Below, in pieces: positions 1 through 64,000 of a DNA stretch of 64,000 nucleotides. Under the pieces are notes generated by a model. It was not told the DNA's origin, ran no database searches, and was given only the letters and a program-made list of their open reading frames with translations. Position numbers and translations under genes: made by a program. Source of the stretch: Cruorifilaria tuberocauda (taxonomy: Eukaryota > Nematoda > Chromadorea > Rhabditida > Onchocercidae). Location of the stretch: positions 49,874-113,873 of the forward strand of contig JABVXU010000155.1 in NCBI GenBank assembly GCA_013365365.1, read 5' to 3'. How positions within the stretch are numbered: the first letter of the stretch is position 1; each line of letters starts with the position of its first letter.

Positions 1-178
1 TAGCAAATGTATTGTGCAATTTGTATTATGGTTTGATCGCAAATTTTCTCATCTATTAAGGTTCGTGTGATTGGGAATCAAATGCTAGACTTACAGTTTT
101 AATTTGAAAATTTTCTGTTTGATATCGAATAACTTTCACGAAAGGAAATTAACGAATAAAATCCGTAATAACTTTCAG

Positions 179-3100
179 GAGCACGATAACAATTCGTGAT
201 ATAGTAGCAATTACTCAGTTTGTTATTGCTGCGTTATCACGATCTAAATCACCATTCTCTTCAATTTACCATGCTTTTTCGGCAACTCTTTTTGATGCTT
301 TTGGTACTTTATCAACATATATCAGTTTGGATCATGACGCCCTGAAGAAAGTGGCTATTGATGAAGTGGAATTTTCTTTATTTAACTTTTCACTCATTTG
401 TATTTTACAAAATTTGGAGTTAGTGAGAATTACTATTTACTTTCATATAGCTTAAAATTACTTCTGCGGATTACGTAAGAGTTATATAGGTTGATTCGAG
501 ATTACTTAATAAAATGAATGCCTTTTGGAAAATGTCTGTAACTTCATATTTGCAGCTCTGTTATATTATGCAACAGGAATTTGGTAGCATCTGTGATGCA
601 GCATCGCTTTTGTTAGCACCTACAATGCATTTCGATGAAAAAGATTCACATAGTCTTATTGTTGGGGATTTTCATATTCCTTTTGGGCGAGCTAAACGAT
701 TTATACCCAAAAATTTTACGCTAGATGCGCCAACGTGTAGGCAAAATATTTTCAGGTTTATTGTTGTTTACTTAGCAAATAAAAAGAAGATGCTGTATTT
801 ATTTTTTTTGGTCTGCTTTATTTTAAGATAGTCCAGTTATTCTCTTCCTTCACATACCATTTAATTAAAGTGAAACTATAAGCTTAAAATCATTAAAATC
901 GAATATTATGAATATGAATAATATAAAAGCATGAATAATTCGTGAAGATTCGCTACGATATTAAGACTTGTCAAAATAATTATATTGGATAGAAAAAATA
1001 ATCTTCATACATTTTCGATCTATATATGGATTGTATTAAAATCCCCTGAAGTACTATTGAAATTGCAACTTTTACATAGCAGAATGTTTATAGGCTTGTA
1101 CGTGGGCTTGCGGTTGATAAGCCAATATTGCTTGAAGGTCCTCCAGGTTGTGGCAAATCGAGCACTGTTGCTGCTTTGGCTGCTGTAACTGGCCATACCT
1201 TGACGAGATTAAATTTATCTGAACAAACGGTATTTCTTTATTGTTTTCCATCTTGTTTTTGTTTTCAACTATATTAGAAAACAAATCGTCCATTTTGTTT
1301 TTGTTTCAAACTATATTAGAAACAAATTTAAGTTTACATTATCCAAAGTTTTTCAAGGAATTGAAAATTATAATAACGAACATTATGCTTTGAATTTCAC
1401 AATTGTTCCAGGATTTGGCAGATCTCTTCGGTTGTGATGTGCCGGTCATTTTATCAGATGGTTCACCATCTTTCATGTGGAAAGATGGACCCATTCTGCA
1501 TGCAATCAAAACAGGCCAATGGGTTCTTCTAGATGAGGTGCAAAGATTTTAAACTGCTCAATGTTTACAACATGGCTTTTTCTCACTTACTGCATATTAA
1601 AGCACGCTTTCATCTTAATATTTTGTATCAAAAATCGAATAACTCTGGTTGTATATTTTTTAGGCATACATTACAAGTGGTACTTTTAAGAAGGAATGTA
1701 TAAATTACAAATGATATTTTATGAGATTTAAGAGTTATCTGAACTGGAATTGTAAATAACATAATTTCTTTCTGTATTATCTATTCCATATTTCATATCC
1801 AAAATGGCAGTTTATGAGATATCATCTTCCATACAGTGTTTGGTTATAGAATTTGAATATAGTGCTGTTTATAAGTTTAAATTAATAGGTTTAAGTTACA
1901 ATGTCGTAATATGTCGAAATGAATTCGTAATAAATTTGTTTAAGATGAATTTGGCATCCCAAAGTGTTTTGGAAGGTTTGAATGCATGTTTCGATCATCG
2001 TCACAATCTTTTCATACCAGAATTGAATCGAACTTTCGATATCGATGTGCATGACAAGAAAACACGTTTCTTTGCATGTCAGAATCCATGCAGTCACGGT
2101 GGTAATCGGCGCAAGCTACCAAAATCGTTTGTTAACCGCTTCACATCTGTATGTGCTCTTTTATATTCAAATACGAATTTCGAGATTTTATAATTTTTAA
2201 TTCTTTTAAAGCTGCTCATTAAATATGAAACTTTTAATATAATTAGAGTGTGACTATCTTCTTAATGTTGAAAAAGTGAGATTGATGATAACTCACGACG
2301 CGAGAATGCGTTGCGTTTGGAAGTCTCAATAGATGTTAATGCATTTACATTATTCATGTTCATTTAAGAGTAAATGAATCGATGATATGTAAATTTGGAA
2401 CAAGTAAGAAGTTTGCAGATTTACATAGCTGAAATGGATGCATCAGATTTTTTCGAAATTGTAAAAAGTTCATTTGGATCTATATTGGCTGATGATGTTA
2501 TCCAGCGTATGGTTAACGTGAATAGTTCAATAATAAATCTCATGGTAGAAGATTCAGAATTTCTGAGGATGGGATCACCATTTGAATTTAATTTGCGTGA
2601 TTTATTGAGATGGGCACAAATAACGGTTGAAGTAAGTTTTTTAATTGAAGTTCTACTTCTTAAGATTGTACTTTTCGAATTCCGATGGTTTAACCGAAAA
2701 TTTTTCGCTAAAAAAGTAAAAGATAATGCATATCGAATATATATGATCTTGCAATTAAATAGATGAGAGCAGTTTTTGGAAATGCCTAAGATATGATATC
2801 TTTTAATTTTTATTTTTTAATATCTTATGTTTGCAGAACAATGGCGATGTTGCATTTGGTTTTGATTTATTATATGTATGGAGATTACGTAATAATGTTG
2901 ATCGGCAAAAGGCGAGTTTAGCATCATCTATCCTTATGATTAATTTAAAAAATTGAACATGATTAATGCAAAGCATTAGTATTCTGATACAGACTCGTTC
3001 GTATGAAATCTGTAGTGAAACTCATTGGACCTATAGGATTTTGAGTTCCGTAAATTAATAATATGGATCTTCCCTTTTATTTTTTAATCTCTTATAAGCG

Positions 3101-6100
3101 TTATAGATGCGAAGGCTATTTTATAAACATTTCAAATTTGAATGTATTGAAGCCGTAGTATCACTTTCATTGAATGACTCATATCTTCGTATTGGAAAAG
3201 TGGAACTGGAGCGATCAGGTACAATCTGCGGACGAAAAAATATGTAAATTTCATCTCTCATGTCTTTTTCTAAATTATATGTAAAATGGTTTTTTTCAGT
3301 TAAATTTTCCTTAAATTGAGTTTCTAAATTGGTTAATTAAATTAATTAAATTGAGTTTCTTTAAGAGTTTCTTTAAAAGCGTTTCCTTAAATCGATTAAT
3401 ACTAATGTGACTCGAAAATGAGACTAAATGAATTATTTTTTCAGGAAATTACTATCATCACAAATGAAATTGCTAAATAAACTTGCCACTTGTGTGAAAA
3501 TGAATTGGCTTGCTTTAATTGTTGGCAAAGCTGGTTCTGGCAAATCAACAGCTGTAGAAATTTTGGCATCCTTACTTGGGAAAGAACTTTATACAATACA
3601 TTTAACTTCGGAGTCCGATTCACTAGAACTTCTTGGCTCATTTGAACAGGTTGCGATAAACTTTGTTTTAAAATATTTACAAATTAGTTATTTGGTTTAC
3701 GGCTAATTAACGCTGTCCAATTCCCTTTTTATGCCTATTAGAATTAAATTCCTGTAAGCTTAAGATCAAATCCATGATTTTATCGACGTTTTTATATGCT
3801 TTCTGTGTTAAATTATTAGATCTTTACAATTCACTGTCATTTCATCCTATTATCTCAGACGATAGTCAATTTTACATATTTTTCAATTCAAAATTAATAT
3901 ATTCGCCGTATTAAGGTTACCGATCAAATAAATTTCACTTCCATAAAACAACATTGTTTGGATTTGCTTAAACAATTTCCGGACTTGTTAAATGATATAA
4001 ATAATGCTGAAGACATACTTACTTTACGGCTAGCTTTGCAAAGTACGATGTTCCTCACCGATGAAGGTTTGTTTTTTTTTTTTCGGAGTCTTTTTTGGTA
4101 CGTCATATTGTTGAAATAGGAATTAATTTGTGCTTTTATTTTATTCTTACCCCTTATTAAAAGATTTTAAATATCACTTTTACAGATGTTGCGAGCAAAT
4201 TGTCAACGTATGAAAAAGAATTAGGTAAAAGTAAAATGCGCTTTGAATGGCTTAACAGTCGCTTTGTAGACGCATTTATTAATGGTTATTGGATTTTGAT
4301 TGAAAATGTCAACTGTTGCAGGTTATTTGCATTTCAATTAACTTTATGCTATGTTTCTGATTGTTTCTTAAGAATATTATATTTTTTTATTTTCAGTGCA
4401 GCGGTACTCGATAGATTAAATGCTTGTTTGGAAAATAATGGAGAATTGAATTTACAAGAATGTGGTGGTGGTATTTCTATTGTAAAAGCACACAGTGATT
4501 TCCGGTTATTATTTATTAATTTTACTCTTTTATCGTTGACGATTAATTGAGGTATTGAAATATACTAAAACATAACGATAGAGATTTTTATTGGCTTCGA
4601 GAATATTTTTTCGAAGGAAAAGCACGATGCCGAAACTATTTTTTACGTCGTGTTTATAGGTTGTAACTGTAGCAATTTTATTAGTTTTACAAATTTAGAG
4701 TTTTTTTCACTATGGATGATGATTACGGCAACGTTTCACGAGCTATGCGTAATCGTTCAGTAGAATTATATTTACTGCCTGATGACTGCGCTTGGTTCAA
4801 AATATCACAAGATCTGGTGGTATGTGTTTCGTGTCTCTCTTTATTACTTACTAAAAAAATTTGGTCTGTTTTTTTTGGAAATTTCCAACTACAGAATAAG
4901 ACAATCTCCTGGTTTCTTGAAAAGAATTTTTCCTTTTTCTGCAACAGTCGTTATACTTTATTCTTTAATACATTATTTGCTTTTCCTTCACAATTTTTTT
5001 TTCAAGAATATGGTAATGAATACGGGAAACCAAGATATTTTACGAATTACACCAGCAATAATGCAGGCATGTGAACAGCTCTCATGTTGGGAGTTGTTGA
5101 AATTAAAAGTACTTTTGGAGGCAAAAGATATGGATTTTGAAAATGCTATAAAGGTCGGCTTTCATGTTGAGTTTTCTGTTGGAAACAGTGACAAGTAGTC
5201 TCGATAATTTTCAGCACTATGTAAATTTTTACTTTTTTTGCAAGGGAGAGGATGGAAGATGGGAGGAAGCGTGGAAGATATCATGTCAGTGTATCCGTTA
5301 AAACATAACCAAATGGAATTAGTTGTACTGACATGACAATGATTACAAAAAACTAGTGACTTGGAATTGTACGACAAGTGAAACAATTGAACTTCAAATT
5401 TCAGCATTTCAAAATAGCTATGAATGAGGAAACTATGAAAATTGAAGATAATACGGAAGAAACCTTCATCATTTATCCTGCAGTAGATGCTGATACTGTG
5501 ACCACATATGAGAGGTGGAAAATTTTAGTTTGGTCGTATGTAAGTCAGCACGATTGGATACTTGGTTTTTTATGGGCTACATTTTGTGTTTCGTTCGAGC
5601 AAATAAAAATTGAGGAAATGATTGGGCTGTTTAAATACGCAGGTAGCTTTTTCTAAAATACATTTCGTTAAATAAGTGACTATTAAACAAAAATATCGGT
5701 AACTAAAATCAATATTATTATTGGCCGTTACACATATACACATATATATGTCGTTCTATAAATTCATCGGCTGATTTTTCAAGGATATTTTTCTAGATGA
5801 GGAAGCAAAATATAAGCTCACTGAAGTCATCCAAAATCTAAAACAAAATAGGATATTGGATTATGACGAACGTTTTGATGGTTCTCCAATATGGCGCATT
5901 ACAAAATCCCCAGATACCTATGTGGACAATGACAGGTATTGTATTCCTTATCGATTAACCAAATTACCTCAAGCAAATTGTGAATGTGGTAGAATTTTGT
6001 TGTGAATTTCTCTATTCAGTTTTCTTCATTCGAACATCTTGTATTTATTCATATAAGTTAAACATTCTTTAATTTTTTATTTTGTTCCATCTTATGAATA

Positions 6101-9100
6101 CTTGATAATCAATCTATGGCATTGCTGATCTTGAACATTGATATATAATCCACGTAACGGATAGATTCAACGATTGATTCTGCTACCAGTCATGTGTTAA
6201 GCGAAATTCCCATTTTTTCTAATATCTCATTTTTTATTTGTAATACTTTAAATTTATTTCCATATGCAAATATTCAATGAGCAATTTTCCAGATTCATTA
6301 TCGGAATGTGCGCTTTGTGGACAAAATTTAATCTGGAGAAGATTGCGCCTGCTAAAGGATCTGCCGTTGATATAAGCAACCTTTTTGTTAAAAGTGAGTT
6401 AAATTGTAGATTTACAAAGGATTTCCTGAGATATTTTTGAAACTTTTTCTACAAAACTACAAAAACTACAAAAAATTAATGAAACTGTTCGATAATCCTA
6501 GTATACATGATTTGTATTTAAGTCACACTTAATTTTTATTTATGTTCTACTTGTTGAAATTCTGATTCGATTATTTAATCATGCTCTAATACATTTCATT
6601 AATCTACTTCACAATGACACGTTTAAATTTGAGTGTTAAAATCCAATAAAAGTCATAAAGAAATAATGAAATTTTGAAATAGGAATTTTTAGAAAAGATT
6701 CGAAGTGACCAGCTTCTTTCACCCGCGATTGCATATCTGAAAGATTTACTTAACGAATTGTATGCATACATTTCGAAATTTTCTCCTGCTGATTCTACAG
6801 TCTTGGATTCATGCTCAGTAACTTTTATTTTGTTTTTGGATTCTATTTTTTTTCTATTTGCTTTACACTGATTAGTCGAAGACAGGTGAACTTTCATGCA
6901 GCTGTACCACTGAATTTTAAATACCGAAAAGAAAAAGCTTATTGAGCATCTTCTATGTTATAGTCTTACTAAAATAAAAAATTTAGACAAATATATATAA
7001 ATCACTTGAGTGAGTCGCAAATGAATTGGGCTTTTAAATGTATAGTCGAATCATTAATCATATAAGAAATGTGGCTATTAATGTGTTATCAGTAAATTAA
7101 AGTTTTTAGTTTCTTTTTCAGTTGCTTTTTAGTAATTAAATACGCGGTTCTTAGTGCAACATCAAGTTTTTAGATTTTCTGGAATATTATGCTTTTCGTG
7201 GAAGCATGCCATCAACGAATGGATTTACGAAGTGCATGTGCGCCGATTCATCTTGCATGGCAGCGTTTGAATGATCCTTCCCATTCCAACATCTGGAAAC
7301 AGTAAGTTGTACGGGAACTTTAGATAGTATCCCGCAGATTTCCTTTCTAAAAATCAATATTGAAGTCAGTTCAAACACTCAAATTGTCATTTGCATTATC
7401 CATTATGAAATAACTGATATTGTCCCCACAAGATGTTTATGTAGAAAATAATTTTTCAGACAATGATTTCATGCTTTGTGTATTGTTAAAAGGTGCTCCA
7501 TATTAATTGTAGCATTGGGGTTCGGCTTCTGGATTGATCTTGCAAAGTTCGGTGCAATAGGCAATGATGGTTAAAGGGTAATTTGCGTCTGAATTTGCTG
7601 ATGTACAATATATCAGTTACGCTGAGCCTGCGTCTTTTTGTAAATTCCAAACAACAGATGGGAGCCAGTTGGCTGAAATTTCATATGAGTTAAATGGAAT
7701 CAGATGTAATAAGGTAATTGATATTGGTGCAATTTAGATGGTCCACAGGTTTATGTTACGCTGCAACTGCCATCGATAAAGTGTGGATGAATGATAAGAA
7801 AGCCTCAGAACGTTACTCCAATTTTTACAAGCGCTGTAGTTTCTTTGAGCCTTTCCGGAGTTATGATGAGTGGAGAAAGGTTATATGTATTTTTTTTAAT
7901 TATTTTTAATTCTTCAAAAACGGTGATGGTGCAGGTTTCAATTTTTCACTTTTCGTTTAAGCTCTTTAAACTTCTAAAATTTTGGAATTTAACAATTTCT
8001 GAGCTACAGCTTACTCTTTTGTTGCAGTATAAAGACGAGCTCGAAATTTTGGCTGTAGACAATGTTGCAGTGGATACTGGAAGCTGTTTAATGCAGCAAA
8101 ATACTAATGAAATGGAAAATTGTCACACTAGTGTTTTAAGCGTAACGCTGAAATTGATGACCGACATTTTTTGCGGTTTCGCAATTTTGAATAATCATTA
8201 TGGGAAACAGGTAATTATCTATTATAATTTCATACATTCAAGCAGTGTACGAGTTGAATTGGGAAATAGTAATTTGTTGACTTTATTTATTGTGATGGCA
8301 ATATTTTATCAATCTTTTCCTAAACTTTTTCAGATATTACTTGAGTTGTTGTCAACATCATCTCATCACCCTGTTGAATTCTGTCATTTGATATGGTTAA
8401 ATCTTAAAGATGAAAAATGGTCACAGATTGCATACTTCACTCAGTATCTTAGTTCGAACTTTGCTGTAAAGGAATTTCCGATTGCATGTAAAGTAAGTCA
8501 ATAAAAATTATTGAAGTTTTCTACTATGCTCATGCGGGTTTCGAATAATTCAGATTAGAGAATTTTCAAAACAATTTTATTGAAAAAACAGAAAATTTTG
8601 TTATGATTTAGTGTTAAATTACTTTAATTATTTGATATTCGAACTTGTGACATACATAACGAGAGAATAGATATATAGGAATCCTCTTGGATATCCGACA
8701 GAAAAAGCTACTTTTCTTTATGGAACAACAGAGAAATACGGTTTAAATAAAGTGATTCATGTTAGAGAATAGAACTGTTAGTCATTCATAAATATAAAAT
8801 TCAATTATTATGAGATTTTTATAATTATATTTTATTCTTTCAGAATATTGATCTAGCTTTGGTTACTTTGGGTACGGAATTATTTTCATCGATATGGCGT
8901 TCGATGAATTTTCAGTTATCTGCACAAGAGATTACACTGGCACAACTAAATGATTTTCCCATCCAGCGAAAACGTTTATGTACCTATTTCTGGAAGATTG
9001 GAGTTCACTTGAAATCGTTTAAATTGAAATTCAAGTAAGTCTGCTCTTAACCGTATCATCTTATATGCATTTATCGCTCTTTTATCATCGGAACATCGTC

Positions 9101-12100
9101 GATATTGAATAGAATTTAACTTTTCGCTTTAGCAAGCACGGGAATGTTGATTAGCTATAAAAGATGAATTCTACCTCATTATTTACCTTATTGTAATCGG
9201 ATATTGGCCCATTTCAACCATATACTGTCTGAAATATATTAGTGTTCCATGACTAAAATTCAAAAGGGAAAGATTAATTTTTCATCACTTTTATTCAGCG
9301 GTTACGAAATAGAACTAGTAAATTTTTATGTAAGATCTTCAAGACTATTGCTTAATCATTATTGTTGAAATGCAGGGTTTTCCGCAAATAGTTATTTCAG
9401 TGAAAGACTTCTGACTGTGGCCGATTATTTCGAATCATTGTTGGATTCGCCATGCTCTACTGATCCATCGGTTAATGTTACTTTGTCAAGTATAATGCAA
9501 CGACTGGAAATGATTGCATGTGCGTTATTACCACTATCGATCCCGGCGAGGAACTGTATTGATCCCGTGATGAGCGATGAAATGAATTTCAACTATTTGA
9601 TGAATAAGGTCAGCGTACTCTTACGTACTCTTTTCGTTTAGAGAAAGTGAATAGTTTTAGCGTTTCATTATTTATTATATTTTTTATGTATTTAGAAGAA
9701 ATTGCTTGAAAATATTATTGGCGTTCTGCAATCTTATCAAGGAATAGTTAGTGGTCAGATGGATCTCGCGTTATTTTCAAATTCCAAGCATCCGTTCATT
9801 AGTAGTCTTATAAATACATATAATTCCGTGATGAAGGAATTGGAAAACTACTCAAAAAATACAGTTTATTTTCGTCCTCGTTATACAGATGTAAGTTTTA
9901 AACTTAAATTTGAGGAAAATCTGTCTTTACTATTTTTAAATAATTTAAGCTGCTTGAAATGCAGGTTTTATTTTTCTTAGCTTTTTTTTCTTACTGTCTT
10001 CCTATTGTCTAGTATCTATGAATTTCAGTAACACTCAATTTCAGATAGTAATTTTTTCTTATTTTTTGAATATCCATCTTATTGCTAATCAGAAATTAAT
10101 TTTAGACCATTGTGAGAATGGTTTTCTTAGCACATAGTGTCTAACATAGTAACTGTATTTTGTTTAATGTAATGTTCGATTCCGTTATGTATACAGTTAA
10201 TTTTTGACTTCAAAACTCTTATTTATCGAATCGATAGTTACACGTATTGTTATCGTTAATTATTGTAATTTCAAACAATCAGGTCGAGTTGCTCCGTTAT
10301 TTTTCGACAGTTTATTTAAAAAAAAAATTATTTCACTTAATCTCCCTAAAAATTTTTCATATATTTTGAAATTTTATAGATTTTTTTCATGATTTACAGT
10401 TTACGTCGCTGTCAGTATCAATGAATTCTTTTCTCGAAACAGCTCTCGAACAACATCGCATAATTTCCCTTATCAATTTGGATCACTTAGATAATCTATC
10501 AGATGATAACATCCGAATGACGGTGGCACAGATTGATAGTTTTTTAACTTCCATCCAGTCTTTCTATAATGTATGTTTCTATAAATATATAAAAATACTT
10601 TTTCGATCTCTATTGAATCTTTAGATTAGTTTATTACATGTCTTTATATCTTTTCAGAGAACATTTTCTGAATACAGTGCCTTTACGGACGTCATCTGTC
10701 CGTTTTTTATGTTTTTGAATATTTTGGTGGCAACAGTTTCATACAAGCGCTTTCATATAATTCAGTTGATGAATTTACGCAATTTGATTAACACCTGCAA
10801 TTTTCCAGTCAAGTTTTCGGTAAATTTTGATTCGTTAGTTTTACGAATAAATGATATTTAGAAATTGATTGGGCAGCAAATGAATTTGAATAAAGAGGCA
10901 ATCTTAGTATTGATGACGATGAACATAAACAAATTTGTTTATCAATTTCAGTAATGCAAAAGCTATCTAATAATTTCAACGATTAGAAGTCGTTTCTATT
11001 TTCGAATAAGTAAATATAAATGTCATAGCTAAAGCATAGCAAATCAATCATTTTAAGTAATCATTATATTAACCACATCATTTAGAAGAATAAAAATATG
11101 AAATAATATACCAAGAATCGAAATCACGCCTTTGCATGCGATTGCAAAGTATTTTTAATTGAAATTTTCAGTTTAAATGGAACTGCGTAAGCAATTTACC
11201 AGAAAGTGATATTTTATACAAATGGTGTATCTCGGAGAATTCAATAATGCCAAAAAGACTGCAAAAGGAATTAATTGCTCTTTTTCTGCAAAAATACAAA
11301 CGAGACAGAACATGTTTCGCTAACACCAAAGAGATTATAGTCAAGGAAGTTATCGAATGGATTAGTGAGTGATATTTTGCAATTTAAATAGACAATCACT
11401 GAAACTGCTAGAGCAGTAAATCCTTTATTTTTCTGGCCGTTATCAACATTTAAGGCCAAAATTTTCAAATTAATATCAATTAACATCGTTTGAATCATTT
11501 CCTAATGTAACTATTTTTAATTTGAATAAAAATCGATTAGCCGTATTTTTTTGATTTATTTATTAATTCTTCGGAAGCAGGAGATCGGAAATTTAAGAAT
11601 GTCTTCATATTTCTATTGAAAGTGATATCTTACAGAAACTGAGTGGCTAAAATGGTTCGAAGCTAACACAGAAAAACAGCAACAAGCATATGTTTATCGG
11701 AAAAGCAGAAAACACGGAGAGGAAGAGCTTGATGAGGACGACATTAAGGTAATGAAAAATTGATGGAGTAACTTTTAAGTAATAACACTAAGAAACAGGA
11801 ACTATAAGTTATTGTATTTGTTTTCAGGGGAAAATTTGGTAAATGAGTGTTAATTCGTGAAAAATATTGCCTTTTATAATTATCCATGGTTCTCAATAGA
11901 TTTATTAGGGACTTTTGCTATAATCTCAAGTATCGAAGCTTGATTTATGATGTTTATGATTTTTTTGATCATTATGAATTGTGTAAAAGGGACTAAATCA
12001 ACTTGCTACCTTAATTATTAGTTTATTGTCGACATTACAGTCTTTTTACATTCAAATTATCAAGTATTTGCATAGTTTTATGCAATTTTCAGATTCGAGA

Positions 12101-15100
12101 ATTCTTACCAGATTTCTCGGTTTCTACTGATGAACAAGATTTAGTTGAAGAGTCAGCACTTCTCGCTTCATCGTCTACTGCTTGCATGGACAGTGAAAGT
12201 TTGACGGAGATACTTCATATATTGGCTAATGAAGAATATACCTGCAGCTACGATGGTTACATGGCCTTAACGTGGATAATGGATACAGCATCGTCATGTG
12301 GTCTTGTGGACGACTTAGTGGATTCAAAAATCTTTGGTATTTTCTTCACAGTCATATTCGATATGAATTTTATGAAACTCTTTCACAGTAATAGAAACTG
12401 CTTCAAAGTTTTATGAAATTCTAGAACAAATCTTCAATATTTGTAGGTATTGGTTCTAAACTGCAAATACTTAACAAAATTCTCGATAAAGTTGAAAAGA
12501 ATATCATGCTAATTCTTTTTCTTCCGTATTGCTTGATTTTTGTTTTACCTGCTTATATTGTTTCTTTTACTACTTTTTACACACTCGATGTTCTGTGATT
12601 ATTTGATGCTCCATATTTCAGTTTACAATCTTCACACTTTGAATCAAGTGGATCGTGATGTAAACGTACGGGTTATTGATGTTTATCGAGGAAATAGCCG
12701 ATTAGAATTAGAGAAATGTATCGCTGCAATCAAACCACTGATAAAACGTGTGTACTGGTTGAAGGAGAAATGGCCTGAAATGATAGTCCTGGATGACATA
12801 TTGCAGGTAATGCGTTGTAATTTATGAATTAGAACAATAAAATAAGAGACGTTAATATCATTATCATTCATAATCATATACAGATGATATGCATTATTTG
12901 ACACTTGATATTGTTTAATGAACTGCACATATGTAATGAATAAGTTCTAAATGACTTTAAATTTAAGTTATGAATAGTAGAATTATGTCAATGATATTTG
13001 CTTTGTAAATAATTGACTTATTGGCTGATATAAATAAATAATATACAACAGTTTATTGTTCATAAATCGGGAATATAGTTGAATTTATAATTAAAGATTG
13101 ACCACATTCGATTTTTCATTTATGGCTTTATGGCTTTTAATTTATTCATTATATTTTTTTAGTTTTTCTGTTTTTGCAGCGAGCACAGAAGATATTATCC
13201 ACATCAATAGCAGCCCCTCAAATGCAATTTTCGGCACTTCTCGAACGTTTGCTCGGTATAGTGGTTGTACCACAAATTAAATATTTTGATTGAGGAAAAC
13301 GTTTATGCATACAGGCTATTTTTCTAGTGTGATCCTATGCAATCGTTTGTAAAATAAACTAAATGGAAATGTTTTTCATTTACTTCGTTCATTATAATGG
13401 AACGACCATTTATATCGGAAATGCCAACTCTTCCTTCTTTCCAGCTGAAGCAGATCTATGGGAGAAAGTAGCTGATCGAAACCATTCGTTAGCAACTGAA
13501 CTTGGAGAATTGCGACATTTATTGGTGAATTGGAGGAAGATGGAAGTAATGTGTTGGGATAATTTACTTGAACAAGTGCAGGTTAGTTGGGTTTCTCATC
13601 TCCCTAGAAAAATGTTAAGTCGATACACTAAATGTCGTACTACCTACACGGATAGTCGACCTTCCAAAAAAATAATTTTATGATGATATCATGTTTGTCA
13701 AATTCTTGACTTTAGCGATCGTCATTTGCGGTTTTATAATTTGAATTTACAATTTAGTTGATTCCATTAATTAAATGTTCGAAAATTTCTTGTAGACCGA
13801 TTGTCTTACGCAAACTTTGCTGCTGTCGTGGCCGCTTTTCGAAGCACTTGATAAAGGGAATAAGGGTGATGATGAAATCTTAACGATGACAATTGAATGG
13901 ATACAAAATTCCACAATTATTGATTTTAAAGCTCGAATAATGACTGCCGAATTGCTCATCAAATTTATTAAATTGAGACAAGGAAATGTAAGAAGTGAAT
14001 TATGTGAACGTTTGCAATCGATAGCTGCATATTTTCATCTATTTGACGCTGTAAGCTTTCTGTTTTTGTTCATTTTTATGGGATTTGGAAAATTTAGATT
14101 AAATAATAAATTACTCATGAGGTCTCATCATAAATGCTATCCTTTTTTGATTTAATTTTAAGTTTTTAAAACTCGCTGAGATATTTGAATAAAATGTCCT
14201 ATATTTATTGTTAACAATTATCTGTGCAGAATTTTATTGTAATTCTCAATCCAACTAGTTTTTATTGTCATTCTTAATCTAAGTAATTAGAGTAATATTG
14301 TTTAAAAATAGTATAATTAGTTCAAAACGGAATGTTCTGTTCTGCATTTCATTTCTAGAAAAACGATTTTGAGAACCAGTGGTTGAAATTTTGAATTTTC
14401 ATGAAAATTTTCGATTTCAGGTAGTTGAGAACAAATTGTCCATGCAAAGGGAACCTATAGAAAAGCAACTGCATGATTTTGTTAAAATCATGAAATATAA
14501 CGATTTAAATTTGTGGAGTGTAAAGGCATCAGCCCAAAAAGCTCACAAGCAACTGTTCCGTCTCCTGAAACAGTTCAAATTATCTGCAAACGACTTAGTT
14601 GCTCCCCTTCTTAATGAAGTTCCACCGATGCTATTAGCAGTAAATCATGGAACTAAAAAAGGAACATTTTCTAACGATCAAATAATATCTTGCAACGATT
14701 TCTATGCTAGACGTGCAGTTGACTTATCGTTGAAAATTGCGTCATATTTCGCAGACTACATGCATTTAGAGGACATTCAGGGAGTATGTTTTGCAGTATG
14801 TTGTGTGAAAAATTATTTTTGGGAAAATTAAAAAGGAATGGTAGTGAGCTATAGACTATGTGATATATAACCGATTCTGTTGAGTATTAACAATGCATCA
14901 TATTTTTTCTGATTGTAATTTAATATTATCATCAAGGTTCAATTATTTAGTATAGAAGTATTCGATGATGACATTAGCATCAGTTTAGAATGAAATTTCA
15001 TGTGAATCTTTTCATTCATAAACATTCATAATCTTTTCAAATAGTTGAGCTATTTGAAACATTATAGGTGTGATTGATCTAGTACGTCTGTATACATATA

Positions 15101-18100
15101 TTTATAAATATGTGAAAACCACGAGAATTTTTCTTGCTTTAGAATTTTCCAAGTTTCATTTCTTTAAAATTCGAAACTTCAGTTAGCGGAATTCGTCAAG
15201 TTTTGTAATGATCTTATTCGCAAAGATATTCATTATGAAGGCGAAGATAAGGAAAAGGAAAAGCAGCAGGGACGTGCATTGAATGAACGACAAAAGGTAT
15301 ATATTTTGGATCTTTCAGACTGTGTGTACGTAGATAGAATTTGTGAAAAAGAGTTGAGAAGTTGAACAAGCTAGACTTTTTTTGTAGTGGGATGCATAAT
15401 TCATGTAGTAGGAAGTAATGTAATCAAGATATACATTAATGTTCATATGAGAAAAGCAGAATTGCATATTCGATATTATTTACAAGTAATGAAAATTTTA
15501 TTGTATGCAAGGTTTTACTCTCTATAAATTTATCAGCAATTGCAAACAATTTAACAAATGAAATGTTTGAATCTATTCGCACTCTCCGACTAACCCAATA
15601 TTCATTTTCTCTTTTAACTTATTTGTTAGAGAGGATAATGAGTGAATAATTTATTACGTTCATGGAATTGTTTCACTGCTTTCAGACAGTTGCACGTTTA
15701 TTAAAGGACAGCGCTACACTTGGTCTAAACAGTCGAAAGGGCTTGATGATTAATGCGGAACAGTTAACAGCTAATATCGTTGCTGGAATGCCTAGAGATA
15801 ATGATACGATGTTGACAAAGGTTTATCAAATTTAATTTTAATTTACAGGTATTACGAGGAGATTAAAGGCTAAGTGGATTAGAATGAGATGGATTTTTCA
15901 ATTATTTATCAGAGTTCAAAAAATTCAATCAGTATTTGTTGAATGAATTTACTTTTTACATAGTTACATTTAGTTGATAAGATATGGAGGAATATCGCGA
16001 AATATTGTCCTGAAGAATTTTCATAAACCAAATGCTCAAATCAACACAAAGACGATGAACCAGTTAAAGGGACTTACCGAATTTATCCTGAACAAACTAT
16101 ACTTATGTCATCAGACTGTAGCAACTACGAGAGAAACGTTGAGGAAAATGGGCAAAGCTAAGAAAATGATGTTGAATTATCTGATAAATGCTAAGGTATT
16201 CAAATTTTTCTTTGGGAGAAAGAACTTTTCGAGTTATCTGTGCTTTCAATGTATTGTGAAATCGTAGGCGACTGTTTATTCTGCTATAAGCGATTTAATT
16301 TTGGGCAAACTGAAGAGGATGTGACTTAAAAATGTTTAAATCAAAGTTTAGAATTTTTCCAGTGTTGTTTTCTCCTTATACTTTTTATAGGATGTAAAAC
16401 AATCTTGCTCATTCGGTCAACAATGGTTGCGTCGTCTAGAAAAGTCGAAATATTTGACGCTTAAATTTAATTCATTTTTGGAATTTATGAGAATAAAACT
16501 TGAAAATGCTCCGGAATGTGGTACTGATTTCGATGGAAACGCGGTTCTTGCTTTATTTCACTTTTATTTTCAAAAATACTATGAAATATTGTGTAGAAAT
16601 TTATTGATAGTCCTATGACTTTTATAAATGTTGAAAGATATACGTATTAATTGGTTCGATTAGCTAAAACAGTTTTCAGGTTTTCAAATTCAGTGGCATT
16701 CAAGATACTCGTTTGTCTCAGTTACATAAACAACATCAAGAATATTATGTAACATTTGATGCAGTTAAGAAGACGCAAGATGCAGCAGCAAGAATTCTTG
16801 AAAATATCAAATGGTCACTTCTTCATTCTGCGGATTGTGAGAGTATCGTTATTTGGAAAAGGTAAATCTCCATCATTTTTTTTTATTTTTTGTATTTTTT
16901 TTTGTATTTTTGTTTATTTTTGTTTTTATTCTGCGGATGTAAAAACTGAGACTATGGAACTGGGCTAATTACAACCCTATATATTGAAAAGTTGAATTAA
17001 ATTTTATGGTAAATGTTTCATTAAGTTTCAGAGGTTAATTCTCTCATATTAGTTATAATTTTTGAATTTTCTAGCTTTTTTTTTAACTATCTTTTTTATT
17101 TAATCTGTAAATTATAATAGCTGTTAGTTATTTAAGGTGTTTTTTGCTGTTGACTCAACTCTTAAAATTCGTTTAGCTGGTATTTTATGACTTATCCAAG
17201 TTTTTGCAGTTCCGATGTATTGCACACCATTAATATTGTGAAATTGGAAATTACTGATATAAAGTCTTGGTTATCTCTCATCTCTTGTGTAATGGTTGAA
17301 GAGGTTGAAGAGGCATTGGAAATCTTAAATGAAATATTAGAAACGTTGACGGGTCCATCAAATGTTCAGAAAGCAATTGGAAATATATCGTGGGATGGAA
17401 CTGAAGTTATGTTGATCATATTACAAAATATTTACAAGCAAACGATGTCAATTAATTTACATAATTCCCGTTTTGTGGATATTCTAAGCCAATTGATCAA
17501 TTTGCTGCGGAATTTGAATTCTGATAAGGTTAGAGATTTGAACTTATAATATAATAGCTAGAGGTCTCCTGATCTTTCTTTTAATAATTGTTCAATTTCT
17601 ATAGATTATAAGAAAAGTAATATTACATGAATTCAGCGTAGTTTCTTTGATTAGCTTTTCCAGAGAATGTACTTTATTAATATGTAAAGTACATTATATA
17701 TAATATATATATATTTGATGTCGTTTTCAAAATCAATCATAGACAGTATAACTATCATTGAAGAAGTAATTTCCAAAACGAATTCTGAATCAAATTAGAA
17801 ATTAAAAAAGTTTTATTCTAGTCAACTGAAGAAATATGGAATTTGTCTGCGCAATTATCTGAGGGTGAGGGATCGATGGAATGTAACCGTTTGGAACAAA
17901 TAACTTCAATAAGTAATACGCTATGTGAAGTTTTATCTTCCATTCTGGAGGTAATTGAAAATTCCTCAGTTGAACTGGCGAAGTATTATATACACTTCGA
18001 AGCAATGACTGCTGCGTTACTTGAAAAAGTTTGTTTTTTGATTTTACAATTTTTTATTGGCTTTAAATATAGGGACAGCGATTTACAATTTATTTTGATA

Positions 18101-21100
18101 TAATGATTATAACTGAATAACTGAGTAATTTTCGAAAAATGGTTGGGAGTACGAGTAAAAAAGGAAGGTAAAATTACTTAATTATCTAGTATCTAATTCG
18201 CCTGATTCCATCGGTATTTTCACTAGCTGTACTTTATTTTGCAGTGCAAAACTTACCAAATTTTAAATTAAACTTAAGTTTTATGAAGAATTGTTAACTT
18301 CTTGGTAATTATGATAATTAGTTTTTTGGTAGGGTTATGTAAATCCGATACCGAAACCTCAAAAAGAAGATAGTGGAAAAGATGGGGATGGACTGCAGTT
18401 GTGTGATGATGATGTCACTGGTTTGGGAGATGCGAAAGGTGAAAAAGATGTTGGCGATGATATTGATGAAACAGGACAGGTAAATTATTTGAAATTATTG
18501 TTAAGGGAAGGTAAAACATTGGTAATATGTGCTTATCTCTTCCTGTCCTCTTTTTCAAATAAAATTAAAATTATGGTTTTTTTAATTTAAATTTGATCTG
18601 ACCTAAGATTTCTGAATACTTTAAACATTATCAGTGTTTCCTTTTTTCAGGTTGAAGGTTTGAGAGGGGACGGCGGTGATGGAAATGAGGAACCAGACAA
18701 AAGTAAGGATGATAGTACACCGCTTGATATGGATGATGATTTTGGTGGGTGTCTAGAGGATATTGATCGGGAGCAACGCAACGGTTAGCGTTATTGCTTA
18801 CTTCTTATTATTAAGAAGTTAAAGAAACTAATTCGTTTGATCGTAAATCTTTCTGTCAAATAAACTTATTTTTCAGATAGTGAAGACAGTGATGAAAATG
18901 ATGAACCTGAAGCAGATATGGATATGGGAGATGTTGACCAAAGTGAAGCAGATAAATTGGACCCCGATTTATGGAATCAGAATGATGATAATGAGAAAGA
19001 ACTTACTGAAGGCAGCCAAGGTTTGATTTTTAACATTTTGATTCAAGTAAGAAAAATCAGTAGAGTCATCTTATTCTTCTTTTCAATTATAGTTTGAATA
19101 GAAACAGGAAAATTAAAGATTTTCTCTTTCAGAAAAATAATGAAAGTTTGATTGAAAGGCGGAAGATTATGTCAGGTTCATTCATTTAGTGAATTATCCA
19201 ATTGGTGAACAATAAATTTAGCAGTGAGACGATCAAAAGTCACGTTTATCTATGTTTTCAAGTTGTTGACCTGATTTGTGATATTCTGTTTCAGGTGCAT
19301 ATAAAGAAACGGATGATATGGTTGCAGATAACAATAAACAAAATTCTAAAAATAAAGATAATAAAAAGGCATGCGACAATGATGTTGATAAAGATAATAA
19401 AGATGATACTGATGACGATCATATGGAGAATATGGACGAGAGTGAACCGTTGAATAATGATGTAGACAGTGAATGTTCTGCTCAAATTGATGAACACTGT
19501 AGTGATGGTAATGATAATGAAAATAAGTCAGAAGGCGGCGACCTGGACCATCTAATGAATGATAAATTAGATGAAGATAATAACGAATCGGATAGTAATG
19601 TTGGAGAAGAAATGGTAACAGAAATGACTGAAAAGGATGAAGAGAAAATGTCTGAAGATTTCTTGGTATTCATTTACTGTGATATTTAGGACTTCTCTGA
19701 GTCCTTAAATAATGTTTAAAAAATGCAATTAGATAATAGTAACACTTATCAATTTTTGGTACTTTTCTTGAAATTATTGGCATGAACAATTACATTTCTT
19801 TTAGTCTTTCCATAGTTGGTAGTTTTGATTATCTGATTTTCGATATGCTATTTGATGACCATATATAAAATTTAACTATCAATAAAATTTTACTTATGTG
19901 CTTTATATTTGGTCATTAACTGTGTCAATATTGTTCATTATTTGTTCACTTTTAGCACGAAACAAATGATGCTGGTATTGAACAGTTAAACAAGGACGAT
20001 GATGAAATTCTCAAAGGCAGTGCAACAGGAATGAATAAAGGAACAGCAGAAGATACCATGGATACTGTCTCAATTCCGAATGTCGTTCATGAGAATGATG
20101 AAAATATCGAAAAGACGTATGATGTTTTTAAAAAATAAATATTAAAAATTAAAGATGGAGATAATTAGATGTAATTATGATGGTATATTTCTGTAGTGAT
20201 TCGACAGCGGAAGTAGAAGGCAAAGGAAAAGATGGTTGTAGCGAAATGGAAGACGGTGGCATTGGGAATGAAAAATTAGGAAATATGAAAAAAGATGACA
20301 AAAAATCCGAAAAAGAGAAGGAACTGGTTGATGACATCACTGACTTTGCCGTACAAGAAAATCTTCCAAGTTAATCTTTAAACAAGTTTCTGATTTTTTC
20401 GTTTCTATCAATTTGTTAATCGGCTTTCCCTTTTTGTGATTCCCCCTTCTCACTTAAACTTTTTCGACAAACAGCCAGGTTATCTGTTTGTTCAGTAATT
20501 AACTTGCACTTTGAAGGTGAAAGTGAACAAAAAGCTGAAGAAGGCCCCGAATTTGGACATATTGATGGAAACAGCAACAGTTTACACGAACAAATAGTTA
20601 TCGATAAAAGTTCGGTAGAGGAAGCGAGGAATTCAAAAGGAAATAGAGACCAGTTAAGCGATTTGAAGAATACAAATGTAGAGCAGGTATCTTTTCAATA
20701 TATTCTCTGATAATGTCTAGTACGGAAAATTCCATTTTGATTTTTTAAGCCATTCGAATTTAAGTGCTTTTTTTCAAATCGCTAACATATTCTTAAATCA
20801 ATTAAAAAAATTATTTGTAGTGGTATCAGTAACAATAAGAGTGATTGTGCAACAAATAACAGTAGTAAATTTTAATTTACTGCACTGTTTAGTAGGTGAC
20901 ATTTTGTAGAATGATGAAGAAATAATGGAAGATGATGGTACTCGAGATAAGCAAGAAGTTAACGGGAATGATTTAACCGAAACTAATGTTTCCAATTATC
21001 AAAACTCTGTTATTCATTCGGCACCAGATTTTTATGGTTTGGTAAAGGCTTTTTTATGTTTCGAAATCGAATTAAATTAAAACCATCTCTGTTGTTTTAA

Positions 21101-22876
21101 AATAATAACCATAACTTGCGATTTCCCTTTTTCGAAGTTTTTAAAATTGTATTTTTCTCGATATGTTTTTTTCTTGTCTACTGTGCTAAAATTATTCCCT
21201 TGGCGTATCTTTTTCTTAGTGGATCTGCAAAACAGCAGAATAGGAATAAATTTTGGAAATCGTTGGCATAATTTGAAACTATAGTTCTAGAGGTTTTGAA
21301 TAGTTTATTTACTATTTTTTGTTGTGACAGGTAGAACAGTCAGTTTCAACGACCGCTTCTTTGGATACAACGGAGGTGAATCCATCGAGTATTGATGCAG
21401 AAGATCAGTGGAATAGGATTTCTGATTCGGTCTCTGTTTTAGCAGCTGAGCTTTCAGAAAATCTTCGAATGATTATTGAGCCAACAGTGGCTTCTAGATT
21501 TGAGTAAGCTTTTTCTAAGATAAAAATCTGTTGTAATATAGCTCAAGTATAATGCTTCATTTCTGTTGTATTTATCTACTTTTTCTTTTTTAGAGGTGAT
21601 TATCGGACAGGTAAAAGACTCAATATACGTCGTTTGATTGCATATATTGCTAGTGGTTACAGAAAAGATAAAATTTGGCTACGTCGTACGAAAAAAGCCC
21701 AACATAATTATCAAATTCTAATTGCTGTTGACGATTCATCCTCTATGCATGACAACCAAATTAAATTGGTATAAATTTTCGGACTTTATTTTCAAGTGTA
21801 ATTTTCTATTTCATTTGTTGAAATTAAGTCTTTTGATCGACAGTTAATATAATCAGGCAGATAATGATTTCGCATTGATGTTGCGCATACTTCATCAGAA
21901 AATTAGTATTGTATGACATCTTTTTTCATATGCTTTTATTACTTTAACTCACAAAGTGATTGGTAGATGTGTTACTATCTCTCGACGGTTAATAAATAAG
22001 CCGTGGAGGATGGACAGTGTGATTTAATTTGATAATGGATGGTTTTGAACCATCATTTTTAGAAAGCCTGTCAAAGTGTTGCTATGATTGAAAGTGGACT
22101 ACGAAGACTTGAAATAGGACAGTTGGCAATCTGCAAATTTGGTAGTTCAGTGAAAATGATTTCCAATTTCGGAGATTACGGTGGCAATGGCTTGGGTGGA
22201 AAATTAATAAACGAACTGAATTTTGGTCAGGACCGAACAAACTTAGTCAATTTGTTAAGGTGTAGTAAGAAGGTTAGAATTCTTTAAAGTTTTTGCTGGA
22301 AAAATTATCATCCTATCATTATAGTTCTAATTCAGGAATTTAAATTTTCGAAGTTTATGAATAGATTGACTTTGATTCGTCGAATAAGAGCTTTTTTGTA
22401 GATCTTTGAACAAGCCAGAGGCCGTGAAAGGAACAACCAGATGTTGATAATTGTTTCGGATGGCAGGGGAGTGCTGGCGGATGGTGCTGAAGCAATTAAA
22501 AGAGTTAGTTTTATTAAATCTTTTCATCCATAATGGATTTCATGCAGCAAGAATTTCAAATTTCTAAATTTTATGGACTGAATTGATTGAAACTGACTTT
22601 TTAACTTGAAGGATGAGACTTTCGCCATTTTAGGCTGTGGCCGAACTACATTTCGACCACGTTACAGTACTTTTTGTGGCAATCGATAACGGCAACAAGT
22701 CAATCGTGGACATGAAAGTAGCTGAATTTACAGTCGACGGAAGTGTAAACCTCATCCCATACTTACAGAAATTCCCGTTCCCGTTTTACATAGTTGTTGG
22801 GCATGTCGAAATGCTGCCAGCTACAATCGGTGATGCGGTTAGGCAGTGGTTTGAACTTACTGCACATGATTCATAA
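179..22876 (+). CDS. MDN1: Midasin (MDN1/Rea1), C-terminal part, about 45 exons, 5' end outside window
   Basis: Midasin is the giant dynein-like AAA+ ATPase that removes assembly factors from pre-60S ribosomal particles in the nucleolus and nucleoplasm. The window enters near the end of an AAA+ module (exon from 179, residues reading TIRDIVAITQF) and continues through two full AAA+ modules, the linker, an acidic region and the MIDAS domain to a stop at 22874-22876. Exons whose borders I could place include 577-~755, 1083-1229, 1945-2148, 2419-2631, 2837-2911, 3445-3649, 3916-4066, 4186-4321, 4397-4504 and 4699-4819; further exons follow with the same style. Signatures include Walker A GPPGCGKSS, Walker B WVLLDE followed in the next exon by NLASQSVLEGLNA, and the C-terminal AVDDSSSM. 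Order and spacing match full-length midasins of about 5,000 residues. Some linker exon borders (7.5-7.9 kb, 16 kb) remain ambiguous. Identity is very secure; exact exon ends are less so. Confidence 0.95.
1083..3218 (+). other. AAA+ module of midasin (probably AAA5)
   Basis: This stretch encodes one complete AAA+ module over several exons. The Walker A P-loop GPPGCGKSS lies at 1137-1163, the sensor-side LSEQT motif directly follows, and the Walker B WVLLDE ends at the exon border near 1534. NLASQSVLEGLNACFDHR starts at 1945. The lid region contains FNLRDLLRWAQ near 2600, typical of midasin. Numbering as AAA5 is inferred from its being the second-last module before the linker. The exon ending at 2911 appears to use a GC splice donor (AAG|GCGAGT). 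Confidence 0.85.
3445..4819 (+). other. AAA+ module of midasin (probably AAA6, last before linker)
   Basis: The P-loop GKAGSGKST is at 3524-3550, followed by ELLGSFEQ at the exon end 3649. The next exons carry VTDQINFTSIKQ (3916-4066), the Walker B-like WILIENVNCC (ending 4321) and AVLDRLNACLENNGELNL (from 4397). FFTMDDDYGNVSRAMRNRSVEL near 4700-4765 is the midasin-specific sensor region. The Walker B acidic pair is ILIEN rather than LLDE, as in the last modules of other midasins, so this module may bind nucleotide without efficient hydrolysis; that is inference from family knowledge. Confidence 0.85.
18335..21042 (+). other. Asp/Glu-rich acidic region of midasin
   Basis: Eight consecutive exons (about 18335-18479, 18651-18784, 18877-19020, 19295-19664, 19956-20112, 20197-20370, 20519-20685, 20910-21042) encode a strongly acidic, low-complexity stretch of roughly 475 residues dominated by Asp, Glu, Asn, Lys and Ser. 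It starts with GLGDAKGEKDVGDDIDE, which matches the conserved entry to the midasin D/E region, and includes EADKLDPDLW, another conserved landmark. In the family this flexible tether links the AAA ring and linker to the MIDAS domain. Confidence 0.85.
21594..22876 (+). other. Midasin MIDAS (VWA-like) domain
   Basis: Four exons encode the C-terminal metal-ion-dependent adhesion site domain. GDYRTGKRLNIRRLIAYIAS opens it, and the metal-binding DxSxS motif reads DDSSSM at about 21730-21747. EIGQLAICKFGSSVKM follows in the 22063-22272 exon, and IIVSDGRG in the 22400-22502 exon. The protein ends with DAVRQWFELTAHDS and stop TAA at 22874. In the family this domain grips the ubiquitin-like domains of Rsa4/NLE1 and Ytm1/WDR12 so that ATPase force can pull them off the pre-60S particle. 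All expected motif residues are present, so the copy looks functional. Confidence 0.92.
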
Positions 22877-24261
22877 TTTTGTTGTTATCGAGTTTGACAA
22901 TTTTTCCTAACATAACATAATTTGAAATTTAAGAATTAGAAACGGAAACACGACAAATATAGGATTGTTTGAAATGAAGGATTTAAAATTCACGGTTAGA
23001 GAAAAAAATTAAAGGATTTCTGTACAAGTTCTGAAATCCGGGGCTCAACCAATTGTTCTCAAATGAGTATTCCAAAATTTCGTTTTCGTATTTATTGCTC
23101 AATATGTTCTTATTATTGCAATACGAGTAGCACTTTCGCACGTTATTGATTTTTAATAAATAATTTGAAAGCTCTGCGTATCACAGATGCATTCAGTTTC
23201 TGAAAGAATTCGAGAACAAAATTAGCCACGTCAACGTGCCATAACATATAGTTCAATCCAGATGCGCTTGTAATTTTTTGGCCTCGTCGTCGCTTTACGT
23301 ATATGATGTTTTTTAATTCATCCAGCTTATTTTTTACATCGGGTTTTATTGGTTACGGAAGAAGAATCGTCTCAATGAGCAACGCATAAATTCGACGAAT
23401 TTAGAATAGGTATATGTCATGCAGGAACAATATATTCATTATACGCATGTTTTTTGCTGAATTTCCGGCTTCAGCTTGTTAGGATCGATTTATAAAAAAA
23501 AGATTGCATTTGATTTTTTCAAATTGTATTTTTGGAGGTTTTAAACTACTGAATAAACATTGCCTAGAAATATGCATACTCGGAATATAATTAAAAAATT
23601 GATGTTACACAGGCTTCATTGAACTGTTACTAGTGCCAACGTGCAAATTAGCATATAACATGCAAATCTCTACCTATAGTTATATGCAAATGTATTTGGT
23701 GCAAGGAATAAAGACACACAACAAACACGCACGTAAATGGATTAAAAGGGCAGTGATAGATGTGAGGCGAGCGCGTTTGGTTTATGAACTTGCGCTCTTT
23801 AATCAATGTAGATTTTTGGTTTCTTTTTTGTTACATTGTAGGATTTGGAAGATGGAATGTGCTAGACATTCCCGGGACATCCTGAACTTTGAGTCGTTGC
23901 TTCGAGTCGTTGAGAACTATTTTCATTTTTAGGATTAATAGATAAAGAATTTTCGGAAAAGCATCCGCAAAGTCCAGTTTTCCAATTTTGTTTGAACTTC
24001 GGAAAATTTTTTTTCTGGATTTTTTAAAGAAAAAAAAATGAATTCCACAACTAATGAATGAATGAAATAAATGATAAGGAACGATGGACAGTCTATAATG
24101 TTTAATGTAATACTGGAACATGTTGTACCGATGGAGTAATCCTGATAATTCCGCTGATTAACAGTAATCTATAAATCTAGTTTTATTCGAAATTATCAGT
24201 TTCCTGAAAATACTTTTTACAGTACTCTTTTACTCCATATCTTGTGTAGAAAAGAGGAAAA
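22877..24261. other. Intergenic region between midasin and the Tudor gene
   Basis: No convincing gene is visible. Possible polyadenylation signals for midasin (AATAAA forms) lie near 23150. Two ATGCAAAT octamers lie at 23660-23667 and 23684-23691. A TTTTACAG acceptor-like site near 24220, about 40 bases before the Tudor-gene ATG, could be a 5' UTR or spliced-leader acceptor. A 99-codon open frame at 23633-23932 has no recognisable features. Confidence 0.6.
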
Positions 24262-27200
24262 ATGCGTTTCGGTGTTAAATCTTTGGTAGCTGCGCCACCC
24301 AATGGTCGAGCACTTTGGTTACGACATGACGGTTCGTCAAGTTAGTATTTTCTACGCTTCAATTTCACATTTCATTCTCGACTTTATTTTTATCTCAACT
24401 TCAGCTTTTTCCACTTTTTTCCCCTCTCCAACATTTGCGATATTATTTTAATTTAAAATTTCTTTCTTAAATCTCGCATCTATCAATTTACAGTAAATCT
24501 AATAGCAAGCACATGTTGCATTCCGGCTGGATTGGTATTACCAGTGGAGGATTGCTTTGAAGTTCGAGTTCTACGAGTGGATTTAGTAACGAAATGCTTA
24601 CATGTAAGACCATTATTTATGGACAATGAATATAATAAGCTGATTGCGAATCTCTCCGCTGCAGTAACAGACGACACAAAGGATTCATGCTCTTCCGTTG
24701 TATCAAAATCGATTAACATGAGTAAGTTTGACTAAATCTAATTACCTGTGGAAGAGATTTCAATGCACTGACATAGTAAATCATACTAGATTCATGGTTT
24801 CACAGTAGTTGAAGATATTTTTATTAGTTAGTTAAAATTATCAGATAGACTTTATTTACTTACTATCCTGCTGCTTATTAATATATTATTGTATGTAATA
24901 TATTAATTGGTTTTTAAATTCGCAATTTTTGTCAAAAAGCGATAGTTTAAAAGTTTTTGGTAGAATATTTTTTTTACCTATCAATTTTAGGCACGGTTTA
25001 CATGATACGGACAGAGAAAGGATATTTAAGAGCAGTATTGCTGAAGAAAGAAAATGCAGTAACTTATCCAGTACGTTTATTCATTTCCATAAAGATTATT
25101 CTGTCTGTCTTAGAGCTGGACTGGATAATGATTAAATCTATAATTCTTAATTTGTACGAATTTGAAGGATTCTTCGATAGTCACAATACTTTTCCATAAG
25201 TTTGTGGAGCGTACTGTTTCACTGTTATTATATCAAAACGTGGTGATAGCGATGGTGCTTGTTGATCTCCGAATAAGCTCAGAGTACTATAAATCATTTC
25301 TCCAACACAATTACTGCCAGTGTTTCTAGCAAGATAATTAAAGAAAACAAGAAAAATCCGATGATGGTAATGTGATTGTAAATCTTTCAGCTGATTAAAA
25401 AGTGATTTTCAAAAAATCTCCTGATTTTTAGATGTATGGTATTGATCTTGGAGAGATATTTGACATAAGCGCAAATGACATATACGAATTATTACCATCT
25501 TTACGCAATACACCACCGCTTTGTTTGTGTGTTATCCTGAAATCTGGTTGTAATACGAAGGATTGTGGCGAATTTGCGTCTTTGGCAGAAGGAGCGATTT
25601 GCATAATTAAAATTTGCACGTTTTACATTATGCTTTCTCATTTTCGTATTCATACTATTTATGTAAGAATATAAAGATTATAAAATATATTATTCCTTCA
25701 AACATTAACTTCAAATAAGCCGGTAGGCTCTTCTATTAGCTTACCTGGCATTTCAGTGTATGATCGTTTTTGAAAATTCTTAATTGAAGGCAACAAATTT
25801 CCCTCAAATTATCCTCGACGGGCAAAAGAAATATATCCACCAGCAATCTTGTCACAAATATATAAGCAAAATGAGAATGGAAAGTTTGATGAAATTATAT
25901 GTACCATGGTAAGAGATTGATTATGAAACTTTTTTACAAGCAATGAGTTTAAGAAACTTCTGGCTGTTTTGAAATATTTCAATTGATTTTTTAGACTTTT
26001 CAAGCATCCCAATAGATGTCAGTGTTCGCCTGCTTCCCTAGTACTCACAAATATATCACCTCATTCGAGATAATTCAAAAGATCTCGGAGTCTCCCCTAA
26101 TTCCTGTTTCTCATAAGATTCAGTTTTCGGAAACTATCTGATCCATAGAATCATTGCAAACAGAAAGATTTCCTCCCAAATATGTGTTAGCTTTTGAAAA
26201 AACAAAACATTTTTGAAACAAGTTTTCAGGTCTCGATGTAGAACTGAATTATAAGTAGGCAGCATACATTTTTTTTTTTGAAAATTTTTTTTTCTTTTAT
26301 TACATATATAAATATTGCTAAGATTTCAATAACTTCTCTATATTTCCGTAGAATTTCAGAATTTCTAAAGTATTGATAATTGTATATAAATTTGTATCAC
26401 ACAGGTAAGCGATGTAGATATTTATGTATGAAGATTATATACTTTTCATGCAATCTACTGGAATAAGGCGCGAAATGGGCATGATTCTGGTCTGCTCTGC
26501 GTACTGTTTTATCCATTTCGAGAAACTCTAGCTTAGTGGAATGTTTCTTTTGGTTTTTTGTATGATCTTGCTGTTAAAGAATACTCCTATCTTTGATCTA
26601 TAATATTCTTGTTTCAAAAATCTTGGGCAAAGCCTGCAACGGAATGAATTAGGCTTGTACATCTTGCTATCTTGGCCATGTTTGGTTAATCTTAAAAGTT
26701 CTTTTTTCTTGTAATTAAAATACCTCCATTTTTAATTAAAATAAATACCTGCACTGCTATAAATGCTCAAATTTTTTTTAGTTTTATGCAGATTACACAT
26801 TTAAGGCATGTGCTGAATTTTAAAGTTAAAATTTTGGTGCTGTAAGTATTACGAAAAAGTGATGGAAAAAGATTTAAATTTTTTCAAAATTTTAATTTCA
26901 ATAATTCTCTTATACTTCTAGAGCGATAGTACTAACGGCGGGATGCCTCGTCGTCGATGTCGAGCATTGGTGGTAAAAAGTGCATCAGTGCCAGTGATAA
27001 GAAGAGATCCAGCCTTGCCATTTATGTTTCAAAAGTTCAGTGTTTCATTGCCGGCTCATTTAATAGCACGAGTAACTGAACGCATAGACTATGATACTTA
27101 TTTGATGAGAAATCCTGAAATACTCGATGATCTGACAAAAGTTTGTTTTTATGAATTATTCATAATTAATGTATTCTATGCGTTTTCGGTATATTTAGAA

Positions 27201-30200
27201 TAATTTAGAGAAATTCAAACTTGTTCAAAATTGATACTGATTCATTGTATTCATATATCCTTTATTGAAGAAGCTATATTATAAGATTCTTTGCCTTATC
27301 ACACCTTTTTTTTCCAAATGAAGTTTTGCCATTCTTACTGCTAGTGATGAATTTTGAAATGGGAAAGGAGGACTTAATATTTGAATATCAATAGATCAAT
27401 AGTAATCTGGTTGAAGACATCCAAATTTCTGAAGTTTATTATGGTTTAGTTTAATTAAGCAAGAATTAATGCAACTGTTTTTTAAGTGCATGGTAACGGC
27501 GAGAACTCCTCTAGCATCTCGATTGTGCTTAGATCGCGGTATTTGTTGTATAGCTCGCTTAATCCGTCCAGCACGGTTAAACAGTTGTTCGTTTCAGCCG
27601 CAAATATTCAGGTTCATGAGTAGCATAGCTTTCTGTGAATAGTATAAAATTATCTACTGCAGATTAGATGATCCTGATATTTATTAGATGTTGAGTGAAT
27701 CATCTCGATTTCTGTATTAGATAGGTTATCGTCTGCAGAAATGATTCTGTTTAGCTTTGTCGAGTGTCTGATCGTTCATTTCGTTATTTTTGTCTCTTTT
27801 TAACAATATCAATTCAATCGGTTATCCATTTTTTAATGTTTGTCAATTTCGAAAAAAAATGAAAATTATTTCGGCTAGTTTTCTTTGCATTCAGTCATTA
27901 TTTATTTAGAGCAATAGCAAGCCATTATCGACCAGATGATAATACCTGTGAAGTGTTACTTGTTGATTTCGGGCAGACGATTATATGTAGTATTTCAGAC
28001 TTGTTTGAACTTCAGGATCAGGTTCGTTGAATTTGAATACATTTTGAGTTTAAAAATAGGCATGAAAATTGTTCAAACAGTAAGCGAATAATTCAAAAAC
28101 TATTATTTAGTTAAGAAACGAAGGAAACTCACAATAAGTCTTCCTCGATTAGTTTAGACTGTTATGTTTAAATACAACATTTTGGTAATAGCCTATAGAA
28201 ATAGTAGTAGCGAAATGTTATTGAAGAATAACTATTTGTTTTTGAAGTAGTTTTATGATTGAAACTAAGCAAAATTAGTGTACAGTAATAGATTTTAGCC
28301 TATTGAAGTTCTTGAAAAACCAACAGCATCATTCCGGTGTCGAGTGAAGAGATTTTCACCAGCCAAAAAGAATAATAATAAAAGAATAAGGGTAAGATAA
28401 TGTTGCATTATTCATGTTTACATGGTATTGTCCGAAATTATCAAAGAATTTAAAGGGAAAGGAAATCGAATTTTTTCAAATTAGATCAGTATGCTTTTTT
28501 CAGTTACTTGATGAAAATGATTACAATGTTTGTTTAACGCTGAAATGCGCTCGCGATTTGTATTGGGCAAAAGTGACGTTATCGGACGCAGATTTCGTTC
28601 TTTATTACAAGAAGCCACGAGAACGCAAAGAAGTTAATGGAAAAAAAAATGGAGGGATGATGAATCCTGGCATCCCAATGGGTATCCCAATCTCTTTTTT
28701 ACTGCGCCAATTTTTTAGCTTCTTTTATATAGTTGGAATAAGTGAAATGATGAATGAAATTTGGCATAAATAGCTGGATCATTAGAAAAATCCAGAGAAC
28801 AACATTTAAGAGAAGAACTCTGGCTTGTATAGTGTTCCCTTTCTCTAAGTCTAAATTAGTTAGATTAGTAATTCTCTTTATTTAAAGCTAGAAGTTCCCA
28901 TTAAAATTTTTTTAGGCACCAAAAGTGCATCGAAGATTGATGCCATTAGGAAGCTTGAACAACGAAGAGAGGAACTGAATGAGAAAGAGGAACGATTGCA
29001 TGAGCAAGAGAAGTTATTGAGAAAAGAGGAAGAAAATTTTGTAAACGAAAGGTTTGTGAAATTTTGCGCATAAAGTATGAGTTTGTTTTTTTGATAAATA
29101 GTGGGAGTTTTATATTGTTAACAAATAATTCTATATAATATCAGAAAATATTGTGAATTAAGAACTTGTCGTTGGTATCTGAGTTTGAATTTCTGATTCA
29201 GGTCTCACACAAATTTTAAGTCGGAGAAATCCTATGTCCTTTTTTTAGCATCAAGAGGGAACAAGAATTACAGCTGATAGCGCTACAAATGCAATTGTGG
29301 GATATATCGGCAAAATTGGACATGGTTACTTCTAATACTTCAAATTTTGTAAAATCGGTATGTATCATTTAGGTCTACAAAGAATTTTTTAGGGAAGGAC
29401 TTGATTGATTAGTTTTTTAAACTGATTGCCAGTGTAATCAAAAGCTAAGCAAAATAGCTTTCATTATATTTACTGACTTCCAAAGAAAATTATCGAGTGA
29501 AATGTAAACACTACTTGCCAGCTTTATCAATTGCAGTAGTTATTACGATTTACAATCGCTTCAAATTACTGACAACGTTTTGACTTGATAAAGAGCTGTA
29601 TAAAGCCTTTTTTGCTGGTTCATTTATCGATGAATATCGAAGGCACTATGGCAACTGATAAAACTGACAAGTGACACTTATATTCCTCTCTATTATTTGC
29701 CTCCTTTTTAGTTGTTTCCGGATTTTAGATTAGAAGAATTGTTCAATATTAAAAATTTTTTCTAGAATGGTCTCTTTCCACAACTCGAAAAAAGTAATTA
29801 TTGTGGTGCTGCAAACGGTTACGGTGAACACGGAAACGGACATGATAACAGTAATAATGCAGCCGAGCATCAGCGGAACATTTTTGAAAACCAATCACAA
29901 GGAGACCAGTGGCCAAGTTATCCTCCGAGTTCGCACACCTCGAGCGTTGTAACATCCACAGATCAATGTAGTCGACTGTATCAACAAATGTTGGTTTCAT
30001 AAATTTTAATTATTTTATAGTAAAAATAATGTGTTTTCAGTAGTAGTACAGCTGCAAAGCTAGTGAAACTTTATTGGGATATTTTTTGAAAGGTCGCGTA
30101 TTTTCTTCAAAGTACTTTTTTAAGCAGATTTCTTAAATCAATAGTTCCAATCACTCGAAACTGACAGCATTGTCTCCTTTGACTTCGCGGCTTGTATTGG

Positions 30201-32930
30201 TATATCTCATTTCTGTCTGTGACAAACATATAATAGAAGAAATGTCTCAGTAAGCGAGACCTAATATTTCATTTTAGGAATAGGGCGTGCTCTTCAATAC
30301 CCTATGATCATAATTTTGGACTTTCGAAAGGTGACAGAAATATAAAGGAGGTAATGTAAAAGTTATTCTGCATGAACAATGTAGATTATGAGAAATTGAT
30401 TTAATACATTCAATTAGAAAAATTTTATTTCATGTAATTCGTTTTATGTAATTTATTGTTATTTCTGGAAATTCTTGGAAGTTTTAAGTAACAGTTCTAG
30501 CAGTTTCAATTGGTCTTGAAGTTACGGAAGTTCAAAATTGAAATTTGAAAACTAGGTCTCGACTAGTATTAGTTTTTCAATACTATTACAGCGTGCTGCT
30601 CCTCAAAAACGGCGTTTTCCTCCCAAAAAATGGCGAGCTTCATCGCCCAAAACAACACGGGCACTTTCATTCAACGATGCTTCCTTGGGTAGCAACAATG
30701 GACATGTGGAAGAGCGACCATCAGACAATAACAAGCTTCAATCTTTCCCTCCTTCTAATTCGAGAAATAAGAAATCTTCAGCAAATTTGCATAATATTAT
30801 TCCGACATTAAAGGCAAATCCCATGAATTCGAATTCGGGTGCTTTTTAATTATTCAAAATACACTAGTTCGATATTCTTATATGCTTCACTCAGCTTTCT
30901 TTTTTCTCCTATTATTTGTTTACTACTTAGTTATTTAATTTAAAATGTAATTTTCAATTGCCTCTAATTTATGAAAAAGGACTTCTTTCAAATCCAATTG
31001 AAATTAGCTGTTAGGGTAGAGGCATTAAAAATTTCTTGGAAAGGAATATTAATCATAAATTACTTCCTAGAAATACTGAAATCTAATTAAAAGTCTAGCT
31101 TCTTTTACTTTAGATTGCAAAATTTCTACATCAATGGATTCTTTTTGGAACAACTATCATCGTAAATTAGAATATGGAGAACCACCACCTCGAACAATTA
31201 GTGATTATTGTAATACTGCTAAAAGAAAATCATATGGTGAATGTTAAAATTTGTTATTATATTTTTTATCTTCACAAATAATTTTAATGTGAATAGAATA
31301 TAATGGCATAGCAAAAATTTCCGTTTCAGTTATTCAAGGTAATTTTCCGCAGCGTTCGATGAATGCATTTTCACATTATGCCAGTAATTTATCAACCTTT
31401 TCAAATCAACAAACTACGCAGCTAAAACTGGAGCACCTGCGGAAAGCTGCTAAAGATACAGTAAGTTATTTTCATCTGCAACTGATCTATAGCATTTAGT
31501 ATAGGTAAGAGTTAGTAATACGAAAGTGCTTTCTTATTAATATCTCTCACTTGTACTAGAAGTGCTTAGCTCAGTTTCAAATAACTTCATACGGTAATTT
31601 TCATAGGCGTCTGATACATCATGCACAAATTCGATTAAAAAACCAGTTTATACATCCGATGAATCAGCTGATTACAGCCAGTTATGCATTACTGCGAGTA
31701 ATTACGAAGATCAGGTATGGTATTTACTGTTTCATAAAACTTGTTATCTGGCACTTCCATCAAAAATTTAACAAGATTTTGTTGTAAAATGAATTACAGA
31801 ATTCCTCCATTGGTTGAGAGATTAGATTGATTTCAGTTCGTACCATCAGAATCACAAATCTCCTTCCATCAAGACAATGAATTGCAGTCATTCCCAACTT
31901 ATCAGGTATAGCAATTCTACATGCTATGATAAAGAATATTTTTCATACAAGATCTAAAAATCTAAAAAGTTTAATCTTGATTTTTTCTTCTAAAATGCAG
32001 AAAAATATCATACTTATGATATCAGCAGTATTCTACTTTGTTCCGCATTTACAGATACGGATTTTCAGATATATCATAAGGTTGTCAGTATCGTTGGCGG
32101 AAGTGAACTGTTGGTACAGAAAGTCGGTAGTGATGCTGATTGGCCAGTATTTTTTGTAATTCCGACTACAGCATTACAAGATATATCTGCCGAATATTTT
32201 GATTCATTATATCCAACACAGCCACTGAATGATGATGAAATTGTTATTTTTACTTGCATTGATATTTATCTTTCTTTTGAATTGATAGTGATTGAATTTC
32301 AACATGTTATAGCAACATTAATATTTATAGAAACACTAGAGAAAATTTCCGTAATCATGGAAGATACATTGAATAGTTCCTTCCTTTACTGTATATTTGC
32401 AGGAAATTGGTGTGCTTTGTGTCGTAGAATGCAATAATCGTAGAGGTACGAAAGTTAGAGCAATTATTGAAGATCTCAGTGAAAATCTTGTATATGTACG
32501 ACATATTGACGATGGACATATGGAAGCTATTCTGCGAAATCAATTATGGTCCATAGAAAATTTGGTAAATTTCGTTTGAAATTATTGACAGTTTTAATAA
32601 TAAGTTAGCCGAAGCATGTTCAAGTTTTGCAATATTGCTCCGTATTAAGTTGTTCTATTAATTTTTTTCTTTTTTTGTTACTTTGTTCAAATCTAAATAC
32701 ATACTAATGAAATATTTCAGTCTCCAAATGTTCGTGCTCAACCTGCTCTGGTAATACCGTGTATTTTGGCTTCTTTGAATGAAGAGCAACCGGATAAAAT
32801 GAATTATATAAATGAAATACCTACTGTTGGACAGCTAATGCGTATATTATTCAAAGAACAACGTAATTCAGATGGTATCTGGATTGTTGAATTAATAAAT
32901 GAAATGAATAGCGATAATGGAGCTGAATGA
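24262..32930 (+). CDS. Multi-Tudor domain protein with coiled coil and Asn/Gly-rich linker
   Basis: About 22 exons, joined in phase where checked, give roughly 1,100 residues. The ATG at 24262 begins MRFGVKSLVAAPP. A first Tudor-type fold spans the exons near 24960-25620 (GYLRAVLLKKE, then MYGIDLGEIFDIS). A second spans 27490-28020 (GICCIARLIRPA, then RAIASHYR and VLLVDFGQTI, a textbook Tudor strand). A third lies at 32402-32564 (VLCVVEC, KVRAIIEDL, VRHIDDGH). Between the second and third are a charged coiled coil (28920-29050) and low-complexity Asn/Gly/Ser/Gln-rich segments (29765-31690). Such proteins read methylarginine tails on Argonaute or RNA-binding partners and often sit in germ granules. 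I cannot name an orthologue. The exon at 26922-27140 has a good acceptor 21 bases before an ATG, so 24262-25919 and 26943-32930 might be two genes; phase 0 joining without a stop favours one. Confidence 0.75.
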
Positions 32931-34631
32931 TTTATTACTCCTCCGGTTATACATTGTCTGCTGTTCAAATTAAATTGTGTTTTTAGCAACCCTTTTTTAA
33001 ATCGATTTTTCATATTTTCAAAAATAATCTCAAATATTTATTTCGCCATGATGCGATTATATAAAACCATAAATAAATATTTGCATTTTATAATATAGCC
33101 TATGAAAATACTTCTAGATTAAGAAGATTTTTACCTCAGAATTTTTTAGAAATTTTGTCATTCAGTACAGAAGGTGAACTCCTGAAGATCTTATTCAGAT
33201 AGCCTAATTTTCCCTTTAATTTATTTTGCGCAGTATTTTTACCTGTTTCGTAGATTCATTCATTACTTTTCAATGTAAACATTTATATGGGCTTATTTTC
33301 AGTGACTTACTACATGGTAGCTGTATACAAAATTAGGACCAGAATGTAAACTGAACAAAATCTCAAATATTTTTTTGCAACGGAAAATTACAATTCTCAA
33401 AGAGACTGAAATTATGCAAATTCAAGCTAAATTTTATTAAAACTACTCTTTAAAAATCTGTATTCAATTCTATCCCTTTACAAATCTTTTGTTGAATTAC
33501 AGGTTTTTTCCTGGTATCTTGAATTTTGAGCATGTATATCTTTGCGTAAATCTTTCTTGATCAGGGCGTAATTTACTTTTATTTTTACAGTAATAAAGGT
33601 TTTACTACACGTTTCTCCCAACTCTTGAATGTATCAGAAATTAATAGTCTGATTTATTTTATAGAGGACGAAAGACTTTACAGGTAGAGATTACAGCAGA
33701 ATAAAAGATCGAGAAATAAAAGATGATGATTATCTCTCCTCTTAATTGTTTTATATAAACTATTCAAGATAACATGGGATCATCATCATTCTACTATAAA
33801 GAGTAGCTAATAATGAAATGTAATGAAAGACATATGTAAAAATTCTTCTTGAATGCTAAAATGTTGAATTGAAATTAGAGACTGAAAACTTAGGAACTCG
33901 TGGTCCCGTGGTATAGTGGTCAACGCTCAGGATCTGAATCCTTCCACAAGAGTTCAAATCTACCCGGGACCTTGGTGCACGATTTTCTATTTATGCTGAA
34001 TTCTGAACAATATTGCAGGGGATTATTGCGAAAGAATTACGAAAGAATTCAAAGTGTTAAAATCCCGGATAGATCTTTAATTACTCTTTTTGGTTATTAA
34101 CAGTTATACCATTAAACTGTTACCAATCGATTATCAATAACTTAATTTCAAAACAATAAAAATCATTATAAAAATAAAAATGAATTTATATTTCGGGACT
34201 TACTTGCAGCTGAAAGAAGATGGGAGGACAAAAAAAGAATGGGAAGTTAAGAAAGGGGAAGAATTGCATAATGTGGCAAAGTGAGGGAAAATGAAAAGGC
34301 AGGTTCATAAATCTCGATCTCGATCAAAAATGATAGTGATCTTCGGGAGACTCAGTACCAGTTAATAGCTAGAAAGAAAAATGATACGGAAAGATTGCCC
34401 AATTTAAATAACTAAGAAAAAAGTTTCGAAAGAGAAATTCTCGAATTTGAAACTGTTCCAATTTTCATCCAAATTTTTCAGCATTGTATTTTGCGGTTGG
34501 TCGTGAGCGGATTGCTTCCCGCCAAAGGTCAACGATCGCTTATGCTGGAGGTCAACTCATTAGAGATCAGTATTCCACGTCGCAGCTTCTAAGTCAAGAT
34601 TCCTATTTTACGTTGCTTTTCACGTACCCAC
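32931..34631. other. Intergenic region, Tudor gene to Nudix gene
   Basis: AT-rich with no coding frame I can support. It contains the tRNA-like sequence at 33902-33971 and a TTTTTCAG acceptor-like site near 34480, 150 bases before the Nudix ATG, which could mark a 5' UTR intron or a trans-splice site. Confidence 0.5.
33902..33971 (+). tRNA. tRNA-Gln(CUG)-like sequence, probably degenerate
   Basis: Seven perfect acceptor-stem pairs join GGTCCCG at the 5' end to CGGGACC at the 3' end. The T loop TTCAAAT and the start GTGGTATAGTGG resemble eukaryotic tRNA-Gln. The anticodon region reads TCTGAA between AGGA and TCCT, giving anticodon CTG, but the loop is one base short and the outer stem pair is mismatched. 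The T stem (AAGAG against CTACC) pairs only at its loop end. Overall similarity to tRNA-Gln is clear, but folding is poor, so this is more likely a tRNA pseudogene or tRNA-derived remnant than an active gene. Confidence 0.5.
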
Positions 34632-35795
34632 ATGATGGCTGATATTATACGTGCAGCGGGTATATTAGTTTATCGCTATAATGCTGATCAAATCCAGTAT
34701 TTATTATTGCAAGCATCATATCCTCCCTATCACTGGTCTCCACCGAAAGGTTGATGTTTGTTTCGATTATTTATTTAAGATTTCATAGAACCATGTTGGT
34801 TTAATCATTTTTACTTTTATTGCAGTTAGATTTTAGCAGTACAAAGAATCCGTTCACCCTAATGTTCTTTCCTCTTAAGCGCGCTATACATGGTATACCT
34901 CTTTTAATCTCTCTCAATCTGTTGACACATCCATTCAAGTAATTTTTTTATTTCTAGACAGAAGTGATATGTTATGTATTCATAATTTGCTGCGTATTAT
35001 CTAGGTAAGATTACATAGATTTCCGTAAATTCATTTCTCGATTTTCATAGGGTAACTTCAATTTAGCACAGTTTCACTTTAATTTGAATTCAACTTTAGG
35101 ACATTATCGAATGTTGTCATTGGAAGTTTTGGATTTCATTTTTCATTATTATTGTATGTGAGTCCTGGGCAAAATCTGAAAAAATTTAATCTTAAGATAT
35201 TTTGAAAGTTTATAATTTTGTTTTATACAAAATTTATTTTAATATCTGTTGAGGTCATGTTGATCCCGGTGAAGACGAATGGTCGACAGCTTTACGTGAA
35301 ACCTTTGAAGAAGCTGGAATAGCACCTGATAATCTAGATGTGCATATGGACTTCGTGGAAGTTATGGAGTATGTAGTGAAAAAAAATAACCGATATGGGG
35401 AAGAGGTTAACAAACAGGTGAAATTTTTCCGAGGTTTAATTTATTCTTGATAATTATTATAGCTGTAGGCGTCGTCATTCATTTTGTTTGGTTGAACATT
35501 GCAAATGTTGGCACTATATAGGCAAAAATTATGACAAACTTATGAGACCCGTATCCCTAGAAATATATTGAATTTATTGAGTACCTTGAGTACCTTCATC
35601 AATATTCATTTTCAGAAAACAGTCAAGTATTGGTTGGCGAAGTTGAAAGGTAATAAAGGAATCAGATTATCAGATGAGCATCAAGACGGTAGATGGTTAT
35701 TGGCAGATGAAGCTATCGCATTGGCACAATACAAAGAAATGCAAGATTTGATTCGAAAAGCGCAGGAATATTTAGTTAAAAAATGGATTAAATAG
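34632..35795 (+). CDS. NUDT2: Nudix hydrolase, asymmetric Ap4A hydrolase (NUDT2 / NDX-4-like)
   Basis: Three exons (34632-34749, 35254-35417, 35616-35795) join in phase to 153 residues, close to the size of animal NUDT2. The protein starts MMADIIRAAGILVYR. The Nudix box GX5EX7REUXEEXGU is complete: GHVDPGEDEWSTALRETFEE followed by AGI, with its first Gly split by intron 1. YHWSPPKG just upstream and KYWLAKLKG plus WLLADEAIAL downstream are typical of Ap4A hydrolases. The enzyme cleaves diadenosine tetraphosphate to ATP and AMP in cytosol or mitochondria, clearing a by-product of tRNA synthetases. All metal-binding glutamates of the REXXEE motif are present. The ATG at 34632 is followed at once by a second in-frame ATG, and either could be used. 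Confidence 0.92.
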
Positions 35796-35886
35796 ATTAT
35801 CATGGATTTCTGACTACCATAATTTTTGTTGATGTCATCAATCGTAGTACTAGTTCAAATATGCTTTCTTATAATATTCTTATAAT

Positions 35887-35950
35887 AGTTCTAAGAAGAA
35901 TCGAATATTAGTATAATATTTTATACTAATATTCGATTCTTCTTAGAACT
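35887..35950. repeat. Perfect inverted repeat, 30-bp arms with 4-base loop
   Basis: The left arm 35887-35916 begins AGTTCTAAGAAGAATCGAAT, and the right arm 35921-35950 is its exact reverse complement; the loop 35917-35920 is TATT. It lies 91 bases after the Nudix stop and about 170 bases from the bestrophin stop on the other strand, so it sits between two convergent genes. A transcript from either strand would fold into a 30-bp hairpin with no mismatch. Confidence 0.95.
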
Positions 35951-36119
35951 TTCAATTTAATTCGTTTGCTCGAAAATGCACATAATTACAAAAATTCGCA
36001 TCGCTTTGGGAGTTTAAATGTTAGTAGCCTTTGAATTTTTTTTTGGTATTTTTTTTATTTAAAATATTTTTTAGTTTCATTGATTCTTATTCTTCTTCAG
36101 ATTTTCAATAATTCTTCAT

Positions 36120-39100
36120 TTACATTTTTTCAACTTGCTCAAAGCTATCATCATCCTGATTTTCATCTGCTGCTGGCTGATTTGATATACTTCTTTTATG
36201 TTCTTCAATTGAGAAATTTCTGATGTTCGTGGAACACAGTTTTCTGGCATTTTCATCGTGTTGTTTTGATTCCGTCACTGTAAAAAAGGAAAATGAGTTG
36301 GGAAACGTTGTGGTTTAGATGAACCTCTTTTCTTTCCATAGCTTAATTCTCTGAAACTTTATCTGAAAGGAAAATATAATAATTAGAGTATTTCAATTCA
36401 ATCAAGGTCAATCACAGATTGTATTAAGTGATATATGCCATTTGCATGATTTCGTGTAAACATGTTGTTTAGGTTCAGTTGCAGAGCAGTAGTAGTATAG
36501 CAAAATAGCCATGCAAATGACATGTGTTAGTGCTTAGTAATAAATAATATGGTTTTCAGTATTGCTTTGCTTCATACTAAATTTTAGGTTTCAAAATTGT
36601 GAATTTATAATGACTACATTACCTTGTTTAGTTACACTATCTTGCACTTCCATTACATAACCCTGGTTCGCGTAGCTTGATTCTTCAGTTAGTGAGATAT
36701 AAGTTGAGGACTTTTTGTCATGACATAATGACCAACTGTTTTTATGTACAGCTTGTTCTTCAGCAGTACTATAAAACAAAATTGTTGCAATTTTATAATT
36801 TCACGGCGAACGGAAACATGTATTTTAAACATTATTTCATTAGCGCTACATTAATTTATTGAAAGGTTTTCTTGTACTTAATTTTACTTGGATTTTCAAA
36901 CTGATCAAAAAAATGACGATTTACTTCTTACCCAGCACTTCTTACACTTTTCATAGTATTCTTTGTAAGACGTCGACTAATATTAACACTGAAAGAAATA
37001 AGATTTTATAAGTTTTTTACTGACGATAAAAGATCAAAGTTCATATAGGAATGTTTAGTTTTTTTCTCTAATTGACTAAAATAATAATTAGTATATAAAT
37101 CAAAGCAAGTGAAATTTCATTGCTCTCTATACGTTCATTTCATGTATATATATGCGGAACCTGTGAATGCTGTTTAATGTAATTTGTAACAGTTACGTTG
37201 CCAATTGAACAATTATTATGCTGTCAGTTGAACGGGTGAGTCATTTTGCTATTCTATTCATTTAACTATTCAATATTTGTGGAATAATCGTAATATCATC
37301 ACTGTAAATAAATCTGACATACTTTCCATCATTCATAAAACTTTGTCTTTGCGATTTTTGTCTCACATGCATTTGATAGCTACTGTTGCTGATTCTACCA
37401 ATGCTATTTCGTTTTAACGGTTTCATCAATACTTTTGTCATATCACATGATTCCCTGAAAAGGTTATTATTAGTATGAACATTAGAAAAATTCTGCTAAA
37501 TGCAGAATTATTTTAATAATTTATTCATCATACTGATTACTATGTTTGAAGGGTGTACAAATAATTTTTTACCACTCAGACTTTTCTCAGTACGCTTCAC
37601 CGTTCTGTCGAGTTTTTTGTATTTGTTATATGCACACACATATCTTTAAAACTTTCTGAATTTTTCTATTCAGCGCGTTGCTATTTGAATTTTAAATTTC
37701 TGTTAAAATACTTTGAAAGTTTATGAAATGTTTGTGTGACATTACGCAAATCTTGTAGCTGAACCAATTAAACCATCTTGTCTTTCATTCATTCTAATAG
37801 ATTTTTCGCTATACAATGCTTCAATATTACGATTCCAAAATGAATCCTTCAATTGTTTCGGTACATCATCGCTTGTACCATCTGCAATTCTCATACCCAC
37901 CTGAAATGATTATGTAATCAAACTTTACCAATTTTATCATTTTGGAATATTGTTAACTTTAATAAATTATTATGTTAAGCTTCTTCAAAAAAGAAGCAAT
38001 TTAAAAAATTTCTTAAATCTTGGTTATCACTTCTCAGGCAAACATTGAAACTGATAAATAATAATAATTCATATTTTATTAAATCTCTCCTCAAAATGAT
38101 GTTGTAAATTGAGGAAAGATTATTGAATTACACCTTTGTTTTTGTTTAGCGGAGTATTCTAGGCAATGACAATTTTTTATTCAATAGATCAAACAGATGA
38201 AAATTTTATCAAGATATGCCTTAAAGTTTCGATCAATGAGTGCATTCGTTTCAAAATCATCATCATCTTCACCGAATGGATTAATTAGTACCATTGCAAC
38301 CTTTGTCCAAGCCATATAAAAAAAGAATTGTATGGCCGGTGTCAACGGAAACCATCGGTGTAGCTACAGAGATATGTGCATGAACGTATAGGTTAATTGA
38401 AAGGTGTAGAAAATTACCGAATTGCTATCATCTCTTAGATTTTTTTACACAAAATTTGTCGAAAAATGCCGAAAAGAAAAAATTAAAGGAATTTATTTGC
38501 TAACTATTGTTGCAGTACTGGATATTTCTGTACTATTATTTTGTACCACTGGCAAAATAATTTCTTGTTTTGAGATAAGTATTATGAAAAAGTGCACATG
38601 TACTGCTAAATACACTAGTTGCGGATATGCTAACGGCAATGGCACCCAATCAAATTTGCATAAATTAGCCAAGTTATTCCGAAAGCATCTGATTTCCTGA
38701 AAATAGATGTGATAAAGTTTTACCATAAAGAATTATCTCAAATGTCAAAACTGTATGATAACTTTTGCAAAACACTGCAAAATCTGTAGATAAGTAAAAT
38801 ACCACCTCGCAAATGCGTTCACAATAATAATCACTATCGATGAGTTGTTCTCGACGAGAGGTATGAACAACAGAAAGCGCCCATTGTACCGGTAACCAAT
38901 GTCTTGATCCAAAATTACAATCTACTTGATCAAATCTTTCTTTCTCATGCGGTAACATGAAACCAAAAATAAAACTATGGAATTTCAAATTTTTATTAAT
39001 ACTGCTAAACAATTGTTATAATAGAAACTTCAAAGATAAAAAAATAAACTTAAAATAATTTTAAAATTAACATTACTCATCATCAGTTATTCTCCTTCTC

Positions 39101-40320
39101 TAATCTTCACTTTCTCTTTTTTTTTCATTATATTTGTTTAGAATAAAAATAAACAGAAACTAATTTTCTTCACCAGCCGAAACAACGGAATCAATCGTAG
39201 GAAATCGTTTTCGAACTGCAATACTGAAATCTCGTGATGCAAGTACTTGAGCTAAACAAATATAGCGCACAATGTTACGCCGTATCATGCGACTGTAATC
39301 CGTATTACCGCGAATATAACCGGCTACGGTTAATGATAAACTGCAAGAGAGATGAAAACATGAATGGCGGATATTAGGTTATGACAATTGATTGATTAAT
39401 TAAAATTGAATGAGTAGCTAAATGATTATTAATTTTATCGCTCTCTTGAAAACAGTATAAAGAAATAGAAGATGAGATTGCTGATGAATACAATCAGAGA
39501 GAGGGAAAGTTAAAAATGCTATCTCTTCTTTATCATAATAAATCCTGGAAATGGAGGAAAGTGAATTCAACTCGAAGGATTGATCAACCTTTTATGATAA
39601 AATCTCTGAAATAAAGTAAATACGACCAGGATTAAATCTCAAATTTGTTATGAATTAAACTTGTATAAAAAAAAATTTCTGAAGGAGTAAAGTAATTTAA
39701 AAACAGATCTCACAAACCTATCAATAAAACCAATGTCATGGATCATTTTTTGCCATCGCGTAATTATTGCTTGAACGAGAAAACCAAGCATAAATTCGAT
39801 CGGTATCATTTTAAAAGTTTCCTGTGATTTAAACCAATGTGTTATCTCGGCGATGACCCTACAATTATCATTCAGTAAATAATCGAATGGAATGATAAAA
39901 CTGATTTGATAAATTTTAAAAACTATTGCGCTGTTCCTATATACTCGATTTCCTTCGCATTGAAATCTGCTGAAATTTTTTAAAATAATTAATCAAATAT
40001 GGAATAAATCTTAATCATTATTTCTTATATCATATTACGCATATCACAATACATTCAGATATTACTGAAAATAATTTAGGAAAAAATTAAAGTAAAACTG
40101 GAAAATGGAATCATTTGAAAAATGTAAAAATAAAGTTTTACTCTCGTGCATTTTCAGGAATTATATGATTGAGAATTAGATTAACAGAAAAGAACATCAA
40201 TAAAAATATGACAAGTTCGATCAGTACAAGTTTCCAAATACTTCCACGCCATCGTAGCAAAATAAGAAATAGTGCCCATGGCTTCGAATTTGATAATTGC
40301 ATATTATAATTTACAGTCAT
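36120..40320 (-). CDS. Bestrophin calcium-activated chloride channel
   Basis: Eleven exons on the minus strand run from ATG (40320-40318) to TAA (36122-36120). Exons are 40320-40142, 39858-39718, 39340-39174, ~39000-38806, 38696-38550, 38363-38220, 37900-37746, 37454-37323, 36988-36932, 36768-36623 and 36277-36120. The N-terminus [11 protein letters not shown] then [11 protein letters not shown] is the bestrophin start. The pore neck IPIEFMLGF keeps the I-x3-F-x3-F spacing. [26 protein letters not shown] and [20 protein letters not shown] are family hallmarks, the last being the acidic calcium clasp. Bestrophins are pentameric anion channels of plasma or internal membranes. The C-terminal ~180 residues are polar and divergent. 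The exon 3 to exon 4 junction cannot be joined in frame with a GT-AG intron, and the exon at 38220 ends at a GC donor. Identity is secure. Confidence 0.92.
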
Positions 40321-40332
40321 CTAAAAATGAAA
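40321..40332 (-). promoter_or_regulatory. Splice acceptor touching the bestrophin start codon
   Basis: On the minus strand TTTCATTTTTAG directly precedes the ATG. There is no room for a 5' UTR, so this is either the end of a 5' UTR intron or a spliced-leader (trans-splicing) acceptor, which in nematodes often lies just before the ATG. The sequence cannot tell these apart. Confidence 0.5.
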
Positions 40333-43300
40333 CAGTTTATAAATATTTATGCAATCTGATAAGTGAACAATGATGTTATGCCATATTCACTGAGATATTT
40401 TTTCCGGATTTTGTAAACATTTCTGAAAACGTTTTGCAAAATCAAAATTCTACACTTAACCGAATTCTTTTGCTTTATTCCAATTATCCCAATTGATCTT
40501 TAAGATGCTATGAACGTAGTTTACATTCACCAGAAATATTTACGATTACCAAAATAAGCATCAAATTTAAAAATTTATAATTATGAAAATGTTAAACGCA
40601 ATCAGTGATTTTTTTCCACTTTATTTTTTCAAATATCGACATTCATGCATTTCATGAAGAATAAACTTTTTTCAGCAAAAGTAATTAATATGAGAATTGT
40701 TTATTTCAAAATGTTCATTTCTTATTTATCCATGATATCGTTGTAGAATCTAAAACTAATTTTATCATAATATTAGTATCAGTGATACAATTGATAATTG
40801 GATTTTCAAGAATGCAGTTATTTATTCATCTTTCTTAATCTTTGCCTTCTATACTCTTCCGATTGCAGATAATCTTACTTTGGTACTTACCATAGTTCTT
40901 ACTTTCTAGATTATTAAACAGAAATGTAAAAAGTATGTTAGTAATTGTAATGATAAAAAAATTAGTTAAAACTTTAATGATAATAACAATAAGAATACAA
41001 GTAATAATAGCAATAACACTGATAATAATACAGTAAAATAGTTATAAAGCAGCAGAAAGCGTGAGCAATGCTTTGAAGCATTTGTGTTTTTATGAATTTT
41101 TTCCAATCTACCTGAAGCATTTTGATAACATTTTCCCATTACAGTGAAAGCGAGAAGATTGATTTACCACATTCCACTCATATTCCCACTGTAAAAAGCT
41201 AAAATAAGCCCTGTTTTGTTGGGAATGTTTTTGGCATAGCACTAAATAGTAAAACAAATACTTCGAAATAATACATTTAAGAGAATACTCTCAAATATTA
41301 TATTAAATAATTAATAGACTGAAATGGAAAAACTTTTTTTCTTTATCTTCGAGAAAAGATCATGAATCTAAAAAAGGTAGAAAATTCAAAAATTGTTGAA
41401 AAGCAGTTGCTAATGATAGATAATTCCATGCATTGTACAGGTGTCAATGCTTACACACATTTATATATAGAATAATTTCATTTTAATGTAATGTATGAAT
41501 AATAATATTATTAAAGGTTACCTTTCCTTTTTTCCTTTTCTTTTTCATCTTCACCCTTTACTGTAATACAAAACAATAGGATTCCCCTTTACTGTAATAC
41601 AAAACAATAGGATTCCCCTTTACTGTAATACAAAATCATAGCTATTTAGGGGAATAGCAACTTAGCAGATATATTTCTGGAAAATATAAGCAGCAAGTAA
41701 AGATAGTTTTGCTTTAGCATACAAATTTTATTCATTTCTTTTTGGTCTCTTTTCTGTTATAATGAATGATTCATTGAGCATTGTGAGAAAAGTGTGAAGA
41801 AAAGTTCAGAATTTTTTTTTCATTAAAAGATTTTATTAGTTGAAATTAATTCTTTACGTGAAATTCTTTTCATAATAAATTTTTAATTCATTAATATATG
41901 AATCGATACGATAGGAGTTTATACGTAGAGGAGTTCATTTATGAGTTCATACGATATGAATCATTCAATTTTTCTTTAATCGCTGGTTCAATGAAAAGCA
42001 TGATTTAATAGCTGATGGTGAATGTTATCCATATTTGTGGAAATGATAACCTTTTCATATCTGCTTAATTAAATTTAATTTACTAAATTCAACTGATCCA
42101 TATACGTCTGTCATATCAAATTGAATTTGCTGAAGTCTAGAAATTTATTACTTTTCAAGCAGATATGCTAATCATGTCTTCAAAAGAAACTTAATTATTT
42201 CTATTTCCACCATTTTAGTACTACTGCGATTGCTGTAGAATACGATTTCGTGAATACACTTCGAAAAATGTCAATCGAAATCTGAATGCTGAAAATGACT
42301 TGTTAATTTAATCAACTCCAATGCAGGAGTTTAAAATTTCTTGTTGTTACTTCTTCTTACGAAAAATCAACTTACGTTTAATAACCAATTAATCTTCAAC
42401 GTATCTTTATTTGAAAAGTGTTTTTAAATCACTTATTGATTGCACTCAGAACTATATTTATGCTTTCAGTTTAATCTGCCAAAATGAAAAAAAAAGTTGC
42501 TATCATCGATTGAATTGCATTTTGATTTGTTATGATTATACATTCAGAAGCATTCTAATATTATACATTTAATTGTATTGCACATTATTTTTTCGAAATT
42601 CGATAAAATTACTTCAAATATATAAAAAGATGAGTTCAATCAATAATTTTTAATAAAAACTTGCCGTTATTTTTCAATAAATTGACGTTCATTTAATAAA
42701 TAAATAAATAAATTATATGTATGTTATTACTTACAATAATAATATGTTCATCAGAAGTGAAAAGTTTAAAATTTGTGAATCCTAATTCAGATTCAGATTT
42801 TCTATTCAGCGTAATTTATTAAGTAAATGATTATTTTGAAATAGCTTTTCTGAATCGATTTATTTTCAGTTTTGCTGCTATTCTTGAAATTCATATTATT
42901 TGATCGAATTACCATAATCGCATTTAGTATCACCGATATAGTTTGTGCATTACTTATTTTCATTTTGTATAAAACATATAGAACTTTGTTGGTTGCTACG
43001 TAGTTGTCTAAGGAATTTTTACCTTTATTTCATAAAATGATACTGAATTAATTACTTGAATACTTTTATTTTTTATTAAAAGTAAAAAATATATTTTACT
43101 AATACTAATAATAAATTGTGGGATGAAAATATCGCAGATATTTAAACCAACTTAAGATAATAAAGTGTAAGAGATGAAAAAAGTAATTGAGTTGAAAGAA
43201 CTTAAAGTGAAATAAGCTTGATTGAATTGGAAGAAGCTTTACATAAAGCTGAATGAAAGGCACTTTAACATGGAAATGAGTTGAACTTGAAATAATGGAT

Positions 43301-43383
43301 TGAGTTTTAATTGAAATTTTAAAATAGTTAACATTAATAATTTCTTCAGTGGCGATAATCAATTAATCAGATCATGAAGTAAA
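40333..43383. other. Intergenic region, bestrophin to Cys-loop channel gene
   Basis: Three kilobases of AT-rich sequence with no reading frame I can support. It contains an AAT-rich simple stretch (about 40965-41040) and the 31-bp minisatellite at 41556-41636. Promoter elements for bestrophin, which reads away from here on the minus strand, presumably lie in the lower part. Confidence 0.5.
41556..41636. repeat. 31-bp minisatellite, about 2.6 copies
   Basis: The unit begins CTTTACTGTAATACAAAACA and recurs at 41556, 41587 and 41618. The first two copies are identical; the third diverges after about 17 bases. Confidence 0.9.
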
Positions 43384-46300
43384 TTAGAGCAAGCAAATTG
43401 GTATGGAAATGAGATAAATGAAGAAGAAGACGAAAAATATCAATCTTCTGACGACGTACAACTGTTGAGCAATATGGCCAATTTCTACAGCATCGCTATT
43501 CTTTGCGATCTTCGCATTTCCATCAACGATCACTTCATTCCCATTTTGTGATCGAGCATGTGAATCTGTAAATCTCCATGAAATAACCTTTGTACTCTTA
43601 AAGCAATATTCCAGGAATGATAGGAATCTTCGTGAATTAATCTCTGGTTAACTTTACTTTCCACTTTTTCCTTCATTATCATCTTGATGCATCTGTTCAG
43701 TATGCTAAGATTTCAAATTTTGTCGGAAAGAAGCATTGTATTTACGTGATTACGTGATTTACTTCTATTTACTGTCACTTCATTTAAATTTCTTAATAAC
43801 ACTTAAGTTATGAAAATAACCGCTAATTTCTCTCTACTTTCATTATTTTTTGTCTGAATATCTTTTGCAGAAAACAGAAAATTTTCATTTTTCGTTCAAC
43901 GATTAAAGTTTGAGTGATTTAAAATATGGAAATCATGCAAAGTCATGCAAATTGATTATAAAGAACGGAATTTGTATCGTTAAATCTTTTTTAACGATTA
44001 CTTCAAACTGTTTCAAATTTGGAATATCAAACACTAAAACTTCAACCTAATATAACTATTGTTATGAGTCATTTATGTTTGGAAAAAACTGAAATAGCAT
44101 TCTAATAAGAACGATGTTTCATTTTGAGATATTATCCATCCTCTCTCTGCACTGATCAAATTTATCAATTTATAATAGTTTAGCAAAATGATACGTGATA
44201 AGTCGGAGCTCTCAGTTAATTCTATATTTTCTCCATCTCCAACTGCAGAATTTAATTGTATTTCCTCGTCCATTGTAATAGTAGAGGGGAATACAGGATT
44301 CTGATCAATCGCCATAATATCGAATTGTTGCTTCTGATGATCCCGTTGATGATGCTCTTCATCCTGATAATCACCAGTCAAAAGCTTAAATTAGAGATTA
44401 CATATGCGTATTTATTAAAGCATTTTGAAAAAGCTAAAAAGTATTCTAGTCTAATATGTGAGATATTTTAAATAAAGATACGATCTTGAATTCCTGTACA
44501 ATATACTTCTGCAAATCCAAATGAAGGATGTAAGAGTTAATATACCTGATTAACTTAGAATAAGCTTAATTGCTACCTCTCAACTAATATGATATTGATT
44601 AAATGATATCATCGCTCTCAGTAAATGAGTTTTAAGTGTATCATTATCACCATCATCATAATCAGCAGTATATCATATAAAAGAAATTTCCCTATTTGTT
44701 TAAATATTACAAAAGCCAATCAATCTAATCAGTATTACCTCATTTTATTCTTTTTTAGTAAATTACTAATATTTTTTGTATTTTGCACTTAAAAGTTATT
44801 ATTTTAAGATTTAATAATTTGCATTTTAAATATCCAAAGCGTTTATTTTTAGATATGTCAAAGAAATTTTGATTAAATTATTTGATATATTTATTAAAAA
44901 TGATAAATGATATATGAGGGAGAATAAATGGAATCGTTAAAAATGAAATGAAACTTATTTTTGAGGATCGAACGAAAATCCTTTAACTTTGAATGGTCTC
45001 ATTTGCTTTAATCGTTCCGTTATATCAGTTAACTGAAGTATTGAAAAGAAAAGTTTGCACCAGACAAATTAAATATCGTGTCATTTAAAGATCAATCATC
45101 TTGATTGTTTCAGTGTTTGTAAACAAAAATTAATTAAAAATAATAAAGTTTTCGAAGGTAACTTAAAAACAATTTAAAATTAAAAATAAGACTTTAACTA
45201 GCTTTGAAATAATTTTTATTTTTGTTAAAAGGAATAGAAAAAAGTCTAACCTGAAAAGGTAGTTCCAAATTTTCAGGTAAAATATAAATTAAATATGCTA
45301 TAGTAACATGTAAAATGAATGCTATTCCTGTCAACGATAGATTTATACCATAAAATATAACTAAAATAAATTTTTTTTTTAAATCTGAAATTATTTGAGG
45401 TAAAATACGAGTAATTTACTTCAGAGTACAGATTATTTCTGTGCTAATTAAATATTCAATTCGTTGAACAAATGAAAATCTTTGCTATAATAATTGTACC
45501 GATTTTTGGTATACCGCCACTGCCCGGAGGCAAATTTTTGATGAATTCCCAGCTATACAATCCTTGTAGAAGTATATTCATCACTGCTGTAGCGATCGCC
45601 AATGAGACTGTATCAATCCAGAAGACAATTAGTGTCAGAAAGCAAGTAATTATCTAAAGTAATTAACCAAAGTAAACTATAACTTGTTTTGATAAGATTT
45701 ATGCTAAGTTTTTACTGCTTGAAAGTTTGAAAAATAACTCTTTTTTCTATTTTATTAAAAAATAGATGAATTGATGAAAATGTGATTGAATAGCGATCAT
45801 TTTCAATTAATTGAAGTAAAAGTTGAAATTTTAAAATGTTTGTAGTAATTGATTTGCAACAAATTTCATGAAACAAAAAGAAGGCAAAAAGTTGCTTCCT
45901 TTATTTTTTTTAGTAAATCTACAGTTTGCCTATAAGCAATACGAATGATTACAATACCTTTCTAATTCTTATCCGTCAATTACCTAGGTCAGTCTATTAT
46001 CATTTTACGTACACTCAGAAATGTCATACCATTTCTCTCAACTTTTAGTTTTTCTTGTAGTTTTAGATTTTCAATTGTAGATTTTACAACGAGATCATGG
46101 ATGATTTTTGGTATAAATTATTGAATAACTTACTGTAGGCAAGATAACTGTCAAACCAAAATATGGCGCACTTCGTTTAATGCGAACACCAAATTCAATA
46201 AGTGACCAGAACCACTCTGGCTGTAATATTCAACCTATTTTCAAACTTTTGTAAAAACTTTATTTCGACAGTCCTTATCTCACTTTTCATAAGCCATATT

Positions 46301-48429
46301 CCAGCTATTCCATCTAGCTGATGAATCGATTTAAATGCTTTCAGAATGAAATGGTTTAAGACTCAGTAGCTACAGATATTACAATATCGTATGGACATAT
46401 TCCAATTTCTATAACATTTTCGATACTTTGTAGTTTTTGTTACTAGTAAATTAGCCTCAATTACTAAAAGGCATTTAATTTTCTTGGTAAAATTTAAGTC
46501 GCAATTATTTCAATAATATTTCATACTTGGCTATCTGGTGGCTCATCCTTACAACCTGTCGGTCCCCAATAACATTGACGACGCCACGTATCTTTCACTT
46601 CCCAACAACCTGCACGTTAAAATTGAAGTATCACAATTTCGTCTTATAATTTGAATAGAAAATTTGTTTTCTACAAATTAAGTGAAGAATGAAGACATTA
46701 ATGAAGCTTCATGTCGTTCAAACTATAGAATCTGAACCTATTTTCAATCTTCACTTTCCATTTATTTGAGTATGTATACCTGCAACATGACGTTTTGCAT
46801 TTGCACTATCAAGCGGATCATAGCTAAGTTTCACCGCTGGTTTATTCAAACTTCCATTTCCAGATGGATCTGATAAATTCACCTTAGAAAGATCGTATAC
46901 CCAGTCAGCAATTACAATAGGACACTCCTATAATCGAAAATAAATCAAAAAATCAGCTCTGAGTAGCTGATAAAGTATTGATTAGAAATTGAAGTTCATT
47001 TGAATTGATTTGAAAATTAGAAAAGAAATGGTGAAGTTTGCTTTTCGAAAAGTGCAAGAACACAACACCACTATGGAAAAATACAATAATCAGTCTATTT
47101 AGACTGGAGAAGTTGTGAAAAGCTGCATGTGATATACAAAGGTAAAAATGTAATTTAATTTTAAAAATGCTCGAAAATGTCTTAGAATGGATAAGTACTT
47201 ATCAGTTGTTTAGATAAGGATTGATGGAATAGAATTACCTGTTCATCATAGGGATAATTGGTAAAATCAAATAGGCATGTTACATGAAAGCTAAACGATC
47301 CAGATACCCAAACTTTACCATCATGATAAACCGATGCTGGTAAGCCATTCATATGCAAATACCAGCTGTTTCCTCGTGCACTGATATTTAATGAAAATTT
47401 ATCATTAAATACTAAATAGTATTGTAATAACTTTGGTTGCATTAAAATTTACCACGTCCATGAGTTCATTTAATTTAATATTCGGAATTGAATTTCGAAT
47501 TAAGGTTTAATTGCTATAACTTCTCGAAATCCCAATCAATGAAAATATCAGAAAATCGTACTCTTTCATTAAAATTCAAATAATTGGAATTTGCAACTAC
47601 TCTAAAAATTTAGTTTGTATAAAAAATTGAAATTACCACTTGCCATGAGATAAAAAACAAGGAAAGCTGTAAAAATTATCAAAAAGTTTGAAATTATCAA
47701 TAATTTTTATTCGAAACTTCGAAAAATGGAAAACGATATCATCGGTATGGTTGTGATGAATTGTAGACGAATTAGACGTATCAGGAATGTTCATTTTAAA
47801 ATTTATTGATAAAATTTTTCACTTTACTTAATTAATGATATCGATTATCAATGATTAATTCTTTCTTAGATTTAAAATCAATCTGAAAACCTGTTATAAA
47901 GTGAAAGAGCAGGCTGCCAGATTTTCCAACTTTCAATTGCAATTTTTCTCGTATTATTGTATTTACTAGGATCCCATGTTAAATATTCATCGATCCATGA
48001 TGTCCACAATAATCCGTGAAGTAACATCGTCTGTTCATGCTCATCCTGTTTTTTTTTCAGTCAGTAATATCAGTATCTGATAATAAAGACGAAAGTGATA
48101 AGACAATTATAATTCAATCGAAAAAAGAAATTTTTATGAAAACAATAGTAGAATTACCAATTTTAAGATAAATCAATTAGTCAAACTTATCAATAAGTAC
48201 CAAGTTTGTGTAAATAAATACAACTTTGAAAACTTTCGGAGAAATAGTACCACTTTCTCAATGTGTCCAATCAGAAGATAAATTTGAATTTGCATCGTTG
48301 TCGAATCTTTTTTTACTGGACGATGCTTTCGATTGTACGACTTCATTAATGTTTCTTCTAATTTCCTGTTTGCTTCTATCGCCCATCCGTTCATAATAAC
48401 AGTACATAGTAAGACTAAATTCTTGAAAA
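43384..48429 (-). CDS. Cys-loop ligand-gated ion channel subunit, divergent nematode type
   Basis: Eleven minus-strand exons join in phase: ~48429-48254, 48045-47891, 47380-47239, 46927-46780, 46609-46527, 46220-46134, 45653-45500, 45360-45251, 45033-44988, 44363-44195 and 43565-43384. The ectodomain has [30 protein letters not shown] and WQPALSLYN, as in nicotinic-type subunits. The Cys-loop is intact with 13 residues between cysteines ([15 protein letters not shown]). M1 to M3 follow ([21 protein letters not shown]; then [15 protein letters not shown]; then [21 protein letters not shown]), and M4 ends the protein ([15 protein letters not shown]). There is no vicinal Cys pair in loop C, so it is not a classical alpha subunit. 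M2 and the following [12 protein letters not shown] differ from typical receptors, so ligand and ion selectivity are unknown. The true start lies in an unplaced upstream exon; a signal-peptide-like stretch ([12 protein letters not shown]) precedes the mature part. Confidence 0.85.
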
Positions 48430-49261
48430 TATGAAGAGTTTGAAAGTTGAAAATTGAAAAATGAAAAGTTCGATTTGGAACTCTTAAATTATATCAAAAA
48501 TTGGATTTAAAATCTGTTTAAATAAAAAATCTAACCAAAATTGATTCGTAACAGCATTTTAAGCGTCATCACAAATTCTGCAATTAATTCATGGATTTTA
48601 GGACAGTGGCAATTTCGAGAGTTTATGAAATTTGATATGTTTAAAGAGATGATGCATCATCACCTGTCACGCCATTCTGCGTATAAACAATATATCTCTG
48701 AAATTTGGGAACCGAAATAAGGGAAAGTTTCTAAATTTTTGAAATTATTTCTTATTATTAGAAACTTAGTAAAACTTTACAATGGAAGAATACTATATTT
48801 TTAGCATAAATCATCGTTATAATATTAAATTATTTAAATTAGTTTATTAGGTTAATTCAAATTTATTTACTTTTATCAACTTATCTTCATAATGCTAAAT
48901 CAATGTTAAATGTACTGACAAATTCGTTAATAGCCTAGTTCAGTTTAGTTTAATTAATACTAAATGAAATCAAGTCTGAAATAATCCATTTTGGAAATTT
49001 CCATGATCTGTTATCCATATTCAAACAGAATGAGTTCTGTTTGCTCAATAGTAATCACTTTCAAAATTTTCATACCCTACTGATTTTATAAGATCGAAGG
49101 ATTCCTATAATTCCGATAAAAAAGAAAAAAGTTCAATTTATGATAGGTTTTGAATAAATTATTATCGGACGAATACGTCCTGTTACTTTCGCGTTCCCCT
49201 CGAGAAATTTTATAAAGAATTAGGCGAGACTGGAAGCTTCAATGAATCGGTGAAGAGAAGA
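48430..49261. other. Divergent promoter region, channel gene and three-finger receptor gene
   Basis: The two flanking genes are transcribed away from each other, so this stretch probably holds both promoters. On the minus strand a short exon-like segment near 48530-48575 reads MTLKMLLRINF and then a GTTAG donor. It could carry the channel's start, but its phase does not match the next exon as I placed it. Confidence 0.4.
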
Positions 49262-50567
49262 ATGCTTCTGAGCGGTTGTTTCACCTTTCTCCTGTCAAAT
49301 TCCGTCATTTTCCCGGTTGTGCGGTCATTGAAACAGTGTGGCAATGAACATTTTCAACTATTGTGTTCCGAGAGGGCAATGTGTGTTGCGATACGAAGCA
49401 CAGAGTTACTCATTTGATTGCTTAATTAAATAAATTACTGATTTGAAATTAAGAAAACAGAACGCCTATCTTTAGCTTTTCAAGTCTTGAGCTTAGCTTA
49501 GTTTGAATAAGTGCAGCATTTTAGATGGATTCGGATGTAAGTCATCGATCGTATTAGCTCAACTCTTTCTACTTTAGATCTCAGTTATCTAACTTATTTT
49601 ATTGTGCAAAATTTTTTCTTCAAAATTAATTCTTCCTCTAAAATATTTCATGCAAAAAGCTTTTGCATAAGATCATTAGCGATTTCTTTGATTTTAATGA
49701 TTAAAAGAGTAGGAAGGAAGATCTCAATTATTAAAAGAATGACAATCGTTCTTTGAAATATAAATAGAATTATTTGAATTAAATTAAATTTTATTCGGAA
49801 GTAAAATATATAATTCTTTTTTTTGGCCACACAAAGTACGGTTCAGTTTTCATTGTGATACGAAAGGTTGGTGTAAACGGAAATGTCCAAGACTACCTTT
49901 AAATCGAGAATGGTGCCTACTGCGTAATCTAACTCATGATATCAAATGCTGTTTACGTGATCGTTGCAACTGGGAGGAAACGCCACTTTTCGCTATCATT
50001 GTCAGTTTATTTCCGTAGATAGACCGGAATGATAAGCTAATTTGAAATAATGATTCCTTATTTTCTTGCTCAAACTTCCTTTTATTATCTAGCAGCTAAA
50101 GAGAACTAAAGTTCCTACACTTATTTAGAATATTTGGAATTAAATTTTATCCTTTAAGCAAATGAAAGCATAACTATTTTCAAATTTTAAGTGATTGTTA
50201 TCTTCTTTTCGATATTTGTTATTTTTGTCAGTTAATTTCATGTTTCAAAAAACCTGAATTTCTGAAAAATGTATGTTCATCTCAAACTAGGTTTTACTTG
50301 ACCTTGTTTCGAAGTGTTGGAGGAGAATCAATCAACCAACGGTTTTTGTTTCAGAAAAAAGAATTCAGGTTTGTGCCAGGTCTGGAAATCCTAGCTCGTT
50401 TGCTAACGCCATTTCTTCTATTAATTTCCATCATTTATCCGATAGTATCAACAATAAGTTGTGAACGAACAGTTTCGAAACACAGAGTTGAATACAATCC
50501 AACGGTCGATTCGGAGCTAACGCAGAAAGAAGGACTGATATTCAAAGATGCAGCACCGGTAGCTTAA
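49262..50567 (+). other. Alternative short reading: membrane-anchored three-finger protein (about 170 aa)
   Basis: If the donor at 50559 is skipped, exon 3 continues two codons past it and stops at TAA 50565-50567. The product would be a signal peptide, a ten-cysteine three-finger domain, a membrane span and a cytoplasmic tail of roughly 40 residues ending KDAAPVA. This is a complete, sensible protein in itself, comparable to nematode Ly6-like surface proteins, although those are more often GPI-anchored. It could be the only product, or a short isoform of the fused gene. Confidence 0.5.
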
Positions 50568-53244
50568 ATCAAATTGCTCATAATTTCTAAAATTCTTAGG
50601 TAAAAGATATCACAAAAAAAATTATGCAAAAGAATAATCATAATGGTACGTTCACATTAATTAGGAATAAAAGGATTTTTAATTAACAACAAAATGCGTT
50701 TTTTGATGTTGATTTCTCGAAATGCATATAAGGAACTTATAGAAACTTGGCGAACCACTCGATGGCTGTCTAAATATTGATGAATTTGCTGAAGTTATGA
50801 GAGCATTGGCTGAATACAAAGGTAATGAGAAGGAACCGATAATTAAAACACCTGTAGAAGCTATCACTTACGTGAGCTATGAAACTCACGAATCATTAGG
50901 CTTTGATTATGCTGTGGTAAGTCTTTCTCAAGTTTTGGGATTATTTCTTGAATTGATCACTTGATGAAAACTTACTACCTTTCCAAATCATATGGCATTT
51001 GGAGGTGTAGTTAGAAATCAAAGAGAGTAGGTTAATAAAAAAGTAATGAGGTTACTACGATATCAAAGCAATTGCGAGGAAAGCTGGACGGAAAAAAAAC
51101 AAAGTTTTACTATCGTATTATCAGGAAATTTGCCAACTGGCATGAGTTTCATTTTTTGTCACAATTGGAAACTAAAATTGATTTTCTGTTCATTTAGATC
51201 ACACGTAAAGAGCCAACTAAATTTGAAAGTCTTCTAATTCGTATGATTGAACAAGGACCAGGATTCTTCGACATTGATGGAACAGAGTTATACGAAGTCT
51301 TATTGGAGGTAAAATTTTTTTACTGCCAGATTTTCAAATAGCAAAATATTTTGCTATTAAGCTTAGTTTGCAATGAATCAATTTCTAAATTACTCATCAG
51401 ATTATGAAAGTAATTTCGGATTTTTTATTGGCGCGTGAAATTAATACATGTTTTTTTACAGCTAAGTGAAATTTTACGTGCAGAAAATTCGCTTCTCGAA
51501 ATATCAGCCGATGTAGTCGTTATCGGTGAAATCCGTGGACGGTCAGTTCTTCATTTCATCTCAGCAGTAAATCAAACAACGTCCATTTATAAATTCAAAC
51601 ATACCGATGATAGGACAGGTTGAATTTCCATGCGATAATGCCATTTAATTGAATAATGTTTTTAACTTGTTGCAGATACTCTGATCTATTACGTTGGTTC
51701 CAATTGTATGGTTATCCACCAAAACGTCGATATCTTTTTCTTGGAGGTATTATTGATCAGGAATGTGCTGAATCCATTGAAACACTTGCTTTCCTAGCTG
51801 CATATAAAGTGTGTTTTGAAATTTTTATGCTAAATTTGTTGCTATCCAGAGAATTTCAAATAGAACTCTTACAAGGATTTGAGATCTTTTCTTTCTTTAA
51901 GCAATATTTTGATTATCTTATATACCAATGTATAGGAGCAATTAATATCAAACCTTTATTCGGGTTATTAAATAAGAGGTTATTATCGATTAATCAAGAG
52001 AAAACTTTGAATAACCTCAGATAGTTCTAGTTTTCGACTTGAGAATTTGCAGGTAACAACACCAAATCATATCTACATGATACGTGGAGCAACGGAACTT
52101 TTCCCTTTCCAAGTCCGGAAGCGTTTTCCGGCAAAGCTAAGTATATTGTTATCAGCTTTTATCACACGAATCTGCTCTGAAATGCCTGTGGCTGCAACGA
52201 TTGGCAATACAATTTTTGCCGTACATTCCGGTATCAGTCCGAGAGTTCGTATGAATTTCTATAAAACTTTTCTTTGTGATTTTTTATAGAATCCCTAGAA
52301 AAACAAGCATGCATATTGAAAAGCAATGGATGGCATAAAGTAAAATTGAAGCATAAAGAAATTCCAAAAGAAAACTTTCAGCTTAAAAATTTGGAGACAA
52401 TAAAGAAAATTGAAAGGCCACCAGTAAAATGGAATTGTGGAATTATTTATGATTTGATACTAGGAATGCCGACTACTTCCATTGAAACATTTCAAAAAAT
52501 CAAAGGTTAGCAAATCTATAATCTGAAAAAAGTTACAATAATTAATTGATTTTTCATATGCCCTAAATTATAGCCAGTGATATTATCACTGATATTAGCG
52601 GAAATAAGCTAAGTTTCGATGCGATACTAAAACATGAAAATTTCTACTTACTCAAGCATTTTGATCATTTTCACTACCGAAGAGTGCAGTGATTCAGTGA
52701 TTCAAGTAAACGACGTGATAAAGTAATTGCTTTTCACCTAGTTACTTGATATCAAAGTAGACAAGATCAAATACCATTATCAGCGTGGGTTTCTTTCAAA
52801 CATTAATACTTTTTGAAATCTCCGTTCCAAAAGCGATATAGTCCTAGATGAAATTTCGAAATTTCTTTTCCATCAAAATCCAACATTTCATTCATATTAG
52901 GTGGCCGAGCTCATCTCTTTGGTGCGAAAGCAATCGAAGAATTTCTAACACGATTGCAAATGAAGTTAATTATACGTACGCATACGCCATATGAAAAGGG
53001 TCATTTTACGTTTGCATCTAAGCAATTACTCTCCATTTGGTCCAGTAATTGCAATAATGTCCAACTTGCAACCAGCTTATATATTGATCATGAATTACAC
53101 GTCAGCGTACATTGCATGACGCCCGTAGTTATAAAAACCGTTACTGTTCGACAAATAATAAGTACGCCATCAGAAGTGGAAATTGTGGAAGTAGAAGAGA
53201 GAAGCAAATGTGAAGAAATTCAAGGATATCAAGAAAAAGTCTGA
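49262..53244 (+). CDS. Predicted receptor-like protein: three-finger ectodomain, one membrane span, PP1-like pseudophosphatase domain
   Basis: Ten exons (49262-49404, 49847-50000, 50355-50558, 50743-50916, 51198-51308, 51462-51541, 51676-51808, 52053-52248, 52290-52505, 52901-53244) join in phase to 584 residues. Residues 1-21 are a signal peptide (MLLSGCFTFLLS). About 25-92 hold ten cysteines ending IKCCLRDRCN, the CCxxDxCN end of Ly6/activin-receptor three-finger domains. About 109-131 form a membrane span (LARLLTPFLLLISIIYPIV). From about 230 the sequence aligns along the PP1 fold: SDLLRWFQLYGYPP, RYLFLGGIIDQ, IETLAFLAAYK, MPVAATIGNTIFAVHSGISP. Catalytic motifs are altered: GDIHG is GEIRG, GDYVDRG is GGIIDQE, RGNHE is RGATE. 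If exon 3 is not spliced at 50559, translation stops at 50565-50567 and the product is a 170-residue membrane-anchored three-finger protein. The phosphatase part would then be a separate downstream gene starting near 50743 or 50797. The GTAGCT donor at 50559 is weak, so the fusion is inference; the individual domains are clear. Confidence 0.65.
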
Positions 53245-56200
53245 AAGATACTGAACTTTGAATCTATGAGCAATATATTCAGTCAGACTAGTTCGGCTTA
53301 TCACACGTAGAAAAGTGGCTTCAGAGAAGATTCGAGAAGAACATGGATTCACACCCAGATTTCTCCTCTTAGATTTTATTTCTTTCCCTACAGTAAATAT
53401 TGATTAATTGGAAATTTCTCAGCGTATCTGTTCTATTGCTATTTTATCATTTCCTAAATATTCGTTTTACTATAAAAATTTGTGTAAGAAATGTTGGATT
53501 ACTTGGTCGTTATGGATTACTGCTTCTTGCGAGTAGGCGTTTAGAACGTTTTTAGCTAATAGGTTAAGTGATACCAGACCGGTTCCAGGTCTCCCCGTGT
53601 TATTGTATTCGCACTCACCGAATCATTGTACTCTTTTTAGTTATATTGCATCAAAAAGAGAGTAAAACCAATTTGAGAAATATAACGTGGAAAAGCTAAG
53701 AATAGAAAAGCATTCTGCACAATCGGAATGAGGAAATGCATTCTGTGAACAGAAAATTTCGTTAAGCTTAACGAACCCTCTCATCTAATACTGAAAATAG
53801 ATTGAATTTCAGTTAACCTTTATTCCATTGCTTCCTCAACGATATCACGTTTGAGATCATTCTAACACCATCATGCTAATTAGCTTTATTTCCATTCTTT
53901 AACTTAATCAACCGCACTTTCTTTACTTTAATCTGTTATTCGTTGCATTTCATCAGATAGAGTACGGAATCGCTATCTATCCCACTACTCATACTTATGC
54001 TTTTTGGCACTACGAATCGTTTGATAAACTCTCTCCTGCAATATCAGTGCATTCCCCTTATCGATAATTCAAATTAAATAAATCTAATTGTCAAATTTTT
54101 GGAACTTTCAATTACTGTGGAAGTTTTGTGCGTCATACTCTTGAGGTTAACTAGACTTATCTAACTTTATCTTCCAACTTTTTCACAGAACTGTAACTAT
54201 TAATATCCTATTTCTGGATCAGGAATATCTTGAATCTCATAGCATTTGATTCTCTTCCAAAAAAACTCCAACCCAATTCTGATCGATTTTTAATTAATCA
54301 TCGATTAATTTAGTATTTTTTTAATACAAATAAAATATGCAATACAACTGTATTCTATTCTCTTATTCTATTGTTTTAGCAAAAAATAGTAATATGACAA
54401 GAAAAAATGAGAGCTATGATGAAATTTTCCGTTTCCAATTATTTTTATTTATTACTATTATAATTATTTATTATTTATTTTTTACACTTTATTATTTTTT
54501 AATTATTTTACAACTAGATATATTGTAAACATTAGTCTTTAGGTTTCTAAGCAATTATTCCACGTAACACTGTAAGATCACGCTTCCGCAATGCGTGCTT
54601 GGTGTTTTACGTAGCATTTTTTTGATTTTAATTTGCAACTCTATCTATACTCTTTATGTGATTTCAGTTATCTTGGCTAGTTTATCCTATTTTCCGTGAT
54701 ATTTCTATTCCCTCAATCTGTAAAATCCGTTCTTGACAATTCAGAAATGTTTTTTAAGAAATCTCAAATTGTTTTCGGTACGACTAATAGCATTTTATTT
54801 TATTTAACTTGCAGAATCTCGGAATAATCTTTTGCATAATGCATTTATACGGCAAGTTATATTAATGATCTTGACAAGAATAAATTTTTCATTTGATGAA
54901 TAAATTGAAATTTTAATAATTGTTCAAAGAAAGCTTCAAGTCAAGACCTTTTTTTACAATAATGTGCTCATTCGTTGTCTTAAATTTCCAAGTTTGGATA
55001 TTTTATATTATTTCTTTAATTCTATCTACTTTGATATTCAAATCTATGCAAACGCTGATTTCTAAACTATCTATATTTTATGCTTTCAAATTATAATCAC
55101 TTGAAAACTATCACTAATCTTTCAGATTAATCATTCTAATTTTCAACCAAATATGATCCGAACAACAAAAGTTCGTGGAGTAGCTACCATACATGCTTTA
55201 AAACAATACAATGTATCATACATTAAATTAGTTTCAAAATAATAAGAGGCAATGAAATTACATATTAAGTTTGTGTATGACGTTGACGCTAATGATATGT
55301 GATGGGTTGGTAAACAAGTTAGCTTATTATAATTCTGCAGCATGAAATTTGTATGCTTACAGCTTCGTTCAGCTTCTTTTAATTTCCTAATTGGCACTTT
55401 GAAAGATAATTAATATCTTGTAAAAGACAAAAACTTATAAAACGCCCTGCCGATCGAAATTAAAGATTTCTTCAATCGCTCCGTTGAACTTTTCTCTTTG
55501 AAAACTTTTTGTGTTCTTATGAGGAATATTTTTCTGACAGAAAGGGAAATTACTTGATTAACTTTCATTGTACTCTTTGTGGAGTAATAAATTTCCTGAA
55601 TTATAAACTAATAATATCCGTTATGTATTAAGGAAGTTTTTTGAACTTTGACAATGAGAAACCGAATCAAGATGAACCGGTTTATTTTGCCTTCGTATTA
55701 ATTAAGAAAATAAAGGCTTTCCATCAAAGACGAAATATTTCTCTAAAATTGTCATTCTTTCCTGATAGCTCTAATTACTTCAAAAAATCTGTGGCAGTTT
55801 CAAGAATACTGGTAGATATCGTTGGTACTAATCGTATGGAATTAATTTTATGAAATCTACGGGTCTTTAGGTCATAATCATACTATCATAATTATTTTGA
55901 TTTCGGTACCTAACCTATTCATATAGCGTAATACTATTTGAGATTGTGATATTAAATTCTACTAGTTTTATGCAACAGAATTTATTAAATGCTGAAATTG
56001 AAACTTGATTTAAATATCTTTTGAACCTTCTTCAACTTCCACCATTCTTCCACTGAATGGAATAACAATAATCTTTCACGCAACTTTACAGAAAACAAAT
56101 AAAATTTGCAAGGATCGAACATTTTGAGTATTTTTTAATTTCAAATTAATGAAAGTATACTAAAAATACGGAAATAACGAAAAGACAAATTTTATAGAAG

Positions 56201-57069
56201 CGAAATTTACTGTCGAAAGTTGACTCTATTTCATCGTGAAGCATTTAAACTTAAGAACTGTAAAATTCGAGGAAAAGGTCATTTCAAGCTCCCTCTTTTG
56301 ATTGTTTCAGTTTTATTGTTAAATCATCCTTTTTTAAAGAATTATTTTAGAATTTGAAGATCCGAGTGGAATAACCTTCAATTTAACTAGAAAAAGAGCT
56401 TTGTCGGGATGATAATCACTGGAAATGAATTTGCGATTGATTCCCTATTATCTCTTCGATAATTGAAACTAATAATTATAATCTCAAAGAATGTTCAATC
56501 CTGCTTTCATTCAATTTCGAGTGAAAATTTAAATTGAGTGGACTATGACGATTCGTTTAAAACAACAGAAATATTTAATGATTATATATTTTCGTTAGCA
56601 GCATTCGACTAATGAAAAATCCAAAAAAAAACAGCCAACAAAATAGTTGTTTTTCTTTAGCTGCTAATTACATTTATCTCATCCTGATGTTTTGCATAAC
56701 TGTCAAAAGTACGAAAGTATGTACTCCAAAAAATTATAGAGGAAATCAATAAAATAACTGCTTCACTAGAATTCTAAATATATCTCTATGAAAATGTTTA
56801 CTGTTTACGATGCTTAGGTTTATAACTAGAAATTTCTCGATTTTTTCTAAATTCAATTTTAAATTTAGCAGTTTAAAAATGCTCTCATTAGAGAAGAATA
56901 ATGTACTTTTTGATTTACGGTTTGGTATTAATGTCCCTTCAATATAACCTTTTCAATTTCCATCTCTTGTTTACCAATATTTGTTAACCATTTCAGCCTG
57001 ACACCTCTATCGAATTTTATTTAATTCTTTAAATTAATAATATTTTTGACAGGTTTCTTCAAGTGCATC
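53245..57069. other. Intergenic region with GPCR relic
   Basis: No intact gene is recognised. The stretch contains degenerate receptor exons at 54561-54792 and otherwise AT-rich sequence. An open frame at 55641-55853 has no family features and no clear splice context. Confidence 0.5.
54561..54792 (+). pseudogene. Decayed copy of SRX-like receptor exons 2 and 3
   Basis: Bases 54561-54660 align to the second half of exon 2 of the intact receptor at 57.1-59.1 kb. In one frame they read VRSRFRNA against TRYRFRNA in the gene, followed by similar hydrophobic codons and LSIL, but with three in-frame stops. Bases 54741-54792 align to the start of exon 3 including its splice acceptor (TTCAGAAA) and read LFSVRLIA against LFVVRLIG. 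The gap between the two pieces (about 80 bases) resembles the real intron. Order, spacing and strand are kept, so this is a dead duplicate about 2.8 kb upstream of the intact gene. Later exons were not found. Confidence 0.7.
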
Positions 57070-59073
57070 ATGACGCATGAAAACAGTAAAACTGAGGACA
57101 GCATTGCAATGATCTGTATTGTCACGGTAAGTTTTTCATCAAATAAATTAATTCGTGATTTTAAATAAAGAAAGGTAGGTGGTCAGCCGAGGATCATAGA
57201 AAGCTATTTCCATGATATCTTCTTCCAGCAGATACAGTTAAAAATATAAGTATTTCAAAGATAAAGGAAGCACTGATATTTAATTGCCGTACAAGTCCAC
57301 TGTTACGATTCCGTTTATGAAAATAGAGATTGCAAGAATTGCTATCAGTTATTCCGTATTCACATTTTGACGTTGATCATAGGTAGCACTGTTTGGATTG
57401 ATCAGTAATGGCATATCCCTGTACTTGACACGTACGAGGTATCGATTTCGGAACGCATTTGGAGTTTTATGCAGCAGCTTTCTGATCTGTAACTTGCAAG
57501 CTATATCTATTCTCCTGATATGGTGTACCATTGTTATAAACATGTAAATTTTATCTGTTCCAAGAAGAAACTTTTCCTGCTTTTTCATTTTCTTTTTTGC
57601 TTTTTGCTTAATTTGACGAATTAAATTTCAGAAAATCTTATGCATTATCATCTCGAACACTTTTTGTTGTACGACTCATAGGCGTACTAGTAAATGGAGC
57701 ATGGTTTGGATCGGTTTCAGCGCACTTTTTCACCGCCGTTAACAGATTTTATGCTTTCGCATATGCAATCAAATATGATCAGTTCTGGTCCGAATCAAAA
57801 GCTTTATTCATTGGGATCAGCTCATGGACATTTGGTTTACTCTTTTCCACCCAACACTTGTACAGTAAGTTTAGAATGAAACTATTGCAAATTGCCTTAC
57901 TTCCAAAAGAGGAAACGATCATCGAAAAGTAAGATTCCGACACCATTAAGCGTGTTAATCAGAGTAATTCATTCATGGTAATTTCAACCTTGCGTTAATT
58001 AAATGTTGTCAAGTGTCAGTAGTGTGATTCTGCTTACGAACAATGTGATATGCAAGCTTAAATCGAATTTCATCTTGCAGAATATCAGAAAATCATTCCT
58101 TCATTCATATATGTTTATTTTGCTAATTTGCAATTGCATTTTAAAATTAATGAAATCCTCTATCTGCAGAAGAATGTTCATTTGTGTTTAATGAAAATTC
58201 GAATTATCGATTTTCTTATCAAGATTCTTTCTACGGTAGAATTTGTACTTATGCTGATACCTCAGTAACAATAGCACTAGTAACGGGAATGGCATGCATC
58301 GATTTTTCTACTTTAATCAGAATAATTGCATATCGCAGGGTAAGTTCATTTCTGATAAATGATTATATTGGTAATTAATTTCAAATGTTATCACTCATTA
58401 ATTAGCACTGAAGTGAAGTTGCTGAAAACATTTCTTCAAATGCATTTCAGGCAATGCGAAGGAATGTTTCAACAGTTAGTAATACTGTCTATGACAAAGA
58501 AGTGTTGTGCTTCAAGCAGGTGCTAATATCAATTTGAAGTTAGAAAAAGATGAAATTAACAAAGCTTAGATAAATTCAGAATTTCTCTATAATCAATGCT
58601 AATGTTTCTCAGATAATTAATGAAGTTAATTATGCATGATATCCTCAAAATATATTGAAATTGGAATCTTTAGTCGTGCATACTTGGCCTACTATATATC
58701 TCATGCGCCGCAATATTCAATATTACTCCATATTTATTCACCTATAAATGGCTTCTATTTGCTTCTAGTACAATAACATGGATTCTGACACAATCGTTGG
58801 ACGGGTAAGAATGGATTATTTATTAGCTGTGTTAGTGTAAGTCTAATTTGAACATTTCCGGTAATTTCTTGGATTCCGCTTCTCCATCTGATTGCAATTT
58901 TACTCTTCAGACTCTTTATCTTTTTTAAAATAAATTTTATATATTCAATGATTGCTAAAAAGTTACTTTATTGGGATTTTAGGTTAATCTTTCTGATTTT
59001 CAATCGTACCATCATCTGCAAGACAGATTTCAATCCGGTGACAATAGCGCCAACCACGAACTTGAATGAATAG
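57070..59073 (+). CDS. Seven-transmembrane chemoreceptor-like GPCR (SRX-like family)
   Basis: Seven exons (57070-57126, 57383-57543, 57632-57864, 58170-58339, 58451-58519, 58674-58804, 58983-59073) join in phase to 303 residues, MTHENSKTED to TTNLNE. Seven hydrophobic segments are visible. TM1 is IAMICIVTVALFGLISNG, followed by RYRFRNAFGVLCSSFLICN, like the SRX first loop and TM2. TM3 ends AVNRFYAF, the NR equivalent of the DRY motif. An extracellular ECSFVFNE precedes TM5. KEVLCFKQSCILGLL leads into TM6. TM7 reads TWILTQSLDGLIFLIFN, close to the SRX TM7 pattern. Such receptors act at the plasma membrane of sensory neurons, coupling an unknown ligand to G proteins. Assignment to SRX rather than the related SRSX/SRW groups is from remembered motifs and should be taken as family-level only. 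Confidence 0.8.
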
Positions 59074-59402
59074 TAATGCAAATCAGTGAATTGAATATTT
59101 TTTTTATCAATTAACTTTGATAACAATTAACTGTGGATTATATATTCGAAATATTTGAATTTATTTCCTTATATCATGGATTGATTATTACATTCGAATT
59201 GACTATGTATACTCTATTCTAATAAGTAATTCGTTTTTATTATGCTTTTACTTTCACAATAATTAATATGAATATTTTAAATATACAATGCAAAGCTAAT
59301 CGTTATCAATTAAGTTCCAAATTTCTCTTAGAATTTAAAAAGCTTATGAGCAATCGTAATACGATGCTTATGCGAGTAGAAAGTTTTAATTAAAATATGA
59401 AC

Positions 59403-59603
59403 ATAGTTATAATCAATCCATCCACACTTCTCATATTAAACCGTTTTCTGTTTCAGAAGGAAATTCAATTTTATAATGAGAATATGTTGATAAATTATTA
59501 TCGTAATATAATCGCAGAAATCAGTCACACTTTACTGTCGCTAACTTGGAATATAAAAAAATTAAGTATAGTCTCATATAGTTATAATCAATCCATCCAC
59601 ACT
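59403..59603. repeat. 26-bp direct repeat pair
   Basis: The sequence ATAGTTATAATCAATCCATC and the following CACACT occur at 59403-59428 and again, identical, at 59578-59603, 175 bases apart start to start. The intervening sequence does not look repetitive. Confidence 0.85.
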
Positions 59604-62600
59604 CGCAGTGTTGAAAGTTCGATTTCATAGACTTGAATTTTATTAAATCTTCTTTATTGCTCGATTTAGCTCTCGAACGATGTGATTAAGATAAAGTTAT
59701 AATATTTAAAAGTGAAAAAACATTTAGCAAAAATAAACAAAGTTTATTTCATTGCAGAAACTTCGATACTTATAAGTTTAACAATTTCTTATCAGTTTGT
59801 GAATAAATTTTCCTTACTTTTACTTGCGATTTGAAAAACAAAAATCACCATTAGAAATGGAATTTATCGCAAATCACAATCGTATCGCAGAGATAACTGA
59901 TAAAAGATAAAGAGATAAGAAATAAAAAAAATTACGTATGCGAAATGTTCAAAATCATCAAAAAAAGATAAGGAAATTATTGCCAAACTTTCTACAAATG
60001 CTTCATATCAGTACTTTGCAGCTCATTGATTTTAATTTTATTCCTCAAAGAGACAATTTAAAAAATAAAAGAGATTATACGGCGTTGTTCGTAATCATGT
60101 GTCACATATCGTATCTTAATATTTAGAAGTAAATAGTAGAAGTAAGGTTCGATTAATTATTTTAGAAGTTTCCATGACGATTAACTAGTTGTGTCTCATT
60201 TCTTTAGTTCTTAAAATTTTTTTGATTCTATTTGATTAATTCTTTAATTCCTGCGAGAAACTGAAATATTAATGATAAATTCGATTGTGCAATTCGCAAT
60301 GCTTATTAAATAAATTTCCAGAATGTTTCAATTTAGAAAAAAAATCCAGAAATAGGCTGAATATTGCAATGAACATCACAATGTAATTACTGGAAAAATA
60401 TGTTACTTTAGCTGGCAATTATCAATCTAATGAGAATATCTTGTGATAATGTGAGGTCAGCTAAGGTAAAGATTATCACTATCAATACAGTCCTTTTTCA
60501 GTCTTCCTTTCATTCAAAGCACTTTACAATTAGAGGAACTAAATTCGAGAGATAACAGTAATCAGATATAATGCATGAAATAATTTTAAAATCGTTAAAT
60601 CAAAAGCATTAAGTATATGGAAATATTGAACGGTTGCAAAGTGATAACATTGGAATGATTGCTTCTTCCCTTAGAGAAAGTAAATTGCTAAATTGCACTT
60701 AAACTGAATTAGTCAAATGTTTATTTTGCTATGCAGAGAAAAATTTAAATGATAATTAGACAAATGAAGCTAACACAAGAAGAGTCATTTAATACTTTAT
60801 TTGCAGTACTCTCCAGAATCACAGACAAGAAATTAAACAAAGTATTCTAAATCCTTATCATACTTTGAGAATATTTGCAATAAACGATTTCTATGGCATA
60901 CATTGATTATTATAAACTATAAATTGATATACTAAATTATTTCACTTTTCTGACAGAATAGAAGATGAATTCGAATGATCAGTGCACAACACTGTTAATG
61001 AACAAAAAAGCCTAGATGTTCATTGAATGTCATCGATGGCAACATGGAGTCATCGAATGTAATCCTAATTTCATGGAATTTGTACAGAAGCAATGAGTTT
61101 ATCGTAACATAAAAACTGTAATAAGCGACAATAATGATATTACTGATGCTATATAACAGCAGTAAATAAGACAAATCATGTGATAAATTTGAGATTAACA
61201 TTGTCATCAAATATGTCAAACTTAGAGCAATTCCAAGTGACGAAGGCATGATTCAGGTAGTTAAAGCTTTTCGTTCTGACCATATCTGATTATATTTTAT
61301 TGCGTATGGGAAATGACAAAATCGATTAACGGCAGTGAAAAAGTGAAAAAAGCGATCGGTAATATGATGCTTTCGCAAAGATACTTATTGATCGTTAGGA
61401 AAACGATTCTGATTACATTAGATTCGGAGATATTCTAGAAGAAATTTCTTTCTGAGCAATAGAAAACTGAAAGGAAAAGAGTATTCAGTTCTTGAATATA
61501 ATGAAAAAGTTAATGGAATTACGTATCAGCTAAATTGTAGTTGTCGGAATCCAGTTTCTGCGTAATCCTTAAATAAGATTTCTAAATAACTTTTATCATA
61601 TTTAAATATTCGTTGAGAATAGTTACATCCTTTATAGTATCGAAGAGTCTATTTCTTTTATCATCATAGCTCTCCATTCTCTATTATTAATTAAATTGAA
61701 ATTACCAATTATTCATTTTGCTGATTGAACACTTATTATGCAATGGATCAATAAGTATTATTGAACAAGGCAGAATTACGGTAAATTTTTTTGAACTGAG
61801 AAAAGGTGAAAAATGTGAAATGAGAGAAACATTATTACCATTTCTTTCATTAGTGAGAGATTTTTTTATGTAATAAATTTAGAATTAAATTTAAAAGTAA
61901 CTGGTGAATGTTACTTATCTTATGTAGAAAGGCATCACGCAATGTAACCAATTTCATAGAATTTTTATTGAAATAACTATTTTTATTCATATCCTTCTTA
62001 ATATTTAGATCAGCGATGTTCAATCTTGATATTTTCAGTACAGTATTTTGATGGAAGATCTATTTCACTTTCAAATGCATATTAAATTAGATTTTACATC
62101 AGTGATGCGTGCAGGGAATTTTCACATTTCTCCTTCCTGAAACTTTCATTCAAACTCAACGAAAAGAAAAATTGAAGCATTCATTGAATAAAATTTCAAA
62201 AAAATGATCTCATAAGTGAAAGCTATTAGTAACAATAAACTTCTGCACTTGACCTTTTTTATATATTTTTTAGCTTCATCTTTTAAATCTTACTTTGTTC
62301 AACAACAACTGTTGGAAAAGGCTTGACATGCTTGTTTACTTTGATCTAACCTCCTTAAAATTAATCATATTTTCAACCAATTACTTAAAGTGCACGATAA
62401 CAGCTAAAGGCAATTATTTTGAAAACAATATTGCAGTGCACTTGCATTGCTGTAATTACTTTCGTCAAATAAAGTAATAAATTAATGTATATTTAATAGC
62501 TAAACTTCAAAAAAAGAATTTTGCTTAATTTTTTGTATTATTTGTAATAATTTGGGTGAAAAAGTAAAGTCCTTCTTTTAGCAACAGTATTAATTCAGCA

Positions 62601-62914
62601 AGTACCCTATGCGAAGATACCTGTGAAAAATACCCGTGGAAATCTTATTTAACAACAAAGTCAATTAATTTCATATTGTATGCATCATAAGTACCAATCC
62701 TCGAACTGATGATACAGTAGTTTCTCTGCAATTTGCAGTTTATATTTACACCTGTTTTCTTCATAATAAGCCTTACTTTCTCAAATGTTAGCTCAACATC
62801 GCTTATCGCATATCTCTCTTTTCATCAATGAATTTGCATCATATCTGCAAAAATTTTATATAGAAAATAATATCAAGAGCAAAATTGTCTTTGATGCAAC
62901 TAATATGAAGCGTT

Positions 62915-63007
62915 GTTTTCGATCACTATTACGTTATCCTGAATTGTTTTCGATCACTATTACGTTATCCTGAATTGTTTTCGATCACTATTACGTTATC
63001 CTGAATT
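62915..63007. repeat. 31-bp minisatellite, three identical copies
   Basis: The unit, beginning GTTTTCGATCACTATTACGT, occurs at 62915-62945, 62946-62976 and 62977-63007 without any difference between copies, which suggests recent expansion. Confidence 0.97.
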
Positions 63008-64000
63008 GGTTTTCCGCCATCTATCTATACTTTATGTAGCAAAATACAATCATTTAGGATTACTTCTATAATTTTTATAAATACTTATAAATTCTATAAA
63101 AATTCATTTACTTATAATGAATTCCATTGCTTAATTGAGTATATTAAGTAATCTTCTTCTGATGCATCACTCTTATTCCACTCATATTAGAATCTTTTTT
63201 TAAACTTTTCCAACTGCATTGGATAGCTTTTTCTTTGCTTTTGGGACTTCAAATTCTGCTTTTCGTCCATTGCTTAAGGTTTATATTGCACTACTAATAT
63301 CAGTATCAAAAAAATGCTAACTCCATAGTAACTAGAATATGCTTCAATCATTTATCTGACAATCTAATTTGCACATGAATTCTTCCAAGCTTATATCCAA
63401 TGAATTGTAATCCAATGAGCTGCCTTTTGTTAATTTGTCTCATCAAACATTTTCCATGTCTGCTCATTGAAATTCTGTGAAACACGCTCATTCTATATGC
63501 TTTCTAGGGAGAGGCTCGCTCAGGGATATTTCTTGGATCATTTATTCATCGGTATTCAACTCCTCTTGCAATTTCTTGGTCAGTTATTTCACCGAGAGAA
63601 ATAAATCGAAGTCTCAATAGATGACCATATCAATTGAATATAATATAAGATCAGGAATTTTAGTAATGTATTATTATATTACATTACATATTTTTTGTAT
63701 ATAAATATAATTCAGCAAAAAATATATCTGTCATTTATCATTTCTCTTTACGAGTTGCTTTGAACATATCTCTATAAAGATACTAACTTAATTCCAACTT
63801 TGAGTTTAATAGTTGTAAAGAGACTGTTGAGTGGAGTAATGCATTTCTTCCTTTTCATTCTTCGACAGCTTGTTATGTCTTTTTGTTCAGTGATAATTTA
63901 TCAATCCATTACTCTATGGATGGAGGAACAGGTTTTACTCGAACTTTGCTTAATTTTTAAAATTAACCGAATATCAAGTTTTATTTGAATGGAAAAATAG

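Follow-up and report, generated by a model that had tools for sequence, protein, structure and literature searches.

A putative nematode membrane protein joining a cysteine-rich, likely three-finger ectodomain to a PP1-like pseudophosphatase domain

A locus of the filarial nematode Cruorifilaria tuberocauda raised the question of whether one gene joins a three-finger ectodomain, through a single membrane span, to a phosphatase-like domain of the PP1 fold, or whether two adjacent genes had been read as one. The window (the whole stretch of DNA analyzed, 64,000 nucleotides) belongs to an assembly of 71.7 Mb in 1108 contigs (ca. 31% GC). The original prediction featured ten exons joined in phase across 49262-53244 to give a frame of 584 residues, and joining these exons reproduced that frame. 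One junction of this model did not survive comparison with homologues, however. The exon 8/9 junction at 52248|52290 created a 32-residue stretch (VQSLEKQ...ENFQ) that was absent from all 11 aligned homologues, and the junction was therefore moved to 52244|52382, the position that the homologues support. Both sides of the new junction are in phase 0, the sequence reads HSGISPR|LKNLE as it does in the homologues, and the extra stretch is gone. The corrected model has 552 residues; Brugia malayi Bm5190 has 551 and the Elaeophora protein has 552. The remaining junctions of the model are consistent with the Brugia protein. The features of the corrected model are collected in Table 1.

Table 1. Exons of the corrected model and the questioned intron, in window coordinates.
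Feature	Position	Strand	Content and basis
Exon 1	49262..49404	+	Start codon, signal-like hydrophobic stretch, ectodomain cysteines 1-3; supported by phase and by homologues (Brugia P0001 1-48 at 69%)
Exon 2	49847..50000	+	Remaining seven ectodomain cysteines, NLT sequon, CCLRDRCN; Brugia 49-98 at 84%
Exon 3	50355..50558	+	Juxtamembrane part, then hydrophobic span LLTPFLLLISIIYPIVSTI and first part of cytosolic linker; mean hydropathy 2.16, Brugia 96-169 at 57%
Intron 3 (questioned junction)	50559..50742	+	GTAGCT donor, TTATAG acceptor; final three bases are an in-frame TAG
Exon 4	50743..50916	+	Linker KLGEPLDGCLNIDEFAEVM..., conserved ahead of the first Met at 50797
Exon 5	51198..51308	+	Start of PP1-like domain KFESLLIRMIEQGPGFF; invariant columns in 12-row alignment
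Exon 6	51462..51541	+	GEIRGR in place of GDIHGQ
Exon 7	51676..51808	+	YSDLLRWFQLYGYPPKRRYLFLGGIIDQE in place of ...LGDYVDRG; Brugia identity 98%
Exon 8	52053..52244	+	RGATE replaces RGNHE, VHSG replaces HGG; earlier model ended at 52248; homologue alignment
Exon 9	52382..52505	+	LKNLETIKKIERPP...; start corrected from 52290; homologue alignment
Exon 10	52901..53244	+	Last part of PP1-like domain, acidic tail at the C-terminus, stop codon

When the Brugia protein was used as a tblastn query, nine ordered pieces spanning all ten exons were returned at 44-98% identity; the 44% piece reads through intron 5. Exon 2, searched against the assembly, matched only itself among the best-scoring candidates. 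The PP1 half, likewise among the best-scoring candidates and with the uncorrected exon 8/9 junction, matched this locus at 1.5e-70 and the next at 3.5e-11. The locus is missing from the 49 exon-level PF00149 matches in the assembly, and its domain was detectable only after exon joining. The uncorrected junction was also used in the PF00149 scan, the PDB search with the phosphatase-like domain, and the database protein search, in which the best matches of the locus were to filarial nematodes.

Two other features of the window were recorded in passing. A probable midasin gene contributes a Midasin AAA lid domain (PF17867, E 5e-11) at 2395-2763 (+). A very acidic open frame rich in Asp, Asn and Glu, with no Pfam match, is found at 19318-19689 (+); it may belong to that midasin gene, as its acidic region.

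The junction between exons 3 and 4 (50558|50743) is the point at which the two halves of the protein meet. The GTAGCT donor at 50559 had been named as the weak point of the model. Scored against a nematode-like consensus that we assumed as a yardstick, the donor (CCG|GTAGCT at 50558) has six of ten consensus bases, inside the 4-8 range of the gene's own nine donors; it is not exceptionally weak. The junction is in phase 0, and the homologues have continuous residues across it. Immediately upstream of exon 4 stands the in-frame TAG that is part of its acceptor, and the first in-frame Met is found 54 bases into the exon. Five residues before this Met (L173, D174, G175, L177 and E181) are invariant in 12 of 12 aligned rows. 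Because exon 4 is closed by the TAG and carries conserved residues ahead of its Met, it must be joined to coding sequence further upstream; exon 3 has the matching phase and supplies residues as in the homologues.

The signal peptide and single membrane span of the original prediction were recovered as an N-terminal hydrophobic stretch and one strong hydropathy peak. The former, at residues 2-20, is signal-like; the latter covers residues 115-133 (Kyte-Doolittle mean 2.16). A weaker peak (residues 362-380; 1.43) falls inside the PP1 domain. The product appears to be a type I single-pass membrane protein with its ectodomain outside and its PP1-like domain in the cytosol.

The ectodomain comprises ca. 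73 residues with ten cysteines and ends in CCxx[D/N]xCN. Eight of the ten available ectodomains were aligned; those of Wuchereria P0004 (extra model residues) and Dirofilaria P0014 (first ca. 100 residues similar to P0005) were left out. The ten cysteines and the Asn of the terminal motif were invariant in all eight, and none lacked an N-glycosylation sequon, as would suit a position outside the cell. No family reached the cut-off when the eight were scanned against Pfam. Below the cut-off, six families were matched: Activin_recp (three of eight; best E 0.15), Toxin_TOLIP and UPAR_LY6 (two of eight each), FBP_C, PHF5 and Dickkopf_N; we take the first three of these to form one three-finger clan. 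The reversed alignment, scanned as a control, matched one family, CsrA. A PDB sequence search that admitted E-values up to 10 returned 18 distinct matches, 16 of which were long neurotoxins or CD59 (best E 0.2), with the CD59 rows covering 15 positions only. The reversed alignment, having the same cysteine content, returned four matches (best E 0.29), none of them three-finger proteins; thus, the kind of match is informative, and the E-value is not. Fold comparison of structure models gave no fold match to the ectodomain, the models being of low confidence (pLDDT 35 and 51). Of the three-finger assignment made originally, the ten-cysteine pattern was found throughout the alignment, but no profile or fold match was significant. 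A three-finger fold is likely, as judged from the cysteine pattern and the kind of PDB match.

The PP1-like domain was placed with significance, as had been predicted. PF00149 (Metallophos) matched the joined exons, with the uncorrected exon 8/9 junction, at E 8.9e-11 (43 bits; cut-off 21.5), and Brugia P0001 scored 46.1 bits against the same family. No kinase family was found in Pfam scans of the protein, which returned PF00149 instead. With the same uncorrected junction, a phmmer search of the PDB gave FAP15 as the best match (E 6.4e-34), and solved PP1 structures followed at ca. 1e-31. Residues were counted over 15 sequences (the model and 14 relatives), or over fewer where a position was uncovered; PP1 numbering was taken from P0012, a PP1-like database sequence, and the catalytic and metal-ligand roles are those that we presume for PP1. 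The claim of a pseudophosphatase was borne out by active-site substitutions in all 15 aligned sequences: His66 is replaced by Arg and His125 by Thr in 15 of 15, and Asp92 by Gly in 14 of 14. Arg96 is also lost (14/14), and Asn124 has become Ala, Val or Ser (15/15). Asp95 (14/14), His173 (13/14) and His248 (9/12) are kept; Asp64 is kept in four of the 15, with Glu in the other 11. The signature of active PPPs (GDxHG, GDxVDRG, GNHE) is absent, and the domain looks catalytically dead across the family. These losses are fixed or nearly so, while the domain as a whole is well conserved (exon 7 is 98% identical to Brugia), a pattern expected for a pseudoenzyme under selection. Most simply, they would date from the common ancestor of the family and have been maintained by constraint.

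We took the RVxF-pocket positions to be I169, L243, F257, L289, C291 and F293. I169 and L243 are kept wherever covered, and the family has Thr, Met or Leu for F257 and Val, Leu or Ile for F293. F257 and F293 are also replaced in the intact relatives P0013 and P0018, so these changes argue only mildly against the recruitment of ordinary PP1 regulators. Catalytically intact relatives were noted in Steinernema (P0018) and Parascaris (P0019). Steinernema P0018, an intact PPP of 508 residues, has an N-terminal hydrophobic stretch and lacks the ectodomain; it is possibly a membrane-anchored active relative.

The pairing of the two domains recurs in other nematodes. The order ectodomain-span-PP1 was found in seven of the 14 database relatives (Brugia, Elaeophora, Setaria, Dirofilaria, Thelazia, Ascaris and Gnathostoma); Thelazia, Ascaris and Gnathostoma represent three infraorders of Spirurina (Spiruromorpha, Ascaridomorpha and Gnathostomatomorpha). 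The proposal of a new architecture is supported in its domain order, with the three-finger part likely. The conserved order is read from database models. In the Gnathostoma model, the PP1 part is cut short, and no N-terminal hydrophobic peak was seen at a threshold of 1.3. Identity to the corrected model was 78% for Elaeophora, 77% for Brugia, 72% for Setaria, 68% for Dirofilaria and 62% for Thelazia, and 38-39% over the aligned parts for Ascaris and Gnathostoma. Among the other seven relatives, five models begin late: those of Acanthocheilonema, Cercopithifilaria, Toxocara and Parascaris start just ahead of the span, at it or within it, and that of Onchocerca ochengi starts after it. The Gongylonema entry is a fragment, and Wuchereria P0004 has ectodomain and PP1 parts without a span. 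The partial order in these seven may reflect either poor annotation or real isoforms. The family proteins are publicly databased, mostly under generic phosphatase names.

Two of the database models call for separate comment. The C-terminal part of Setaria P0003 matches, in several pieces, an Srx-type 7TM chemoreceptor-like gene at 57633-59070 (+) of the window, in which 57633-57869 (+) matches PF10328 (E 1.2e-8); in the Setaria model, a GPCR appears to have been wrongly merged with the pseudophosphatase. A second fragment resembling the GPCR part of that model is located at 61345-61262 (-) (E 4.6e-9). Dirofilaria P0014 (131 residues) agrees with P0005 over its first ca. 100 residues and then carries a variant of the exon 4 sequence, matching 49262-50000 and 50791-50874 of the window; this points to duplication of an exon or of part of a gene in Dirofilaria.

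We consider it fairly probable that the locus is one gene for a 552-residue membrane protein comprising a signal peptide, the ectodomain, a span, a linker of ca. 100 residues and a non-catalysing PP1-fold domain that docks partners. In such a protein, the ectodomain would bind a ligand or a partner receptor outside the cell. The dead PP1 domain below the membrane would serve as a platform on which a phosphoprotein, or a phosphatase or kinase partner, docks, to be shielded or positioned there. Ligand binding could then alter local phosphorylation although the protein itself is inactive. The role suggested originally, that of a decoy or scaffold receptor acting to recruit phosphatase partners or to compete with receptor kinases, is a plausible hypothesis.

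The gene may produce more than one protein. Besides the full receptor, skipping of exon 3 would yield a soluble form and retention of intron 3 a truncated receptor. We rate this as unlikely, and rate equally low the corollary that the dead phosphatase would act away from the membrane as well. Exon 3 (204 nt) is of phase 0-0, such that skipping it in frame leaves an open frame of 484 residues, and retention of intron 3 adds two more codons and then a stop, giving a 169-residue membrane protein without the phosphatase. The span is absent from Wuchereria P0004 (503 residues) and Dirofilaria P0014, and soluble isoforms are possible on the strength of these entries. Against this reading, both span-less relatives are known as database models only, and phase 0-0 exons are common.

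The TGF-beta/activin receptors and the pseudoreceptor BAMBI have a small cysteine-rich three-finger ectodomain, a single span and an intracellular part. The protein could be a decoy of that pathway, as BAMBI is, whose ectodomain binds TGF-beta-family ligands or receptors and whose dead PP1 domain denies PP1 access to type I receptors or Smads; this seems improbable to us. The ten-cysteine domain and single span would suit such a decoy, and Activin_recp is the Pfam family weakly matched by more members than any other. However, the snake toxin (two of eight; best E 0.046), Ly6 (two of eight; 0.28) and unrelated FBP_C (one of eight; 0.0092, the lowest of any ectodomain match) families match as well or better, and no ectodomain match reached the Pfam cut-off, so that the relation to Activin_recp is not significant. 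The intracellular part of the TGF-beta/activin receptors is a kinase, whereas here it is a dead phosphatase.

The alternative held open originally, of two adjacent genes, is now weak, and we regard it as quite improbable. Under it, a three-finger membrane protein would end at the TAA that follows GTAGCT, a PP1-like gene would begin at exon 4, and gene finders would have merged the two. The donor does stand six bases ahead of a stop, the unspliced frame is complete at 169 residues, and the Setaria P0003 model demonstrates that neighbours can be merged, its GPCR part being a separate locus here (57.6-59.1 kb). Opposed to this are the TAG directly before exon 4, which leaves no in-frame start upstream of that exon, and the conserved residues ahead of its first Met. 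Further, the distant Ascaris and Gnathostoma proteins retain the joined order and the LDG motif, and the span is joined to PP1 in the Acanthocheilonema, Cercopithifilaria and Toxocara models. Finally, a profile search for a stand-alone ectodomain-plus-span protein among 1274 candidates of 0.55-1.75 times the profile length yielded none; the sole match, Dirofilaria P0014, has the ectodomain without the span. A decaying pseudogene or relic, to which the lost catalytic residues might point, is barely credible given related sequences in 14 other species, in which the substituted residues are themselves conserved, and the 62-78% identity of the model to the Brugia, Elaeophora, Setaria, Dirofilaria and Thelazia proteins.

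The favored single-gene membrane protein may be compared with known systems. Its intracellular domain resembles the PP1 catalytic subunit (PF00149) in sequence and matches FAP15 and PP1 alpha, beta and gamma chains, but His66, Asp92, Arg96, Asn124, His125 and Tyr272 are replaced, and a span and an ectodomain are attached. Kinase and tyrosine-phosphatase domains are familiar parts of receptors, and receptor-type protein tyrosine phosphatases carry inactive D2 domains inside the cell. The latter are alike in being receptors with a dead phosphatase-fold domain inside, but their cysteine-based fold is unrelated to that of the PPPs. No receptor that uses the PPP Ser/Thr phosphatase fold is known to us. 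A literature search (Bm5190, nematode PP1 pseudophosphatases, three-finger plus PP1, receptor-like PPP), with a scope mostly outside subscription papers, found no receptor-type PPP protein.

Dead PPP domains as such have precedents. The apicomplexan PfPPP8 has GNLINRG for GDXXDRG and is called the first experimentally characterised PPP-type pseudophosphatase (PMC10317984, 2023), by which account the class is a young one. Kinetoplastid PPPs with substituted catalytic residues may be substrate traps or scaffolds (PMC2175518, PMC2994645), roles that were proposed for them as pseudophosphatases (PMC2994645). These proteins belong to other phyla, and the portions of the papers drawn on here describe no ectodomain-span architecture for them; the words "transmembrane" and "signal peptide" are absent from the main text of PMC10317984.

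The chances seem about even that Spirurina possess a class of receptor-type PPP pseudophosphatases of their own, i.e. three-finger receptors at the surface with a dead PP1 output that captures or shields phosphoproteins, following a phosphatase-fold instead of a kinase logic. A conserved surface protein of this kind, so far seen only in a clade of parasitic worms, would give a handle on signaling through a dead PP1.
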